Shown here: positions 1-64,000 of the stretch, piece by piece
Position numbering within the stretch: position 1 is the first letter of the stretch
Layout of the letters: every line of letters starts with the position of its first letter
NCBI RefSeq assembly: GCF_000203935.1
Contig: NC_008577.1
Coordinates: forward strand, 3,968,001 to 4,032,000
DNA: 64,000 nt
Reading direction: 5' to 3'
Source: Shewanella sp. ANA-3
Lineage (GTDB): Bacteria; Pseudomonadota; Gammaproteobacteria; Enterobacterales; Shewanellaceae
Notes under the pieces: model-generated
The model's database searches: none
The model's input: the letters and a program-made list of their open reading frames with translations, nothing else
Told to the model about the DNA's origin: nothing
Program-made: the position numbers and the translations under genes

Positions 1-2
1 AA

Positions 3-704
3 AACCCAAGGGCAAAAGTTGAAAATATCAACACTTGGATACTGCCCACTTGGTATTACTACGGTAAGAACTTTTATGTCGAAAACTTCACCTTAGGTTA
101 CAGCCTGTACGAGTCAGAAAGCTTTATTGTCGACCTACAGACACGTTTTAATGAGGACGGTTTTTTCTACGAATTCGATGGACTGAATAAACTATTACTG
201 AGTGATATTTTAGGTTATACCCCAGTGAAGCAGCCCATCAATCCTAAAGTCGTCAAATTCGAGGAAATTGAACGCAATCTTTCCTACCTAGGTGGACTCA
301 ATGCCACTTGGGTGACGCCCTATCTCGATATCAGCCTAGGTTACTTCCACGATATTACCGGCGTTCACCAAGGTAACGAGATCCAGCTTAGACTCAAACG
401 CAGTCAGGCATTTTCATGGGGAGCGCTCGGCTTTGAGATTGGGGCAATTCGAAAGAGTGAAAACCTCGTCGGCTACTACTATCAGCTCACTAAAGAGGAA
501 GAAGGCCCGCTGCGAACCAAATATCAACCCTCAGCCGCCATCAATTACCATGCCCGCAGCGTGGTCAATGTGCCAATTTTCGACAGCGTTAACTTTGTGG
601 CTATACTCGAATATACTTGGTTAGGACAAGAAATCACTGACAGCGTATTGATAGATAAAGCTGGCTATGTTTCTGGATTTGTTGGAATTAGCTATGACTT
701 CTAA
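3..704 (+). CDS. MipA/OmpV family outer-membrane protein (5' end outside window)
   Basis: The reading frame is open from base 3 to the TAA at 702-704, so this is the C-terminal ~233 residues of a gene that starts upstream of the window. The visible part has alternating aromatic/hydrophobic strands with short polar turns, as in a beta-barrel, and ends in ...SYDF, a terminal aromatic as in the beta-barrel assembly signal. The composition fits the MipA/OmpV family, outer-membrane proteins often encoded beside two-component systems. It overlaps the next gene by 11 bases and lies in the same operon as a response regulator and kinase, so it may be controlled by them or serve their signal. The family call is from pattern recognition; the barrel topology is an inference. 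Confidence 0.7.
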   Translation, partial: NPRAKVENINTWILPTWYYYGKNFYVENFTLGYSLYESESFIVDLQTRFNEDGFFYEFDGLNKLLLSDILGYTPVKQPINPKVVKFEEIERNLSYLGGLNATWVTPYLDISLGYFHDITGVHQGNEIQLRLKRSQAFSWGALGFEIGAIRKSENLVGYYYQLTKEEEGPLRTKYQPSAAINYHARSVVNVPIFDSVNFVAILEYTWLGQEITDSVLIDKAGYVSGFVGISYDF

Positions 705-1113
705 GGCATACCATTCCAATTCGCTGTGGCTCACCTACTGCACCTATTGCAGCTTAATGATTGCCTGTTTCGTCAGTCTATCTTGCCTCGCCGACGAACT
801 GAGGATCACACCAAATACCTGTGCAGTGACACTAGAAAAGCCCGACTGCCACTTAGACTTACTGATTGAATATCAATCGGATATTCCGCAATCACTCTGT
901 GTATGGCTCACGACAGAAACCGTTGCTATCGCCTGCTTTCAAGATAGGCTCGATTTTAAATACCAAATACAACTGACCTTAGCGAAAGATACCTTATTCG
1001 AACTCAGGGATCCCAAAAACAATAGCTTAGTGACCACAGCATTAGTCAAAGTCGCTAAGTTTGAACCCGCCAACCCCAGAAGACGTCGTGGACTGAACTG
1101 GAACTTATTATGA
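694..1113 (+). CDS. DUF3019 family exported protein
   Basis: A protein of 139 residues if it starts at the ATG at 694; an in-frame ATG at 667 would add nine residues. I prefer 694 because it directly precedes a plausible signal peptide: a short polar N-terminus, a hydrophobic stretch (CSLMIACFVSLSC) and a cleavage-like region before ADEL. Four cysteines remain in the mature part, in keeping with periplasmic disulfides. The length and the beta-rich sequence agree with DUF3019, a family known mainly from Shewanella and relatives and encoded with MipA and a two-component system. It overlaps the MipA gene by 11 bases and the response regulator by 4 (ATGA), implying translational coupling. Its function is unknown. 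Confidence 0.65.
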   Translation: MTSKAYHSNSLWLTYCTYCSLMIACFVSLSCLADELRITPNTCAVTLEKPDCHLDLLIEYQSDIPQSLCVWLTTETVAIACFQDRLDFKYQIQLTLAKDTLFELRDPKNNSLVTTALVKVAKFEPANPRRRRGLNWNLL

Positions 1114-1832
1114 CAAGCGCGCCAATGCCTGAACCCTTATCGCAAATCCTGTTAATTGAAGACGACCAACCCCTTGCCGAACTGGTCTGCACTTATTTAA
1201 CCCAAGAAGGTTACAAGCTTATCCATTTAGATAATGCCGAAGACGCGCTGATCCGCCGGGATACCGATGAGTTTGATCTGATCATTTGCGATGTCATGCT
1301 GCCAGGGCAAGATGGCTTTAGTATTTACCCGCAGTTAGCGGCGAGTTATCCCTGCCCGATTATCTTCCTGACGGCGCTCGATAATCATGCCGACCAAATT
1401 CGGGGATTAAATCTTGGCGCCTGCGATTACTTGCTCAAACCCGTAGTGCCGCCTTTACTGCTGGCACGGATTAAGGCCAATCTGCGCAAACAGCAATCCA
1501 GCAGTAGCCGCAGTAAACTTAAGTTACACGACCTATTTTTAGACCCCAACCTACAGCAAGTGAATCTGGGTGATGAAGCCTTATCTTTTACCACTAAGGA
1601 GTTTTCACTGCTGTGGATCTTCGCTCTGCACGCCGGCAAAGTGCTGTCGCGGGAGTTTTTGTTCGAGCAACTCGTGGGCCGCGAATATGATGGTTTAGAC
1701 AGGGCTATCGACTTAAAAATCAGCCGCCTACGTAAACGTTTAGATGAGCTGAATGTACCGGGACTGGCCATAACGACTATTCATGGGAAAGGTTATTTAT
1801 TCAATTACTTGCCAACCCAAGGTCGGACCTAA
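1110..1832 (+). CDS. OmpR/PhoB-type response regulator
   Basis: 240 residues. An N-terminal receiver domain (about 12-125) carries the acidic pair in LIEDD, the phosphoacceptor Asp61 in ICDVMLPGQDG, and the conserved Lys in LLKPV. The C-terminal winged helix (about 140-235) has the typical FTTKEFSLLWIF, LSREFLFEQL and TIHGKGYLF segments of the Trans_Reg_C family. It should be phosphorylated by the histidine kinase encoded five bases downstream and bind promoter DNA, possibly its own. The ATG overlaps the DUF3019 stop codon. Its target genes cannot be read from the sequence; autoregulation of the MipA-DUF3019 operon is a guess. Confidence 0.93.
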   Translation: MTSAPMPEPLSQILLIEDDQPLAELVCTYLTQEGYKLIHLDNAEDALIRRDTDEFDLIICDVMLPGQDGFSIYPQLAASYPCPIIFLTALDNHADQIRGLNLGACDYLLKPVVPPLLLARIKANLRKQQSSSSRSKLKLHDLFLDPNLQQVNLGDEALSFTTKEFSLLWIFALHAGKVLSREFLFEQLVGREYDGLDRAIDLKISRLRKRLDELNVPGLAITTIHGKGYLFNYLPTQGRT

Positions 1833-1837
1833 TCCAA

Positions 1838-3067
1838 ATGAAATTTCAGTTCTACCGCTTGTTTATCTTTTTACTGCTGTCCTGCGGAATCGTGATCTGG
1901 AGCTTTGGTCAGCTCGCCGAGCATTTCGCCCACGACGAATACAACTACCAAATCGACGTCGACGACCTACTGCAAAATTATGATGAGCAACTACCTAAGA
2001 TAAAGCGCATTCCCGTTGCCTCTCTCTCGCTGCCAGAAAATTTGCAATCCTCACTGCAACTGGGGGCGACAATCGCCCTGCGCCATAGCAGTAATGAGCT
2101 CTATTATTATCGCCTCGATAAGGATAGCAGCCATATCTTAGTGCTAGGCCCAGTGCAAACACCTGTGCCGAAGGAGCGCAATACCAGTTTGATTTTATTG
2201 GGATTATACTCATCACTCTGCTTGGTTGCCCTCTGGTGGATTTGGCCGGTATTTCGGGATCTTAACCATTTGCAGCAGGCCGCTATCGAATTTGGCCAAG
2301 CCCCGCGTAAACGACCTCAGGATATCCATAAACACTCGGCAATTTTCCCGCTTGCTAAGGCTTTTAACAGTGTTAGCCACCAAATCGTCGACTTTATCCA
2401 GATGCACAAGGAGCTGTCCCGCACCATCTCCCACGAGGTACGCACGCCTCTTGCGCGAATGCGCTTTGCACTGGAAATTATTCGGCCACAAATCGATGCT
2501 AATTACGCTAACCGCTTAAATGAAGATATCGATGATATTGAACAACTTGCAGCAAATTATCTGTCTTTTGCTCGCCTAGAGCATAAGGAAGAAACCCTCA
2601 GCCAAGAATCACAATCCATTGAATTATTTATGGAAAAATTGGCCCACAAATATGCTATCTACCAGCCTAAGTTTAATATTGTGTTTCACTATGAGGCGCA
2701 GCAGGCCCACTTCGACCCGATTGCGATGACGATTGCGATTCAAAACCTTGTCCAAAATGCTATGCGTTTCGCCCAGCATGACATCCATGTCCACTTCCAT
2801 CAGCAACGAGGCATAAATCGGATCAGCGTCGAGGATGATGGTCCGGGATTTGAAGGCAAAGGCAAAAAACTGGTAGCAGCCTTCGAGCGGGATAGCCAGC
2901 AGAGCGATACTAGTGGCTATGGTTTAGGGCTGTATATCGTCAAGAAAATCGCCACTTGGCATTATGGCACGCTAGAGTTAAGCCGCTCACAGGCCCTAGG
3001 CGGCGCCGAAATCAGCATTAGCTGGGACGATGCCTTAACGCCTAAAGCCGAAACTGACGCCGAGTAA
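1838..3067 (+). CDS. Membrane sensor histidine kinase of the MipA/DUF3019 operon
   Basis: 409 residues. There are two membrane helices (about 5-25 and 118-140) enclosing a roughly 90-residue periplasmic sensor, followed by a HAMP-like linker. The phosphoacceptor His199 lies in the H-box ISHEVRTPLAR. The C-terminal ATPase domain shows the N box (NLVQNAMRFA), G1 (DDGPGF) and G2 (GYGLGLYIV). The architecture is that of OmpR-partner kinases such as RstB or EnvZ. It is the natural partner of the response regulator five bases upstream. The periplasmic domain is not one I recognise, so the signal is unknown. It is the last gene of its operon and converges on rlmC with only 14 bases between the stops. 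Confidence 0.92.
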   Translation: MKFQFYRLFIFLLLSCGIVIWSFGQLAEHFAHDEYNYQIDVDDLLQNYDEQLPKIKRIPVASLSLPENLQSSLQLGATIALRHSSNELYYYRLDKDSSHILVLGPVQTPVPKERNTSLILLGLYSSLCLVALWWIWPVFRDLNHLQQAAIEFGQAPRKRPQDIHKHSAIFPLAKAFNSVSHQIVDFIQMHKELSRTISHEVRTPLARMRFALEIIRPQIDANYANRLNEDIDDIEQLAANYLSFARLEHKEETLSQESQSIELFMEKLAHKYAIYQPKFNIVFHYEAQQAHFDPIAMTIAIQNLVQNAMRFAQHDIHVHFHQQRGINRISVEDDGPGFEGKGKKLVAAFERDSQQSDTSGYGLGLYIVKKIATWHYGTLELSRSQALGGAEISISWDDALTPKAETDAE

Positions 3068-3081
3068 TTGAGTGCTGAGGT

Positions 3082-4236
3082 TTAGTCTTTGACTAATAAG
3101 GCTAACACTTCGAAATGATCAGAGTGAGGAAAAAGATCGAATAACTGCACCTTAGTTAACCGATAGCCACGGATATGGCCGAGATCTTTGGCTAAGGTTT
3201 TAGGATTGCAGCTGGAATACAAAATCGCCTTAGGCGCAAACTCACTTAAGGAATGGCACAGGGACTCACCAATCCCGCGGCGCGGTGGATTGACAATAAT
3301 CAACTCAGGCTTAGTTTGCGCCGCCTCGCCCTTGGCAAAGTCGGTGGAATCGAGCGCCATAAATTCTACTTTATCCAATCCCATCAACTGCGCCGACATC
3401 TTAGCGCAGGCAATGGCTTCGGCTTCAATTTCAATCCCTGTCAGTGGGATATCTTTAGCTGCACAGTGCAAACCAAAGCCGCCCACACCACAGAATAAGT
3501 CCCAAAGGGAAGCTGGCGCGAAGTCGGCCACCCACTCACGGGCGGTTTGGTACAGCTTTGCCGCCACCTGCGGATTGGTTTGAAAAAAGCTCTTGGGACG
3601 AATAAACAAAGGCACATCGTTAAAGCGCTCTTCGAGGCGAGTATTTTCAGTGAGGAAAATCTCCTCCTCACCCTCCAAGATAGCCATATGAACAGGTTGC
3701 AAATTGACGGATACGACTTTGATCTGCGGATATTCGGCCATCAGCGTAGGCAATTCACGCTCGATACGGGCGATGGCATCCCGCGAGCGCAGCACAAACC
3801 GCAACATATACTCGCCACGCACTTGGCTGCGCGTCAGTAGGATAAATTTAAGCTCGCCCTTGGCCTTATCGACACGGTAAGGCGGAATGCCCGCTTGCTG
3901 TACAAAGCGCTCTAAACGGTGGAGTAAGGCTTGCATATCAGTAGGATACAACAGGCAGTCACACAGGCTCACCGCTTCGCCGCTGGGACTAACAATCCCC
4001 AACACAGGCGCATGGGCTGCGCCCAAGGCGACCATTTTCGCCTTGTTACGAAAACCGCTGCTGTCACCCACAACCGGTGGTAAAAATTGCGGTTCGGTCT
4101 TATCGACAAAAGGCGCTAACAATTGCTGCAATTCTAGGTTTTTGGCCGCCAGTTGCTGCGCCATAGGGAGCTTAATATGGCGACAGGATTGGCATTGGCC
4201 TCGTTCAAAATACCCACATTGTACTAATGTACTCAC
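3082..4236 (-). CDS. rlmC: 23S rRNA (uracil-C5)-methyltransferase RlmC
   Basis: 384 residues, near the E. coli RlmC length. The N-terminus has the iron-sulfur cysteine cluster ([12 protein letters not shown]) that directly follows the start and marks RlmC rather than RlmD, which carries an N-terminal TRAM domain. The SAM-binding region ([11 protein letters not shown]), the NPPRRG motif and the catalytic-cysteine segment YSSCNPKTL are all present. It methylates a uracil (U747 in E. coli) of 23S rRNA using SAM. It appears monocistronic; no clear terminator separates it from the convergent kinase gene. RlmD and TrmA were the alternatives considered. Confidence 0.9.
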
Positions 4237-4414
4237 AGCATCGTACCCACAGCAGTGCCCGTCTATCTTATCTATTGAGATGGCGAGTGAAATTTGGATG
4301 ACAACTGAAGCATAACAAACACATTAAGGCCCCAGTCAAAAAGCGCCACACTTTAGCGTTTTTGCGCAGAAAAATCACCTTGAAGTGCAGCATTGGCCGA
4401 TAGTCCGGCTCAGA

Positions 4415-5605
4415 TTAACTTAATCTCAGGCTATCTATATCGGCGATGGGAGTGCGTTTTCCGAGTTTTTGTTCAACCCACTCAAGCACTTCGGCCGAGG
4501 TACTCCTAAAAGTTGTGAGCTTGCCGCCGTAAAGACTCAGTAATCTCGGGTGAGAAATCGAGGTTTGCATTAGGGTATCCCTTGGGCGCTCAAAGGCAGA
4601 GCTCGCTTGCTTAGGTAATACCCTCACGCCGCAAAAGGTCTGCACTATCTTGGTTTTGAGTTCATCAATCGAGGCCGACAGTGGAAAGTAGTGCCGATAA
4701 ATGCCTAAGAGATAATTAATTTCAGACTCAGTTACTTGGGGCGGTGAATCTAAGGATGTTAACTCGGTTTCCGTGGTGCCAATTAGCATTTGACCATACC
4801 AAGGCATCACAAAAATCACCCGCTTATCGAAGCAAGATTCTAAATATAAGATGCCGTCGGGGGCGGGTAAGTCCAGCAGCAAATGTGCGCCCTGCACCCA
4901 ATCCAGTTCAACTCCAGCCAGTGGCGGTGACACCTTTGCTATCACCTCATTCACCCAAGGACCGGCGGCATTTATCACCAGCTTAGCGTCAATCTGTTGC
5001 ACTTCGCCGCGAAGGCGAAAACTTAGGTCAATCTGCTCACTCAGATGATTGAGCTGTAAAAACTCCGCCTCGGCATACACATGGGCGCCCAATGCCTCGG
5101 CACTACGGGCCACCGCTTGGGTCAGCAATTTATCGTCGGTTTGCGCGTCCCAATACTGGAACACGGCCTTCAAACCTTGGAGTTTAAGCCCGTTAAAACG
5201 ATGCCAATGCACGGCGGGAATAGATACAAAGCGGCCAAGCGGATCAAATTCACTGAGTAGCGCGTACAGACTCAAGCCCGCCCGAATCGTCCAAGGGTTA
5301 CGCTGACTGTCTTGATAGACGGGAATGTAAAAAGGTACGGCTTTGACTAAGCTTGGCGCGAAGTCGAGCAAATGGCGCCGCTCCTGCAAGGATTTGCGCA
5401 CAAGGTTCACTTGCCCGCTTTCAAGATATCGCAACCCACCGTGGATCAACTTGCTGGAATTGGCCGAGGTTTGGCCGCCAATCTCACCTTTTTCGATAAG
5501 CAGGGTCGAATACCCCGCCGCCGCTGCGTATTGGGCGATACCGACACCGCTGATCCCACCACCGATAATCGCAATATCGTATGAACTCATATCGGCTTTA
5601 TCCAT
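4415..5605 (-). CDS. Short GlpD-like FAD-dependent glycerol-3-phosphate dehydrogenase
   Basis: 396 residues. An N-terminal Rossmann FAD site (IAIIGGGISGVGIA) is followed by the GlpD signature SSKLIHGGLRYLESG, and the substrate/FAD C-terminal region GGKLTTFRSTSAE is present. These features support an FAD-dependent glycerol-3-phosphate dehydrogenase feeding electrons to quinone. E. coli GlpD is about 500 residues; this protein stops soon after the GGKLTT motif and lacks the C-terminal cap domain, so it may be a shortened or divergent member. The first ATG of the frame is used; an ATG five codons later is possible. No glycerol kinase or facilitator lies nearby, so the substrate remains an inference from the family. 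Confidence 0.75.
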   Translation of the reverse strand: MDKADMSSYDIAIIGGGISGVGIAQYAAAAGYSTLLIEKGEIGGQTSANSSKLIHGGLRYLESGQVNLVRKSLQERRHLLDFAPSLVKAVPFYIPVYQDSQRNPWTIRAGLSLYALLSEFDPLGRFVSIPAVHWHRFNGLKLQGLKAVFQYWDAQTDDKLLTQAVARSAEALGAHVYAEAEFLQLNHLSEQIDLSFRLRGEVQQIDAKLVINAAGPWVNEVIAKVSPPLAGVELDWVQGAHLLLDLPAPDGILYLESCFDKRVIFVMPWYGQMLIGTTETELTSLDSPPQVTESEINYLLGIYRHYFPLSASIDELKTKIVQTFCGVRVLPKQASSAFERPRDTLMQTSISHPRLLSLYGGKLTTFRSTSAEVLEWVEQKLGKRTPIADIDSLRLS

Positions 5606-5670
5606 CCCGACGCCTTGATGCTGCGTTTATCCATGCTCCACTCCCTTGCTATCACAGATTGGCTTTCACA

Positions 5671-6168
5671 CTATTCGATACTGGCGTGCAATTGCTTTAA
5701 GGCTTTGTCACACATGGATTTTAGCGCCTTAAGATCTTCTATCTCAGCACCGATTTTACAGCGCATCAGATGCGGGATCTCACTCGCCTCAAGCTTTAGC
5801 GCCTGCCCGGCACTTGTCAGAGACAATACCCGAACCCTTTCATCTTGGTCGCTGCGTCCACGGCTCACCAATCCCTTCGACTCTAAACGTTTTAACAGAG
5901 GCGTCAACGTACCCGAATCGAGGAACAATTTATCCCCTAAGGTCTTCACGCTGATCCCCTGCTCCTGCCACAACACCAGCATGACTAAATATTGGGGATA
6001 GGTTAAATCCAACTTATCGAGCATAGGACGATAGGCGCGCACCATGGCATTGGCTGCGCTGTAAAGAGAGAAACACACCTGATTCTCTAAACATAAGGCA
6101 TTGTCTGCTTGGGTATTTTCCGCAGAGTCTTGCGATTTTCCCAAGGAGGATAACTCTGAATTAGGCAT
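5671..6168 (-). CDS. ohrR: MarR-family organic peroxide sensor OhrR
   Basis: 165 residues from the ATG at 6168, which has GGTAAG upstream; a GTG at 6201 in the same frame would add eleven residues and run into an inverted repeat, so I reject it. The protein has the OhrR peroxide-sensing cysteine (Cys32 in ENQVCFSLYSA), a MarR winged helix with DSGTLTPLLKRLESKGLV and DERVRVLSLT, and a C-terminal cysteine (SMCDKAL) positioned like the resolving cysteine of two-Cys OhrR proteins. It should repress ohr until oxidised by organic hydroperoxides. It is divergent from ohr with a matching operator between them. Confidence 0.9.
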   Translation of the reverse strand: MPNSELSSLGKSQDSAENTQADNALCLENQVCFSLYSAANAMVRAYRPMLDKLDLTYPQYLVMLVLWQEQGISVKTLGDKLFLDSGTLTPLLKRLESKGLVSRGRSDQDERVRVLSLTSAGQALKLEASEIPHLMRCKIGAEIEDLKALKSMCDKALKQLHASIE

Positions 6169-6190
6169 AGTCTTACCAAAAAACTTAAAT

Positions 6191-6206
6191 ATATTGCGCA
6201 CAATAT
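6191..6206. promoter_or_regulatory. Inverted repeat in the ohrR leader, possible second OhrR site
   Basis: Perfect 6-base arms ATATTG/CAATAT separated by four bases, 23 bases upstream of the ohrR ATG. It resembles an OhrR half-site pair and could mediate autorepression, but the spacing differs from the classic operator. Confidence 0.4.
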
Positions 6207-6242
6207 ACTTGCATTCAGGGTAAAAATCGAATTATAGTTTAT

Positions 6243-6257
6243 CACAATTAAATTGCA
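6243..6257. promoter_or_regulatory. OhrR operator
   Basis: The sequence CACAATT-A-AATTGCA matches the known OhrR box TACAATT-N-AATTGTA at 12 of 14 positions and lies in the ohrR-ohr intergenic region, 41 bases upstream of the ohr ATG. The consensus is recalled from characterised OhrR systems; binding here is inferred. Confidence 0.7.
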
Positions 6258-6297
6258 CACAACTTAAATTGCTATTTATCACTATGAGGAAAGAAGT

Positions 6298-6723
6298 ATG
6301 AAAACATTATATGAAACTCGAGCTACCGCCAGAGCCGGTCGCCAAGGCCAAGTCAGTACCGATGATGGTTTACTCGATGTTGCACTCGCCTATCCAAAGG
6401 CGATGGGCGGAAATGGATTAGCAACCAACCCTGAGCAACTGTTTGCAGCGGGTTATGCGGCCTGTTTCTCTAATGCGGTTTTACACGTAGCCAAAATCGG
6501 CAAAGTGGCTATTACTGAAGCACCAGTCAGCGCTGTGGTAGGTATTGGCGCCAATGATGCGGGAGGCTTTGCCTTAACCGTCGCCCTGGAGGTGAATCTT
6601 GACCTTCCCCAAGCCGAGGCCGAAGCCTTAGTGCGTCATGCCCATCAAGTGTGTCCATACTCCAACGCCACACGCAATAATATCGATGTAAAACTGAGTG
6701 TTAATGGCGCGGCGTTAAACTAA
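6298..6723 (+). CDS. ohr: Organic hydroperoxide resistance protein Ohr
   Basis: 141 residues, the usual Ohr length. The OsmC/Ohr fold shows both redox-active cysteines in context: Cys56 in GYAACFSNA and Cys119 in VCPYSNATR. Ohr reduces organic hydroperoxides to alcohols, using lipoyl-containing proteins as reductant in characterised members. The start has a strong GAGGAAAG ribosome-binding site. The gene is divergent from ohrR and preceded by an OhrR-box match, so it should be induced by organic peroxides. It is followed by a strong terminator. Confidence 0.95.
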   Translation: MKTLYETRATARAGRQGQVSTDDGLLDVALAYPKAMGGNGLATNPEQLFAAGYAACFSNAVLHVAKIGKVAITEAPVSAVVGIGANDAGGFALTVALEVNLDLPQAEAEALVRHAHQVCPYSNATRNNIDVKLSVNGAALN

Positions 6724-6751
6724 GCCCATAAGACAACAGTCACTATCGTCT

Positions 6752-6775
6752 AAAAAGCACCTCAGGGTGCTTTTT
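6752..6775 (+). terminator. Rho-independent terminator of ohr
   Basis: Stem AAAAAGCACC/GGTGCTTTTT with a 4-base TCAG loop and a T tract, 28 bases after the ohr stop. Confidence 0.85.
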
Positions 6776-6949
6776 AGTTATCTGCCGCGAATCGCCCTTC
6801 CCATAAACCTGCCTAACTTCCCAAAAAACAGCTAATCGCGAGTTAACTAACATTTCTTAATGCTCAATTTAATCAAGGGGATTGAATTCAGTAGAGTAGT
6901 AGTCAGAGAACCGTTTAAATACCTATAACCCCACGATTGTGGAGGCGCT

Positions 6950-8374
6950 ATGACTAAATACTTAACCAAATTCGCTCTGCTATGCTCCCTTGCTCTGGCC
7001 ATGCTGAGCACACCAAGCTGGGCCGAAGAAACCCATAACCCGGACCAAACTTGGCATTATGTGAACGCCCAAGGTGAGCTGAAGATCAAGCTCTACTTCT
7101 TTTGGTCGAAAACCTGCCCGCACTGCGCCGAGGCCCATCCCTTTATCGACTCACTGCCGCAGAAATATCCTTGGATAGAACTCGAATCCCATATGGTTTC
7201 GGCCCCTGGCGTGCAGGATATTTGGCAAAATATCGCCTCCCAAACCACGACAGAGGCTCGCTCTGTGCCTTATATGGCCAGCTGCGAGAAAGCCATTGTC
7301 GGTTATTCCAGCGAGGCGGTGACCGGTGAGTTTTTAGTGAATCGCTTGAAGAACTGTTACTTATCCCTTGGCGGCCAGCTAAGTGAAGCGGATATGCCAA
7401 CCACAGGGACAACGGCTGCTGCGCCCACCAATAGTGAACCCCTGTTTGGCACCTGTGGAACCGACTCTGGCGAAGGTACCTGTGATGCCACCAGCCTTGC
7501 GAGTAACGATCAAGCCGAAGTGCAGCCCGTTGAGTTACCACTTGTGGGTGTAGTGACGCCCGAGACCATGTCACTTCCCTTGCTAACTTTAGTGCTGGCG
7601 GGTGTCGATGCCTTTAACCCCTGCGCCTTCTTCGTGCTGCTGTTTTTATTGTCGATTATGGTTAACGCTAAGAGCCGCAGCCGCATGCTGTTGGTCGGCG
7701 GCATCTTCGTGTTCTTCTCCGGCTTTATTTACTTCCTGTTTATGACGGCCTGGCTAAACATCTTCCAACTGTTAGGCGCAGGCAGCGATGGCGGGATGAT
7801 CATTTTAGCCGCTGGGATCTTAGCCTTGATCGCTGGCACGATAAACGTGAAGGATTACTTCTTCACAAAGGGTGATGTCACCCTGTCAATGTCGGCGGAA
7901 AACCGCACTAGTCTTATCAAACGCATGGGCAAGCTGTCGAACTCCAGCAGCTTAGGCGCGCTGATCGTCGGCTCAACCGTGCTGGCCATTTTAGCCAATG
8001 CCTACGAGCTACTCTGCACTGCGGGCTTCCCGATGATTTATACCAGCGTGCTATCCATGCATAATTTGCCGGACATCGAGCGATATATGTATTTGGTTTT
8101 ATACAATATCGTCTATGTCATCCCACTGGCGATTATTGTGATTGTGTTTAGTGCGACCTTAGGTAAACGCAAGCTAACCGAAAAAGAAGGTCAAGCACTC
8201 AAGCTGATGTCCGGTGTGATGATGTTTGGTATGGGTGTCGCGCTAGTGTTAGATCCCACGGCGCTGCAGAGTGTTGGGCTGGCACTGGGATTAATTCTAG
8301 GCTCATTAGGCTTGACCGCCATCATAGTACTCAGTCGCAAGTTGCTCACGGCCAAAGCGAATAAAACGGCATAA
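6950..8374 (+). CDS. Thioredoxin-like domain fused to a CcdA/DsbD-type membrane domain
   Basis: 474 residues. A signal peptide ends near SWA (about residue 25). A thioredoxin-like domain follows with a CPHC active site at Cys56-Cys59, then a linker rich in Thr/Ala/Gly containing further cysteines (FGTCGTDSGEGTCD). From about residue 205 there are some six membrane helices resembling CcdA/DsbD-beta, with one cysteine in FNPCAFF and another in ELLCTAGFP, the pair expected to relay electrons across the membrane. The protein should carry reducing equivalents from cytoplasmic thioredoxin to the periplasm. It differs from DsbD in having the Trx domain N-terminal and a CPHC motif. It seems monocistronic, starting after a GGAGG ribosome-binding site. 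The physiological target is unknown. Confidence 0.8.
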   Translation: MTKYLTKFALLCSLALAMLSTPSWAEETHNPDQTWHYVNAQGELKIKLYFFWSKTCPHCAEAHPFIDSLPQKYPWIELESHMVSAPGVQDIWQNIASQTTTEARSVPYMASCEKAIVGYSSEAVTGEFLVNRLKNCYLSLGGQLSEADMPTTGTTAAAPTNSEPLFGTCGTDSGEGTCDATSLASNDQAEVQPVELPLVGVVTPETMSLPLLTLVLAGVDAFNPCAFFVLLFLLSIMVNAKSRSRMLLVGGIFVFFSGFIYFLFMTAWLNIFQLLGAGSDGGMIILAAGILALIAGTINVKDYFFTKGDVTLSMSAENRTSLIKRMGKLSNSSSLGALIVGSTVLAILANAYELLCTAGFPMIYTSVLSMHNLPDIERYMYLVLYNIVYVIPLAIIVIVFSATLGKRKLTEKEGQALKLMSGVMMFGMGVALVLDPTALQSVGLALGLILGSLGLTAIIVLSRKLLTAKANKTA

Positions 8375-8472
8375 GCATTAGCAGGGTTTTGGATTGGCAA
8401 ACTCGGGATAAAGGACTAAAGTAAAACCTGAGCTTGCCGATACAAAGACTCAGCTTTCAATTGAGGTTAGTT

Positions 8473-8658
8473 ATGTCTATTTCACTGAACACCCAAGCTA
8501 TCACGCCTAACTTAGAAAATGGTGCCGTTGGCGTTAAAGTGGCGCAGTTAGCCAAAGAGCAGCAAAAGGCGGAAGGTCAAATTGCCGTTGATTTAATTAA
8601 CGCAGCCGCACCTCAACCCGTGGGAAATACCGGCCACAATATCAACACGACGGCCTAA
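8473..8658 (+). CDS. YjfB-like small protein
   Basis: 61 residues from the ATG at 8473, preceded by GAGG; an upstream in-frame start at 8434 lacks such a site. The central helix VGVKVAQLAKEQQKAEGQIAVD and the tail VGNTGHNINTT recall the YjfB family of small cytoplasmic proteins, sometimes labelled putative motility proteins, in which a helix is followed by a Gly/Ile/Asp tail. Function unknown. It lies 98 bases after the Trx-CcdA gene and ends just before a strong terminator, so it is probably co-transcribed or has its own short mRNA. Confidence 0.55.
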   Translation: MSISLNTQAITPNLENGAVGVKVAQLAKEQQKAEGQIAVDLINAAAPQPVGNTGHNINTTA

Positions 8659-8688
8659 TCGACGCAATAGCACCCGCAAGAGATTGAT

Positions 8689-8721
8689 AAAAAAGCGCCC
8701 CGAATATTGGGGCGCTTTTTT
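8689..8721 (+). terminator. Strong bidirectional terminator
   Basis: 13-base perfect stem AAAAAAGCGCCCC/GGGGCGCTTTTTT with a 7-base loop, 30 bases after the small gene. With A and T tracts on both sides it can also end the minus-strand operon that converges here. Confidence 0.9.
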
Positions 8722-8788
8722 GTTTAAGGCATTTGAATGAAGTTTTGCCATTTGAGCGGACTAACCTGAGGCTCTACCCGACTCAGCC

Positions 8789-9079
8789 CTAAGAAAAGGC
8801 ATTACCATTGACATGCATAATGGTGAATGTCCACACCACAAACGCGAGTGGAATATGCACTAAGGCATAGAAACATTGATCCAGCCGACTCATTCCCTTG
8901 GCCAGCCAAATTAAATACAGATGCAGGCCAATCACCACAGGGAACAACATAAATAACGGATACAAGGCAAAAGGGCTGGCATCGGCTAATAGGCTGTGAC
9001 TCAACAGCGCCCAAGCCACCATCAGCGCCGTGGTTAAAGGTGGCGTGGCAACACGATACTGCTCTGGATACGGGAACAT
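8789..9079 (-). CDS. Small inner-membrane protein of unknown function
   Basis: 96 residues with three predicted membrane helices (about 16-33, 38-58 and 68-88). It ends in IMHVNGNAFS. I recognise no family. It is the last gene of a minus-strand run that includes a membrane protein and a SAM methyltransferase, 60 bases downstream of the latter, and it ends before the bidirectional terminator. The helices have short polar loops with few charges, as in small transport accessory or conserved hypothetical proteins. Confidence 0.6.
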   Translation of the reverse strand: MFPYPEQYRVATPPLTTALMVAWALLSHSLLADASPFALYPLFMLFPVVIGLHLYLIWLAKGMSRLDQCFYALVHIPLAFVVWTFTIMHVNGNAFS

Positions 9080-9139
9080 CCTGGCCTCTTACACTTCTTC
9101 AATACTGATATGGTCAGTCGCCCAGCGATGGGGTGACGT

Positions 9140-9664
9140 CTAGGGTTTTCGAGCGATTAGCTGCGCCTTGGCACTTTCAGTACCTGCAGCCTCGCTTAAC
9201 CGACCTTCAAAGTAATGCAAAGGTTGCCAGTTAGCAAATACGGATTGCAGTTCGTTCTGCGTGAGTAAAAAGTCAGGGTTGCGAGGTCGACCAATTTGCG
9301 CCTGTTGCCAAGTAAAGGTCTCATACACAATCAGTCCGCCGGGCTTTAGGCTCGCAGCGATTTGCGGGAACAGTGGTCGATGTAAGTAATTAAAGACTAA
9401 TACAATATCAAATGACTCTTGGGGTAACGGAGGCGCGCTGCCGTCTTCTAAATTCCACTGCCATTGATGTGCTTTGTCGTGTGTCAGCTTGGCTAAGGCA
9501 CCCAAATCCTGGTCGATAAAGGTCACTTCACAACCTTGGGAGAGAAACCACAGACCATTTCGGCCCGAACCACAGGCTAAATCCAATACCTTAAGCCCAG
9601 TAAGCTCTGGCCATGGAAACTGGGTAATTAAGCTTGAAGCCGTGCTGAGTGTGGCGTGTGTCAT
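9140..9664 (-). CDS. Class I SAM-dependent methyltransferase
   Basis: 174 residues. The SAM site appears as VLDLACGSGRNGLWF, followed by an acidic residue at the end of strand two (VTFIDQD), the DGSAPPLPQESFD segment and the strand-four region LVFNYLHRPLF. The size and motifs place it with small Methyltransf_11/TehB-like enzymes; the substrate cannot be predicted. Its ATG overlaps the stop codon of the upstream membrane-protein gene (ATGA at 9661-9664), so the two are translationally coupled. Confidence 0.8.
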   Translation of the reverse strand: MTHATLSTASSLITQFPWPELTGLKVLDLACGSGRNGLWFLSQGCEVTFIDQDLGALAKLTHDKAHQWQWNLEDGSAPPLPQESFDIVLVFNYLHRPLFPQIAASLKPGGLIVYETFTWQQAQIGRPRNPDFLLTQNELQSVFANWQPLHYFEGRLSEAAGTESAKAQLIARKP

Positions 9665-10056
9665 CCCTTTATCTCTTTTTTAGTGTCTATCTGTTTGCGA
9701 TGCACTATCGAATAGTGCCTTAGCCCCGATGGGCCATGGGATACTATCACAGATAAAAATAACACTAAGATAAACAGTTCTGGCTTGTAGTTGGCAAGCG
9801 GCACAAACAGGCAAAGCAGCCCTAATTTCCCGAGGGTTAATACCCCCTTTAGCTGAATTAACCAACGCCAATCTCGAATAATTTCCCACAACATCAATAT
9901 GCTGCCGGTAATCATCGCCAGATACCAATAATTGAGCCATAAGGATTTCTCAACGGAAAGTAATATTCCGCCGCCCGCTCCAGCAATCCCCAATATATGT
10001 AAAGCTCTTAGGGTTGTTTTACTCAGCCGCTGTACCCAAAAACGTTTTTCAGACAT
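9661..10056 (-). CDS. Inner-membrane protein of unknown function
   Basis: 131 residues from the ATG at 10056, which has AAGG seven bases upstream; an ATG at 10071 would add five residues. It has four hydrophobic segments (roughly LRALHILGIAGAGGGILLSV, YWYLAMITGSILMLWEII, LGKLGLLCLFVPLA and LFILVLFLSVIVS). I do not recognise the family with certainty. It is the first gene of a coupled operon with a methyltransferase and lies divergent from fccA across a long non-coding region. Confidence 0.6.
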   Translation of the reverse strand: MSEKRFWVQRLSKTTLRALHILGIAGAGGGILLSVEKSLWLNYWYLAMITGSILMLWEIIRDWRWLIQLKGVLTLGKLGLLCLFVPLANYKPELFILVLFLSVIVSHGPSGLRHYSIVHRKQIDTKKEIKG

Positions 10057-10574
10057 CTGCTGCCTTGCCATAGATTTAACCCCTTAGCACCACTCAAGTA
10101 ACATTTTGGAAAAATATATTATATTTTCTCAAAAAACACTGGTGAGATTTGATTATTTACTGAATACTCACAGGATAAATATTCGAATATTTACACTAAA
10201 TAATCAAACCCAAAATAAACCATATAAATTAGCACGTTAAAATAAATCACCCGTACAACGCATTATTTTCCCACAATAATTCAGCAATGATAATTTAGCC
10301 CATCAAAATATGTTAACTCACGCAAGTTATACCGTATTCACTGAGTGATTAACTTCAATTTCGTTAATATTTTCAGCCATATTGCACATTTCAATTATGT
10401 AATTTTCACTGTAACAATCGTTATGTGACCTAAGCACGCATATACCTCTTTAGATAGTGGTAACTTTGTTCATGGAGAATACTCTAAAAGCGCGTGAGCT
10501 ACGTAAAATATAAATATCACGCCATGATGAATAACCCTTATTAAGTAGATGAAATGTACGGCGGAGGAACGATT
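10057..10574. other. Long AT-rich divergent intergenic region upstream of fccA
   Basis: About 500 bases without a credible gene, between a minus-strand membrane gene and fccA. It is strongly AT-rich and holds a nested inverted repeat (10148-10208). Near 10424 a TGTGA half-site lies about 150 bases before fccA; its second half is a poor match, so a CRP site is possible but not supported. GTTA-containing repeats near 10311 recall ArcA sites only loosely. Confidence 0.5.
10148..10208. repeat. Nested inverted repeat upstream of fccA
   Basis: Perfect 12-base arms TTTGATTATTTA (10148-10159) and TAAATAATCAAA (10197-10208) enclose a perfect 18-base palindrome centred on TTCGAA (10176-10193). TTTGAT/ATCAAA contain FNR-like half-sites, but the spacing is far too wide for a single FNR dimer. 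The function is unknown. Confidence 0.75.
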
Positions 10575-12365
10575 ATGTTCACAAGAAAGATTCAAAAAAC
10601 AGCACTAGCCATGCTGATCTCTGGCGCAATGGCAGGCACAGCCTATGCCGCGCCAGAAGTACTAGCCGATTTTCACGGTGAAATGGGCGGTTGCGATAGC
10701 TGCCACGTATCAGACAAAGGTGGCGTGACCAACGACAACCTGACCCATGAAAATGCCCAATGCGTTAGCTGCCACGGTGATTTAAAAGAACTGGCTGCAG
10801 CAGCGCCAAAAGATAAAGTCTCTCCGCACAAATCACACTTAATTGGTGAAATCGCTTGTACCAGCTGCCACAAAGGCCACGAAAAATCAGTGACTTACTG
10901 TGATGCTTGCCACAGCTTCGGCTTCGACATGCCATTTGGCGGCAAGTGGGAACGTAAGTTTGTGCCTGTTGATGCAGACAAAGCGGCTCAAGATAAAGCC
11001 ATTGCCGCTGGCGTGAAAGAAACCACTGACGTCGTGGTTATCGGTTCGGGTGGTGCAGGTCTTGCTGCCGCCGTTTCAGCCCGTGATGCTGGCGCGAAAG
11101 TGATCCTGTTAGAAAAAGAACCTATCCCAGGTGGTAACACTAAACTGGCTGCCGGCGGTATGAACGCTGCAGAAACTAAGCCACAGGCTAAGTTAGGTAT
11201 CGAAGATAAGAAACAAATCATGATCGACGACACCATGAAAGGTGGTCGTAACATCAACGATCCTGAATTAGTGAAAGTTCTGGCCAACAACTCTTCAGAC
11301 TCTATCGATTGGTTAACCTCTATGGGTGCCGACATGACTGACGTGGGTCGTATGGGTGGCGCAAGCGTTAACCGTAGTCACCGTCCAACCGGTGGTGCGG
11401 GTGTGGGTGCACACGTTGCACAAGTGCTGTGGGACAACGCCGTTAAACGTGGAACTGACATTCGTTTAAACAGCCGTGTTGTACGCATCCTTGAAGATGC
11501 AAGCGGTAAAGTGACCGGCGTTTTAGTGAAAGGTGAATACACTGGCTACTATGTGATCAAAGCCGATGCAGTCGTCATTGCTGCAGGTGGTTTTGCGAAA
11601 AACAACGACCGCGTCGCTAAGTACGATCCTAAGTTAAAAGGCTTTAAAGCGACTAACCACCCAGGTGCAACTGGTGACGGCTTAGACGTTGCGCTGCAAG
11701 CGGGCGCCGCAACTCGTGACTTAGAATACATCCAAGCTCACCCAACTTACTCACCAGCTGGTGGTGTGATGATCACCGAAGCGGTACGTGGTAACGGTGC
11801 TATCGTGGTTAACCGTGACGGTAACCGCTTTATGAACGAAATCACTACCCGTGATAAAGCGTCTGCTGCGATTCTGCAACAGAAAGGCGAAAGCGCTTAC
11901 CTCGTATTCGATGACTCTATCCGTAAGAGCTTAAAAGCCATCGAAGGTTATGTTCACCTGAACATCGTTAAAGAAGGTAAAACCATCGAAGATTTAGCAA
12001 AACAGCTCGATGTGCCTGCCGCTGAACTAGCGAAAACCGTTACTTCATACAACGGATTTGTGAAATCAGGTAAAGACACTCAATTCGAGCGTCCAAACCT
12101 GCCACGTGAAATCGCCACAGCGCCTTTCTATGCCTTAGAAATCGCGCCAGCGGTTCACCACACTATGGGTGGTATCGTTATCGATACTAAAGCCGAAGTG
12201 AAGAGCGATAAAACCGGTAAACCTATCGAAGGTTTATACGCTGCGGGCGAAGTGACTGGTGGTGTTCACGGTGCTAACCGTTTAGGTGGTAATGCTATCT
12301 CTGATATCGTGACCTACGGCCGTATCGCGGGTGCATCTGCCGCGAAATACGCGAAAGATCACTAA
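10575..12365 (+). CDS. fccA: Periplasmic flavocytochrome c3 fumarate reductase
   Basis: 596 residues from the ATG at 10575 (GGAGG upstream), the size of Shewanella FccA. A Sec signal peptide is cleaved after AYA (about residue 25). Four CXXCH heme sites (CDSCH, CVSCH, CTSCH, CDACH) occupy the first ~115 residues. The FAD domain follows, with [20 protein letters not shown], the HPTYSPAGG and [10 protein letters not shown] active-site regions, and the C-terminal [15 protein letters not shown]. The enzyme reduces fumarate to succinate in the periplasm, taking electrons from CymA; this pathway is established in Shewanella. Codon use is highly biased, fitting abundant expression. It is monocistronic with its own terminator. 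Confidence 0.97.
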
Positions 12366-12428
12366 TATCAAAAGTTTCTAGGTTAAGGGACTAACCTAAG
12401 GCTCACATAGCACGACCCATGGGAGCCC

Positions 12429-12446
12429 AGCTTGAATCTTCAAGCT
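12429..12446. repeat. Short hairpin before the fccA terminator
   Basis: AGCTTGAA and TTCAAGCT form 8-base arms with a 2-base spacer. It has no T tract and sits directly upstream of the terminator, so it may protect the 3' end of the fccA mRNA. Confidence 0.5.
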
Positions 12447-12455
12447 TATCAGTAC

Positions 12456-12479
12456 AAGCGAGCCGTCAGGGGCTCGCTT
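12456..12479 (+). terminator. Rho-independent terminator of fccA
   Basis: Stem AAGCGAGCC/GGCTCGCTT with a 6-base loop, running into a tract of T residues. Confidence 0.9.
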
Positions 12480-12611
12480 TTTTTTATGATTTTTTGTGCA
12501 ATTGATGACAAAGCTCACTCTTTTTACGGGGTAAATTCATCACCAGAGGACAAATGTCGCCGAGTCACATACACTCAGTGCCAGTAACAATGTAACCTTT
12601 AGGTGATTGAA

Positions 12612-13601
12612 ATGAGAATTGGATTTTTTAGCGCAAAACACTACGACATGCAGCATTTTAACCGTACAAATGCCGCATTTGGTGCGCAAATTGAGTATTT
12701 CGATTATCGCCTCTGCATGCAAACCGTTAAGCTTGCCGAAGGTTTTGAGGTGGTGTGCGCCTTTGTTAACGATTCCCTCTGTGAAGAAGTGTTAGTCGAG
12801 CTTGCCAAAGGTGGCACGAAAATCATTGCCATGCGCTGCGCGGGTTTTAACAATGTCGACTTAGTCGCCGCCAAACGCTTAGGCATGCAAGTGGTCAACG
12901 TGCCCGCCTATTCGCCCGAATCTGTAGCCGAGCACACAGTCGCCTTGATGCTGACCCTAAACCGCAAAATCCATAAGGCCTACCAACGCACCCGTGATGC
13001 GAACTTCTCCCTCGAAGGCTTAGTCGGTTTTAACATGTTTGGCAAAACCGTTGGCGTAATAGGCACAGGTAAAATCGGGGTCGCCACGATTAAGGTCTTG
13101 CTCGGTTTTGGCTGTAAAGTCATAGCCTTTGACCCCTACCCAAATCCTGCGGTAGAAGCGCTCAATGTGGAATATCAGGATCTGGACACCATTTACGCTA
13201 ACAGCGATATTATCAGCCTGCACTGCCCATTAACCGCCGATAACCACCATTTGCTGAATAAAGAAAGCTTTGCCAAGATGAAACCCGGCGTCATGGTGAT
13301 CAACACTAGCCGCGGCGGCCTGCTCAATGCCTTCGATGCGATGGAAGCCTTAAAGCTCGGCCAGATAGGCTCATTAGGGCTTGATGTGTATGAAAATGAA
13401 AAAGAACTGTTTTTCGAGGACAAGTCGAACCAGATCATTCAGGACGATGTGTTCCGTCGCTTATCTGCATGTCATAACGTGATTTTTACCGGTCACCAGG
13501 CCTTCCTTACCGAAGAGGCGCTAGGCGCGATTGCACATACAACCCTGAGCAACGTCAAAGCCCTACTCGCGGGCGAGCGCTCTGGTAACGAACTGTTTTA
13601 A
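12612..13601 (+). CDS. ldhA: Fermentative D-lactate dehydrogenase
   Basis: 329 residues from the ATG at 12612, preceded by AGGTGA; this equals the E. coli LdhA length, so the GTG at 12603 is not needed. It is a D-2-hydroxyacid dehydrogenase with the NAD site VGVIGTGKIG, the substrate-binding CAGFNNVDL region, the SRGGLLN segment carrying the catalytic Arg, Glu in YENEKELFF, and the catalytic His in GHQAFLTEEAL. It reduces pyruvate to D-lactate with NADH during fermentation or anaerobic growth. Its position next to fccA groups two anaerobic electron sinks, although each has its own transcript ends. Confidence 0.92.
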   Translation: MRIGFFSAKHYDMQHFNRTNAAFGAQIEYFDYRLCMQTVKLAEGFEVVCAFVNDSLCEEVLVELAKGGTKIIAMRCAGFNNVDLVAAKRLGMQVVNVPAYSPESVAEHTVALMLTLNRKIHKAYQRTRDANFSLEGLVGFNMFGKTVGVIGTGKIGVATIKVLLGFGCKVIAFDPYPNPAVEALNVEYQDLDTIYANSDIISLHCPLTADNHHLLNKESFAKMKPGVMVINTSRGGLLNAFDAMEALKLGQIGSLGLDVYENEKELFFEDKSNQIIQDDVFRRLSACHNVIFTGHQAFLTEEALGAIAHTTLSNVKALLAGERSGNELF

Positions 13602-13628
13602 CTGACAGAACCATACCTGACTGCTAAA

Positions 13629-13654
13629 GTGAGGCTTCAACATTGAAGCCTCAC
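13629..13654. repeat. Perfect hairpin between ldhA and the dienelactone hydrolase gene
   Basis: GTGAGGCTTCAA and TTGAAGCCTCAC are perfect 12-base arms around CA. No T tract follows; instead the AGAGGA ribosome-binding site of the next gene begins within a few bases. It may be a 3' processing hairpin of ldhA, an operator, or a translational control structure. Confidence 0.7.
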
Positions 13655-13668
13655 AGAGGAAACTAAAT

Positions 13669-14406
13669 ATGTTAGTGACTCAGCAAACTCAGAATATCAA
13701 CACGCCCACAGGGCCGATGCGCACTTATGTCTATCGCCCAGATGCCCCAGGGCAATTCCCCTGCATCCTGTTCTATTCTGAGATTTTTCAGCAAACCGCG
13801 CCCATCGCCCGCACCGCAACTATCCTCGCTGGCCATGGTTTTGTGGTGTTAGTGCCAGAGGTCTTCCACGAGCTAAATCCGATAGGCACAGTGCTTGCCT
13901 ACGACGATGTGGGCAAAGATAAAGGCAATGCCGATAAATTTGCCAAACCCTTAGAGCAACACGATAGCGACACCCAAGCCCTTATCGACTTTGCTCGTCA
14001 GCAGAGTTATTGCACCGGTAAGGTTGGCAGTATGGGCGTGTGTATTGGCGGCCACTTAGCCTACCGCGCCGCACTTAATCCCGAGATTTTGGGGGCGTTT
14101 TGCCTCTATCCGACCGACATTCACTCCAATACCCTGCCCTGTGCCTATGGCAATGACTCGCTGAGTCGCAGCGGCGATATTCAAGGGGAATTAGTGTTAG
14201 TGTTTGGCAAGCAAGATCCCCATGTATCACCCGAAGGTCGGGTATTGATCCACCAACAATTGATGGCTAAAAACCGCAATTTCAGTTGGTTAGAGGTTAA
14301 TGCTCAGCATGCCTTTATGCGTGATGAGGGTGAGCGCTACGATCCCGCGCTGGCGCTGCAAATGTATCAACAATCCGTGGCGTTTTTTCACCGTGTATTG
14401 AGATGA
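13669..14406 (+). CDS. Dienelactone hydrolase family protein
   Basis: 245 residues with an alpha/beta-hydrolase fold. The nucleophile motif is GVCIGGHL, with the cysteine nucleophile characteristic of dienelactone hydrolases; the catalytic Asp is probably in VFGKQDPHVSPEGR and the His in NAQHAFMRDEG. Members hydrolyse dienelactones or other esters, and many in non-aromatic-degrading bacteria have unknown substrates; no aromatic pathway is visible here. It is encoded 67 bases after ldhA, separated by a perfect hairpin, and may be in the same transcript. Confidence 0.85.
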   Translation: MLVTQQTQNINTPTGPMRTYVYRPDAPGQFPCILFYSEIFQQTAPIARTATILAGHGFVVLVPEVFHELNPIGTVLAYDDVGKDKGNADKFAKPLEQHDSDTQALIDFARQQSYCTGKVGSMGVCIGGHLAYRAALNPEILGAFCLYPTDIHSNTLPCAYGNDSLSRSGDIQGELVLVFGKQDPHVSPEGRVLIHQQLMAKNRNFSWLEVNAQHAFMRDEGERYDPALALQMYQQSVAFFHRVLR

Positions 14407-14423
14407 GATAAAACGAAAGAAAA

Positions 14424-14463
14424 AAGCCAACTCATTAATCAATCGTAATTAATGGGTTGGCTT
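14424..14463 (-). terminator. Terminator of the DUF3332 gene
   Basis: 16-base arms with one G-T pair (14424-14439 and 14448-14463) around an 8-base loop, followed on the minus strand by a T-rich tract. It may also act on the convergent hydrolase mRNA. Confidence 0.8.
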
Positions 14464-14515
14464 AGCCAAATGCTTAACTCTGAGCCTAAGCCTCTAAATC
14501 TTCACACCTCAGTGC

Positions 14516-15043
14516 TTACCCTTGTAAACGACTTTGGCTATAGGCCACCAGCTCTTGGTTGCTCACGCGGGCAATAAAAGTCTCGTCGAGGAAGAAGTCC
14601 ACATCATCCCCCGATTTACGGCCCGACAATAACTGAGTGCTGCCATCTTCGTAGGCTAAGGTCATGGTCACAGTGTGCTCATCGGGATAGGCAATTTGCG
14701 CCTGAGTCAGTTTAACGGGCGCCGATTTCAGCTCATCGCTCACATGGGGATTTACCTTAAAAATCGCGTCCACAGGCATATCAACGACCGCAGGGGATTT
14801 ATCGGTGATCGGGTTCTTACCCGTCCAAAACTCAATAGTGTTAACGATAAAGAGATCGCCCGTTGCCGCCAAACCATACACTGGGCTTAACAGAATAAAT
14901 AAGCCCGCACGGCCATAACGGTTATCCACCGCGCTTAAGTTGCCCTTAGTCACCATTTGGCTCAGACCCATTTGTCCCATACAACCTGTTAATTGTGTGG
15001 TTAACAGCGCGCCAATCGTCACGGCTAAGAGTTTAGATTTCAT
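14516..15043 (-). CDS. DUF3332 family lipoprotein
   Basis: 175 residues. The N-terminus is a lipoprotein signal with the lipobox LTGC, so it is predicted to be membrane-anchored in the periplasm. The segments DNRYGRAGLFILLSPVYGLAA and DLFIVNTIEFWTGKNPI match DUF3332 proteins, which have a short hydrophobic stretch after the lipobox and a C-terminal beta-rich domain. The function of the family is unknown. It appears to be monocistronic. Confidence 0.75.
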   Translation of the reverse strand: MKSKLLAVTIGALLTTQLTGCMGQMGLSQMVTKGNLSAVDNRYGRAGLFILLSPVYGLAATGDLFIVNTIEFWTGKNPITDKSPAVVDMPVDAIFKVNPHVSDELKSAPVKLTQAQIAYPDEHTVTMTLAYEDGSTQLLSGRKSGDDVDFFLDETFIARVSNQELVAYSQSRLQG

Positions 15044-15289
15044 TCGATTCGTTCCCTTGGTAAAAACAAAAACACGAATTCTAAGGATTAGACAGGGCTA
15101 AACCGTGCGACGGGGCACAAACCCAAGTAAACAAAATGGAGTGAATGTAAGCAAGTACGCTGATTTTGTTATGAAAAGCGCTTCAAGCAAGTAAAGCTCA
15201 CGGGAAGATAATAAATCTCATCAGTTCGCGACGCGCCGACAACAGTTTGCTAATAAATGTACTGCTGCGGCGCACATAAAGGAGAATAG

Positions 15290-15844
15290 TTACTCGAGGT
15301 CGAGTTTCTTTTTGCCATCCAGCAACGCTTGGCGCTCGGCAAGCGGTGCCTGATCGGCCAGCTTCAACACCGCCTTTTGCAGCATCAAATTATTGGGATA
15401 GGTGATGGTATCGCCATTGTCCCTAAGGATAAGCACATGAAACAGCGCGATTTCAATAATCACGCCACTGATATCTTCATCCTTATCCACCACCCGGATA
15501 CGTTCACCAATTCGATACGGGAACACAAAGAAAATCAGCACACCAGCGGTTAAATTACTCAGTATCGACCACTGAGCGACTAAGGCAACGCCCATCACCG
15601 CAAATGCGGAGGAGACAAACAGCGACACGTCCTGATAACCCAAGCCAAGGGATACCGCCATCAAAGACAGAGTGATAAAAAACATCACATAGGAAATAAA
15701 CCGGGTGACAAGACTGGTACGGGCGGCACTCACCTGCTTCATCAATGAGAGTTTTTTCACCCATTGAGTTAAGGCACGCTGCAAAAAGAGAAACACCGCA
15801 AGATAAATACAGGCAAGCAGGATTTGATTTGTCATAATAGCCAC
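15290..15844 (-). CDS. Small MscS-family mechanosensitive channel
   Basis: 184 residues. Three hydrophobic segments are followed by a short beta domain; the last helix (FAVMGVALVAQWSILSNLTAGVLIFF) is the pore-lining TM3 of MscS, and FPYRIGERIRVVDKDEDISGVI is the start of the beta domain. It is shorter than E. coli MscS (286 residues) and lacks the C-terminal cytoplasmic cage, ending soon after PNNLMLQKAV. Such minimal channels release solutes on hypo-osmotic shock or bind ligands. ATG at 15844; the ATG three codons later is equally possible. Monocistronic. Confidence 0.8.
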   Translation of the reverse strand: MAIMTNQILLACIYLAVFLFLQRALTQWVKKLSLMKQVSAARTSLVTRFISYVMFFITLSLMAVSLGLGYQDVSLFVSSAFAVMGVALVAQWSILSNLTAGVLIFFVFPYRIGERIRVVDKDEDISGVIIEIALFHVLILRDNGDTITYPNNLMLQKAVLKLADQAPLAERQALLDGKKKLDLE

Positions 15845-15935
15845 TTAAAAAACGAAACCAGCTGAATTCTAACTTTTTTGCACCAGCAGTTATAGAGTCC
15901 CAAATCAGCCCAACGCAAATAGAGTAATAAGTACT

Positions 15936-16679
15936 ATGGCCGACGCCACTTTGCTACACGAAACCCAAGATGCCCTAGGACCGATCCGCGTGCTCGACTA
16001 TGGTGATACCCGCGTGCTGTCCTTTGGCGACAACGATGAGCAGAGCAAAATTCTTAAAACCGCCCCGCACATCCCACAACATACCTATGTGCAAGGCATG
16101 CTACTGGTGTTGTTATTTTGCCAACCGAAAAGCGCCATCGTACTCGGCCTTGGCGGCGGCGCCCTCATTCATGCCCTGCGCCGCTTCGATGCCGCAATTA
16201 AACTTACTGCAGTTGAGCTTCGCCCAGCAGTGATTGAACTTGCCAAACGTTACTTTCAATTACCGATTGGCAAAAAGCTTAATCTAATCAACCAAGATGC
16301 CGTCGCTTTTATGGCATCGGCCGAGCATAAAAAGGTCGATGTGATTTTTGCCGATATCTACAGCGCTAAAGGGGTCGACACTGGGCAACTCTCGCCCACT
16401 TTTCTTCAGCAGTGCACACAACTGATTAAACCCAACGGTTATTTAGTGCTGAATTGCTGGAAGGAACACAGCCAAAATCGCGAGTTGCTCGCCGATCTGC
16501 AGCACCATTTTGCCCACGTGCATGCCTGCCTCACCAGCGGGGGCAACTGGGTGATTTTTGCCAGCCAAACACCACAATCTTTGAGCGCGTCGGCGCTGAA
16601 AAGTCAGGCGCAAACCCTGTCACAACAACTAGATTTTGCCCTTGAACGTTCACTGACTCGCTTTGGCCCTTGGATTTAA
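15936..16679 (+). CDS. Spermidine-synthase-like methyltransferase-fold protein
   Basis: 247 residues. The nucleotide-binding signature VLGLGGGALIHALRR, the acidic residue after strand two (TAVELRPAVIELA) and DVIFADIYSAKG match the SpeE fold. However, the N-terminal beta-hairpin domain of true SpeE is short here and the polyamine-binding aspartates are not obvious, so it may be one of the SpeE-like proteins of unknown substrate common in gamma-proteobacteria. No speD is adjacent. Monocistronic, 256 bases divergent from nothing of related function. Confidence 0.75.
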   Translation: MADATLLHETQDALGPIRVLDYGDTRVLSFGDNDEQSKILKTAPHIPQHTYVQGMLLVLLFCQPKSAIVLGLGGGALIHALRRFDAAIKLTAVELRPAVIELAKRYFQLPIGKKLNLINQDAVAFMASAEHKKVDVIFADIYSAKGVDTGQLSPTFLQQCTQLIKPNGYLVLNCWKEHSQNRELLADLQHHFAHVHACLTSGGNWVIFASQTPQSLSASALKSQAQTLSQQLDFALERSLTRFGPWI

Positions 16680-16768
16680 GATTAATCTCAGTCAAATGGC
16701 TTAAATTAGTTAACCCTAAGACTCAGCTTTGCTATGCTTCTCACTCCCTATTGATATGAGCTGTCACC

Positions 16769-18304
16769 ATGAAAAATAAGAATAAATTTTTGTTAAGCGT
16801 TATGGCGCTGGCGTGCCTTAACTCTCTCAATGCTAACGCCGAAACCTTTAGTTTTGACACTCGTAACTCACTCAATTCCGACACATTAGTGCTGTTCCAA
16901 AGCGCTGATTCGACAACCTATAGTCTCGATTTTTTACCCCAATCGACTCAAGACCAACTCAACCTTGCGGTCGCCGACAACAGTTTTGCGGGTAAACGCG
17001 GTGAAATCTTAGAAATCCTAGTCCCAAGCGAAATCGACGCTAAGCGGGTGTTACTGGTTGGAATTGGCGATGCTAAGACCTTAACACCGGGTGAAATCAA
17101 CACTTTAGGTGGCAATATTGCCGCCAAGCTTGAAACCGTGCCTCAAGCCACAGTGCGTGTGCTGACCCAAGGCTTAAGTAACGCGCCGCTGTTCGGTTCA
17201 GAACTGGCCCACGGCATTGAACTGCGCAGCTATCGTTACACTCAATTTAAAGCCAGCAATCGCGCCGAGAAGAACTATCAAATCGGGGTTGATGACTTAA
17301 GCCAAAACCAAAAACACCATAAGAATCTACAAGCTATCGAAGCGGGTGTGTTTTTAGCGCGGGATCTCACCAATGCGCCGGCAGGGATTATGTATCCCGA
17401 AAGCTTTGCCAACGAGGCGCGTAAACTTAAATCCCTCGGTGTAAAAGTCACAGTGCTCGAAGCCAAAGATATTGAACGTTTAAACCTCGGCGCCTTAGCC
17501 GCGGTGGGTAAAGGCAGCGAGCGTCCACCTAAGTTGGTCGTCGCCCACTGGCCCGGTAGCAAAGAAGCACCTATAGCCCTAGTTGGTAAAGGCATTACCT
17601 TCGACTCTGGCGGCTACAATATCAAGGCCACAGGCACCTCTATCGCGCGGATGAAGTCCGATATGGCGGGCGCTGCGACCGTGCTCGGCACTGTCAAGGC
17701 CATGGCCATTCAAAAGGCACCAGTAAACCTAGTTGCGATTATGCCGATGGCGGAAAACATGGTGTCGGGACATGCAATGATCCCAGGCGATGTGATTAAA
17801 ACCGCCCAAGGCCTCACGGTTGAAGTGCTCAACACCGACGCCGAAGGCCGTTTAGTGTTAGCCGACGGTCTCTGGTATGCCCGTGAGAATTACCGCCCTT
17901 CGATTATCGTCGATGTGGCGACCCTCACAGGCTCAAAAGTGGGCGCGCTGGGTAGCGTTTATGCAGGATTATTTACCGATTTTGAGCCACTGGTGCAGCA
18001 GCTCACCTTTGCGGGTCAACAGGTGGGTGAAAAAGTTTGGCGCTTGCCGTTAGATCAAGCCTACGACGATGAGCTGAAATCCACCATCGCCGATTTAAAG
18101 AATACCGGTAAAGAAGGCAGCGCAGGGGCATCGTCTGCCGCTATGTTCCTCAAACGCTTTGCGGGTGAGCAACCTTGGGCTCACCTCGATATCGCTGGCA
18201 ATGCCTTAACTGCCACCGATACCGCCGTGGTGCCCGCAGGCGCCACTGGCTATGGCGTGCGCCTGCTCAGCACTTGGTTAACTCAGCCTAAGGCGCAAAA
18301 CTAA
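16769..18304 (+). CDS. Exported M17 leucyl aminopeptidase
   Basis: 511 residues. A Sec signal peptide of about 24 residues (ending NANA) precedes a PepA-type fold, so unlike cytosolic PepA it should work in the periplasm or outside. Metal-binding and catalytic residues are in place: the Lys and Asp of LVGKGITFDSGG, the Asp of MKSDMAGAA, and NTDAEGRLVLAD with the catalytic Arg. It removes N-terminal residues from peptides using two metal ions. An upstream in-frame hydrophobic start is the only choice. It has its own terminator. The signal peptide is the notable departure from E. coli PepA. Confidence 0.9.
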   Translation: MKNKNKFLLSVMALACLNSLNANAETFSFDTRNSLNSDTLVLFQSADSTTYSLDFLPQSTQDQLNLAVADNSFAGKRGEILEILVPSEIDAKRVLLVGIGDAKTLTPGEINTLGGNIAAKLETVPQATVRVLTQGLSNAPLFGSELAHGIELRSYRYTQFKASNRAEKNYQIGVDDLSQNQKHHKNLQAIEAGVFLARDLTNAPAGIMYPESFANEARKLKSLGVKVTVLEAKDIERLNLGALAAVGKGSERPPKLVVAHWPGSKEAPIALVGKGITFDSGGYNIKATGTSIARMKSDMAGAATVLGTVKAMAIQKAPVNLVAIMPMAENMVSGHAMIPGDVIKTAQGLTVEVLNTDAEGRLVLADGLWYARENYRPSIIVDVATLTGSKVGALGSVYAGLFTDFEPLVQQLTFAGQQVGEKVWRLPLDQAYDDELKSTIADLKNTGKEGSAGASSAAMFLKRFAGEQPWAHLDIAGNALTATDTAVVPAGATGYGVRLLSTWLTQPKAQN

Positions 18305-18357
18305 CGCGATATTGTGACGCTCAAGCCGAGTCTGTGGCTCGTTTGAGAAGAGAGATT

Positions 18358-18380
18358 AAGGGATATCGTCGATATCCCTT
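18358..18380 (+). terminator. Terminator of the exported aminopeptidase gene
   Basis: Stem AAGGGATATC/GATATCCCTT with a 3-base loop and a T tract. Confidence 0.85.
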
Positions 18381-18627
18381 TTTTATTGCCCTGCTCTTTT
18401 ACCACTTCACCAAAGTAAACAATCAATTAGCCGCCAACACGCGCCAGTACTGTAAAATCGATTAATCCTCCCTCTCAAACCTGCTTGATTCGACAAAATC
18501 GATTAGGATGATAGTTTTTATGCGTTATATTTATCATTCTGGGCTGGGTAATATGCTTCACATCAACGGGACACAAGTTAAGTGGCTCGTACTTAATTCA
18601 CCATAATCAACTAAATGGAAGCATAAA
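18381..18627 (+). promoter_or_regulatory. ahpC promoter region with a weak OxyR-like motif
   Basis: About 250 bases upstream of ahpC. ATAG at 18511 with two later half-sites at 11-base steps gives about 9 of 16 matches to the OxyR pattern ATAG-N7-CTAT-N7-ATAG-N7-CTAT, which is weak. A GATGATA/TATCATT dyad overlaps it. OxyR control is expected from the family but is not shown here. Confidence 0.3.
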
Positions 18628-19197
18628 ATGACTCAGTCAATTATCAACAGCACAATCAAACCATTCAAAGCCACTGCTTACCACAATGGTGAGTTCGTTC
18701 CTGTAACTGAACAAGATCTGTTAGGTAAATGGTCAGTTGTATTCTTCTATCCAGCAGACTTCACTTTCGTTTGCCCAACTGAATTAGGTGACATGGCGGA
18801 TCACTACGCTAAGTTACAATCTATGGGCGTTGAAGTTTACTCAGTTTCTACTGACACTCACTTCACTCACAAAGCATGGCACGATACTTCTGACACCATC
18901 AAGAAGATCAACTTCCCAATGCTGGCTGACCCTACTGGCGTGATCAGCCGTAACTTCGGTGTGATGATCGAAGAAGAAGGTTTAGCACTGCGTGGTACTT
19001 TCGTTATCAACCCAGAAGGCCAAGTGAAAGTTGCTGAAATCCATGACCTAGGTATCGGCCGTAGCGCATCTGAACTGGTTCGTAAGATCCAAGCAGCTCA
19101 GTACGTTGCAACTCACGATGGCGAAGTTTGCCCAGCTAAATGGCAACCAGGTGACGAAACCTTAGCACCATCTTTAGACCTAGTAGGCAAAATCTAA
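18628..19197 (+). CDS. ahpC: Alkyl hydroperoxide reductase subunit C (2-Cys peroxiredoxin)
   Basis: 189 residues. The peroxidatic cysteine is Cys49 in [11 protein letters not shown] and the resolving cysteine is in GEVCPAKW near the C-terminus, as in typical 2-Cys AhpC. It reduces hydrogen peroxide and alkyl hydroperoxides and is re-reduced by AhpF, encoded 233 bases downstream. Codon use is strongly biased to preferred codons, so it should be abundant. A GGAAGC site precedes the ATG. The unusual feature is the long structured spacer between ahpC and ahpF. Confidence 0.97.
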
Positions 19198-19221
19198 TCT
19201 AGCCTAACAAGAGTCAACCCC

Positions 19222-19383
19222 GCCAACCTAGTATCTCAAGCTAGTTGGCAGCGCAGTAAGACGGCAATTGCACGAATCCCCATGAGCTTAGTATCTAAGT
19301 GATTGGGGTGAGTAAATGCAGCCAACGCAACTGCGGTGCCAAATAGGAAGAGAGAACCGCCCCCTGCAAGGTTCTAGGTTGGC
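19222..19383. repeat. Structured intergenic element with terminal inverted repeats
   Basis: 162 bases bounded by the perfect inverted repeat GCCAACCTAG (19222-19231) and CTAGGTTGGC (19374-19383). Inside are nested hairpins: CCCC...GGGG around CTTAG/CTAAG near 19285-19310, GCAG/CTGC near 19320, and GAACC/GGTTC near 19355. From memory, similar sequences recur between genes in Shewanella genomes, which suggests a dispersed MITE- or REP-like element; that is not testable within this window. Confidence 0.55.
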
Positions 19384-19430
19384 CCCCTCGCGTTTTCAAT
19401 TATTTCATTTTCAAGGATTTTGGAGTCATC

Positions 19431-21008
19431 ATGTTAGATGCGAATTTAAAAAATCAACTGCAAACCTATCTGCAAAACCTCAAGAGACCAGTTGAACTTG
19501 TCGTGTCAGCAGATGAAAGCAAGAAGTCTCAAGAATTAAAAAGCTTAGCCAATGACATCGTTAGCCTTTCCTCTTTAGTGAGCCTCAAAGAAGCTCAAGG
19601 CTCTCGTACGCCAGCGATGACAGTGGTTAACACCGATCTCAATACTCAGATTAGCTTTGCTGGTCTGCCTATGGGTCACGAATTCACCTCACTCGTGTTA
19701 GCCCTGCTGCACACGGGTGGACACCCAATCAAACTCAGCGACGAAGTCATTGAGCAGATCCGTAATCTGCCTGGCAAATATGAGTTTGAAACCTATGTTT
19801 CACTCACCTGCCAAAACTGCCCTGATGTGATTCAGGCGCTAAATATGATGGCTGCGATTAACCCGAACATCACCAACGTGATGATCGACGGCGCCCTGTT
19901 CCAAGACGAAGTGGCGAGTCGTAATATCATGGCCGTACCGTCTGTGTACTTAAACGGTGAAGTGTTTGCCGCAGGCCGTATCAGCATCGGTGAGATCTTA
20001 AATAAACTCGATACTGGCGCTGCCAGCCGTAAAGCTGAAGAACTCAGCCAAAAAGCCCCATACGAAGTCTTAGTCGTCGGTGGTGGCCCGGCTGGCGCAG
20101 CTGCCGCGATTTACGCTGCCCGTAAAGGTCTTCGCACTGGTGTGGTTGCAGATAAATTTGGTGGCCAAGTTGCCGAAACTGTAGGTATCGAAAACTTTAT
20201 TTCGGTAAAAGCGACTGAAGGTCCAAAACTGGTGGCTAACCTTGAAGCCCACGTTCGTGACTACGAAGTCGACATCATGGATAACCAGAAAGCCGTTAAA
20301 CTGGCGAGCGATGGATTATTCGAACTCGAACTGGCAAGCGGTGCAACACTGCGTAGCCGTACCATCCTTTTGGCAACCGGTGCCCGCTGGCGCGAAATGA
20401 ATGTCCCCGGTGAGAAAGAATACCGTGGTAAGGGCGTAGCTTACTGCCCACACTGTGACGGCCCATTATTTAAAGGCAAACGTGTTGCAGTGATCGGTGG
20501 CGGTAACTCAGGTATCGAAGCGGCAATCGATTTAGCCAACATTGTTGAGCATGTGACCGTACTCGAATTTGATAGCAAACTGCGCGCCGATGACGTACTG
20601 CAACGTAAAGCGGCCTCTATGGGTAATATCCATATCATTACTCAAGCGATGACCACTGAAGTGACTGGTGACGGTACCCGTGTAAACGGCCTGAACTACA
20701 CCGACCGTGCAACGGGTGAAAGCCACCATATCGCGCTGGCTGGTATCTTCGTACAAATCGGTTTAGTGCCCAATGCCGAATGGTTAAAAGGCACTGTGGA
20801 TTTAACTCCTCGTGGCGAAATCATCGTCGATGAGCGCGGCCAAACCTCTATCCCAGGTGTATTCGCCGCTGGTGACGTGACTAACTCACCTTACAAGCAA
20901 ATCATCATCGCTATGGGTAGCGGTGCCAATGCTTCACTGGGTGCGTTTGATTACCTCATTCGCCATAGCGATGATAGTGCCGAGACCACAGAAACTAAAG
21001 CGGCTTAA
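19431..21008 (+). CDS. ahpF: Alkyl hydroperoxide reductase subunit F
   Basis: 525 residues, near E. coli AhpF. The N-terminal tandem thioredoxin fold (about 1-195) has one CXXC, CQNC in [10 protein letters not shown]. The FAD domain begins at [21 protein letters not shown], the NADH domain has [14 protein letters not shown], and between them is the TrxR-type redox motif CPHC in [13 protein letters not shown]. The C-terminal [11 protein letters not shown] segment completes FAD binding. Electrons pass from NADH via FAD and both disulfides to AhpC. It has its own terminator and lies downstream of ahpC. Confidence 0.97.
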
Positions 21009-21032
21009 TCGTTAACGATTATTCCCCTCACG

Positions 21033-21058
21033 AAAAAGCCAGCTGATGCTGGCTTTTT
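21033..21058. terminator. Bidirectional terminator between ahpF and the recJ operon
   Basis: 11-base stem AAAAAGCCAGC/GCTGGCTTTTT with a 4-base loop, flanked by A and T tracts so it can serve both convergent transcripts. Confidence 0.9.
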
Positions 21059-21081
21059 GTTTTAGTGTTAACAATCCTGTT

Positions 21082-21504
21082 CTACAGGTAAGCATTCTCA
21101 AGCCTAATTTGCATTAAGGTTTCTGGTGTATCGACCGCTTTGAAACCAAACTGGGCGTAGAGTCCATGGGCATCGCGGGTGGCGAGCATTATGCGTCTTA
21201 ATCCTTGCAGATCAGGATGTTCCATAATCGCTGCCATCATCATTTTACTTAACCCTAAGCCTCGGTGGGATTCGAGAACAAACACATCGGCAAGGTAGGC
21301 AAAGGTGGCTTTATCAGTAATCATGCGCGCAAAAGCAAGCTGTTGATTATCCTTATCAAACACCCCAAAACATAAACTGTTGCCAAGTGCCTTTCGCAAG
21401 AGTTCAGGCGGCATACCCTGCGCCCAATAACTGTTGGAAATAAAACCATGGATAAGCTCAAAATCCATTTCCGTTTGCGCTGTGCTGACCCGATATTCCA
21501 TCAC
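21082..21504 (-). CDS. GNAT N-acetyltransferase
   Basis: 140 residues. The acetyl-CoA-binding region is LADVFVLESHRGLGLSKMMM, with the R-G-x-G-x pyrophosphate loop, and the C-terminal part GLYAQFGFKAV fits the last strands of the fold. Its acceptor is unknown. Two adjacent ATGs open the frame; the second has slightly better spacing. It begins ten bases after the stop of a small membrane protein gene, which itself follows recJ, so all three are probably one operon. Confidence 0.85.
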   Translation of the reverse strand: MMEYRVSTAQTEMDFELIHGFISNSYWAQGMPPELLRKALGNSLCFGVFDKDNQQLAFARMITDKATFAYLADVFVLESHRGLGLSKMMMAAIMEHPDLQGLRRIMLATRDAHGLYAQFGFKAVDTPETLMQIRLENAYL

Positions 21505-21514
21505 TCGCCTCGAT

Positions 21515-21844
21515 TTAGCTGTTATTGACGCTTACCAATAACATAAAAGCCATGGCAAATAACACTAATTTAGCTAGCGAATACAAGGCGCCCGCCAGAG
21601 TGCCACCACCATGGTTAGTAAATGCCAAGTGACGATTGATTTCATATTTAAATAAATGGGCGAGATGACGATAAGCCAAGAAGTAAAGCAGTGAAGCGGC
21701 AGGCCAAATGCCAATAATCAGCATTTGGCCCTGTTCCTTGGTCGTCAAAAGCGCTGACAGAAAAGGAATACTCAAACATGCCGCGTATATCCACGCAAAG
21801 CGCTTGAGTAACTGACGAATTTTTTTATCCGATAACGGCTTCAA
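21515..21844 (-). CDS. Small membrane protein downstream of recJ
   Basis: 109 residues with three or four hydrophobic segments (about 14-29, 39-55 and 78-105). A basic N-terminus, DKKIRQLLKRFAW, suggests cytoplasmic placement of that end. No family recognised. It sits 38 bases after recJ and ten bases before an acetyltransferase gene; nothing in the context explains its job. Confidence 0.6.
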   Translation of the reverse strand: MKPLSDKKIRQLLKRFAWIYAACLSIPFLSALLTTKEQGQMLIIGIWPAASLLYFLAYRHLAHLFKYEINRHLAFTNHGGGTLAGALYSLAKLVLFAMAFMLLVSVNNS

Positions 21845-21882
21845 CTGAACTCCTTTTCACCTTACGTCCACGCAATCACTGA

Positions 21883-23607
21883 CTACATTGGCTCGATTTG
21901 CTCGACCATCAACTGCAGGGTGAAATTACCGCGATATTCGTTCACATCCAGCTTATAAACGATGCGCGCATGCTGAATTGTCGCATCGGGCCAAGTGTGT
22001 AAATCCACGTTAAAGGCAATCGCGTCTAACATCACAGTACTGCATGGGGTTTCAAGCACTAATTTAAGGTGGCGCTCCCCCACTATTCGCTGCTGGATAA
22101 TCTTAAAATAGCCATCGAATAATGGCTCCTCGAAGGACTGACCCCAAGGCCCCGCATTACGAAGTAACTGAGCAATTTCGAGGGTAAGTTCCGTCGGCGT
22201 TAATTCGCCATCGGACCACAGCTCACCCGTCAGCTGCTCAGGCTTTAATAGTTCACGCACCGCATCATCATAGGCTTTGGCAAAGGTTGCGAAGCCGCCG
22301 GACTTTAAGGTTAAGCCTGCCGCCATTGCATGGCCGCCAAATTTGCTGATAAGCCCTGGATGGCGGGAGTTAACCAACTCCAGCAGATCCCGCATATGCA
22401 AACCTTTGATGGAGCGCGCCGAGCCTTTAATTTCGCCATTCCCCGCGTCGGCAAAGGCGATAACGGGTCTGTGGTATTTATCTTTAATTCGCGAGGCCAG
22501 AATACCGATAACCCCTTGGTGCCAATCCTCTTGAAAGAGGGCGATGCCCCACGGAAGTTGCTCTTCATTAAGCTTTAGATATTCAAGACTTTTAAGCGCC
22601 TCTTGCTGCATCCCCACCTCAAGCTCACGTCGCTCTTGGTTGAGGCTATCGAGTTCTGCCGCCATCCGCCTTGCATACATAATGTCTTCGCACAGCAGGG
22701 TTTCAACCCCAAGCGCCATTTCATCCAGTCGGCCGGCGGCATTAAGCCTTGGGCCTACGGCAAAACCAAAGTCCGAGGCGACAATGCGAGCGGGATTACG
22801 TTTCGCCACTTCGAGTAAGGCGGTAATACCCACACGACAACGACCACTGCGTACCCGCGCCAATCCCGCCTCGACCAAAATACGATTGTTGGCATCGAGC
22901 GACACCACGTCGGCCACAGTGCCAAGGGCAACAATATCCAGCAGAGTGCCAAGGTTTGGCTCGGCAATGCCGCGGGCTTGATACCAATGACGAGCGCGCA
23001 GCTCAGCCCGAAGCGCCGTCATCAGATAAAAGGCAACCCCGACGCCGGCAATCGATTTGCTGGCAAACTGGCAACCGGGCTGGTTGGGATTCACTATGGC
23101 GTCGGCATCTGGTAACTCATGGCCGGGTAAGTGATGGTCGGTGATCACCACCTGCATGCCAAAGGCCTTGGCGGCGGCTACGCCCTCAATCGAGGAAATG
23201 CCGTTATCTACTGTGATAAGTAATTCTGCCTGTTTGGATGCCGCCACGGCGACAATCTCAGGACTTAGGCCATAACCGTAGTCGAAACGATTGGGGATCA
23301 AATAATCGACCTTGCTCGCCCCCATCATTCGCAGTGCTAACAAACACACACTGGTTGAAGTGGCGCCGTCGGCATCAAAATCACCGACGATCAATATCGA
23401 CTTCTCCTGCTGCATCGCATCGGCAATCAACTTAGCGGCCAGCTCCAAGCCCTTCATAGTATCGGGTCTTAACAGGCCTTTAAGCACTAGCTCGCACTCG
23501 TTGGGCATAACACCACGGCGGGCGTAAAGCTGTCTTAATAACGGCGGAAGGTGAGCGGGTAAATGGCTATCATCAACGGTTGGACGACGGACTATCTTAT
23601 GGATCAA
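21883..23607 (-). CDS. recJ: Single-stranded-DNA-specific exonuclease RecJ
   Basis: 574 residues, matching the E. coli protein (577). DHH-family metal motifs are visible: GDFDADGATST, the central DHHLPG, ALGTVADVV, and the later GGHAMAAG of the DHHA1 domain. RecJ degrades ssDNA 5'-3' in RecF-pathway recombination, mismatch repair and stalled-fork processing. As in E. coli it follows xerD and dsbC, but a hairpin terminator lies between dsbC and recJ. The prfB-lysS genes that follow in E. coli are not here. Confidence 0.96.
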   Translation of the reverse strand: MIHKIVRRPTVDDSHLPAHLPPLLRQLYARRGVMPNECELVLKGLLRPDTMKGLELAAKLIADAMQQEKSILIVGDFDADGATSTSVCLLALRMMGASKVDYLIPNRFDYGYGLSPEIVAVAASKQAELLITVDNGISSIEGVAAAKAFGMQVVITDHHLPGHELPDADAIVNPNQPGCQFASKSIAGVGVAFYLMTALRAELRARHWYQARGIAEPNLGTLLDIVALGTVADVVSLDANNRILVEAGLARVRSGRCRVGITALLEVAKRNPARIVASDFGFAVGPRLNAAGRLDEMALGVETLLCEDIMYARRMAAELDSLNQERRELEVGMQQEALKSLEYLKLNEEQLPWGIALFQEDWHQGVIGILASRIKDKYHRPVIAFADAGNGEIKGSARSIKGLHMRDLLELVNSRHPGLISKFGGHAMAAGLTLKSGGFATFAKAYDDAVRELLKPEQLTGELWSDGELTPTELTLEIAQLLRNAGPWGQSFEEPLFDGYFKIIQQRIVGERHLKLVLETPCSTVMLDAIAFNVDLHTWPDATIQHARIVYKLDVNEYRGNFTLQLMVEQIEPM

Positions 23608-23647
23608 GGGAGCAAACTCTTAAGCAATCATGGGGCTAAGATAACAA

Positions 23648-23672
23648 AAAGGTGAGCCTTAAGCTCACCTTT
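23648..23672 (-). terminator. Terminator between dsbC and recJ
   Basis: 10-base stem AAAGGTGAGC/GCTCACCTTT with a 5-base loop and TTTTT on the minus strand. It should end or attenuate the xerD-dsbC transcript. Confidence 0.8.
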
Positions 23673-23699
23673 AATGGCATAAATTTATCCGAAACGGGA

Positions 23700-24425
23700 T
23701 TATTTACGCGCTTCTAAGGTACGCAGTAAATCCGCAGGTGGTTGATATCCAGGGATCATGCTGCCATCTTCCAATACGATTGCAGGCGTGCCGTTAACAC
23801 CAAAGCTGGTGCCTAACTCATACTGCTCGGCAATTTTGGCATCACAGGTCGCGGCAGACACTTTTTGGCCCGCCTTGGCTTCTGTCATGGCCTTTAATGG
23901 ATCCTTAGCACACCAGATGGCTTGCATTTCATCGGCATTGGCAGATGGTACGCCAGCACGTGGGAAAGCTAAGTAACGCACGGTAATGCCCATCTTGTTG
24001 TAGTCGGCCATTTGGCTATGCAACTTGCGGCAATAGCCACAGCTTACATCGGTAAATACCGTCACTACGTGTTTTTCATCCTTAGCCTTGTATACCAACA
24101 TATGATCTTCAAGTGGCTTCATCATCTCTAGACGCGGGCCAGCAAGTGCGGCTTCCGTCAGGTTTTTCATCCCCTTATCGAGATCGTACAAGTTACCGTG
24201 GAACAGTTTTGTGCCATCACGGCTAATATAGAGCACACCACGATTGGTCATGGCTTGGTATAAACCTTCAATCGGCGAGTCCTGCATTGAAATCACTTCA
24301 ACGTCTAACATCTCGCTGAGTTTTTGCTTAATAGCAGCGGTGTCGGGAGTGGTCGCCGTAGCGGCGCTGGCCAGAGGCGCAACAACAAGCGCGATAACTA
24401 AAGATAATGCTCGGGTCAACTTCAT
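23700..24425 (-). CDS. dsbC: Thiol:disulfide isomerase DsbC
   Basis: 241 residues. Signal peptide ending in ASA; an N-terminal dimerisation domain; a linker; and a thioredoxin domain with the active site CGYC in FTDVSCGYCRK. The cis-Pro loop is FGVNGTPAIVL, and the second disulfide cysteines IWCAKD and AATCDAK are present. It isomerises wrong disulfides in periplasmic proteins and is kept reduced by DsbD-type membrane proteins, a role the Trx-CcdA fusion at 6950-8374 might share. Encoded between xerD and recJ as in E. coli. Confidence 0.95.
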   Translation of the reverse strand: MKLTRALSLVIALVVAPLASAATATTPDTAAIKQKLSEMLDVEVISMQDSPIEGLYQAMTNRGVLYISRDGTKLFHGNLYDLDKGMKNLTEAALAGPRLEMMKPLEDHMLVYKAKDEKHVVTVFTDVSCGYCRKLHSQMADYNKMGITVRYLAFPRAGVPSANADEMQAIWCAKDPLKAMTEAKAGQKVSAATCDAKIAEQYELGTSFGVNGTPAIVLEDGSMIPGYQPPADLLRTLEARK

Positions 24426-24575
24426 GGGACTTCCTATTAAGTAAATCGCTACTGCGAAATATGGGTCTGTTTATTAGACCTTGTATGGGGGCAAAAAGTT
24501 ACAGACAAGCCAGATAGAATGCAAATTTATACTGTAACTAAATTCGACCATCCACGGTTTTGTGAAGGATCCAAC

Positions 24576-25478
24576 TTAACCGCGAGGATGATGTTGTTGG
24601 TGCAACTCTTGTAATCTCGCTCGCGCCACATGGGTATAAATTTGAGTGGTCGATAAGTCACTGTGACCTAAGAGTAATTGCACCACCCTAAGGTCGGCGC
24701 CATGGTTAAGTAAGTGGGTGGCAAAGGCATGGCGCAGGGTATGGGGCGAAAGCTCGGTTTCGATGCCAGCGCGACTCGCATAGAGCTTGATCCGATGCCA
24801 AAAGGTTTGCCTTGTCATCATCTGTGCCCGCTTCGAAGGAAATACCACATCGGACTGGATATTGCCCAAGAGTTCATAGCGCGCAAAGCTTAAGTAACGC
24901 TCGACCTCGGTAATGGCCAGCTCGCCCATGGGCACTAAGCGCTCTTTACCGCCCTTACCCACAATCCGCACTAAACCTTGGCGCAAACTCATCTGCTCCA
25001 TGGTGAGTCCCACCAGCTCACTCACCCGTAATCCAGTGGCGTATAAGAGTTCGAGCATGGCTTTATCACGGCACTCGACGGGGTCATCCACATTGGGCTC
25101 GGCCAGCAATCTATCGACCTGTGACTCACTTAAGGAATCGGGCAACTGCCGACTCAATTTAGGCGATTCAATTAACGCCATAGGATCGCCAGCAATCTGT
25201 TTGGTTTGCAGTAAGTAGGTGTAAAAACGCCGTAAACTACTGAGCAAACGTGCACTACTGGTGCGGGCAAATTGTTGCTCGACGCGGTAGGCTAAATAGG
25301 CACGCACATCGGCTTGCCCTACCTCGATTAACCGCAGGCCTTGGCCCTGTTGGTAGCGGTCAAAATGGCGTAAATCGGTGCGATAAGCACTCAAGGTGTT
25401 ATCACTTAAGCCCTTGCTGGACCAAAGATCATCGAGAAAGGCATCGATAAGCGGATCGCACTGATAGGTTTTAGCCAC
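24576..25478 (-). CDS. xerD: Site-specific tyrosine recombinase XerD
   Basis: 300 residues, the XerD length. The catalytic tyrosine-recombinase residues are visible: Arg in ATGLRVSEL, Lys in GKGGKERLV, His-x-x-Arg in SPHTLRHAFA, His in LGHSDLSTT and the nucleophile Tyr in QIYTHV. The N-terminal SAM-like core-binding domain (about 5-90) is intact. With XerC it resolves chromosome dimers at dif under FtsK control. It is first in the xerD-dsbC operon, the arrangement also found in E. coli, which supports xerD over xerC or an integrase. Confidence 0.95.
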   Translation of the reverse strand: MAKTYQCDPLIDAFLDDLWSSKGLSDNTLSAYRTDLRHFDRYQQGQGLRLIEVGQADVRAYLAYRVEQQFARTSSARLLSSLRRFYTYLLQTKQIAGDPMALIESPKLSRQLPDSLSESQVDRLLAEPNVDDPVECRDKAMLELLYATGLRVSELVGLTMEQMSLRQGLVRIVGKGGKERLVPMGELAITEVERYLSFARYELLGNIQSDVVFPSKRAQMMTRQTFWHRIKLYASRAGIETELSPHTLRHAFATHLLNHGADLRVVQLLLGHSDLSTTQIYTHVARARLQELHQQHHPRG

Positions 25479-25494
25479 AAAAACTCCATAAAAA

Positions 25495-25521
25495 AACGGC
25501 GCACTCTAAAGATACGCCGTT
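25495..25521 (-). terminator. Terminator of brnQ
   Basis: Stem AACGGCG/CGCCGTT with a 13-base loop and a T tract on the minus strand, 39 bases past the brnQ stop and 17 bases before the xerD ATG. Confidence 0.7.
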
Positions 25522-25559
25522 GATATTAACTCAATTGTCTGCTTCTGGCAGCGCCTTGT

Positions 25560-26975
25560 TTATGCCGCGCTGACAGTTTTCGCGCCGCTACCACGAATGA
25601 TTAAACAGAGCACAATCACCACTAGCGTTGGTAATAACCACGCCATGCCCTCTTCATACAGTGGCAGGATAGACAACGTTGGAGACATACCACTGACGAG
25701 ATCGATAAAGCTTTGCGCCGCTTCCGTCACGCCTTTACCGTCTTCACCAGTGAGGCTTTTCGCTGCGACTTTCATCCCATCGAAAATACCAAACAGCAAG
25801 GCTACCGACAGTGCCGCGCGATGGGCAAACTGTGGACGCGGGAAGTATTCGGTCAAGAAGGTCACCGCCACTAAGGCAATCGCCACAGGGTAAACCGCCA
25901 TCAACACCGGAATACTGATAGTAATTAACTGCGACAGACCAACGTTTGCGATCAAGGCACAGATGGCGCTCAGTAGAACCACTAAGAAACGGTAAGACAG
26001 CTTTGGCATCAGCTCATTGAAAAACTCTGAGCAGGCACTCACTAAACCGACCGCCGTGGTTAAACAGGCTAAGGTCACCACGGTAGACAGCAATACAGTG
26101 CCCAAACTGCCAAACTCGCGTGTCACATAGTTAGTTAAAATCTCGCCACCGTTTTTAGCGCCCACGGCAATATCACCCGCCGTCGCACCTAAAAAGAACA
26201 GTGACACATAAACAAAAGCAAGCCCTGCCGCCGCGATAAAGGCTGCGCGGATCAAGTATTTAGTCTGCGCGCTAGGCTGGTCAATCCCCTTTTTACGCAG
26301 CAGATCGATAATCAACATACCGAACATCAAAGACGCTAGGGTATCCATAGTGTTATAGCCTTCGAGGATACCTTTGGTCAGCGGATGGTTTTGGTAGTCA
26401 CCCACGGCCGCGCCAACATCGCCTGCGGGTAAAAACACCACTGATAAGGCTAAACCGACCAGTAATAACAACAGGATAGGAGTTAATACTTTACCGACGC
26501 TGTCCAGTAACTTACCGGGGAACAATGCCAGTAGCATAGTCACAGTGAAGAAGCACAGGGTGTAGATAAGTTGCGACAGATTCAGCGACAAACTGCCGAG
26601 CATAATGGTCGCCGTAGTGTTGTCGATAAAGGGCTTAGCACCGATTTCATAGGCCACAAGACCCGTACGCGGCGCCGCAAACGCTGGTCCAATAATGATA
26701 TAAATCGCGATGGCCAAAGCGGTTGCCGCAAACACTGGCAGCATTGCCATAACCTTACCTTGAGCCTTAGCAACAGCAATGAGCCCGACTAAAGGTAAAC
26801 CTACGGCAGTGATGAGAAAGCCTAACATGGCAAGGGGCATATTCTCCCCGGCCAACATACCCGCAAAGGGTGGAAAAATTAAGTTACCCGCCCCCAAAAA
26901 AAACGCGAAGGTCATAAAACCTAAGCCTAATGTATCCCCGATACTCATCTGATTGTCTTGCACAGAAAGCCCCAT
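25560..26975 (-). CDS. brnQ: Branched-chain amino acid carrier BrnQ
   Basis: 471 residues, about twelve membrane helices. The N-terminal LGLGFMTFAFFLGAGNLIFPP is the signature of LIVCS family carriers, which bring in Leu, Ile and Val with Na+ (or H+). The second in-frame ATG at 26948 lies directly before that motif and could be the true start. Neither has a strong ribosome-binding site. It is monocistronic, with its own terminator and a long upstream region. Regulation by branched-chain amino acids is likely but not visible. Confidence 0.9.
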   Translation of the reverse strand: MGLSVQDNQMSIGDTLGLGFMTFAFFLGAGNLIFPPFAGMLAGENMPLAMLGFLITAVGLPLVGLIAVAKAQGKVMAMLPVFAATALAIAIYIIIGPAFAAPRTGLVAYEIGAKPFIDNTTATIMLGSLSLNLSQLIYTLCFFTVTMLLALFPGKLLDSVGKVLTPILLLLLVGLALSVVFLPAGDVGAAVGDYQNHPLTKGILEGYNTMDTLASLMFGMLIIDLLRKKGIDQPSAQTKYLIRAAFIAAAGLAFVYVSLFFLGATAGDIAVGAKNGGEILTNYVTREFGSLGTVLLSTVVTLACLTTAVGLVSACSEFFNELMPKLSYRFLVVLLSAICALIANVGLSQLITISIPVLMAVYPVAIALVAVTFLTEYFPRPQFAHRAALSVALLFGIFDGMKVAAKSLTGEDGKGVTEAAQSFIDLVSGMSPTLSILPLYEEGMAWLLPTLVVIVLCLIIRGSGAKTVSAA

Positions 26976-27498
26976 CTTGTCTTATTGTTTTTAATAAACT
27001 TAAGTGATTATGTGTCGATTAGCCATAGCTAAAACAAAGCCCATTCGGAGTGCAAATCTATGTTTACACAATTCCGTGGTAAATATGTGCGATATCTGCT
27101 GAGTTTATAAACAAAAATGAACTAAAAATTGGCTTCACTGCCGATTTATTCACCTAAAAACCCGTTCACCTATCCGTTAATCATAAAATTGATTAAAAAT
27201 GGGGGCAAAACTAATAACAGAATTCAAAAATCAATACAACAATCAAGGTTGTTTTTAAGAAAAAAACCACCTCAATGCTAATTAACTGCTAACAATGCGT
27301 TACCGAGGTAATAAATTAAACCGTTAATTAAGTGAACTTCGCCTCAAAACAGCATAAAAAACACAAAAACTAGATCTAAATGGAAGAATAGACTTATTTC
27401 ACTAAACCATAAAAATCTTAGCTAAAGCGCGAACGGCCATTTAAAATAGCGGCAATCTTAAATCGCCCCCATTAATTCACTCGATAGTCTGATATCCA
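26976..27498. other. AT-rich intergenic region between brnQ and trmN
   Basis: About 520 bases with no credible gene, separating two divergent genes. It has many A and T tracts (several runs of five or more) and no clear hairpin terminator, riboswitch or T-box. It probably holds the promoters of both genes; nucleoid-protein or Lrp binding would fit the A-tract richness but is a guess. Confidence 0.5.
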
Positions 27499-28224
27499 AT
27501 GGCATTTACCTTTAAACAATTCCACATTGATGATCTTAATTGCGGTATGCCCGTCAGCACCGACGGCGTGATATTAGGTGCATGGGCTCCGCTGTCGCGG
27601 GCTAAGCATATTCTCGATATTGGGGCGGGAAGTGGATTATTGAGTTTAATGGCGGCGCAGCGCAGCCAAGGGCAAATCACCGCTGTCGAGTTGGAGGAAA
27701 AAGCCGCCGCGGCGTGCCAATACAATATGACGCAAAGTCCGTGGGCGGATAGATGTAAGCTCATCCATGGCGATATTCAGCACGTTTGCCAACAAGCTGA
27801 GTATCAAGAATATTTCGACCATATCATCTGCAACCCGCCCTACTTCGAACATGGCCCCAAGGCAAATGAGCAACACAGGGCGATGGCGCGCCACACTGAC
27901 ACCTTAGGCTTTACGCCCTTACTCGAGGCGATAAGTCAGTGCCTGTCGCATGAAGGCCACGCCAGCCTGATCCTGCCCATCCAAAGCCTGACGCGCTTTA
28001 AGGCCTGCCTGCATCAGACTCAACTTTATCTCGTAAAGGAAGTGAGGGTAAAAAGCATGGAGAATAAGGACGCGAATCGTGTCTTGCTGCTGTTGGCTAA
28101 GATTCTTTTAACTCAAAGTCAGGATGAACCCTGTCAGCACACAGAGCTCACCCTACGTGGGGAAGATGGCCGCTATACCGAGCAAATGATTGCCCTGACC
28201 AAAGATTTTTACCTAAAGCTTTAA
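27499..28224 (+). CDS. trmN: tRNA1(Val) A37 N6-methyltransferase TrmN6
   Basis: 241 residues. The SAM site is [15 protein letters not shown], followed by [12 protein letters not shown], and the adenine-N6 catalytic motif NPPYF in [11 protein letters not shown]. Size and motifs match YfiC/TrmN6, which methylates A37 of tRNA1(Val). The start ATG directly precedes [13 protein letters not shown], the conserved N-terminus. Monocistronic, with a moderate hairpin after it. Confidence 0.9.
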
Positions 28225-28235
28225 TTCGAGTAGCA

Positions 28236-28260
28236 ATAAGGCTCGCATCAAGAGCCTTAT
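28236..28260 (+). terminator. Terminator of trmN
   Basis: 9-base stem ATAAGGCTC/GAGCCTTAT with a 7-base loop, then CTTTTG; it may also act on the convergent HD-GYP transcript. Confidence 0.65.
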
Positions 28261-28280
28261 CTTTTGTAGCGAATCTAATA

Positions 28281-29276
28281 TCAGCTATCTATCCATTTAT
28301 TTTTAATCTCAAGCACTTTGTCTAAGTTGTCGGTAAATAACCGCACTAGCTCAGGATCGAAATGCACTCCGCTCTGCTCATGGATATAGTCCATGGTCTT
28401 CTCAACTGACCAAGCCTCTTTATAGGGACGTTTGCTGGTGAGCGCGTCAAACACATCGGCGAGGGCGACTATGCGTCCCTCTAATGGAATGGCTTCGCCT
28501 TTCAATCCATTAGGATAACCTGTGCCGTTCCATTTCTCGTGGTGAGTCAGCGCGACGGATTTGGCTAGTCGCAGCAGCTCGGAATCCGCCTCACCGATAA
28601 TTTCGGCACCAATATGGGGGTGAGTTTTCATAATGGCGAACTCTTCATCGGTCAACTTACCCGGTTTGAGCATAATGCTGTCGGGAATACCGATTTTACC
28701 TATGTCGTGCATGGGCGCCGCATGCAATAAATCATCCGCCTGCGCCTCACTCAGGCCGTAGGCCAAAGCCAAAATTTTAGAATAATGACTCATGCGCAGC
28801 ACATGGGTGCCCGTTTCATTATCTTTATATTCGGCGGCGCGACCTAAACGTTGGATCACTTGCAAGCGAGTGCGGCGCAATTCATCGGCCTGTACTAAGG
28901 ATAAATGGGTTTTCACCCGCGCTTTGACTATGGTGGCCGAAATCGGCTTCACAATGTAATCCACCCCGCCCACGGCAAAGCCCGCCGCCTCATCGTGTTC
29001 ATCATTTAAGGCGGTGACAAAAATCACCGGGATCGACTGAGTCTCAGAGATATTTTTCAGTAACTGACAGACTTCTAACCCCGTCATATTGGGCATCATA
29101 ATGTCGAGTAGGATCAGCGATGGCAACTCAGTTTGCGCGAGGCGCAGGGCCTCCTCGCCACTTTTGGCAAAGATAAGATGGTAATCCTGATGCAAAACTT
29201 GCTTGAGCACCCGTAAGTTAACGGGCTCATCATCCACCAACAATAAGGTTTTCTTATGTTCAGATGTAGACTGCAT
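28281..29276 (-). CDS. Response regulator with HD-GYP c-di-GMP phosphodiesterase domain
   Basis: 331 residues. Receiver domain (about 10-125) with VDDEP and the phosphoacceptor Asp58 in LILLDIMMP. A linker helix follows, then an HD-GYP domain with the HD pair His190-Asp191 in MHDIGKIGIPD and the GYP motif at 253-255 in NGTGYPNGLKG. Intact metal ligands suggest hydrolysis of c-di-GMP. It is encoded two bases after the hybrid kinase and is surely its partner. An RpfG-like output is the closest described analogue. A purely regulatory role cannot be ruled out. Confidence 0.92.
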   Translation of the reverse strand: MQSTSEHKKTLLLVDDEPVNLRVLKQVLHQDYHLIFAKSGEEALRLAQTELPSLILLDIMMPNMTGLEVCQLLKNISETQSIPVIFVTALNDEHDEAAGFAVGGVDYIVKPISATIVKARVKTHLSLVQADELRRTRLQVIQRLGRAAEYKDNETGTHVLRMSHYSKILALAYGLSEAQADDLLHAAPMHDIGKIGIPDSIMLKPGKLTDEEFAIMKTHPHIGAEIIGEADSELLRLAKSVALTHHEKWNGTGYPNGLKGEAIPLEGRIVALADVFDALTSKRPYKEAWSVEKTMDYIHEQSGVHFDPELVRLFTDNLDKVLEIKNKWIDS

Positions 29277-29278
29277 TG

Positions 29279-32200
29279 CTACTCCTTATTCGCGGTGATA
29301 AAACGCCGTAACTCGGTCAATTCATTATGGGCAATATCAAAATCAAAGTTGTCTAGCGCCTCAGCAATAATGGCCGCTCTCAGACGTAGAGACTCATCAA
29401 TACGAGCGGTGAGCGCTTCAAGATCAGACTCTTCAAAACTATGGTGCGCAATCGATGCCAGCAAGGCATCAATATGCGTTAATAATTGTGCGGGATCGCC
29501 AGTCCCCGCATGGACAGCAGCGGATACTGCTGCCGCGGGCACTGTAGTGCTCTCGATATAATCCCCAATCTCGACGAGAGAGTCGCTAATCTGAGCAACT
29601 ATGGCCTCCATGGCTTCACGTGAGGGCGACTCAGCTTGCGCCAACTGCTCTAACTGGCCAAAGTGCGCCATCCATTGCAGCAGCCCCAGATTACCGCTAA
29701 CCCCTTTCAAACTATGGCTTAAGAGTTTAATTGTTGCCGTATCTTGCCCACTCATTGCCTGTTGTAACGCTTGGCTTTTCTCTGGCCATTGGGCAATAAA
29801 CTTCATCAATTCTTTGATAAATAGGGGTTTAGAACCCCACAATTTCACGCCCTTGGCTTCATCGACTAATAGCGTGCTCACAGGCGGCAAAGATTCAAAC
29901 TCGGCTTGAGGCGGATTAAGTTGCAACACTCTGGCAATTTCCCGCGTCAGCAGCGCAAAATCGATGGGTTTATTGGCAAAGCCATCCATACCCGCCTGCT
30001 CGGCGGCGCTCTTGTCTTGCTCGAGCACACTCGCGGTTAAGGCAATAATTGGCATATGGGGTAATTGAGATTCAGCCTCTTGCTCACGGCGCATCTTCGC
30101 CGCCGTTAATCCATCCATTACCGGCATTTGCAGGTCCATCAAGGTGATATCGATGTCGGCTTTTTGCATCCGCAGCAGCGCCTGTTCGCCATCGCGGGCA
30201 GTGATCACTTTATGCCCTTGGCGGGTTAACCATACGGACAATAGATCGATATTCTGTTGAATATCATCGACCACAAGTAGCGTCAGAGGCGGTAATGAGC
30301 CATTGTCGGCGCGCTGGGTCGATAGCGGCTCAGAGCTAGGTTGCAAGGGAATGGTAAAGCGGAATGTACTGCCTTGACCTAAGGTACTTTCGGCGGTGAG
30401 CTCTCCGCCCATCAATTCGACCAACTGCTTACTGATGGTCGTCCCAAGTCCTGTGCCACCGTATTTGCGACTCATGGAGGCATCGGCTTGGGCAAACGCT
30501 TCAAATACCCGATTAAGCTGCTCAGGCGACATGCCAATTCCAGTATCAATAATCTCGAAGGTGATTTTGGTCGTATCTTGGGTCGTATCTTGTGGAAAGA
30601 CTCTGACCGTCACCGTCCCCTCGCAGGTAAATTTAACCGCGTTGCCAATCAAATTGATCAGCACTTGGCGGATACGCTCCGGAGAGCCGATAAAGTTTGC
30701 CGCCATCGTCGGCGCAACATCGACCTCGAGGGATAAACGCTGCTTCTTCGCCTGCAACCACAGGGTTGAAATCACAGTATCGATTTCATCGGTTAAGCAA
30801 AACACTCGGTTTTCTAACTCGAGTTTGCCCTTGTCGAGCTTGGCGCTATCGAGCACATCGTTGAGTAGGTGCAGCAAGGATTTGGCGGAGCGATTGATGG
30901 TAGAGAGCTGTTTTTGTTGTTCAAGGTCTAATACCGACTCCAACAGAATGTCGCTAAAGCCGATGATGGCATTCATTGGCGTGCGGATCTCGTGGCTCAT
31001 ATTGGCCAAGAAGGCCGCACGCGCCGCTGCCGCCTGCTCGGCATTATTCTTTGCCGTCACTAAGTCCTGTTCCATCTCCTTACGCTCGGTGATATCCATC
31101 AGGAAGCCATCAATCCACACCTCTTTGCTGGTTTCATCGAGGATGTAATTGCCGTGTTCAAACAGCCAACGTACCCCACCGTCTGCGCGAATAATGCGGT
31201 ATTCCATCGAAAAGGTCGGTGGCTGCGCTTGGGCGTAAATGGTTTCAATATCGTCCGGATGATAGAGATCCGAGAAGAAACGTTTCGGATGGGGGAGTTC
31301 AAAGTCTTCGGCGGGATAGCCAGTGATGTTCTGCACCGCGTCGCTGATAAATACCATGGGCCAGCCCTCGGTGCTTTTACAGCGATAGGCAATGCCTGGG
31401 ATATTGGTGATCAGCGAGCGAAACTTGGCCTCATTGATTTTTAGCTCTTGCTCCATCTCATTGCGTTGGCTGAGATCGGAGATGAAACCGACAAAGTAAT
31501 GGGCTTTGCCCTGCATCACATGGCCGATACTCAGGCGCACTGGCACTAAATGACCCGCCTTATGTTGCGCTTCGACCTCTCGCCCCGTGCCAATAATTTG
31601 CGCTTCGCGGGTCTGTGCATACCTAGCTAAATAGCCATCGTGGTGCGGCCGAATCGCCTCAGGGACGATTTTTTTCACATTCGCCCCAAGCAGTTCGGCA
31701 GGAGACCAGCCTAAAATCGTGGTCACCGCCTTGTTCACATTCACTATGATACCTTGGCCATCGATTGTGATAATGCCATCGACGGCGGTATTCATCATGG
31801 CGCGCATGCGGTCTTCATTGGATTTTGCGAGTAAAGACAGGTCTTTATACTTAAAGATCACATTCACAATCAGCACTAAGCAGATAATTGCAGTGGTGAT
31901 CACCGAGACGCCGAGCGCGAGATAGAATGAGATTTCCGAGGTCTGCTGGCTCAGTTCCAAACCTTCGGGTCTAACAAAACGCGCCGCCGCCATGCCAGTG
32001 TAATGCATGCCCGAAATCGCTAATCCCATGACGATACTGGCGATAAAATTACTCGTAATGGTGCTCATGTTGGAGGAGATAAGCTGATTCAACCCAGTAC
32101 GAACCCACAGCGCAATAATGGCTAATAGCACGGCGACCACAATCGACAGGGCAAAAATCCATGGGTCGTAACGCAGCAATGGCGCCATCTCCATCGCAGC

Positions 32201-32647
32201 CATGCCCACATAGTGCATAGTGCCAATTCCGGCGCCCACTAAGGTGCCGCTCAGCAAGACTTGGGAAAACTGAAAACTCGGTTTAGATAGCAGGTTAAGC
32301 GCCACCCATGAGGCACCTATGCAGGGCAATAGGGATAGCGCAGTGAGGCCAAAGTCATAGCTCACGGGCGAACATAAATCGAAGGCCAACATACCGATAA
32401 AATGCATCGACCAGACACCGCCGCCAAGGACTAAACTCCCAGTCAGTAGCATGCTCTGCTGGCGTGCTCTCGATTGGCTCTGCACCGCTTGAGTCGTCAC
32501 CTGAAAGGCCATAAAGGCTGCAAAAATCGCAATCAGAATAGAGATAGTGACTAACAAGGGATTGTAATAGACATTCAGCAATAGGCTGTCGTGGGAAAAA
32601 ATAAAAAACTGCGATAACCAATCAAAAGCCATATGTTCCAAGCCCAT
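29279..32647 (-). CDS. MHYT-PAS-PAS hybrid sensor kinase with receiver and HPt domains
   Basis: 1122 residues. The N-terminal MHYT domain (about 1-265) has seven membrane helices and three signature motifs (SMHFIGM, TMHYVGM, GMHYTGM), thought to bind a copper ion and sense O2, CO or NO. Two PAS domains follow (about 285-400 and 415-525). The kinase has His552 in NMSHEIRTPMNA and an ATPase with GTGLGTTISK. A receiver has Asp838 in LMDLQMPVMDG and an HPt domain has His978 in LSHSLKGVSGN. This gives a complete His-Asp-His phosphorelay whose final acceptor should be the HD-GYP regulator encoded next. The signal and output assignments are inferences from the family. Confidence 0.93.
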   Translation of the reverse strand: MGLEHMAFDWLSQFFIFSHDSLLLNVYYNPLLVTISILIAIFAAFMAFQVTTQAVQSQSRARQQSMLLTGSLVLGGGVWSMHFIGMLAFDLCSPVSYDFGLTALSLLPCIGASWVALNLLSKPSFQFSQVLLSGTLVGAGIGTMHYVGMAAMEMAPLLRYDPWIFALSIVVAVLLAIIALWVRTGLNQLISSNMSTITSNFIASIVMGLAISGMHYTGMAAARFVRPEGLELSQQTSEISFYLALGVSVITTAIICLVLIVNVIFKYKDLSLLAKSNEDRMRAMMNTAVDGIITIDGQGIIVNVNKAVTTILGWSPAELLGANVKKIVPEAIRPHHDGYLARYAQTREAQIIGTGREVEAQHKAGHLVPVRLSIGHVMQGKAHYFVGFISDLSQRNEMEQELKINEAKFRSLITNIPGIAYRCKSTEGWPMVFISDAVQNITGYPAEDFELPHPKRFFSDLYHPDDIETIYAQAQPPTFSMEYRIIRADGGVRWLFEHGNYILDETSKEVWIDGFLMDITERKEMEQDLVTAKNNAEQAAAARAAFLANMSHEIRTPMNAIIGFSDILLESVLDLEQQKQLSTINRSAKSLLHLLNDVLDSAKLDKGKLELENRVFCLTDEIDTVISTLWLQAKKQRLSLEVDVAPTMAANFIGSPERIRQVLINLIGNAVKFTCEGTVTVRVFPQDTTQDTTKITFEIIDTGIGMSPEQLNRVFEAFAQADASMSRKYGGTGLGTTISKQLVELMGGELTAESTLGQGSTFRFTIPLQPSSEPLSTQRADNGSLPPLTLLVVDDIQQNIDLLSVWLTRQGHKVITARDGEQALLRMQKADIDITLMDLQMPVMDGLTAAKMRREQEAESQLPHMPIIALTASVLEQDKSAAEQAGMDGFANKPIDFALLTREIARVLQLNPPQAEFESLPPVSTLLVDEAKGVKLWGSKPLFIKELMKFIAQWPEKSQALQQAMSGQDTATIKLLSHSLKGVSGNLGLLQWMAHFGQLEQLAQAESPSREAMEAIVAQISDSLVEIGDYIESTTVPAAAVSAAVHAGTGDPAQLLTHIDALLASIAHHSFEESDLEALTARIDESLRLRAAIIAEALDNFDFDIAHNELTELRRFITANKE

Positions 32648-33047
32648 GTTTTAGAAACGTAAAACCTAATCGTAACCAACATTTTGTACGCTATCCAAGC
32701 AGGGCTAACACTTGGGTACTATGGGATGACGCTCATCAACCATCAGCACAATTTATTGTTAAGACTCCAGCTAACATCCCATCAATCCTTCGAACTCTCT
32801 CAACAAAAGCCAATATTTTTACAATATTCTCTTTATCTTATACATCTTTTGCAAAATGTCTGCCTTCAAATGCAATCGAGTACGGTAAAATCCACCCCCA
32901 ACGGCAACGGTTAACGGGCCTTGAAGTAGACAGACCCGTACTGCATCGGCCAAACCGCGTAAAAGTAAAGCCTCTCCCGATTAAATTATTTAAGTTAACG
33001 GTTATAACCTTTATAATGCTTGGCTATTATTCGTCGAGACGCCGCGC
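32648..33047 (+). promoter_or_regulatory. Intergenic region with candidate srmB promoter
   Basis: 400 bases between the hybrid kinase and srmB, divergent. A perfect -10 hexamer TATAAT at 33012-33017 lies 30 bases upstream of the srmB ATG; the -35 region (TTTAAG, 17 bases before it) is poor. The rest shows no gene or recognisable motif. Confidence 0.45.
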
Positions 33048-34307
33048 ATGCAATTTGAAGATTTTCAGCTTGACCCTAGCTTATTAGAGTCACTTAAAGC
33101 CATGGGGCACCTGTCGCCCACCACCATCCAGCAAGAAACCCTGCCTCATGCCCTCGAGCAGCGGGATATTTTGGCGCGCGCCCCGACGGGTACAGGTAAA
33201 ACCGCCAGCTTCTTATTGCCAGCACTGCAACACTTAATCGACTTTCCCCGTCGCTATTCTGGCCATGCACGAATTTTGATCCTGACGCCAACCCGTGAGT
33301 TAGCCAGCCAAATTCACCGTTATGCCTGCCACTTAGCCACAGGCCAAGGGCTGAATATCGCCATTATCACCGGCGGTGTGCCCTATGGTCCGCAGGAAGA
33401 AGCCCTAAAAGACAATATCGATATTCTGGTCGCGACGCCTGGCCGTCTGATGGAATATTTAGATAAAGGCAAATTCAGCGCGGAATCGGTCGACATACTG
33501 ATCATCGACGAAGCCGACCGCATGCTCGATATGGGGTTCTCCGCCGTGGTGAAAGCCATTGCCCTCGAAGCCCAAGGTCGTAAGCAAAATATGCTGTTTT
33601 CGGCCACCCTCGAAGGCAGCGGCGTTATCCGTTTTGCCCGCGAAGTGCTTAACGATCCTATCGAAATCGATGTTGACGCACCGCGTAAAGAGAAGGCCAA
33701 GATCCACCAATGGATCCACCTTGCCGACGATAAAGAACATAAGATTGCTCTGCTGTGCTATCTGCTCAAGCAGGAAGACGTTAAACGCGCCATCGTATTC
33801 GTGAAGACTCGCGATGTGGTTTCTAGCCTAGAAGGCCAACTGCTTAAAGCCGGTATTCCCTGCGCCTTTATGCGTGGCGATATGGAACAGAAGAAACGCT
33901 TCCAAGCCTTAAGCCGCTTTACCAAAGGTGAAGTGAATGTGTTACTCGCGACCGATGTGGCCGCCCGTGGTATCGATATCGACGATATCAGCCATGTGAT
34001 TAACTTCGACATGCCACGTTCTGCCGATAGTTACATCCACCGTATTGGTCGTACTGGCCGCGCGGGGGCAAAAGGAACGGCAATTTCATTGGCCGAAGCC
34101 CACGATATGCGGATTGTCGGTAAGATTGAGCGTTATATCGAGCAGCCGCTTAAACGCCGCATCATCGAGGAACTGCGTCCTAAACATAAAGAGGCGCGCG
34201 TGCCGACTAAGAAAAAGGCCAAAGTAAAAGCCAAGGAAGCCGCGAAGCGAACCAGCAAAAAAGAAGCTGCTAAAAAGGCCAGTAAAATTGCACGTAAGAA
34301 GCAATAA
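33048..34307 (+). CDS. srmB: DEAD-box RNA helicase SrmB
   Basis: 419 residues. All core motifs are present: Q motif (TIQQETLPHAL), I (APTGTGKT), Ia (TPTRELASQ), II (DEAD in IIDEADRMLDMGF), III (SAT), IV, V (DVAARGIDI) and VI (HRIGRTGRAG). The C-terminal tail after about residue 370 is a lysine/alanine-rich basic extension. The order and the HQW segment (KIHQWIHLADD) match E. coli SrmB, which acts early in 50S ribosome assembly. It is monocistronic. DeaD and RhlE were considered and fit the N-terminal and linker sequences less well. Confidence 0.9.
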   Translation: MQFEDFQLDPSLLESLKAMGHLSPTTIQQETLPHALEQRDILARAPTGTGKTASFLLPALQHLIDFPRRYSGHARILILTPTRELASQIHRYACHLATGQGLNIAIITGGVPYGPQEEALKDNIDILVATPGRLMEYLDKGKFSAESVDILIIDEADRMLDMGFSAVVKAIALEAQGRKQNMLFSATLEGSGVIRFAREVLNDPIEIDVDAPRKEKAKIHQWIHLADDKEHKIALLCYLLKQEDVKRAIVFVKTRDVVSSLEGQLLKAGIPCAFMRGDMEQKKRFQALSRFTKGEVNVLLATDVAARGIDIDDISHVINFDMPRSADSYIHRIGRTGRAGAKGTAISLAEAHDMRIVGKIERYIEQPLKRRIIEELRPKHKEARVPTKKKAKVKAKEAAKRTSKKEAAKKASKIARKKQ

Positions 34308-34320
34308 CACAGCTACGAGA

Positions 34321-34341
34321 AAAGCCGCATAATGCGGCTTT
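34321..34341 (+). terminator. Terminator of srmB
   Basis: Stem AAAGCCGC/GCGGCTTT with a short loop and a T tract, 14 bases after the stop. Confidence 0.85.
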
Positions 34342-34574
34342 TTTTATGGGCGGATGGCACAACGCTCTTGTGACTACGATGGAACTCACAACCGCCAAAC
34401 CTCTCTAATCACAACAAATTAAGGTGGAAATTCGGGACGTCACCAAGCTCGATAAGCCCTACGCCATTCGATATCACCTTTAGACACATTTTATTTACAA
34501 AAATAAATTTATTGCGCTGCCTGACTCTGATATTTTAGGCGCATTAAGCGATTTAGCACGGATGTAACAATCAT

Positions 34575-35792
34575 ATGATGAAAACTTTACTCAGGAGATT
34601 ATCTCCTCTGTTTATACTGCTGTTATTTGTTGTTGGCGCAATAGCACTGATGTCAACCAAGGAAGCCCCCGAACAAAAGCCCGAAGAAATGCCCGTGCCT
34701 ATCGTGGATGTGACTCAGGTTGAGCAGCAAACGGTATCGCTTAATCTTCCTTCCTACGGCGTGGTTACCCCTAAATATAAGACGCAACTGGTCACCGAAG
34801 TCCAAGGGCGGATGCTGAGCATTTCCCCGCAATTTGTGGCCGGTGGCATAGTGAAGAAAGGCGATCAATTAGCCCAAATCGAACCTTCGGATTACGAAGC
34901 CGATTTAATGCAAGCCGAAGCCACCTTGGCTCAGGCAACCGCGGCACTGAATGAAGAAATCGCCCGTGGCGAAGTCGCTAAAATCGAATTTAAAGGCTAC
35001 GACAAAGGCTTGCCGCCAGAGCTGGGGTTACGTATTCCACAGCTGAAAAAAGAACAAGCCAACGTGAAATATGCCCAGGCAGCACTGGCACGTGCGCAGC
35101 GTAACTTAGAGCGTACAGTCATTCGCGCCCCCTTCGATGGCATTATCAAAGCTAGAAATGTCGATTTAGGTCAGTACGTTACATTAGGCACTAACCTAGG
35201 CGAGCTTTACGACACTAGCATTGCCGAAATTCGTCTCCCTATCTCTAACGATGATTTAGCCTATTTAGAATCCGTCGATCACCCCGATACCCAAGTCACC
35301 TTAAGCGCCTCTTTGGCGGGTAAGGAAAACACTTGGATGGGTAATATTATTCGTAGCGAAGGCGTGATTGATGCCGATAACCGCATGGTTTACCTCGTGG
35401 CCGAGATTAAAGACCCTTACCTGCGTGAGCACAAAACCCAAGGCAGTTTACCGCTGAAATACGGCAGCTTTGTCAACGCCGTAATTAAGGGGCGCTCTGT
35501 CGATGGTATTGTCAAACTGCCTCGCCACGTAGTGCGTAATGAGCATGTTGCCTTAGTTAATGAGCAAAATATTGTTGAGATGCGCCATGTAAATGTGGTG
35601 CGTAGCGATCTTGAAAATGTGTTTATCAAGGACAGCTTAAAAACCGGTGAGCGCGTTGCCATCACTCACTTTAGCAATATGGCGAATGGCCAGTTGGTCA
35701 AAATCATAGGTGAAGATGCCAAGCCAGTGCAGACACCCACGCCTAAGGAAGATGCTCCTGAGTCGAGTCTTGCGGCCGCTGGAGTGAACTAA
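34575..35792 (+). CDS. RND efflux periplasmic adaptor (membrane fusion protein)
   Basis: 405 residues. An N-terminal hydrophobic anchor (about 10-28) leads to a lipoyl half-motif (VTEVQGRMLSISPQF), an alpha-hairpin (about 105-190 with DLMQAEATLAQATAALNEE), a second lipoyl half (VIRAPFDGIIKARNVDLGQYV) and a beta-barrel domain. This is the HlyD/AcrA fold linking an inner-membrane pump to a TolC-like channel. Two adjacent ATGs open the frame. The stop and the permease start overlap by one base (TAATG), so the pair is translationally coupled. No outer-membrane channel gene is present nearby. The substrate is unknown. Confidence 0.9.
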   Translation: MMKTLLRRLSPLFILLLFVVGAIALMSTKEAPEQKPEEMPVPIVDVTQVEQQTVSLNLPSYGVVTPKYKTQLVTEVQGRMLSISPQFVAGGIVKKGDQLAQIEPSDYEADLMQAEATLAQATAALNEEIARGEVAKIEFKGYDKGLPPELGLRIPQLKKEQANVKYAQAALARAQRNLERTVIRAPFDGIIKARNVDLGQYVTLGTNLGELYDTSIAEIRLPISNDDLAYLESVDHPDTQVTLSASLAGKENTWMGNIIRSEGVIDADNRMVYLVAEIKDPYLREHKTQGSLPLKYGSFVNAVIKGRSVDGIVKLPRHVVRNEHVALVNEQNIVEMRHVNVVRSDLENVFIKDSLKTGERVAITHFSNMANGQLVKIIGEDAKPVQTPTPKEDAPESSLAAAGVN

Positions 35793-38700
35793 TGGATACA
35801 CAAAAAGGGATCTTAGCCTGGTTTGCCCGCAACAGCGTGGCAGCCAACCTGTTAATGTGGGCGCTGCTGATTGGCGGTCTATTTAGCACAGTATTGATTA
35901 ATAAAGAGGTATTTCCCTCTTTTAACCTTAACTTATTGAGCATTACCGTTGCTTATCCCGGCGCTGCGCCGCAGGAAATCGAAGAAGGCATCAACATTAA
36001 GATTGAAGAAGCCATCCAAGATATCAACGGCATTAAAAAAGTCACTTCGGTTGCCAGTGAAGGCGTCGGCGCCATCACGGTCGAAGTCGAAGATGACTAC
36101 GACGTGCAAACCGTACTCGACGAAGCCAAGTTGCGATTGGACGCGATTTCCACCTTTCCGGTGAACATCGAAAAACCGCAAATCTTTAAAATCGAACCCG
36201 AAAACAACGTGATTTGGGTGTCGGTCTACGGTGATATGTCGCTGCACGATATGAAGGAACTGGCCAAATCGGTACGTGATGATTTGACCCAACTCCCTTC
36301 TGTGACCCGCGCGAAAGTCACAGGGGTGCGCGACTATGAAATCGGTATCGAAGTCTCGGAAGATAAGCTGCGGGAATACGGCTTGACCTTCTCGCAAGTC
36401 GCCTTGGCGGTGCAAAACTCTTCTATCGACTTGCCGGGCGGTTCGATCCGCGCAGAAGATGGCGATATTCTGCTGCGTACTAAAGGCCAAGCCTATACCG
36501 GCGATGATTTTGCCAATATCGTCGTCACCACGCGCACCGATGGTAGCCGGGTGATGTTGCCCCAAGTGGCAACCATTAAGGATGATTTTGAAGAACGTTT
36601 AGAGTACACCCGCTTCAACGGCAAGCCTGCAGCGATTATCGAAGTGACCAGCGTGAACGATCAAAACGCCCTCGACATTGCTCAACAGGTTAAAGACTAC
36701 GTCGAGAAACGCCGTGCCACTCTGCCAGCCAATGCACAATTAGACACTTGGGGAGACTTAACCCACTACCTCAAGGGCCGCTTAAACATGATGATGTCGA
36801 ACATGTTTTACGGCGCCCTATTAGTGTTTGTGATCTTAGCCCTGTTCCTCGACCTCAAACTCGCCTTCTGGGTAATGATGGGGTTACCCGTGTGTTTTCT
36901 CGGCACTATGCTGATCATGCCGCTGGAACCTTTCTCCATGACCATCAACATGCTGACATTGTTCGCCTTTATTCTCGTCTTGGGGATAGTCGTCGACGAT
37001 GCAATTGTGATAGGTGAAAGTGCCTACAGCGAGGTCGAACGGCACGGACACTCGATTGATAACGTGATCCGCGGCGCGCAAAAGGTGGCTATGCCCGCCA
37101 CCTTCGGGGTGTTAACCACTATCGCCGCCTTTATCCCTATGTTGATGGTTTCTGGCCCCATGGGGATTATTTGGAAATCCATCGGCATGGTGGTCATCAT
37201 GTGTCTGGCATTTTCACTGGTGGAATCTAAATTTATCCTGCCAGCGCACTTAGCCCACATGAAGTTTAGAAAGCCGGGGGAACCCACGGGTTTCTTTGGT
37301 CGCTTCAAGGACAGATTTAATAATCACGTTCAACACTTTATTCACCATAGTTACCGCAACTTCCTCGAGCGCTGTATCCAACATCGCTACAACGTCGTCG
37401 CGGCCTTTATCGGTGTGTTGATTTTATCCATAGCCTTAGTCGCCAGCGGCAAAGTACGCTGGGTGTTCTTCCCCGATATTCCATCGGACTTTATCCAAGT
37501 ACAGCTAGAGATGGATGAAGGCAGCTCAGAGCAAAACACCCTCAAAGTGGTACAGGATATTGAAGAAGCCCTGTACAAGATGAACGCAAAAATGGAGAAG
37601 GACAACGGCAGCGAAGTGGTGAAGCACAGCTTTATCAACATGAGCTCGCGCACCTCCGCCTTTATCTTTGCCGAACTGACCAAGGGTGAAGACCGGGATG
37701 TGGATGGCGAGACGATTGCCGCTGCATGGCGCGAACAATTACCCGAGTTACTGTCGGTGAAGAAGCTCGATTTCAACGCCAGCGGTAACGGCGGAGGCGG
37801 TGGTGACATCTCCTTTAGATTAACCTCGAGCGATCTCGAAGAATTATCCGCAGCCGCCCGCGAGCTTAAGCAAAAGCTCGCCACCTACGAAGGTGTGTAC
37901 GACATTGCCGATAACTTCTCCTCGGGTAGCCATGAGATCCGTTTAAAGATCCGCCCCGAGGCCGAAGCGCTGGGTTTAACCTTGTCAGATTTAGCACGCC
38001 AAGTCCGTTATGGTTTCTATGGTTATGAAGCACAACGTATTTTGCGTAATAAAGAAGAAATCAAAGTCATGGTGCGCTACCCCTTAGAGCAGCGCCGTAC
38101 CGTTGGCTACCTCGAGAATATGTTGATCCGCACGCCGCAGGGCAAGTCGGTGCCTTTCTCAACCGTTGCTGAAGTCGAAAAAGGCGAATCCTACGCCTCA
38201 ATCACCCGTGTCGATGGCAAGCGAGCAATTACCATTATTGCCAATGCCAACAAACACAAGGTGGAGCCTTCCAAGGTTGTGAATGAAATCCAACAGGATT
38301 TCCTGCCGCAGTTACAGGCCAAGTATCCGAAAATCCAAACCACCCTCGATGGCGGCAGTTTGGATGAGCAGAATGCCATGGTCGGTCTAATGCAGGGCTT
38401 CTTCTTTGCGCTGTTTACCATTTATGCCTTAATGGCGGTACCGCTCAAGTCTTACAGCCAGCCGCTGATCATTATGTCAGTCATCCCCTTCGGGATTATC
38501 GGCGCCCTGTTTGGGCATTTGATCCAAGGCCTTGCCATGAGCGTCTTGAGTCTGTGTGGTATCGTCGCGCTCGCTGGGGTAGTGGTAAACGACTCCTTGA
38601 TTCTGGTGGACTTTGTTAACCGGGCGCGGGAGCAAGGGCAATCGGTCAGACAAGCGGCGGTGGATTCAGGCTGCTATCGTTTCAGGGCGATTATCTTGAC

Positions 38701-38995
38701 CTCGTTAACCACCTTCGTCGGTCTTGTGCCTATCATTCTTGAACGCAGCTTACAGGCGCAGATTGTGATCCCTATGGCGACCTCCCTCGCCTTCGGTATC
38801 CTATTCTCGACTGTGGTGACCCTAATTTTGGTGCCTTTGCTGTACATCATTCTTGATGATGTTAAACGTACTTCTAGCCGCTTTTACCACTGGTGGTGGC
38901 GCCCAAAAACATCGCAGGAAAGGCATTTACCTGCCAATGAGAGCCACAAGGTATCCTTAGATGCCTTTAATGCACCTGACTATAAACAGGATTAG
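35792..38995 (+). CDS. RND-family efflux permease
   Basis: 1067 residues, HAE1/AcrB-like size. Twelve membrane helices are expected, with the two large periplasmic loops. The proton-relay motif in TM4 is GIVVDDAIVIGE, with the two adjacent Asp residues. The N-terminus FARNSVAANLLMWALLIGG is typical of hydrophobe/amphiphile RND pumps, but the group is closer to divergent efflux RNDs than to AcrB. It uses the proton gradient to expel substrates together with the adaptor encoded upstream. Substrate range cannot be read. A perfect terminator follows. Confidence 0.9.
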   Translation: MDTQKGILAWFARNSVAANLLMWALLIGGLFSTVLINKEVFPSFNLNLLSITVAYPGAAPQEIEEGINIKIEEAIQDINGIKKVTSVASEGVGAITVEVEDDYDVQTVLDEAKLRLDAISTFPVNIEKPQIFKIEPENNVIWVSVYGDMSLHDMKELAKSVRDDLTQLPSVTRAKVTGVRDYEIGIEVSEDKLREYGLTFSQVALAVQNSSIDLPGGSIRAEDGDILLRTKGQAYTGDDFANIVVTTRTDGSRVMLPQVATIKDDFEERLEYTRFNGKPAAIIEVTSVNDQNALDIAQQVKDYVEKRRATLPANAQLDTWGDLTHYLKGRLNMMMSNMFYGALLVFVILALFLDLKLAFWVMMGLPVCFLGTMLIMPLEPFSMTINMLTLFAFILVLGIVVDDAIVIGESAYSEVERHGHSIDNVIRGAQKVAMPATFGVLTTIAAFIPMLMVSGPMGIIWKSIGMVVIMCLAFSLVESKFILPAHLAHMKFRKPGEPTGFFGRFKDRFNNHVQHFIHHSYRNFLERCIQHRYNVVAAFIGVLILSIALVASGKVRWVFFPDIPSDFIQVQLEMDEGSSEQNTLKVVQDIEEALYKMNAKMEKDNGSEVVKHSFINMSSRTSAFIFAELTKGEDRDVDGETIAAAWREQLPELLSVKKLDFNASGNGGGGGDISFRLTSSDLEELSAAARELKQKLATYEGVYDIADNFSSGSHEIRLKIRPEAEALGLTLSDLARQVRYGFYGYEAQRILRNKEEIKVMVRYPLEQRRTVGYLENMLIRTPQGKSVPFSTVAEVEKGESYASITRVDGKRAITIIANANKHKVEPSKVVNEIQQDFLPQLQAKYPKIQTTLDGGSLDEQNAMVGLMQGFFFALFTIYALMAVPLKSYSQPLIIMSVIPFGIIGALFGHLIQGLAMSVLSLCGIVALAGVVVNDSLILVDFVNRAREQGQSVRQAAVDSGCYRFRAIILTSLTTFVGLVPIILERSLQAQIVIPMATSLAFGILFSTVVTLILVPLLYIILDDVKRTSSRFYHWWWRPKTSQERHLPANESHKVSLDAFNAPDYKQD

Positions 38996-39026
38996 TGGTA
39001 TTACAGTCATAACATCCTAACCCCAT

Positions 39027-39054
39027 AAAAAAGAGAGCCTAGGCTCTCTTTTTT
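39027..39054 (+). terminator. Terminator of the RND operon
   Basis: 13-base stem AAAAAAGAGAGCC/GGCTCTCTTTTTT with a 2-base spacer. Confidence 0.9.
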
Positions 39055-39171
39055 ATCTCTAGCCTGTCCTGACGAGTAAAGCGCGTTGTGCGATCTAGGT
39101 GGCAGTTATCAAGGATCGCATTCGTTACACTCAACCTAAGTGACCGCCAAGATGCCAATAAAGTCGATAGT

Positions 39172-39891
39172 ATGAAAACAGATCGGATGCCAAACTCACA
39201 TTCTGCCCCAATCCCCCCCGCCCCACTCAAAGCCACTGAAACCTTAGCCAATGGCAACACAACGGCGGAAGTGTGCACCAATGAAACCTGCGCCAACGAA
39301 ACCTTAGTCTATGATATTCGCAGGAGTCGTTACCTGAATATCACCGGCCGTTGCACCCTACGCTGCGCCTTCTGCCCGAAACATAATGGCAGTAAACAAA
39401 TTCACGAGTATCAATTGGCATTGACCCACCAGCCCAAGCCAGAGGAAATCATCCCGCTGTTAGGTAAGGTGGAAGACTTTGAGGAATATGTGTTCTGCGG
39501 TTACGGTGAACCGACGATGAATCTGCCGACCCTGCTGGCCGTAGCCAAGGAAATCAAACGCCGTGGCGGCCGTGTGCGGGTCAATACCGATGGGTTAGGC
39601 AACCTAGTTCACAGGCGCAACATTCTGCCCGAGTTAGCGGAGTGCGTGGATGGATTATCCATTTCCCTCAACGCCGACAATGAGGCCGCCTATAACCAAC
39701 ATTGCCGCCCAAAACTGGCGGGCTCCTACGCTGCAGTGAATGCCTTTATCGCCCTCGCCCCCCACTATATTGAGCGCGTTCAAGTCTCGGCGATTGAGGG
39801 ATTAGAAGGGGTCGACATCGATCTTTGCCGCGAACAAGTACTCGCCTCGGGCTGCGAGTTTAAGCACAGAGTGCTGGGCGCGCTCGGTTAA
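39172..39891 (+). CDS. TatD-associated-type radical SAM protein
   Basis: 239 residues from the ATG at 39172; an in-frame start at 39088 would add 28 weakly charged residues and has no better ribosome-binding site. The radical SAM cluster is CTLRCAFC (CxxxCxxC with ITGR before it), followed by FCGYGEPTMNLP and RVNTDGLGN, and SISLNADNEAAYNQHC later. This pattern recalls the small radical SAM proteins usually found with TatD nucleases. No TatD gene is adjacent here. The N-terminus has several extra cysteines (CTNETCANE), which could be chance. The reaction is unknown. Confidence 0.65.
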   Translation: MKTDRMPNSHSAPIPPAPLKATETLANGNTTAEVCTNETCANETLVYDIRRSRYLNITGRCTLRCAFCPKHNGSKQIHEYQLALTHQPKPEEIIPLLGKVEDFEEYVFCGYGEPTMNLPTLLAVAKEIKRRGGRVRVNTDGLGNLVHRRNILPELAECVDGLSISLNADNEAAYNQHCRPKLAGSYAAVNAFIALAPHYIERVQVSAIEGLEGVDIDLCREQVLASGCEFKHRVLGALG

Positions 39892-40024
39892 TAGATCCCC
39901 AGAATAGCCGTTGGGTTGATGCATTGCTCGGCATAACAGAGTCGCCGAGCAACTTGCCACTGTCGTAACATTTCATTCGTGTTAACATAGCCTAATTAAC
40001 AGTTAATCAACCCCAAATCGGCCC

Positions 40025-42259
40025 ATGCTGAAAAAGAACCCTAGCCTACACCCACTCGCGCCATTACTTTCATTGACCCAAGGGTTGCATTGGTCTCACC
40101 AACGCCTGTTGGCTGTCGCGAGCCAGTTATCTATGCTGGTGATAGGTATGATTATTTTAACCAACTTAATCATTACCTTAGGTGAACGCCGGTTACAGGA
40201 AGAATGGGCAACCCAAAGATACAGCGAATTACAAACCATAGGCACGCTGATCACGGATAAGGTCGCCTTCCAGCAGTTTCGCACTCAGCTATTTGCCAAA
40301 GACGAATTACTCAAGCAGTACCTCAAAAATCCAACGGCCTCGTCTCAGCAGAAATTGCAGGAAAGTTGGCAGGAGCTAGTGCAGCATATTCCTGAACTCC
40401 TCGGCATTGCCCTGTTCGATCCCCAAGGTAATTATAAGTTTGCGACACCTTCAAACTTTAGTCAGGACGCGCTGCCCGCCGCTCTGTTAGGTTCGAGCCG
40501 CAACTTAGGTGGTAAAGAAGTCTTTACCTCGCCCTTGGAGTTTGTGCCCCTCAATGGCATGCTCGAACCCTACATGTATCAAATGACTTGGCTCGAGAAA
40601 CCCGATCAAAGCTCGCTAGGTTACTTGATTACCTACAACTCGATTGTGCAGATGCTAGAAGCGATAAAACCTGCATTTTCAAGCAATAAGTCTCCGATGC
40701 TAGTGCTAGATACCCAAGGCTTGCTCTATGCGGGTGTGAGTGAACTCGCGCCCTTAACCCATATTCCCGATACCTTAGGCGCCAGTCTGCGCCAGAGTTA
40801 TCCGGCGCTATGGCGGGAAATGTCGATGAGCAACTTTGGCCAATTTCATGGTGAAGATGCCACCTTCGTGTACCTCAAAGTCGAGTTAACCAATCAGCCC
40901 GAACTGCGCCGCGAGTATTTTTTACTCTCTTATATCCGCAATGCCGATATCGCCTCCAAGTTTTCCCAGTGGCAAAACATCGTTATCGTCGCCGCGTTAA
41001 TCCTGACCTTACTCGCCGCTTGGGTGATCTTACTCAGCCATATGTATCGCCTGCAGTATCGCTCGCGCCAATACAGTATCGATGTGGCCAATGCACTATT
41101 TAACAATGATATCGGCTTTATCCTCGCCAATGAGCAGGCACGGATCATCAGTGCCAACCCTAAGGCGGCCGAGGCGACTCAAGTGCCACAGGATGAACTC
41201 ACAGATCGCAGCCTGCAGCGCGCGCTGAATCTCGACGACCTGACCCACGCGCAAATGCTCGACCAAGTGCATAGACAAGGTGAGTGGCAAGGCAAGCTGT
41301 CGCTAGACAATGATAAGGGCTCAAGACTTAGCGTGTGCGTACGCCAAGCGCCGAGATTGGGGCGCGGCTTACCGCATCTGTTAGTCTCCCTTGAAGATAT
41401 TAGCGCCATGATCGATTGCCAGAATCAAGCCTTCTTAAGCGACTTACTCTGCGATACGACTGTGGCCACAGCGCTGACTGATGCCAATGGTAAGCTGATA
41501 AAAATCAATCCAGTATTCGATCAACTGATGCAACTGAATGGCGATTTGAATCATGATTTAGCCTCACTGCTCGCCAACGATCTGGGTAACCAGTGGCAGC
41601 GGATCACCGCTCAGATCAGCATGCAAGGTCAATGGCAAGGGCAGATCCTCTGCTCGCCCAATCTGCGCCATTCGAATTGTTTACAGGCCACCTTAAAGGG
41701 GCATGTGGCCGCCGACGGTGAGATTGATTACATCATCTGTACCTTAGAGCAAGCCGCCGATAACCTGAGGGGCGCAGAGCCGCGCAGCTTTGTGCCGCAC
41801 CGCAGCACCATTTTGCAGCATCTCGCCGATTTAGAACGCTATTTTGCATCGCTTTCGCCCCAAAGCCGCAACCACTCAAGCCTGCTAGTGATGGATATCA
41901 ACCCCGAGGGTTTACTCAGCCATATGAGTGATATCGACCAACTCGAGACGCGTCAGCAGGAAGTGGAAGTGCAGCTCTTGCTCGAGATCCCTACCCACTA
42001 CCAAATCCTTCACTGGCAACTCGGTAAACTGTTGTTGTTACTGCCAGATACCGATGCCACGGCGGCACATCACTTTGCCCTCAATACCATAGAAAAGCTC
42101 AACAGCAATGGCTTAGGTGAAGGGATTAGCATTGGGATTGCCAGCTATCAGGAAGGACAAAGCCTAGAGCAATACCTCAGCAATGCCGAGGTGGCGCTCA
42201 AACGGGCGAAGCAGAATAACGATCAGAATATCGGCCAGGCCTTTACTCGTCAGCCTTAG
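40025..42259 (+). CDS. Membrane sensor with degenerate GGDEF domain
   Basis: 744 residues. One membrane helix near residue 40, an extracytoplasmic sensor of roughly 270 residues, a second helix (about 323-342), then PAS-like domains (about 360-480 and 490-590) and a C-terminal domain. The C-terminus has the final GGDEF landmarks (GISIGIASY and NAEVALKRAKQNN), but the catalytic GGDEF segment is replaced by WQLGKLLLLLP; with QLGKL in that position the metal- and substrate-binding residues are lost, so I expect no diguanylate cyclase activity. It may bind nucleotide or act as a structural signalling protein. It overlaps the convergent gene by 17 bases. Confidence 0.75.
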   Translation: MLKKNPSLHPLAPLLSLTQGLHWSHQRLLAVASQLSMLVIGMIILTNLIITLGERRLQEEWATQRYSELQTIGTLITDKVAFQQFRTQLFAKDELLKQYLKNPTASSQQKLQESWQELVQHIPELLGIALFDPQGNYKFATPSNFSQDALPAALLGSSRNLGGKEVFTSPLEFVPLNGMLEPYMYQMTWLEKPDQSSLGYLITYNSIVQMLEAIKPAFSSNKSPMLVLDTQGLLYAGVSELAPLTHIPDTLGASLRQSYPALWREMSMSNFGQFHGEDATFVYLKVELTNQPELRREYFLLSYIRNADIASKFSQWQNIVIVAALILTLLAAWVILLSHMYRLQYRSRQYSIDVANALFNNDIGFILANEQARIISANPKAAEATQVPQDELTDRSLQRALNLDDLTHAQMLDQVHRQGEWQGKLSLDNDKGSRLSVCVRQAPRLGRGLPHLLVSLEDISAMIDCQNQAFLSDLLCDTTVATALTDANGKLIKINPVFDQLMQLNGDLNHDLASLLANDLGNQWQRITAQISMQGQWQGQILCSPNLRHSNCLQATLKGHVAADGEIDYIICTLEQAADNLRGAEPRSFVPHRSTILQHLADLERYFASLSPQSRNHSSLLVMDINPEGLLSHMSDIDQLETRQQEVEVQLLLEIPTHYQILHWQLGKLLLLLPDTDATAAHHFALNTIEKLNSNGLGEGISIGIASYQEGQSLEQYLSNAEVALKRAKQNNDQNIGQAFTRQP

Positions 42260-43640
42260 CGGGCGGATTAAAGGAATCGGGTAGCTTACTTTGGGTGATC
42301 TCGATAATGGCCGAGCGGTTCATGGTGATTTTGTAGCGCGCGTATTCAGGCTCTTCTCGGCCGTCCCGCAGCACTAAAATCAGATTCACTTGGTAACGAC
42401 GCTCGACCGACTCGTGGCTGATCTTGCCCTCAAGTTCCTTATAAATCTTGGCCTTGCCCCGCTCTAAGTAGCGGGCAAAGGGTACAAAACTGAAGTTCAC
42501 TTGCTCTTGTATGGTTGAGTAGCCCGCCTGAAACTCGCCATGATTTACCCGAGTGGCAATCTTGTAATGCAGGACTTCGGCATCGACCTTATTCTGGCTA
42601 TGCCGTTGTTTTAGGATTTCGTTAACCTTCTCCGGCAAATCCTGCTGTCGCATAAATTCGAGCCAGACTAATTGCTTAGCGATCACCGACTGACTGGTGG
42701 TGTCCCTTAAGATACGGCTCCAACGCGGCCGACCACGCTGAATAAAGCGCCAAAGGGCATTACGCACATCATCCTTAAAGATTTCACGAAATCCGTAAAT
42801 AACCGCCAGCGTCAACACCAATGCTATGGTAAAGCCGCTAAAGACGCCCTGCGCTTCGATAATGAGTGCCGATACCACCAACATCACCAATGCGGTCGCA
42901 AGTCCTGTCGTAAACTTCTTAAGGCCAATGCCTAAGGGTTTTAACTCTTCTTTGAGTACCACACCTTGCTGAATTAAGCGCCGCAATAACAGCATCTTAT
43001 TCGAAATTCGGTTGGGGTCTTGCTTGGTCTGTGCCGAGTTATAGTTGTTGGCATCGCGATAAGCGCATTCGGTGCGGCACAGAGTCAAGACTCGTTCTTG
43101 AATGTCAGCAAAATCGCTGGTGCGGGTAGCATGGGCGAGTACTTTTAGCAGTTGCTGCTCGCAGAACCAGGACAGATAGTTATCGGCGTTCTCGAAATAG
43201 GATTTCCATTTAGGATCGCCCGGCTCATTACGGCGAAACTTTTTCAGCAGCTGCGTCACCTGCTCGCACAGCTCATCGAGCGCCAGATAGAAGTGCTCCA
43301 CATCGGCGATGCGATTGAGTTCTTTGACATCGTTTTCAACCGCGACGGCAAACTGGTAGGCAAACAGGTTTAAGTACAGCCGGAATTCTTCTACGGTGCG
43401 ACGATTCATACTGGCGAATCGCCCTTGCACCAGTGGCAAGTGCAGCCCTTCGGAGTAGTAGGAGCGGCGTCCGACAATCGCGCTGTGGTAATACTCTTCT
43501 TCGTTTAAAGTGTGCGCGCCTATGCCCATTTCCTTTGGTAAAAAGAAATAGAGATCGAGCTGACGATTATCGCCCTTTTCCATCTGATGGCTGAACTTAA
43601 TCGACAGGGATTCTTCTTGTTTGACACGTATCTTAAACAC
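42243..43640 (-). CDS. Large membrane-anchored protein of unknown function
   Basis: 465 residues with no family I can name. The N-terminal ~235 residues are soluble and charged, containing a cysteine pair in CRTECAYRD. Two helices close together (about 240-285, TTGLATALVMLVVSALII and IALVLTLAVIYGFREI) form a hairpin, and the rest is soluble and basic, with RGRPRWSRILRD. The stop overlaps the degenerate-GGDEF gene on the opposite strand by 17 bases. It is 85 bases upstream of, but not overlapping, a FidL-like gene on the same strand. No function is assigned. Confidence 0.65.
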   Translation of the reverse strand: MFKIRVKQEESLSIKFSHQMEKGDNRQLDLYFFLPKEMGIGAHTLNEEEYYHSAIVGRRSYYSEGLHLPLVQGRFASMNRRTVEEFRLYLNLFAYQFAVAVENDVKELNRIADVEHFYLALDELCEQVTQLLKKFRRNEPGDPKWKSYFENADNYLSWFCEQQLLKVLAHATRTSDFADIQERVLTLCRTECAYRDANNYNSAQTKQDPNRISNKMLLLRRLIQQGVVLKEELKPLGIGLKKFTTGLATALVMLVVSALIIEAQGVFSGFTIALVLTLAVIYGFREIFKDDVRNALWRFIQRGRPRWSRILRDTTSQSVIAKQLVWLEFMRQQDLPEKVNEILKQRHSQNKVDAEVLHYKIATRVNHGEFQAGYSTIQEQVNFSFVPFARYLERGKAKIYKELEGKISHESVERRYQVNLILVLRDGREEPEYARYKITMNRSAIIEITQSKLPDSFNPPAKADE

Positions 43641-43724
43641 AACAACCTTATGATTGAGATGGAAGAGTCGGCATTAACACCATGGAAAATATAATCTAAA
43701 CCGAAAGCGCGGCAAATTCACTGA

Positions 43725-44255
43725 TTAAATTCGGCTATTGACGATTCGACAGCCACAAACAGTGTTACTCGGCTGGAATAAGACAACGGCATAGTCTTGA
43801 TTCGTGTCGCTATCGAGCACCTCTATGCTGAGATTGTGTCTGCCAGATTCACTAAAGTGCAAGCTGCTGATGTAGGAAAGGTATTTCATATGTTCGGGCC
43901 AAGACTTTTTATCTATGTCTTCGGATTCCGTCTTGGTTTTAACTGAAACATTGTAGGTCATGCGGTTCAGCTCCATGCTCTTGACCTCGCCCTGCATCAG
44001 AATCGCACCCGCGCTTGAACCATCGAGGTTAAAGTAACGGTAATTGATTTGCGCATTGCCCGCCGAGATTAAGACATCGACCAATAAGTAGAATTTCCCC
44101 TCATCCACTTGCTGCGTATGGCGGTCGAAGAGTTCGGAACTGCAATTTAAGATCACCGCCTTATTGGAGACAGATTGCAGGTAAATCACCCCGCAGGCGA
44201 CGATTAGCGCCGAGAGTATAGTCAGATTTATTGTCCATTTAAGCCACTTAGCCAC
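43725..44255 (-). CDS. FidL-like membrane protein (copy 1)
   Basis: 176 residues: one N-terminal helix (about 10-28) and a periplasmic remainder. It resembles the FidL-like proteins that in Salmonella accompany the ToxR-type regulator MarT. Conserved cysteines are Cys in ILNCSSELFD after the helix and the pair in CGCRI at the end. It overlaps the regulator gene upstream by eight bases. A second pair with the same layout lies at 46861-48169. By analogy with ToxR/ToxS it may modulate the regulator's periplasmic domain; this is an inference. Confidence 0.6.
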   Translation of the reverse strand: MAKWLKWTINLTILSALIVACGVIYLQSVSNKAVILNCSSELFDRHTQQVDEGKFYLLVDVLISAGNAQINYRYFNLDGSSAGAILMQGEVKSMELNRMTYNVSVKTKTESEDIDKKSWPEHMKYLSYISSLHFSESGRHNLSIEVLDSDTNQDYAVVLFQPSNTVCGCRIVNSRI

Positions 44256-44991
44256 AGATCCCGACCTCCTGTAGCCAGTTCACATCGATAAATTCCTTCG
44301 GCCGCCTGAAGTCACTGATCTTCAAGTTGCGGATCACCGATTGCCCGAGTTTATAACCCCGCATAGTAATGTTGAGCACCTGTTTATCGTGGGAGAGTGA
44401 GGAATACACTTCGGACCAATCACTATGGCCGCAGCGACTCAACCCTTGGCCTAAGCGGTCGCCTAACTCAAACAATAGGGTATTGTTGGTTTTCGAGTTG
44501 GCATACAAATGCAGTCGAATATGTTGACCCGAGGCTAAGGGCAAATCGGTGGAGAGCAAAGGCTGAGTCGGTACGCTGTGGTCGATGCGGCTAAGGTAAA
44601 ATCCTGAAATCGCGAGCATAAATCCAAAAACCAGCAACACACTCCACCAAGGTAAGGATTGCAGCCTAGGATAACGCAAGCTTTTTAGCTTTTGCCCTTG
44701 GGTACAGTGCAGCAGATAGCCTTGCCCCTTGACGGTTTCAATCAGCCCCTCATATTGGGGTCCGAGGAAGGAGCGGATCATAAAGACCGCCCGCGCTAAC
44801 GAAGTGTCAGTCAGAGGAGGATGCGCCCCATCGCCAGTCTTCAGCTCATGCTTGGAGACCAGTTTGCCTTGATGTTCAACCAACAGGCTCAACACTTGCA
44901 ACTCGGCACGGGGAAGGTGCCAAGATTCATCACGAGCCTGTTCGACGAGTAAGCCACGCTCACGGTCAAACCAACAGCCCCCCACCTGCAT
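44248..44991 (-). CDS. ToxR/CadC-like membrane-bound winged-helix regulator (copy 1)
   Basis: 247 residues. A winged-helix DNA-binding domain of the Trans_Reg_C type (about 1-95, ending ETVKGQGYLLHC) sits in the cytoplasm; a membrane helix (about 115-136) leads to a ~110-residue periplasmic domain with cysteines in SRCGHSDW and the C-terminal VGICG. The arrangement is that of ToxR and CadC, which sense outside signals directly. It is divergent from the split-Soret cytochrome gene across 442 bases and is the likely regulator of it. Unlike MarT it lacks an identified target. Confidence 0.75.
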   Translation of the reverse strand: MQVGGCWFDRERGLLVEQARDESWHLPRAELQVLSLLVEHQGKLVSKHELKTGDGAHPPLTDTSLARAVFMIRSFLGPQYEGLIETVKGQGYLLHCTQGQKLKSLRYPRLQSLPWWSVLLVFGFMLAISGFYLSRIDHSVPTQPLLSTDLPLASGQHIRLHLYANSKTNNTLLFELGDRLGQGLSRCGHSDWSEVYSSLSHDKQVLNITMRGYKLGQSVIRNLKISDFRRPKEFIDVNWLQEVGICG

Positions 44992-45433
44992 AATTCAAAC
45001 TCCAACCTATAAAATCATCGAATTAAGTCTATGCAAGCCTGCTAATGATTACTGTGATCCCGTTAACCCAAGGGGCTAAATAATTAATTTTCGTGAGCTT
45101 CCCCCGCAGGCAAATAAGCATAGAACAAAAACCTGCTTCAGCTCACAGCGATAAATGGTATTTGCAGCCCCCTCGCTTGGTGATAAATCCGCGTAAATTT
45201 ACATAAATGCCACAAATAATGTGCGCTGCCGCAAATTGAAATCGAGCATTCCCACAAAATTACCTCGTAAGCATCGACTAAAACGATTGTTCTTCTCCCA
45301 CCGCCAGCGATTTTGGGAGGCGAAATATCCCCGGCCGCAAATCACACTATTTATTGCTGTAGTTTCTAGAATGATGCCATCAACCAATGGTTACTGATTG
45401 ATAAATAAAAGCAATTAATAAAAGAGGATATTC
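44992..45433. other. Divergent intergenic region between regulator copy 1 and the cytochrome gene
   Basis: 442 bases with no credible gene, holding both divergent promoters. I see a TAAATTTA palindrome near 45194 and no convincing CRP, FNR or ArcA site. Binding sites for the membrane regulators would be expected here. Confidence 0.5.
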
Positions 45434-46258
45434 ATGATGAGCATTAATCGACGCCAAGCATTAACTCGCATTATCGGTATCAGCACGGCGGCTGCGGGCG
45501 CAACTTTAATGGGTACGTCAGCATTTGCGGCAACCAATGCCGACGGTCAATATCAATTAGCCCTCGGGGAAAAACTCAAATATGTGCCACTCGATGCCAT
45601 GGCAACCGCAAAACTTGCCTACGAGACGGGTGGCGGCTGTATGCACCAAGTGTTTCACTCGGTTATCACTATGCTAGCGCAATCTAATAGTGCCGATGCC
45701 GACAAATTTAAAACCATTCCCACCGCCCTTGCGGGGTATGGTTTTGCTGGGGTCACAGGCCAAGGCACACTCTGTGGTAACCTCAACGCTATTGGTATGT
45801 TAGTCAACATCTTAGATGATATTAACGGCCAGAATAGCGCGGTTATCGCCAATACCTTCCGTTACTATGAAAACACCACCTTGCCACTATCGACCCCTGA
45901 GTTCGTTGCAGGTATCGGCTCGACAGCGGAAAAAACCGCCCTTGTAGGTAGCTCATCGAAAGCCATGAGTGTGCTGTGCCACTCCTCCATCAGTAACTGG
46001 TCACGGGCTTCTGGCCTGCCCTTCGCCAAGAAGGGTGAGCGCTGCTATCGCCTATCGGCCTCTATGGCCTATTACTTGGTGGAACTGCTAAACCGTGCCT
46101 ATCAGGGCGAGAATATTGGCGCCCTCCCCGGCACCAAACCCTCACTGGAAGCGCAGGATTGCCAAGTCTGCCACGGCAGCACCAGCACCTTAGGTTCGGC
46201 GGCAAGTGTTAAAACCGATATGGAATGCACCACGTGCCACACTGGCCACTTCAATTAA
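45434..46258 (+). CDS. Tat-exported split-Soret-type cytochrome c
   Basis: 274 residues. The N-terminus has a twin-arginine motif (INRRQALTRIIG), then a hydrophobic stretch ending near AFA, so it is folded in the cytoplasm before export, unusual for cytochromes c. There are only two CXXCH heme sites, CQVCH and CTTCH, both at the C-terminus, and a large N-terminal domain with cysteines in GGGCMHQVF, TLCGN, VLCHS and ERCYR. This matches split-Soret cytochrome c of Desulfovibrio. The role in Shewanella is not known to me. The 3' end overlaps an AAGGAGG site for the downstream lipoprotein gene, so the pair is an operon. Confidence 0.75.
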   Translation: MMSINRRQALTRIIGISTAAAGATLMGTSAFAATNADGQYQLALGEKLKYVPLDAMATAKLAYETGGGCMHQVFHSVITMLAQSNSADADKFKTIPTALAGYGFAGVTGQGTLCGNLNAIGMLVNILDDINGQNSAVIANTFRYYENTTLPLSTPEFVAGIGSTAEKTALVGSSSKAMSVLCHSSISNWSRASGLPFAKKGERCYRLSASMAYYLVELLNRAYQGENIGALPGTKPSLEAQDCQVCHGSTSTLGSAASVKTDMECTTCHTGHFN

Positions 46259-46268
46259 GGAGGCAGTG

Positions 46269-46793
46269 ATGAAATACCCATTACTCGCATTAACCCTAGG
46301 TACACTCATCCTTGTCGGCTGTGGTAGTGATGATGATAAATCCGAGGAGGTCACGCCTCCGCCGCCACCGCCGCCGGTCGAAACCACGGTGAGTATCGAT
46401 GAGGCCACTCAGATTAATCTGGCGGTAGAACAGTTTGACTCTAACACCGGCAGCTTAGTGTTCTCATTAACCGATGCTAACCAAGCGGCGATTACCGCCG
46501 CCAAGAGCTATGATATTTATTACTTTGGTTTCCCTAATAAAGATAAAGTCTCGGCCAATCCTAAGGCTTGGAAACGCTGGCATGTGACCCAAAGTTATCG
46601 CTGCCAGAGCCAAGGAGAATGTACGGGTCAACTGACCGAAGTGAAGAATGGCCAATATCAGTTCGAAATCGCGGGTCTCGATTGGCAACAACAGGACCCC
46701 AGCGGCGCCGTGTCCCAAATCAAGGTTGCGATTCAGATCTATGGTGCTAAGGCCAACAATGAACTGGCATTAGTTCAAGTGACACCTCAGTAG
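46269..46793 (+). CDS. Heme-free lipoprotein resembling domain I of OmcA/MtrC cytochromes
   Basis: 174 residues from the ATG at 46269, which follows AAGGAGG by six bases; a longer frame from 46206 overlaps the cytochrome and has no such site. A lipobox (ILVGCGS) precedes an acidic linker and a run of seven prolines. The rest is beta-rich, with WKRWHVTQSYRCQSQGECTG and VKNGQYQFEI, which recall the N-terminal domain of MtrC/OmcA-type decaheme proteins (a short cysteine pair followed by NGhYsY). There is no CXXCH, so it carries no heme. It may anchor or present the cytochrome at the outer membrane. The similarity is recalled, not aligned. Confidence 0.55.
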   Translation: MKYPLLALTLGTLILVGCGSDDDKSEEVTPPPPPPPVETTVSIDEATQINLAVEQFDSNTGSLVFSLTDANQAAITAAKSYDIYYFGFPNKDKVSANPKAWKRWHVTQSYRCQSQGECTGQLTEVKNGQYQFEIAGLDWQQQDPSGAVSQIKVAIQIYGAKANNELALVQVTPQ

Positions 46794-46822
46794 CGACACA
46801 GTCCCCCCCTTCATCGTGCCCA

Positions 46823-46850
46823 AAAAAGGCATCCTGTGGGATGCCTTTTT
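46823..46850. terminator. Bidirectional terminator between the cytochrome operon and regulator copy 2
   Basis: 12-base stem AAAAAGGCATCC/GGATGCCTTTTT with a 4-base loop and A and T tracts. Confidence 0.9.
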
Positions 46851-46860
46851 ATTGCTGACA

Positions 46861-47409
46861 TTAATGACTCCTACAAGCCCACAAATGCCCGCTGGGATAG
46901 AACTTAATCAACACGAAATCATTTAAGGTATCCATGTCCACAATCTGCATATCGAAACTCATTCTGCCCTGCTCGAATAAGGCTTGGCGGGATTTTCGCA
47001 CCTCGGCACGCATTAAGTCGGGCACTTCGGTTTGCAGTAGGTCCATTTTTAAATTGGCTTGGTCTAAATTCAGCTTATAAGTCATAGTGCCAGGCTCTAA
47101 GGCACTGACTTTGCCGCGGTAAATCAGCGCAGCCAAGTCTTGCCCATCCTGCGCATAGCGATAACTTAACTTAGCGTGATTAGCCTCTATCGCCACATCG
47201 AGGGCTAAACTTTGGCTAAAGGCAGGCAGAGATTCGGCCATAAAAGGCGATTGGTACAGCTTAGCCAGGCAACTCAAGTTGAGTTGCTTACTGTTAAAGC
47301 TCATGGCGTAAGTGCCCAGCACGATACTGGATAAAATGACAATTATTCCAACTACATGCCATAAACGAAACCTATGGGTTTTCGCCGTTAAATCAGAAAA
47401 TTTAAGCAC
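46861..47409 (-). CDS. FidL-like membrane protein (copy 2)
   Basis: 182 residues with the layout of copy 1: a positive N-terminus, one helix (about 19-37) and a periplasmic domain that begins LNLSCLAKLYQ and ends in WACRSH. The cysteine shortly after the helix and the one next to Arg at the end match copy 1 in position. The mid-protein segments (LIYRGKVSALEPGTMTYKLN and ILMQGEVKSMELNRMTYNVS in copy 1) show the two are paralogues. It overlaps regulator copy 2 by eight bases, as copy 1 does. Confidence 0.6.
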   Translation of the reverse strand: MLKFSDLTAKTHRFRLWHVVGIIVILSSIVLGTYAMSFNSKQLNLSCLAKLYQSPFMAESLPAFSQSLALDVAIEANHAKLSYRYAQDGQDLAALIYRGKVSALEPGTMTYKLNLDQANLKMDLLQTEVPDLMRAEVRKSRQALFEQGRMSFDMQIVDMDTLNDFVLIKFYPSGHLWACRSH

Positions 47410-48151
47410 AGATCCCCACCATTTTTAGCCATAACTCATCAATCACATCGGCATTAAAATCCTCGGACATCATCTTGATGGTCTCGAATCTCAGCCCATC
47501 GGCATCTTCATTTTTTAGCACTAGACTCACAAACTTTTGGTCCGTTGAGATTGTGGCGGCGATGGATTGCCAAGGGAAAATGGCACAAGCCGAAACCTGC
47601 GCCAGAAAGTGGTCGACTAATGGCTTCATCGAATGGTCCATCGGCTGTCCCGTATAAAATTGGATCTCTGACAAATCACCATTATGCATAGGTAATTGCG
47701 TCGCATAATTGGGCGTGATGCTTGTAGGGTGGGAGATCCGAGAGCCAACCCAAAACAGGGTTGCCAAGGTCAAGAGCATCAGCAACATAAACTGTGGCAT
47801 ACCTAGTTTAAAAAGCGGCGAATTAAGCTCGGTACGGGATTGTTTTCTAGGAGTGGCGTAAAGGATAAAACCTTGATTAGCTACATTGACCAATAGATGC
47901 GCCGCATCGTCACCGAGAAATAACCTTAAGCGTCGAATGGTGCTATTGAGCAAGTCATCGGCACGCATAGGCAATTTGAGTTGCGGCCGAATCGCCTGCT
48001 GTAACTCCATGCGCGAAACGACTTTGCCGCGCTGTGCACTCAGCAGAGAAAGTATTTGAAATTCATCCGCACTCAATAACCAGCTGCGTCCTGAAGCCGA
48101 ATCAACCAGCACTTGTTCCTGTGCATTAAACCAACAAGCGCCTATTTGCAT
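47402..48151 (-). CDS. ToxR/CadC-like membrane-bound winged-helix regulator (copy 2)
   Basis: 249 residues from the ATG at 48151, chosen because it aligns with the start of copy 1 (MQIGACWF and MQVGGCWF) and has AGAGG upstream; an ATG at 48169 would add six residues. Winged helix (about 1-100), one membrane helix (about 123-142), periplasmic domain with cysteines in SACAIFPW and VGICA, equivalent to copy 1. With copy 1 it flanks the split-Soret cytochrome operon. Target and signal are unknown; the conserved cysteine pairs hint at redox sensing. Confidence 0.75.
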   Translation of the reverse strand: MQIGACWFNAQEQVLVDSASGRSWLLSADEFQILSLLSAQRGKVVSRMELQQAIRPQLKLPMRADDLLNSTIRRLRLFLGDDAAHLLVNVANQGFILYATPRKQSRTELNSPLFKLGMPQFMLLMLLTLATLFWVGSRISHPTSITPNYATQLPMHNGDLSEIQFYTGQPMDHSMKPLVDHFLAQVSACAIFPWQSIAATISTDQKFVSLVLKNEDADGLRFETIKMMSEDFNADVIDELWLKMVGICA

Positions 48152-48317
48152 CTCGGCCTCTTTCATCATCTTACTTGAGGCCGAGTATACAATTCGAGCT
48201 AAAACAACGCAGTGATCTTAATACCACCTAACATGGTCAGATGAATAATCTGTGAAACACATCAATAAAACATTTAATGCTAAAAACAAACAACGATACA
48301 TTGTGTTTCATTTGTTT

Positions 48318-49805
48318 TTAGAACATTGCCGCATTGAGCCACATATGTACCAAAATGCTAGCAATATAGCCAAGCGCGATCACAGGCGTCCAACGTAAAT
48401 GGGCGCCGAAGGTGTAAATCCCCCTCGCCTGTCCCATCAAGGCAACCCCTGCCGCACTGCCGATGGATAACAAACTGCCCCCAACGCCCGCGGTTAAGGT
48501 CACCAGTAACCATTGACCGAGGGCCATCTCTGGGTTCATGGTCAACACGGCGAACATCACTGGAATGTTATCGACAATGGAAGACAACAGACCGATAGCC
48601 ACGTTGGCATAGGTTGCATCCCAATGGGAATACAGTGCCTCAGACACTAAGCTTAAATACCCCATAAAGCCAAGGCCGCCCACACATAACACCACACCGT
48701 AGAAGAACAGTAAGGTATCCCATTCGGCGCGGGAAATCCGGCTAAACACATCGAAGGGCACCACGCTGCCAAGTTGTTGTAGCCGTTGTTTATCCTGACG
48801 TAATTCCGCCTTCGCACGCTCACGAGCAACGGATTTATCGAAGGTCTTACGCAGGTAATAACCGAAGAACTGCAGGAAGCCCAGACCCGTCATCATCCCA
48901 AGCACAGGTGGCATGCCGAAGAAGGAATGAGCACACACCGCCGTCGCAATGGTCAGCAGGAATAACGCCACGATACGTTTAGCACCGGGTTTAGTGTACA
49001 CCTGCTCTTTTTCAGGCTCTGGCACATAACGTGGGATAAACACGCTCATAATCGCCGCAGGCAAGGCAAAGTTGACCAAGGCGGGAATAAACAGATGGAA
49101 GAAGTCAGCAAAGTGCACTAAGCCCTTTTGCCACACCATCAGGGTGGTGATATCACCAAAGGGACTAAAGGCACCGCCCGCATTCGCCGCAACCACAATG
49201 TTGATACACGCCAGCGTAATAAATTTGCGCTGCCCCGCGCCGACCTTCATCACCACGGCACACATCAATAATGCAGTGGTTAAGTTATCGGCCACTGGCG
49301 AGATAAAGAACGCCATAAACCCCGTCAGCCAGAACACGGTTCGCAGACTAAATCCCCGTCCGACTAGCCAACCGCGGATCGCATCGAATAAGTTACGTTC
49401 CTCCATGGCGTTGATATAAGTCATCGCCACTAATAGGAAGAGTAATAACTCGGCGTATTCCAGTAGATTGTGCTTAAAGGCTGCCTCGGAAACCTCCGAC
49501 ATGCCATTTTGCACATACACAAAACCTATCATGCCCCAAATAATGCCGGCTGCGACCAATACGGGTTTGGATTTACGCAGGTGCAGCGCCTCTTCGGCCA
49601 TCACCAAAATATAGGCGAGCACGAAGACGCATACGGCAATATACCCCACTGATGCAGCGGTTAAATCGAGCCGTTCTGTTCCTTCGGTCATTGCCCAAAC
49701 TGCTGGTGAGAATCCGCTCAATATTGCAACGCAGAATAGGCTAGCGAGCACCACTCCACTGTTTTTAAACCACCGCTGTAATTTCATCAAAGTTGATCTC
49801 TGCAA
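48318..49805 (-). CDS. nhaD: NhaD-type Na+/H+ antiporter
   Basis: 495 residues with about twelve membrane helices and an N-terminal segment that may be cleaved or be a helix. Landmarks of the NhaD group of the ion-transporter superfamily are visible: FFISPVADNLTTALLM, ANAGGAFSPFGDITTLMVW and SSIVDNIPVMFAVL with buried Asp residues. It exports Na+ (or Li+) in exchange for protons in alkaline or saline conditions, in keeping with a marine or brackish relative. An ATG six codons later may be the true start. Monocistronic. Confidence 0.9.
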   Translation of the reverse strand: MQRSTLMKLQRWFKNSGVVLASLFCVAILSGFSPAVWAMTEGTERLDLTAASVGYIAVCVFVLAYILVMAEEALHLRKSKPVLVAAGIIWGMIGFVYVQNGMSEVSEAAFKHNLLEYAELLLFLLVAMTYINAMEERNLFDAIRGWLVGRGFSLRTVFWLTGFMAFFISPVADNLTTALLMCAVVMKVGAGQRKFITLACINIVVAANAGGAFSPFGDITTLMVWQKGLVHFADFFHLFIPALVNFALPAAIMSVFIPRYVPEPEKEQVYTKPGAKRIVALFLLTIATAVCAHSFFGMPPVLGMMTGLGFLQFFGYYLRKTFDKSVARERAKAELRQDKQRLQQLGSVVPFDVFSRISRAEWDTLLFFYGVVLCVGGLGFMGYLSLVSEALYSHWDATYANVAIGLLSSIVDNIPVMFAVLTMNPEMALGQWLLVTLTAGVGGSLLSIGSAAGVALMGQARGIYTFGAHLRWTPVIALGYIASILVHMWLNAAMF

Positions 49806-49981
49806 GGGAAATTAGTTCGAAAATTACCATAGCTCGGGCTCTGTAAATTTTGACAAAACGCAACTTTCTATGCATTTCCCGATAACCAAGGGCATCTACA
49901 ACATTAATTTTTGTATAACTACAGACATAACTAATAAAGAATTAACTAACTTTGTTTCAAGTTAGTCCAAAAACAGCCAAT

Positions 49982-50007
49982 AAAAAAGCACCTCTCGGTG
50001 CTTTTTT
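49982..50007 (-). terminator. Terminator of the DUF481 gene
   Basis: 11-base stem AAAAAAGCACC/GGTGCTTTTTT with a 4-base loop, 20 bases past the stop on the minus strand. Confidence 0.9.
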
Positions 50008-50027
50008 ATTGATATCAATCACATTGA

Positions 50028-50765
50028 TTAGAACGAGTAGAGCAAGGTCATATTCGTTTCGGTATCAGTGCTCTTTTTATCATCCAGCGGCTCGCTGTTG
50101 TAACGCACGATAATCGCAAACTTCATCGCCAAGGCGCCAATAATATTGGCAGTCAGCGAGGTTTCTGAACGCGCATCTAATTTATCGCCGTAGTCGGCCA
50201 CAAAACGTTGCTGGAATTTTGAGGTTTCAGTGATTTCAGTTTCGAAGTTGATCACGCCGTGGGCAACCACACTGTCATTCGAGTCTGTGCCTTCTAGCAG
50301 GGCTTGCTCTGAATCGAGGCGTTGATAGATGTAACCGGGACCGATTTCCACATCCAAGAAGGTCTTGCTGGTGTCATAGAGTCTGTGACCATAACCCGCC
50401 GCGCCTGAAACTGTGTAGTCATAACCGGTAAAAGGGTCGACTTCGTAGTTAGCGTTGGCAAACAGATAGCTGCGATCTGTCATCTTATAGTTGCCTTGAG
50501 CACCCGCTAAATAACGTTTAGCTGTCACTTCACCCGTATCTTCTTTGTACAAACCTTCTAAAAGATATTGGTTTTCCCAGTCACCTAGTTCGTGTTTTAG
50601 GCTTAAGCGGCCCTTGTAGGATGAGGTATCGGTGTTACCTGTGGTTAAGGTTGCACCTAACTCGGCTTCACCTGCGAATGTCTTGTCGCCTTTTACAAAA
50701 TCGGCTCCCGCATTAGCCATAAATGGCGCAGTCATTAATAGCGCTGCGGTCAGTACTTTCTTCAT
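50028..50765 (-). CDS. DUF481 (YdiY-like) outer-membrane protein
   Basis: 245 residues. A signal peptide ends near ANA. The mature part has repeated amphipathic beta-strands (ELGATLTTGNTDTSSYKGRL, KYLEG-like turns) and ends in LLYSF, the aromatic C-terminus of outer-membrane barrels. DUF481 proteins such as YdiY are predicted small barrels with no defined substrate, some acid-induced. Monocistronic, between nhaD and fba. The call is structural and by family pattern. Confidence 0.75.
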   Translation of the reverse strand: MKKVLTAALLMTAPFMANAGADFVKGDKTFAGEAELGATLTTGNTDTSSYKGRLSLKHELGDWENQYLLEGLYKEDTGEVTAKRYLAGAQGNYKMTDRSYLFANANYEVDPFTGYDYTVSGAAGYGHRLYDTSKTFLDVEIGPGYIYQRLDSEQALLEGTDSNDSVVAHGVINFETEITETSKFQQRFVADYGDKLDARSETSLTANIIGALAMKFAIIVRYNSEPLDDKKSTDTETNMTLLYSF

Positions 50766-50860
50766 GTTTATCCGTTCCTGTTGCGTTTTATCCCCTAAAA
50801 AATCTGCGCAATACTAACATTTACGATTAAAAAATGAAAATTCAACGGTTTTTTGCATAA

Positions 50861-50886
50861 AAAAGCCCGCTAATCAGCGGGCTTTT
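50861..50886 (-). terminator. Terminator of fba
   Basis: 11-base stem AAAAGCCCGCT/AGCGGGCTTTT with a 4-base loop, 17 bases past the fba stop on the minus strand. Confidence 0.9.
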
Positions 50887-50902
50887 AACAGTGCTTTAAG
50901 GC

Positions 50903-51970
50903 TTACAGGTTGATCTTAGGATCTAATGCGCCTGACTGATAAGCTTTGTACATTGCTTGTAAAGACAATGGCTTAATCTTAGAAGCTTGACCCGCACAAC
51001 CGAAAGCTTCGTAGCGAACAGTACAGATGTCTGCCATCGCTTCCATAGAGGCTTTCAGGAACTTACGTGGGTCGAACTCGCTTGGGTGTTCGGCCAAGTA
51101 TTTACGTACCGCACCGGTAGACGCTAAGCGCAAATCGGTATCGATGTTCACTTTACGCACGCCGTGTTTGATACCTTCTACGATTTCTTCTAATGGCACG
51201 CCGTAAGTTTCAGGAATTTGACCACCGTATTGATTGATGATCTGTAACCATTCTTGTGGCACTGAAGATGAACCGTGCATTACTAAGTGAGTGTTAGGAA
51301 TGCGGGCATGGATTTCTTTGATGCGGTCGATACGCAGTACATCACCCGTTGGTTTACGGCTGAACTTGTATGCACCGTGGCTAGTACCAATCGCAATCGC
51401 CAGCGCGTCAACATGGGTATCAGCAACGAAGCGTGCCGCTTCTTCTGGGCTGGTCAGCAGTTGGTCGTGGCTTAATACGCCTTCTGCGCCGACACCGTCT
51501 TCTTCACCAGCAGTACCGGTTTCTAAGCTGCCTAAACAACCGATTTCACCCTCTACAGACACACCACACGCGTGGGCGAATGCTACGGTTCTGCGAGTCA
51601 CATCAACGTTGTACTCGTAAGAAGCAGGGGTTTTACCATCGGCCATTAATGAACCGTCCATCATGACTGATGACATACCTAATTGGATAGAACGCTGACA
51701 GATGTCAGGATCGGTACCGTGGTCCTGGTGAATACAGACTGGGATATCTGGATACTGTTCAAGTGCAGCCGTCATCAGGTATTTTAAGAATTGTGGACGC
51801 GCATATTTACGTGCACCCGCAGAGGCTTGCACGATAACAGGGCTGTCTGTAGCTTCTGCAGCCTGCATGATAGCGCGCATTTGCTCAAGGTTGTTTACGT
51901 TGAACGCTGGCACACCGTATCCATGCTCTGCCGCGTGATCGAGTAGTTGTCGTAGGGAAATTAACGCCAT
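50903..51970 (-). CDS. fba: Class II fructose-1,6-bisphosphate aldolase
   Basis: 355 residues. Metal ligands and catalytic residues of class II aldolase are visible: [24 protein letters not shown], the GTSHGAYKF segment, [10 protein letters not shown] and the phosphate-binding NIDTDLRL. The N-terminus [25 protein letters not shown] is the type found in the Calvin-cycle-subtype clade of class IIA/B enzymes. It interconverts fructose bisphosphate with dihydroxyacetone phosphate and glyceraldehyde 3-phosphate; no Calvin cycle genes are nearby, so the role is glycolysis or gluconeogenesis. It follows pgk by 199 bases. Strong codon bias. Confidence 0.95.
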
Positions 51971-52124
51971 TTTTTAACTCCAATAATAGGGTGACTGTCA
52001 CATCAACGTTAGGTCACCGAGGTCGCTATCGTTTGGATGGATTTTTATGCTCAATCACTCAAGAACAACTTAGTCGTCTTAAGAGAATGAGCGGTTTTTT
52101 ATAATTTTTTTATCTAGTTTTAGT

Positions 52125-52151
52125 GCCATCGCAGCGCCCTGCCGCGATGGC
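52125..52151 (-). terminator. Hairpin between pgk and fba
   Basis: 8-base stem GCCATCGC/GCGATGGC with an 11-base loop, 19 bases past the pgk stop. On the minus strand the tract after it is only partly T-rich, so it may attenuate or process rather than terminate. Confidence 0.5.
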
Positions 52152-52169
52152 GCAATACCTAACTTAATG

Positions 52170-53345
52170 TTAGGCACCGCGTTGTTTTAGCATAGCTACA
52201 GCCGGTAACTCTTTACCTTCTAAAAACTCAAGGAAAGCGCCACCGCCAGTAGAAATGTAAGAGACTTTATCGGCGATATCATACTTGTCGACCGCCGCTA
52301 AGGTGTCACCACCGCCAGCGATAGAGAAGGCTTTAGAATCAGCGATAGCTTGCGCGATGCGCTTAGTACCTTCACCGAATTGGTCGAACTCGAACACGCC
52401 CACAGGGCCGTTCCATACGATAGTGCCAGCAGACTCGATGATTTTCGCTAACGCTTCGGCACTGTCGGGGCCGATGTCGAAAATCATGTCGCTATCGCCC
52501 ACTTCATTGACCGCTTTTAAGGTCGCGGCGGCCGTTGGGCTAAACTCACCCGCAACAACCACATCGGTAGGTACAGGAATGTCGCCACCGCGGCTTTGAG
52601 CATTCGCCACTAAGCGCTTAGCTTCATCAATTAAATCCGCTTCGTATAAGGATTTACCTACATTGTGACCCGCCGCAGCGATAAAGGTGTTGGCGATACC
52701 GCCACCCACAACTAATTGGTCAACGATGCCAGATAAGCTTTCTAATACGGTCAGCTTAGTCGACACTTTAGAACCGCCAACGATGGCCACTAATGGGCGC
52801 GCTGGGTTGTCTAGGGCTTTGCCTAACGCTTCTAATTCTTGTGCTAATAATGGGCCTGCACAGGCGATAGGAGCGTGTAAGCCAACACCATTGGTTGACG
52901 CTTCTGCGCGGTGAGCGGTACCGAAGGCATCCATCACATACACATCACATAAGGCCGCCATTTTCTTTGACAGGGCTTCGTCGTTTTTCTTCTCGCCTTT
53001 GTTAAAGCGAACGTTTTCAAACACAACCACTTCGCCTACCGCAACTTCAACGCCGTCTAAATAGTCGGTCGCTAAGCGCACAGGGCAAGACAGAGCTTTG
53101 GCCAAGTAATCGACCACAGGTTGCATGGAGAATTCGCTGTTGTATTCACCTTCGGTTGGACGACCTAAGTGAGACATCACCATTACCGCAGCGCCTTTGG
53201 CAAGGGCTAATTCGATAGTGGGAAGAGAGGCGCGCAGACGTGCATCACTGGTGACGACGCCGTTGCTGACTGGCACATTGAGATCTTCACGAATAAGCAC
53301 TCGCTTACCTTGGAGATCTAAATCTGACATATTGATAATTGCCAT
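52170..53345 (-). CDS. pgk: Phosphoglycerate kinase
   Basis: 391 residues from the ATG at 53345, which has AAGGAAG upstream and gives the usual Pgk N-terminus ([23 protein letters not shown]); an in-frame start eight codons earlier is unlikely. Signatures are the substrate-binding REDLNVP and SHLGRP regions and the nucleotide-binding GGSKVSTKL, with GGGDTLAAV at the C-terminus. It transfers a phosphate from 1,3-bisphosphoglycerate to ADP. It follows epd by about 130 bases and is probably in that transcript. Confidence 0.97.
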
Positions 53346-53477
53346 GGTAACGCTTCCTTTTATAATCAAAAAAACAAACTGGTTTTTGCATCAATCGGTT
53401 AGCTTAGTAGCTACTCGGCACTCGACATCCCGTCGAATTGGCCACTAGGCTTAACCCATTGGTATAAATTCTTATCT

Positions 53478-54494
53478 TCAGCTTTGTTTAGCTGCAATCA
53501 TCGCCAAACTGGTATCTAGCATACGATTTGCAAAGCCCCACTCGTTATCGCACCACAGCAACAGTTTAACCAACTGCCCTGCGCTCACCCGAGTTTGGGT
53601 GCCATCGATAATACTTGAGCGCGGATCATGGTTAAAATCACAGGATACGAGCGGCTCATCAGTATAGCCTAAGATACCGTTAAATCGTCCATTGGCGGCC
53701 AATTCTAACACTTGATTGACGGTCGCAATATCCACTGTTTTATCTAATGTTACCGAAAGATCGATAGCGGTAACGTTGATCGTGGGAACGCGCACCGAAA
53801 TCGCCTCAAACTTGTCTTTCATGTGCGGCAAAATCCGCTCGATACCGCGGGCAAGTTTAGTGTCGACGGGGATGATGGACTGACCCGCAGCTCGGGTGCG
53901 GCGTAAGTCATCATGATAGGCATCAATCACTTGCTGATCGTTCATCGCCGAATGGATAGTGGTAATCGCGCCACTTTTCACGCCAAAGTGTTTATCCAGC
54001 ACGTCGATGACGGGCACGATACAGTTGGTTGTACAAGAGGCGTTGGAGACCACAGTATGCTCGGCGCGCAGTAAGTCTTGGTTCACACCGTAAACGATAG
54101 TGCCGTCAACATCGGCAGAAGAAGGGTGACTGATTAAGACCTGTTTGGCGCCTGCGAGGATATGGGCCTCGCAGCTGTTGCGATCTAAGATGGCGCCAGT
54201 CGCTTCATAGACGATGTCGATGTCCATCTCACGCCAAGGCAACTTAGCAGGATCCGGTTCATGGAGAATTTTGATGACGTCATCGCCGATCAGCATCTGA
54301 TCATCGACTAATTTGACTCTGGGCTGAAACCGACCGTGGGTAGTATCGTACTGGGTCAGATGAATGATGGCTTCTGGCTTAGCCAACTCGTTGATTGCGA
54401 CAATTTGTATTTGCTGACGTTTTCCGGACTCATATAAAGCGCGAAGGATTGAGCGGCCAATACGACCATAACCATTGATTGCGACTCGGATCAT
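53478..54494 (-). CDS. epd: D-erythrose-4-phosphate dehydrogenase
   Basis: 338 residues of the glyceraldehyde-3-phosphate dehydrogenase fold. NAD site [17 protein letters not shown], catalytic Cys in [12 protein letters not shown], the partner His in [14 protein letters not shown]. The last feature and the [15 protein letters not shown] segment point to Epd rather than GapA, as does its position beside tkt and pgk (the E. coli epd-pgk-fba order). It makes 4-phosphoerythronate for pyridoxal-phosphate synthesis. GapA remains the alternative. Confidence 0.88.
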
Positions 54495-54536
54495 TGAGGT
54501 CTTTATTTCCTCTTAACAATACTGCATATACAAAAA

Positions 54537-54560
54537 CGGCCTGCAAACGATTGCAGGCCG
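54537..54560 (-). terminator. Terminator of tkt
   Basis: Perfect 10-base GC-rich stem CGGCCTGCAA/TTGCAGGCCG with a 4-base loop and TTTTTG on the minus strand, between tkt and epd. Confidence 0.85.
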
Positions 54561-54622
54561 CATTATACAGATTAACCTTTCAAAAGTTTAACCTTTTGTC
54601 GGTAATCTCATCACCTAAGCGA

Positions 54623-56617
54623 TTAGCCTAGTGATTTTGCAGCATTCAGCACATTTTCAACGGTGAAACCGAAGTGCTTCAGCAGCACGTTACCTGGCGC
54701 AGACTCACCAAAAGTGGTCATGCCAACAACAGTGCCTTCGAAACCAACATACTTGTACCAGAAGTCAGTATGGGCCGCTTCGATAGCAATACGCTTAGTC
54801 ACAGCTTTTGGCAGTACAGACTCTTTGTATGCGGCATCTTGCTTATCAAACTCAGTGTTTGATGGCATAGAAACAACGCGAATTTGTTTGCCTTGTTCAG
54901 TCAGCGCAGCCGCCGCTTCTACCGCTAATTGCACTTCACTACCGGTTGCAATCAGGATGTACTCAGGCGTACCTGCACAGTCTTGCAGTACATAAGCGCC
55001 TTTTGCCACATTCGCTAATTGCTCAGCTGTACGTGCTTGAGCCTTCAGGTTTTGACGGCTGAATACTAGCGATGTTGGTGCATGACGACGTTCGATAGCC
55101 GCTTTCCAAGCCACTGCGGTTTCAGCCGCGTCACATGGGCGCCATACCGCCATGTTTGGTGTCATGCGCAGGTTAGCTAATTGCTCAACGGGTTGGTGAG
55201 TTGGACCATCTTCACCTTGACCGATAGAGTCATGGGTGTAAACGAAGATGTTTTGAATGCCCATCAGCGCAGACATACGTACTGCGTTACGTGCGTATTC
55301 CATGAACATCATGAAAGTCGCGCCGTAGTTGATGAAACCACCGTGGAGTGACACACCGTTCATGATGCCGCTCATACCAAACTCACGCACACCGTAGTAC
55401 ACGTAGTTACCCGCTGGATCTTCTTGAATACCTCTAGAACCTGCCCACAAGGTCAGGTTAGAACCCGCTAAGTCAGCACTGCCGCCTAACAGTTCAGGCA
55501 GAACCGCACCGAAGGCTGCAATCGCGTTTTGTGACGCTTTACGGCTCGCAATACCTTCGCCTTTCGCTTGGCATTCTTGGATAAAAGCTTGCGCTTTAGC
55601 TTCGAAATCGGCTGGTAATTCACCTTTCAGCACACGGCGCTCGTATTCGGCAGCCAGTTCTGGGTAAGCAGCAGCGTAAGCGGCAAACTTGTCGTTCCAA
55701 GCCGCTTCACGGGCGTTACCGGCTTCTTTAGCATCCCAACCTGCGTATACGTCGGCAGGGATTTCGAATGGCGCATGTGGCCAGCCTAAGAATTCACGGG
55801 CCGCGGCGATTTCTGCATCACCTAATGGCGCGCCGTGGCAATCGTGGCTGCCAGATTTGTTTGGTGAACCAAAACCGATAATGGTTTTGCAGCAGATCAT
55901 GGTTGGCTTGTCGGTCACGGCTTTTGCCGCTTCGATAGCCGCGCGAATCGCATCGCTATCGTGACCATCAACGTTAGCAATTACATGCCAGCCGTATGAT
56001 TCGAAACGTTTTGGCGTGTCATCGGTAAACCAGCCTTCAACATGACCGTCGATAGAGATGCCATTGTCATCCCAAAATGCGATCAGTTTGCCTAGGCCTA
56101 AGGTACCAGCCAGAGAACAAGCTTCGTGGGAAATACCTTCCATCAAGCAGCCATCGCCGAGGAAGCAGTATGTGTAGTGGTCAACAATCTCGTGACCTTC
56201 ACGGTTGAACTGTGCCGCTAAGGTTTTTTCTGCAATCGCCATACCCACAGCGTTGCTGATCCCCGCCCCTAATGGGCCAGTGGTGGTTTCAACACCAGGG
56301 GTGTAGCCGTATTCTGGGTGACCCGGAGTTTTTGAATGTAACTGACGGAATTGCTTCAGTTCATCGATAGGCAGGTCGTAGCCAGTCAGGTGTAATAAAG
56401 AGTAGATCAGCATAGATCCGTGACCGTTAGAGAGGATAAAACGATCTCTATCTACCCATTTCGGATTGTTCGGATTGTGCTTAAGGAAATCATTCCACAG
56501 CACTTCAGCAATATCTGCCATGCCCATAGGGGCGCCAGGGTGGCCTGAGTTTGCTTTTTGAACTGCATCCATACTTAACGCACGGATTGCGTTGGCGAGT
56601 ACTTTACGGGAAGACAT
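54623..56617 (-). CDS. tkt: Transketolase
   Basis: 664 residues. Thiamine-diphosphate signature [18 protein letters not shown], invariant His in [10 protein letters not shown] and [11 protein letters not shown], and the pyrimidine-domain [20 protein letters not shown]. It transfers two-carbon units between sugar phosphates in the pentose phosphate pathway and makes erythrose 4-phosphate, the substrate of the downstream Epd. It is separated from epd by a terminator, and divergent from metK over 479 bases. Confidence 0.97.
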
Positions 56618-57096
56618 GCTCTCTCCTGCTTAATTTGTGGGGTCTAGCGGGCAATTTGGACGCATATTTTCCCCTACATAGCGAAGCGACGCAAACGAAA
56701 ATTGCATTCCACTGTCCAGTCTGGTGGATTACACCTTTGAAGGTTTAGGCGAATTCATCTTAAAACACATTGAACATATTTGTAATACAATAATTCAAAT
56801 ATGTTATATCCTTTATTACATTGCACCCCATAACGATAAGGCTACAACCTTGGTTTGAGCTTAGCTCAGCGATAACTTACCCAGCTCATCTGGAACAAAA
56901 ACCACATACCGCTATCAATTCATTGAGTTAGAGCAGAAACTCCAGCGCCGCAAACTCAGCCCGATTTGGGGCTTACCTCACTTTACACACAAATATTTAG
57001 TTTAGGGGGTGTCAACCAAGGGAAATTCCACTAAAATAGCCGTCTAGATGTAGATGCTTCTACACGTTTGATTGCTAACGACGAGATTTTCCTACT
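56618..57096. promoter_or_regulatory. Divergent tkt-metK regulatory region
   Basis: 479 bases with no gene. It contains a perfect 10-base inverted repeat AACATATTTG/CAAATATGTT (56773-56782 and 56796-56805) with a 13-base spacer, and, next to metK, four tandem MetJ-box-like octamers. The rest is AT-rich. TGTAAT/ATTACA half-sites near 56781 and 56815 are too far apart to be a clean HexR site. Confidence 0.55.
57038..57069. promoter_or_regulatory. Candidate MetJ operator of metK
   Basis: Four adjacent octamers (AGCCGTCT, AGATGTAG, ATGCTTCT, ACACGTTT) match the MetJ box AGACGTCT at 7, 5, 5 and 6 positions. They end 27 bases before the metK ATG, over a TAAAAT -10-like hexamer at 57032. This arrangement of tandem met boxes is the known form for MetJ targets such as metK. 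Confidence 0.6.
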
Positions 57097-58248
57097 ATGG
57101 CAAAGCACTTGTTTACTTCTGAGTCGGTCTCAGAAGGTCATCCCGATAAGATTGCAGATCAGATTTCTGATGCTGTGCTAGATGCGATTCTGGCTCAAGA
57201 TCCTAAAGCACGTGTTGCGTGCGAAACATATGTCAAAACTGGCATGGTATTAGTAGGTGGCGAAGTGACCACCTCTGCCTGGGTTGATATTGAAGAGCTG
57301 ACCCGTAAAACGGTTCGTGAAATTGGTTATGTCCATTCAGATATGGGCTTCGATGCCGATTCTTGCGCAGTATTAAATGCGATTGGTAAACAGTCTCCAG
57401 ACATCAACCAAGGTGTCGACCGTGCCGATCCAAAAGAACAAGGTGCCGGCGACCAAGGTTTAATGTTTGGTTATGCCAGCAACGAAACTGACATTCTGAT
57501 GCCAGCGCCTATCACCTATGCCCACGCATTAGTGAAGCGTCAATCAGAAGTGCGTAAAGATGGCACTCTGCCATGGTTACGCCCAGATGCGAAAAGCCAA
57601 GTCACCTTCGCTTACGAAGACAACAAAATTGTTGGTATCGATGCGATCGTACTGTCTACCCAACATAGCCCTGACATCGCCCAAGCGGATCTGATCGAAG
57701 GCGTGATGGAAACCATCATCAAGCCAGTTCTGCCAGCACAATGGCTGAACAAGGACACTAAATACTTCATCAACCCAACTGGCCGTTTCGTTATCGGTGG
57801 TCCAATGGGTGACTGTGGTTTAACCGGTCGTAAGATCATCGTAGACACCTACGGTGGTATGGCGCGTCACGGTGGTGGTGCTTTCTCTGGTAAAGACCCA
57901 TCAAAAGTTGACCGTAGTGCGGCTTACGCTGCCCGTTACGTAGCGAAAAACATCGTTGCAGCAGGCTTAGCGGACCGTTGTGAGATCCAAGTGTCTTACG
58001 CTATCGGTGTGGCTGAACCTACGTCTATCAGCGTTGAGACCTTCGGTACTGGTAAAGTATCAGAAGAAGTCTTAATCAAGTTAGTCCGTCAACACTTCGA
58101 CCTGCGCCCATACGGCCTGACCGAAATGTTGAACCTGGCTCGCCCAATCTATCAAGCAACCGCCGCTTATGGTCACTTTGGCCGTAACGAGTTCCCATGG
58201 GAAGCGACGGATAAAGCTGACGCACTGCGCGCCGATGCAGGTCTGTAA
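57097..58248 (+). CDS. metK: S-adenosylmethionine synthetase
   Basis: 383 residues, the usual length. Signatures [29 protein letters not shown] and [19 protein letters not shown] are present. It makes SAM from methionine and ATP in the cytoplasm, supplying the methyltransferases seen elsewhere in the window. The leader carries tandem MetJ-like boxes, so it should be repressed when methionine/SAM is plentiful. Monocistronic with a terminator. Confidence 0.98.
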
Positions 58249-58279
58249 TCTGCATTAAGCTCACGCTTTCGCTTGTAAA

Positions 58280-58299
58280 AAACCGCCTAAGGGCGGTTT
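58280..58299 (+). terminator. Terminator of metK
   Basis: 8-base stem AAACCGCC/GGCGGTTT with a 4-base loop, then a T-rich tract. Confidence 0.85.
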
Positions 58300-58379
58300 C
58301 TTTTATGCTTAAGATGTATTGCCTAACCCCATCATAATCAGCAAGATGGCTTTCACTATAGGCAAGCGACTGAGACTCA

Positions 58380-58829
58380 ATGAAGCCGTTAATCGCACAA
58401 CTCCAATCCTGTTCTTGGGCGACCAAGGTGGGCCATAACGAGCCCATGGCCAAAACCTTAGGCAGCCTTGAAGACATAGCCACTTGCCTTGAAAGGGATC
58501 CAGACCGTTTTTTCGAACCGCCCTACGCCGAACCCTATGAAAGCTTATGCGTTAGCGACCATCAGCAAGCCGACAGATTAAAGCCCCAAGTCTCAAGCGA
58601 AATCGTCGCTCAAATCGCTAAAGCCGCCTATCTGGAAACCTGGAAAATAGTGCCCGTTGCTGAGATTTGCGCAGTGGTGTCAGATGATGCCGATACCTTA
58701 GCCACTTTACTGTTAGCCGATGCAACGCTCTCAGAATTTACCCAAGAACGTTTAGCTTGGTACTTACAAGGACGGCTTCCTTTTGGCTATCAAGGGAATT
58801 ATCCGACGGGAGAATGGTTAATCCTTTGA
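58380..58829 (+). CDS. Conserved-type hypothetical protein
   Basis: 149 residues; an in-frame ATG at 58446 would give 127 and neither has a strong ribosome-binding site. The acidic soluble protein has no signal or membrane segment, and I recognise no family. Its C-terminal part is WYLQGRLPFGYQGNYPTGEWLIL. It converges on a second unknown gene with only six bases between the stops, and follows the metK terminator. Confidence 0.55.
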   Translation: MKPLIAQLQSCSWATKVGHNEPMAKTLGSLEDIATCLERDPDRFFEPPYAEPYESLCVSDHQQADRLKPQVSSEIVAQIAKAAYLETWKIVPVAEICAVVSDDADTLATLLLADATLSEFTQERLAWYLQGRLPFGYQGNYPTGEWLIL

Positions 58830-58835
58830 TTCGGA

Positions 58836-59177
58836 TTAACAGTGATCAAAATGAGCGTTTTGCATACACAGCAGGTTTATCTGCGCGGCGGATAACAGTG
58901 CACAGTCTTGCACGCCGATAATCCTTGCACCTTGAACGGCCTCAGGTGTTAAACGTTCTATAGCCGCGCTGTAGGCATTGGTTCTGCCGCAATCGAGCCA
59001 ACAATCCTCAATCTGCAGCCAATAATGGGGGCGACTATCGTCGCAATCGACTTCAAATCCACGGGCTTCGCATTGCTGCAACGCACTCTCGGATAGCAAG
59101 ACTCGCAAATTATCCCAAGCCGACAAATTGGCATTGGCGTATGTCGTCAGCAGATTACTGGCCAAGGTATCACTCAC
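58836..59177 (-). CDS. Hypothetical protein encoded after the EIIC-EAL gene
   Basis: 113 residues from the GTG at 59177, which has GGAGAG six bases upstream and overlaps the preceding gene's stop by eight bases (GTGAGTGA). An ATG-type start further up (59249) would run through the EAL coding region. It has six or more cysteines, with QDCALL, DCWLDCGRT and CMQNAHFDHC at the end, which could bind a metal. No family recognised. The overlap suggests translational coupling to the EAL protein. Confidence 0.5.
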   Translation of the reverse strand: MSDTLASNLLTTYANANLSAWDNLRVLLSESALQQCEARGFEVDCDDSRPHYWLQIEDCWLDCGRTNAYSAAIERLTPEAVQGARIIGVQDCALLSAAQINLLCMQNAHFDHC

Positions 59178-61184
59178 TATTTCTCTCCAACCAAAAGGCT
59201 TTAGCCTCGGGTCCTGGCATCGCCTTGGCGTATAACCAGCCCTGCACATAACTCACCCCCGCCGCGTTAACAAACTCGGCTTCTTCAGGGGTCTCAACTC
59301 CTTCGGCAATCAAACTAAAGCCTAAACTATTACAAAGCTTACAGATCTGCAGATACAAGGTACGCCCTTTGGGCTCACAGGTATTAGCCAGAATACTGCG
59401 GTCGAGCTTAATGCCATCCACATTGATCCGACTCAGTAAACTTAAGCTAGAAAACCCAGTCCCGAAGTCATCTAAAAAGAAGCTAAACCCATGTTGTTTA
59501 AGCTGCTTCATGCTGTTATCGATACGATTTAAATCCAACATAAAGGCCGATTCTAACATCTCAATCTCGACTCGGTTGGCGACGCTGCCTAACCTTTCAT
59601 TCATGGTCGCCAACAATTGGGGATCGGTAATATTGTTTGGGTCGATATTGATGCTCACTTTTGGGTAAAAACCTTCTAATTCCCAGCGAGCGAGATCCTC
59701 TGCAACCGTATTAATCACAAAGCGGTCGATGATATGGGAATAGCCCGCACGCTGAAAGGCATCAATAAAATACGGCCCTTTTAACTTACCATGTTCATCC
59801 TTCAGGCGAATAAGCGCTTCATATCCAACAACATGATTAGTACTTAAGGCAATTTTAGGTTGATAGTGTAGTTGTAACTCCCCCGCCAAGACTTCTTTGA
59901 TGGTCTTCTCGAGGTTCAATTCAGCCTTAAGTGATTCGGACTGCTGCTGTGAATAATGCTGCTCCGTCATGCGGTCGATATCCGCTTGAAACTGCACACG
60001 TTTGATTAATTCACTATCAAACTCATAGTGCTCTGACATCAAGGAGAAACGTCGAACAAAGGGCAGATAAATCAATACCCCAAGCCCTATCAATAACACC
60101 TGGAAAAACACCGCACTCATGTGACCACTGGCAATATAAGCATTGAGCAGTGGCGGCGTGATCCAAGGAAAGCTGTGCCCCTCAAAGCTTAAGAGCCCAA
60201 CATGGATAGCACTGTAGGCCAAGATAAAATTAACCAGTGGGGATAGGATAAACGGCACTAATAAACGCGGATTAAAGATAATCGGTAGGCCGTAAATCAG
60301 AATTTCGTTGATGTTAAAAATCGCAAAGGGTGTGGCAATTTTAGCAATATGCCGAGTAGCACTGTCTTTAGCGCCAATAAAAATGGCAATGATCAGCGAT
60401 AACGTGGCACCGCTACCGCCGTAGAGAATAAACAAGTCCATAAACTGGCTCGCCGTTAAATGCGGTACCAGTTGCATTAAACCATTATCGACACCAATTA
60501 GCAGTAGATAGGCGTTATCGCCATGCACTCCAAAACACCAGAGCACATGGGTAAGCAGGATCCGCATAAACAGTTGCACGCCCAGGCTCGCTTGTTGCAA
60601 CCCTTCGATAAATGGCGCAAATAACCATTCTAAAAAGATAGAAGCTTCGGCAACGACGGCAAACAGACCAATAAAACCAATCACTATCGGGAAAAATAAA
60701 TTTAAATGTTGCTTTAAGTAACGACTAAGCGCCTTCGCTTTAATCAGTTGCAGCCCCTTCCATGCACTCAAAAAACGTAATAAATAGGCAGAGATAATTG
60801 GCAAAACCGCAATTCGCGGATCCGCCAAAATGGCGCGTACATAATCGAGATTAAATACATTCCCCGTATCTTGGGCATTAATGGCGAGTAAAATACTGAG
60901 CGACAAAGAACACACCACAATCGCCGACAGCTGCAGATATTTAGCAAAGTGAAAAGACAAAGAAATCAGTGCAAGTAATGGAAAAATCTTTGAAAGTTGC
61001 ACCGAAAAAAACTAATTCCCTGATGAAATGCAGAGCCTTGCCAAGTCGGCATGCCAATGTCGAGTAAGGCAATAATCAGCGAGAGAAACGAATTAATCAA
61101 AATAAAAGGCAGTAACGCGATAAAGGATTCACGTATCGAAATGAGAAAACTTCTATCAAGAAATTGGCGTAGCTCAAACTTCAT
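59170..61184 (-). pseudogene. PTS EIIC-like membrane sensor fused to EAL phosphodiesterase, frameshifted
   Basis: The gene seems to begin at the ATG at 61184 and read FLDRSFLISIRESFIALLPFIL..., then shift frame at a run of seven T (minus strand; A7 at 61005-61011) and continue from the GTG at 61002 for 610 residues. With one more T the two frames join without a stop (ISFF|SVQLSKIF) and restore an EIIC N-terminus of the cellobiose type. The C-terminal ~250 residues form an EAL domain with intact catalytic motifs (YEALIRL, SINIDPNN, EMLESAF, DDFGTGFSS, EGVE). As written, only the GTG-started product lacking the first helices can be made without slippage. It could be a real mutation, a sequencing error or a phase-variable switch. 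Confidence 0.7.
61005..61011 (-). other. Homopolymer frameshift site in the EIIC-EAL gene
   Basis: Seven A on the plus strand (T7 on the coding strand). Eight would restore a continuous frame. Confidence 0.7.
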
Positions 61185-61301
61185 AGCAGCATTTATATTG
61201 ATTAGTATTCTCTAACCATAGTCGATACAGAGTATTCCTCATAACGATATGCACTAAATACTGAGTTTCCAAGCAAGAACAAGTGTCAGTCTGGATGTTC
61301 A

Positions 61302-61850
61302 CTAAGCCTGAGTGCGCGCCACCATTAAATAGTAATCTCTTGCCGAAACGGTAAAGAAATCGACCACTTGCATTGTGGCTTTTTGGGTATGAGCGGCAAA
61401 GGAACGCTCGTTTTCCTCGGCAATAAAGGTCACCGCATAGGCAAAATGAGGGGCAAGTTGCTGATAAATCCCCTTCACCAATGCTTCAAAAACCCCCTGA
61501 CCTCGATAGTGTTTATCTATCCAAATGGGGCCATACTGACAAGTATTCAGCTTCGTTAACTTAGGGCCGTCCCACTCGGCCTTAGCTAAGCGATTGAGGA
61601 GCGTGCGATAAACTGGCCAAGTTTCGAAAAAGGCCCAACGCCCGGCAATCACATAACCAATAATCCGCTCTTTATCCTCGGCCACCACCACCCAATGTCG
61701 AGTGACTAATTCGGTCAGCTCACTACGGCCAAAGGCTTGCCCCTCCAAGCCCATCGCCGAAGACGCCAGTTCATCATTGAGGAAGGTTTTTTCCAATAAA
61801 ACTAAAGAATCAATATCTTGTGTCGTAGCTGGGCGTATATTTACTGTCAT
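61302..61850 (-). CDS. GNAT N-acetyltransferase
   Basis: 182 residues. N-terminal NIRPATTQDIDSLVLLEKTF and the acetyl-CoA loop WIDKHYRGQGVFEAL (R-G-x-G) identify the fold; IGYVIAGRWAFF is the central beta-strand. The substrate is not predictable. It is monocistronic on the minus strand, between the EIIC-EAL gene and a divergent GGDEF-like gene. Confidence 0.85.
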   Translation of the reverse strand: MTVNIRPATTQDIDSLVLLEKTFLNDELASSAMGLEGQAFGRSELTELVTRHWVVVAEDKERIIGYVIAGRWAFFETWPVYRTLLNRLAKAEWDGPKLTKLNTCQYGPIWIDKHYRGQGVFEALVKGIYQQLAPHFAYAVTFIAEENERSFAAHTQKATMQVVDFFTVSARDYYLMVARTQA

Positions 61851-62023
61851 TCTCTAAACTCAATTTGGCGAGCAATATGGCTGGCGGCGCGCCAGTATAC
61901 AGGAGTCATAAATCATCCCAATAATAGATGCATAAAAACTGATGTTTTTTTAGCCCATTGATTTGCAAATTATCCTGTTGTTTCCCAAACTTAAGGCATA
62001 TTTTTTGCCCTTTAGGCGCCACC

Positions 62024-63037
62024 ATGTTGCCCGAAACCATCAACCCCAATGTCAGCCTGCTCGACAGTGACCACCAGCAAGTGAATCTTGGTCGCTGGAT
62101 GCATCAATGCGAGTTGATTAAAAGCTATTACAGCGCCACCAGTGTGTTTGTGCTGCAAATAACTCAATCTGGTTTTGAAGTGATAGTCAGCTCAGTGAGC
62201 GAAACGCCACTCTTTACCTCAGGCACTTTGTTTGCGAGCGACTTTCCCCTGTTTGAACAACTTAAACATAGTCCAGCGGAAGGAGACTATCTTAATCTCG
62301 GCCGTTTTATGCTCGATGAATTGCCACGGGATTTCGATGGTATTCAACATATTCTCTCCCGCCCTATAGCTTGGCCCGACGGCAGCCAATTTGGTTCACT
62401 GTGCGTGTTAAATCCCCATATGGTCGAGCCCGCGAGCAACAGCGCCATGCTCGAGCCCTTCCAAATTTTGCTTCAGCAGGAATTATCCCTGTTATGCCAA
62501 AACCATCGAATTGAATCCCTATCGATGCGCGATCAAGAGACCGGCATGCTCAACCATTACGGTTTTATGATGATGGCGCCTAGGCAGCTCAATCTCGGAC
62601 GCCGTTTTGGCGCCCACGCAGGAATCGTCTTCTTCGAGTTAACAGAAGCAAATTCGTCGGAAAATACTTTAGAAGAGAAACACCATAGACTGCTGGGCAA
62701 TTTGGTCCAAGATACTATTCGCACCGCCGATGTGGCCGCCCATTACAGTGAGACTCAATTTGTGGTGTTAGCTTTCGTCGATAGCGAACGCGATATATTG
62801 CACATAATGAAGCGGGTCGAAAAACAATTAGAACAACAAAACCCCCATCTAAAACTCGATGCCAGTTACAGCTTCTTTACCCCTGAATCGACGGCCAAGT
62901 TAGCGCCCATGATGGAAGATGCGCGCTGCAAACTGAAATCCATGCAGCCAGAGCCTGAACCAAACCAAGCAAATCAAGCGCCCAAGTTCGATGCCGAGCA
63001 GTATGATAATCCCGCCGCCGACTCGTCCGAGCTCTAG
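62024..63037 (+). CDS. GAF-like protein with degenerate GGDEF domain
   Basis: 338 residues from the ATG at 62024; a 22-residue longer frame from 61958 is cysteine-rich and looks unlike a real N-terminus. Residues up to about 175 have a GAF-like layout (SRPIAWPDGSQFGSLCVLNP). The C-terminal half follows GGDEF spacing (SMRDQETGMLNHYGF, TIRTADVAAHY) but the GGDEF segment reads SETQF, so it should not make c-di-GMP. The tail is rich in Pro, Glu, Gln and Asn. It could act as a GTP or c-di-GMP-binding adaptor. Monocistronic. Confidence 0.7.
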   Translation: MLPETINPNVSLLDSDHQQVNLGRWMHQCELIKSYYSATSVFVLQITQSGFEVIVSSVSETPLFTSGTLFASDFPLFEQLKHSPAEGDYLNLGRFMLDELPRDFDGIQHILSRPIAWPDGSQFGSLCVLNPHMVEPASNSAMLEPFQILLQQELSLLCQNHRIESLSMRDQETGMLNHYGFMMMAPRQLNLGRRFGAHAGIVFFELTEANSSENTLEEKHHRLLGNLVQDTIRTADVAAHYSETQFVVLAFVDSERDILHIMKRVEKQLEQQNPHLKLDASYSFFTPESTAKLAPMMEDARCKLKSMQPEPEPNQANQAPKFDAEQYDNPAADSSEL

Positions 63038-63050
63038 CTTTTACGCGGGA

Positions 63051-63284
63051 TTAATCTTTAGGAAGCTCATCCTGACGCTTCGCCCATTGGATAAACAGCA
63101 CCACGGGATAGGGTGACATCAATACGAGTCCTAAACCAATGAGGCTTGAGATCAGTAACATACCGCTGATTTCTAGACTCCATTGGGTCAACATATAGAC
63201 CCCAAGTCCACAAACTAACATCAAAACACCTAACCAATGTAAAAACTTCAATAAATTCATAGTGCTTTTAATGGTATCTGTCAT
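63051..63284 (-). CDS. Small membrane protein of unknown function
   Basis: 77 residues with two membrane helices (about 14-33 and 38-58) and a charged C-terminal tail WAKRQDELPKD. No family recognised. It converges on the GGDEF-like gene with 13 bases between stops and is divergent from a META-domain lipoprotein gene. Confidence 0.55.
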   Translation of the reverse strand: MTDTIKSTMNLLKFLHWLGVLMLVCGLGVYMLTQWSLEISGMLLISSLIGLGLVLMSPYPVVLFIQWAKRQDELPKD

Positions 63285-63354
63285 ATAAACCTCTTTTTAT
63301 CTCCCGCTAAACTTGTACACTATGGCCATGAATACGGAAAAAGGAACTGAGACA

Positions 63355-63771
63355 ATGTTAAAACAAACATTTCTATTAAGCGCATTACTTTTTGGTTTAA
63401 CCGCATGTCAGAGCACTGACGTTGCCAATCAGGACACAGTGCCATTACAGGGAAGCTGGCATATTGAAGCCGTTCAAGGGCAACCCACAGTGGATTACAG
63501 CCCTGCGCAAATTACCTTCGCTGATGAAGGTAAACTCTCCGGCAATAACAGCTGCAACAACTTCTTTGGTCAATACAGCCAGCAGGGACAGGCACTAAAA
63601 ATCATTCCTGGCGGCAGCACGATGAAGGCCTGCGTCGATGCGCTGATGCAGCAGGAGCATAAAGTGATGCAAGCCCTGCCACTGGTTGCTAAGGCCAAGC
63701 TAGTACAAGGGCGTTTAACACTGCTTAGCAGCGACGATAAGCCCGTCCTCGTCTTAAGCCAGCTTAAATAA
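63355..63771 (+). CDS. META-domain lipoprotein (HslJ-like)
   Basis: 138 residues from the ATG at 63355, preceded by AAGGA; a longer frame from 63313 would place 14 residues before the signal. Lipobox LTACQS at about residue 17. The META domain shows GSWHIEAVQGQP, the FADEGKLSGNNSCNNFFGQY motif and MKACVDALMQQE, as in HslJ. HslJ-like proteins are heat-inducible and linked to novobiocin resistance in E. coli; the molecular role is unknown. Monocistronic with a terminator. Confidence 0.85.
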   Translation: MLKQTFLLSALLFGLTACQSTDVANQDTVPLQGSWHIEAVQGQPTVDYSPAQITFADEGKLSGNNSCNNFFGQYSQQGQALKIIPGGSTMKACVDALMQQEHKVMQALPLVAKAKLVQGRLTLLSSDDKPVLVLSQLK

Positions 63772-63786
63772 GCTAGCTTCGATAAT

Positions 63787-63813
63787 AAAAAACCGCCTAG
63801 TTGGCGGTTTTTT
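63787..63813. terminator. Bidirectional terminator after the META lipoprotein gene
   Basis: 11-base stem AAAAAACCGCC/GGCGGTTTTTT with a 5-base loop and A/T tracts; it also lies just past the end of the minus-strand symporter gene. Confidence 0.9.
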
Positions 63814-63826
63814 ATTATTAGATGAA

Positions 63827-64000
63827 TTAGCTTTTCGTCGCGGCGCTTTCACTCGCGGCATTTTGTTCGGCAATCATAGCGCTCTGCACCATATCGGCAT
63901 TGTAATGCTCAACATCGAGCTCATCTTCCGACTTAGCAATCACAGTCGTCGCCACTAAGTCGCCAGAAACGTTTACCACTGTGCGCGCCATATCGAGAAT
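63827..64000 (-). CDS. Dicarboxylate/amino acid:cation symporter, C-terminal end (5' part outside window)
   Basis: The last 57 codons plus stop are in the window: ILDMARTVVNVSGDLVATTV then a polar tail ending AATKS. The motif DMARTVVNVSGDL is the end of TM8 in DAACS transporters such as GltP and DctA, where the Asp and Asn bind substrate. The gene continues beyond base 64000, so the specific substrate cannot be named. Confidence 0.8.
   Translation of the reverse strand: MLDMARTVVNVSGDLVATTVIAKSEDELDVEHYNADMVQSAMIAEQNAASESAATKS

Follow-up and report, generated by a model that had tools for sequence, protein, structure and literature searches.

A co-component receptor pair linked to a split-Soret cytochrome homologue and a lipoprotein in Shewanella

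Gut pathogens sense bile with a two-protein membrane receptor of the co-component kind, and in Vibrio cholerae ToxR and TcpP act together at toxT. In Kinch et al. (2022, PMC9214523), the co-component systems VtrA/VtrC, ToxR/ToxS, TcpP/TcpH, MarT/FidL, GrvA/FidL, and YqeI/YqeJ are presented as virulence switches of enteric bacteria, with the partner gene adjacent downstream of the regulator gene, usually overlapping it, and starting over a Cys codon. Neighbouring pairs (STM0341/0342 and STM0344/0345) are known as well.

The window (the whole 64,000-nucleotide stretch of Shewanella sp. ANA-3 DNA that was analysed) contains two regulator-partner pairs that are co-component systems of the ToxR/ToxS, VtrA/VtrC, and MarT/FidL kind (Table 1). 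Gene calls, Pfam matches, and alignment confirmed the equal architecture and the 8-base overlap of both pairs that a sequence-only reading of this DNA had described, and the Tat-signal two-heme cytochrome and lipoprotein that it placed between them were recovered at 45434-46793. That reading spoke of a split-Soret operon bracketed by the pairs: the bracket and the split-Soret match stood, whereas the single operon did not, because pair 1 is divergent from the cytochrome-lipoprotein genes and pair 2 convergent with them. The mechanical open reading frame of regulator 2 begins at 48169 and its gene call at 48151.

Table 1. Features of the locus, in window coordinates
Feature	Position	Strand	Description
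HYP465	42243-43640	-	465-aa conserved membrane protein; neighbouring context gene
Partner 1	43725-44255	-	Gene call; one membrane helix and predicted 8-stranded lipocalin-like barrel of VtrC/ToxS fold
Partner 1/regulator 1 overlap	44248-44255	-	8 bases; GTG start of partner over C-terminal Cys codon of regulator
Regulator 1 (type 1)	44248-44991	-	Winged helix and single membrane helix; periplasmic domain modelled in beta2-alpha-beta3-alpha order
Footprint F1	45044-45072	+	Conserved, with CTGTGATC (45052-45059); upstream of regulator 1
Footprint F2	45195-45218	+	AAATTTACATAAATGCCACAAATA; AAAT at 9-10 base steps; candidate operator
Footprint F3	45338-45354	+	CAAATCACACTATTTAT; conserved; upstream of cytochrome gene
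Split-Soret cytochrome SSC1	45434-46258	+	Twin-Arg signal, two CxxCH, four conserved non-heme Cys
Lipoprotein LIPO	46269-46793	+	Small; lipobox Cys18
Partner 2 (type 2)	46861-47409	-	Architecture and cysteines like partner 1, by alignment
Regulator 2 (type 2)	47402-48151	-	Faster-evolving paralogue
Antiporter gene	48318-49805	-	Presumably NhaD-like; Pfam CitMHS match; neighbouring context

Both regulators matched Trans_reg_C in Pfam (5.7e-8 for regulator 1 and 7.7e-9 for regulator 2); the layout of winged helix, membrane helix, and periplasmic domain was assigned by model for regulator 1 and by Pfam match and alignment for regulator 2. ToxR ranked top against the modelled DNA-binding domain of regulator 1 (Z 13.6, within 1 of OmpR), and the periplasmic model showed the beta2-alpha-beta3-alpha order given for VtrA and ToxR in PMC9214523, its fold list being filled by winged-helix matches. 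The partner 1 model retrieved VtrC (Z 12.2) and ToxS (Z 9.4), with the next unrelated rows at 7.8 and lower; this fold match belongs to the partner 1 model, and the architecture of partner 2 was assigned by alignment. The partner family gave no consistent match in Pfam (16 families were weakly matched by any of 62 members, none named FidL), and its profile found nothing consistent among PDB sequences. A start codon allowing the 8-base overlap was present in 74 of 100 type-1 pairs and 66 of 82 type-2 pairs among the matches listed.

Alignments A1, A2, and A3 comprised 54 of 68, 62 of 70, and 23 of 50 sequences to hand, respectively. Judged by conservation, the shared periplasmic cysteines are not a chance feature, because regulator Cys187 and Cys246 were invariant in A1, which covers both types, and partner Cys38 and Cys169 were invariant in A2; in a wider set of 188 full-length regulator matches, the two columns held Cys in 185 and 186. 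The expectation that the cysteines of both pairs would be conserved was thus upheld. In the partner 1 model, Cys38 lies within strand 34-43 and Cys169 within strand 165-174, the first and last strands of the barrel, which agrees with the FidL type, the disulfide itself being predicted.

The cytochrome matched the NCBIfam split-Soret model (E 1.1e-29) at 103.8 bits against a cut-off of 400, and is therefore a split-Soret homologue and not the Desulfovibrio equivalog; the same model gave four matches over 299 genomes of the phylum, none above the cut-off. It also matched PDB entry 1h21 (E 4.1e-17). Its non-heme cysteines 69, 114, 182, and 204 were each kept in 112-113 of 113 sequences, and we found no function assigned to this conserved protein, whose gene in S. 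oneidensis MR-1 is SO0939. Cys112 and Cys118 of LIPO were invariant in 23 aligned members and present in 68 of 71 and 71 of 71 sequences of a wider set. LIPO was considered as a free MtrC/MtrF N-terminal domain and rejected: PF22111 matched at 0.0012, under the cut-off, in 2 of 23 members, and the profile found no such PDB chain. The SSC2 paralogues occupied 14 loci, 13 with a detected lipoprotein and none with a regulator-partner pair in the fetched stretch.

The main survey covered 129 Shewanella genomes, in which 100 SSC1 loci lay in 99 genomes and 30 genomes lacked SSC1, genome counts being uncorrected for kinship. Pair 1, with LIPO, was divergent from the cytochrome-lipoprotein genes at 99 of 100 loci, the exception being cut by a contig end, and was present in 99 of 99 SSC1 genomes versus 2 of the 30 others (G012 and G038, which keep pair 1 without any SSC). 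The four genes stayed together, as a block at varying places in the chromosome, in 50 loci where HYP465 was not beside pair 1 (11 neighbourhood groups), including two (L193 and L194) with the block inverted near HYP465, and also in a genome of another genus (G157), whose SSC was 39-42% identical. Of the 295 genomes sampled across the order, the 18 with SSC were also the 18 with the partner family. The true unit is four genes: pair 1, cytochrome, and lipoprotein. The earlier proposal of a duplicated control module dedicated to the cytochrome thus fits in part: "dedicated" describes pair 1, whose expected co-occurrence with the cytochrome and lipoprotein was found, and "duplicated" is right historically. 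Membership of pair 2 in the module was not supported, this pair being intact beside the cytochrome at 31 of 100 loci.

The paralogy of the two pairs was borne out by the regulator tree, in which type 2 formed its own monophyletic, faster-evolving clade, rooted within type 1 on one outgroup genome. Rows were dereplicated at 78% identity (95 of 183), and five rows labelled 'none' were left out of the tree; among them was L199, whose contig is broken and whose regulator is of type 1. Besides the intact copies, pair 2 was truncated at 11 SSC1 loci and inverted at two, and 56 of 100 lacked a type-2 gene in the roughly 5 kb downstream, although for three of these the sequence on that side was shorter than 4 kb. 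In the window's own clade, seven loci (L122, L126-L131) had no pair 2 between the lipoprotein gene and nhaD, and where the cytochrome block was sited elsewhere, pair 2 was not with it. Type 2 was commoner with SSC1 (at least 74 of 99 genomes versus at least 9 of 30; Fisher 1.8e-5, not corrected for kinship), so pair 2 may act on the cytochrome in trans; one of these nine SSC1-less genomes (G105) has a cytochrome gene that is broken where the contig stops. As a duplicate, pair 2 is old and changes fast, and many lineages have lost or relocated it.

Every large group of the HYP465 tree has members with the bracketed order, which is probably the ancestral one. The alternative, in which the four-gene block was inserted into an ancestral site holding HYP465 and pair 2, needed about as few changes as repeated loss (a minimum of 9, counted on a rapidly built tree that left several deep branchings unresolved), but the bracket in each large group and the adjoining type-2 and type-1 halves at L255-L257 disfavour it and favour an ancestral bracket with repeated departure. 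In loci without the block, the stretch from the pair to HYP465 showed no remnants of SSC or of the lipoprotein gene; L230 has fragments of both genes next to pair 2, but its contig ends there and its nhaD is broken too.

Of 109 fetched loci, chosen for holding SSC or a regulator, 106 had a partner gene as the immediate upstream neighbour of HYP465 on its own strand, with a median gap of 85 bp. The pair type adjoining HYP465 varied, being pair 1 in the window, and among the matches listed, 50 of 83 full-length type-2 regulators adjoined HYP465 without the cytochrome. HYP465 as an obligate third partner was rejected because it spreads far beyond the pairs (98 of 295 genomes, in 14 genera, versus 18 for the partner family); four Shewanella genomes of this sample had HYP465 without the partner family.

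GATCACA-type elements precede both the regulator and the cytochrome genes. Of 99 intergenic regions, 80 had TGTGATC no more than 130 nt from the regulator start, against a mean of 1.15 and a maximum of 2 in shuffles, and 74 had ATCACA no more than 160 nt from the cytochrome start, against a shuffle mean of 9.65 and maximum of 15; F2, at three or fewer mismatches, recurred in 43 of the 82 regions that are more distant versus 1 of 246 shuffles, these counts being inflated by kinship and the shuffles having permuted two-base blocks only. Among the type-2 matches listed, TGTGATC lay upstream of regulator 2 in 26 of 82 regions, beyond which no motif common to both regulator types was found, and a distinct 8-mer, GAGTATAC, recurred there in 24 of 82. 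Within 400 bases upstream of SSC2, GATCACA was present at 11 of 14 genes, nine at -127 to -143 (shuffles: mean 0.31, maximum 2); since these loci carry the element without a pair, it may be the site of a different protein, for example CRP. No clear second half or preferred spacing was found, and the footprints were rejected as full CRP palindromes.

We consider it likely that pair 1 is a co-component receptor controlling the shared region, and with it both its own pair and the cytochrome-lipoprotein genes, pair 2 being a diverged duplicate. What the analysis shows is gene content, linkage, phylogeny, the predicted fold of partner 1, the invariant cysteines, and the footprints. From these we infer an inner-membrane receptor in which the partner 1 barrel and the regulator 1 periplasmic domain would pair as a heterodimer, with a separate disulfide stabilising each of the two proteins. 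A periplasmic signal, probably a small hydrophobic molecule bound inside the barrel and possibly modulated by pH or thiol state, would alter DNA binding by the winged helix at the 442-bp divergent region, the presumed binder of the footprints being regulator 1, most likely as an activator of its own pair and of the Tat-exported cytochrome with its lipoprotein. Pair 2 would be an old duplicate beside the locus in some lineages, with diverged DNA-binding and sensing surfaces and a main target that is probably no longer only the cytochrome.

Conservation of the type-1 recognition region and periplasmic core (strong over 100 sequences), the VtrC/ToxS partner fold, the ToxR-ranked DNA-binding domain, the footprints within the divergent region, and the four-gene linkage at 99 of 100 loci, away from HYP465, in a second genus, and in the same 18 genomes of the order all favour the receptor model; the two genomes with pair 1 and no SSC, and the SSC2 loci with GATCACA and no pair, count against it. 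We regard it as unlikely that both pairs form one duplicated redox-responsive module and work jointly at a single promoter, in the manner of ToxR and TcpP at toxT: the type-2 recognition region has diverged, most SSC1 loci lack pair 2 nearby, the seven loci of the window's clade have none between the lipoprotein gene and nhaD, blocks sited elsewhere come without it, and SSC1-less genomes keep it, although the probably ancestral bracket, the intact, truncated, and inverted copies, the excess of type 2 with SSC1, the cysteines invariant in both types, and TGTGATC before regulator 2 speak for such joint action. Control by pair 2 of another target, namely the HYP465 gene, nhaD, or a distant regulon, is a serious possibility somewhat short of an even chance; the partner gene upstream of HYP465, the type-2 regulators adjoining HYP465 without SSC, and the 8-mer of their own fit it, whereas the prior choice of loci, the far wider spread of HYP465, and the varying adjoining pair type weaken it.

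That the footprints are CRP sites, with pair 1 acting elsewhere or only on itself, seems rather doubtful. TGTGATC and GATCACA equal the CRP half site, and the element precedes SSC2 genes with no pair nearby, but half sites at the expected distance did not stand out against those at other distances, F2 is unlike the CRP consensus, and the near-perfect linkage of pair 1 with SSC1 would be left without explanation. As for the signal, we infer a possible redox response of the pairs from cysteines that are described hallmarks of the co-component class. It is rather more probable than the reverse that these cysteine pairs are structural only, the receptor sensing a ligand and not redox state: they are invariant in both types, and PMC9214523 gives the same disulfides in virulence co-components, although it also reports that ToxR activity needs oxidized disulfides.

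Half regulators occurred in several genomes. At the pair-2 position, the type-2 regulator consisted of winged helix and membrane helix, without a partner, in 11 genomes; the type-1 regulator was reduced to membrane helix and sensor domain, with its partner kept, in five. Two of these five (G053, G011) also have a full pair 1, and three (G025, G030, G127) lack one; in those three, the adjoining gene is a complementary type-2 DNA-binding half. Median dN/dS was 0.03-0.15 where testable, and the lone halves are apparently under purifying selection. A mixed, separable receptor in which type-1 halves sense and type-2 halves bind DNA is quite improbable; if true, a co-component system would be split into three membrane proteins, signalling by assembly without phosphotransfer.

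Most sampled species of the largely environmental genus Shewanella use a receptor of this type, and it is tightly linked there to a conserved redox protein. The locus is a genetically tractable system for asking what co-component receptors sense, and it offers a promoter with conserved candidate operators and a natural split into sensing and DNA-binding halves. Like the systems in PMC9214523, the Shewanella pairs combine a winged helix, one membrane helix, a periplasmic domain modelled in beta2-alpha-beta3-alpha order, and a C-terminal Cys with an overlapping gene for a membrane-anchored, lipocalin-like partner, whose cysteines, as in FidL-type partners, fall on the first and last strands. They differ in being linked to a cytochrome and a lipoprotein and not to virulence genes, in a partner without a consistent Pfam match, in a four-gene unit conserved across the genus and present in a second, and in the separated regulator halves kept in some species. 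The cytochrome shares two CxxCH motifs and four aligned non-heme cysteines with the Desulfovibrio split-Soret cytochrome c (1h21), but is distant from it (phmmer 65.9 bits), falls far under the NCBIfam Desulfovibrio cut-off, and comes with a lipoprotein and, in the case of SSC1, also with a receptor pair. Co-activation of toxT by ToxR and TcpP likewise involves two membrane winged-helix co-component pairs in one cell, and the two Shewanella pairs could conceivably act together.

The window holds the six genes described in the sequence-only reading: two minus-strand regulator-partner pairs flanking a plus-strand cytochrome, with a twin-arginine signal and two CxxCH motifs, and a lipoprotein. 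The partner and regulator genes overlap by 8 bases in both pairs, and the observation is confirmed. The gene content of the proposed operon holds, but the six genes are not a single operon, because pair 1 and the cytochrome gene point away from each other across 442 bp, and pair 2 and the lipoprotein gene point towards each other. Both regulators are among the three weakest of the 24 Trans_reg_C matches in the genome. What is surprising is a strict four-gene module, an old and unstable second pair, and conserved half regulators.

Positions of features in the window and of half regulators at fetched loci (L numbers)
Feature	Locus	Position	Strand
Six-gene arrangement	window	43725-48151	
HYP465, 465-aa membrane protein	window	42243-43640	minus
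Partner 1 (P1)	window	43725-44255	minus
Regulator 1 (R1)	window	44248-44991	minus
Regulator 1 codon 6 (Cys)	window	44974-44976	minus
Conserved footprint F2	window	45195-45218	
Split-Soret cytochrome (SSC1)	window	45434-46258	plus
Lipoprotein (LIPO)	window	46269-46793	plus
nhaD, NhaD-like antiporter gene	window	48318-49805	minus
Type-1 half without DNA-binding domain, with partner gene	L193	8673-9164	
Same	L194	5660-6130	
Same	L255	5953-6495	
Same	L256	5995-6537	
Same	L257	5884-6426	
Type-2 winged-helix halves, pair-2 position	L133, L136, L137, L144, L148-L150, L153, L162, L166, L174		

The divergent regulator, its partner and the lipoprotein were present at 99/100 SSC1 loci, the single exception being cut by a contig end; the expected co-occurrence with the cytochrome was thereby borne out for pair 1. 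At 50 loci HYP465 did not adjoin pair 1 and the order P1-R1-SSC-LIPO was intact; these loci formed 11 neighbourhood groups by shared flank genes and included L193 and L194, where the block is inverted near HYP465, and L157, whose regulator is split into two frames. G157, which belongs to a different genus of the family, also carries the block, and the 16.8 kb examined there contain neither pair 2 nor HYP465. Among 295 genomes of the order, the SSC and partner families were confined to an identical set of 18 genomes from two of 99 genera. Type 1 (pair-1-like) regulators occurred in 99/99 genomes with SSC1 (split in G067) and were intact in 2 of the 30 without it, a set that includes the 52% complete G112 (Fisher 2.5e-26 on genome counts, kinship ignored). 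L231 and L232 (G012 and G038) retained pair 1 between HYP465 and nhaD, with the cytochrome, lipoprotein and pair 2 gone. HYP465 itself is an uncharacterised membrane protein without a Pfam match, found across 14 genera, in 98/295 genomes of the order.

Phylogenetic analysis showed pair 2 to be a separate paralogue. In a careful IQ-TREE analysis of 95 dereplicated regulators, one branch (100/99) separated 41 SSC-divergent regulators and that of G038, which lacks SSC, from 53 others, located at the pair-2 position or adjoining HYP465 or nhaD without SSC. In a quick tree of regulators plus partners (94 pairs and G157), all type-2 pairs grouped together (SH-aLRT 100), and G157 fell on the type-1 side with eight deep type-1 pairs (96); with G157, a single genome, as outgroup, type 2 would derive from the SSC-linked type. 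In the 72 genomes with both, mean pairwise identity was 38.5% for type 2 vs 54.6% for type 1 in the DNA-binding part and 26.0% vs 47.1% in the periplasmic part, indicating faster evolution of type 2.

The view that pair 2 is dedicated to the same cytochrome was not supported: pair 2 was intact beside SSC-LIPO at 31/100 loci, being truncated at 11, inverted at 2 and absent at 56 (3 of these with less than 4 kb of downstream sequence). At least 83 full-length type-2 regulators were listed, 31 beside the cytochrome block and 50 adjoining HYP465 without it. Full independence of pair 2 is nevertheless opposed by its association with SSC1 (intact in at least 74/99 genomes with SSC1 vs at least 9/30 without; Fisher 1.8e-5 on genome counts, kinship ignored), which is the strongest remaining argument for the sequence-only reading; G105, one of the nine, has fragments of a cytochrome gene where its contig ends. 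The SSC block lay beside HYP465 at 49 of 107 HYP465 loci, inverted nearby at 2 and was not there at 56, requiring at least nine changes on the HYP465 tree. Since brackets with intact pair 2 were found in each large group of this tree, whose deep forks are partly resolved, the bracketed order is probably ancestral, the four-gene block having departed repeatedly.

At 11 loci, the pair-2 position held a type-2 winged helix and membrane helix alone, with no intact partner. At L193 and L194 a type-1 half made of membrane helix and sensor domain adjoined HYP465 and kept its partner, and in L255-L257 a type-1 sensor half was the neighbour of a type-2 winged-helix half, as if the intervening block had been deleted. 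For winged-helix halves, median dN/dS was 0.07 (14/28 pairs usable; pN/pS 0.35, all pairs) in one set, 0.09 (3/3 pairs) in another and 0.15 (1/3 usable) in L255-L257; the two sets of sensor halves had 0.03 (1 pair) and 0.08 (3/3); full regulator 1 from the first eight genomes gave 0.08 (11/28 usable; pN/pS 0.29). By these low values in small samples, the halves are apparently under purifying selection and therefore look functional.

The cytochrome is a split-Soret homologue (PDB 1h21, E 4.1e-17), scoring 103.8 bits with the NCBIfam split-Soret model (cut-off 400). The four non-heme cysteines of the protein have aligned counterparts in 1h21, and each is found in 112 or 113 of the 113 Shewanella sequences; a twin-arginine motif stands near the start in 110 of these sequences. 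A reference title in PMC5701242 reports a novel iron centre in the Desulfovibrio protein; the Tat signal would be accounted for if a cofactor were built in prior to export. PMC3623810 lists the MR-1 gene, SO0939, as a split-soret diheme cytochrome c among 24 putative Tat substrates and describes an in-frame mutant; its discussion calls growth effects of single losses undetectable or modest. We found no assigned function in the open PMC literature. Cytochrome matches were present in 106/129 Shewanella genomes as two paralogues, SSC1 (100 loci in 99 genomes) and SSC2 (14 loci, L216-L229; 36-40% identity by blastp), the latter with three CxxCH motifs in 14/14. No regulator or partner occurred within the fetched stretch at SSC2 loci (0/14), and the lipoprotein was present at 13/14. 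The lipoprotein lies downstream of both paralogues, and its mature part has two conserved cysteines (112, 118) besides that of the lipobox; a faint MtrC-like signal in it was not confirmed.

The 442-bp intergenic region contains blocks conserved in the window's clade. Of the 99 intergenic regions compared, 80 carried TGTGATC no more than 130 nt from the start of regulator 1 (shuffles: mean 1.15, maximum 2), and 74 carried ATCACA no more than 160 nt from that of the cytochrome (shuffles: mean 9.65, maximum 15). F2, consisting of AAAT repeats at 9-10 base steps, was matched with at most three mismatches in 43/82 distant regions vs 1/246 shuffles. GATCACA occurred within 400 bases upstream of 11/14 SSC2 genes (shuffles: mean 0.31, maximum 2), nine of them at -127 to -143. 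This element resembles a CRP half site; no clear second half site was found with it.

Both pairs are co-component systems of the ToxR/ToxS, VtrA/VtrC and MarT/FidL kind, pair 1 by its modelled structures and pair 2 by Pfam match and alignment. Partner 1 (pLDDT 86.5), a membrane helix with eight strands, best matched VtrC in VIA-align (5kev, Z 12.2, rmsd 2.7, 122 aligned; 5kew, Z 11.6; 8dml, Z 11.2), followed by ToxS (8alo, Z 9.4; 8u2f, Z 9.1), with unrelated proteins at Z 7.8 or lower. In the model of regulator 1 (pLDDT 89.8, pTM 0.49; membrane helix at 115-135), the winged helix resembles that of ToxR (8b4c, Z 13.6, a tie within 1 of OmpR). The cysteine conservation anticipated from the sequence was upheld in both types, C187 and C246 being invariant in 54 aligned regulators and C38 and C169 in 62 partners. 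A cytoplasmic cysteine at regulator 1 codon 6, in the start motif MQ(I/L)GxC, was kept in at least 90% of the 54. In the open PMC literature, which leaves most subscription papers outside, no paper was found that connects co-component regulators to Shewanella or to split-Soret cytochromes.

The periplasmic elements modelled for regulator 1, beta2-alpha-beta3-alpha, are, by element order alone, the set that Kinch et al. (PMC9214523) give for VtrA and ToxR. That source also describes, for the class, a C-terminal regulator cysteine whose codon is overlapped by the partner start and, for FidL-type partners, cysteines on the first and last strands, features that the invariant cysteines of the Shewanella pairs share. 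Neighbouring co-component pairs are already known from Salmonella, and the present pairs place a familiar type of system in a new context.
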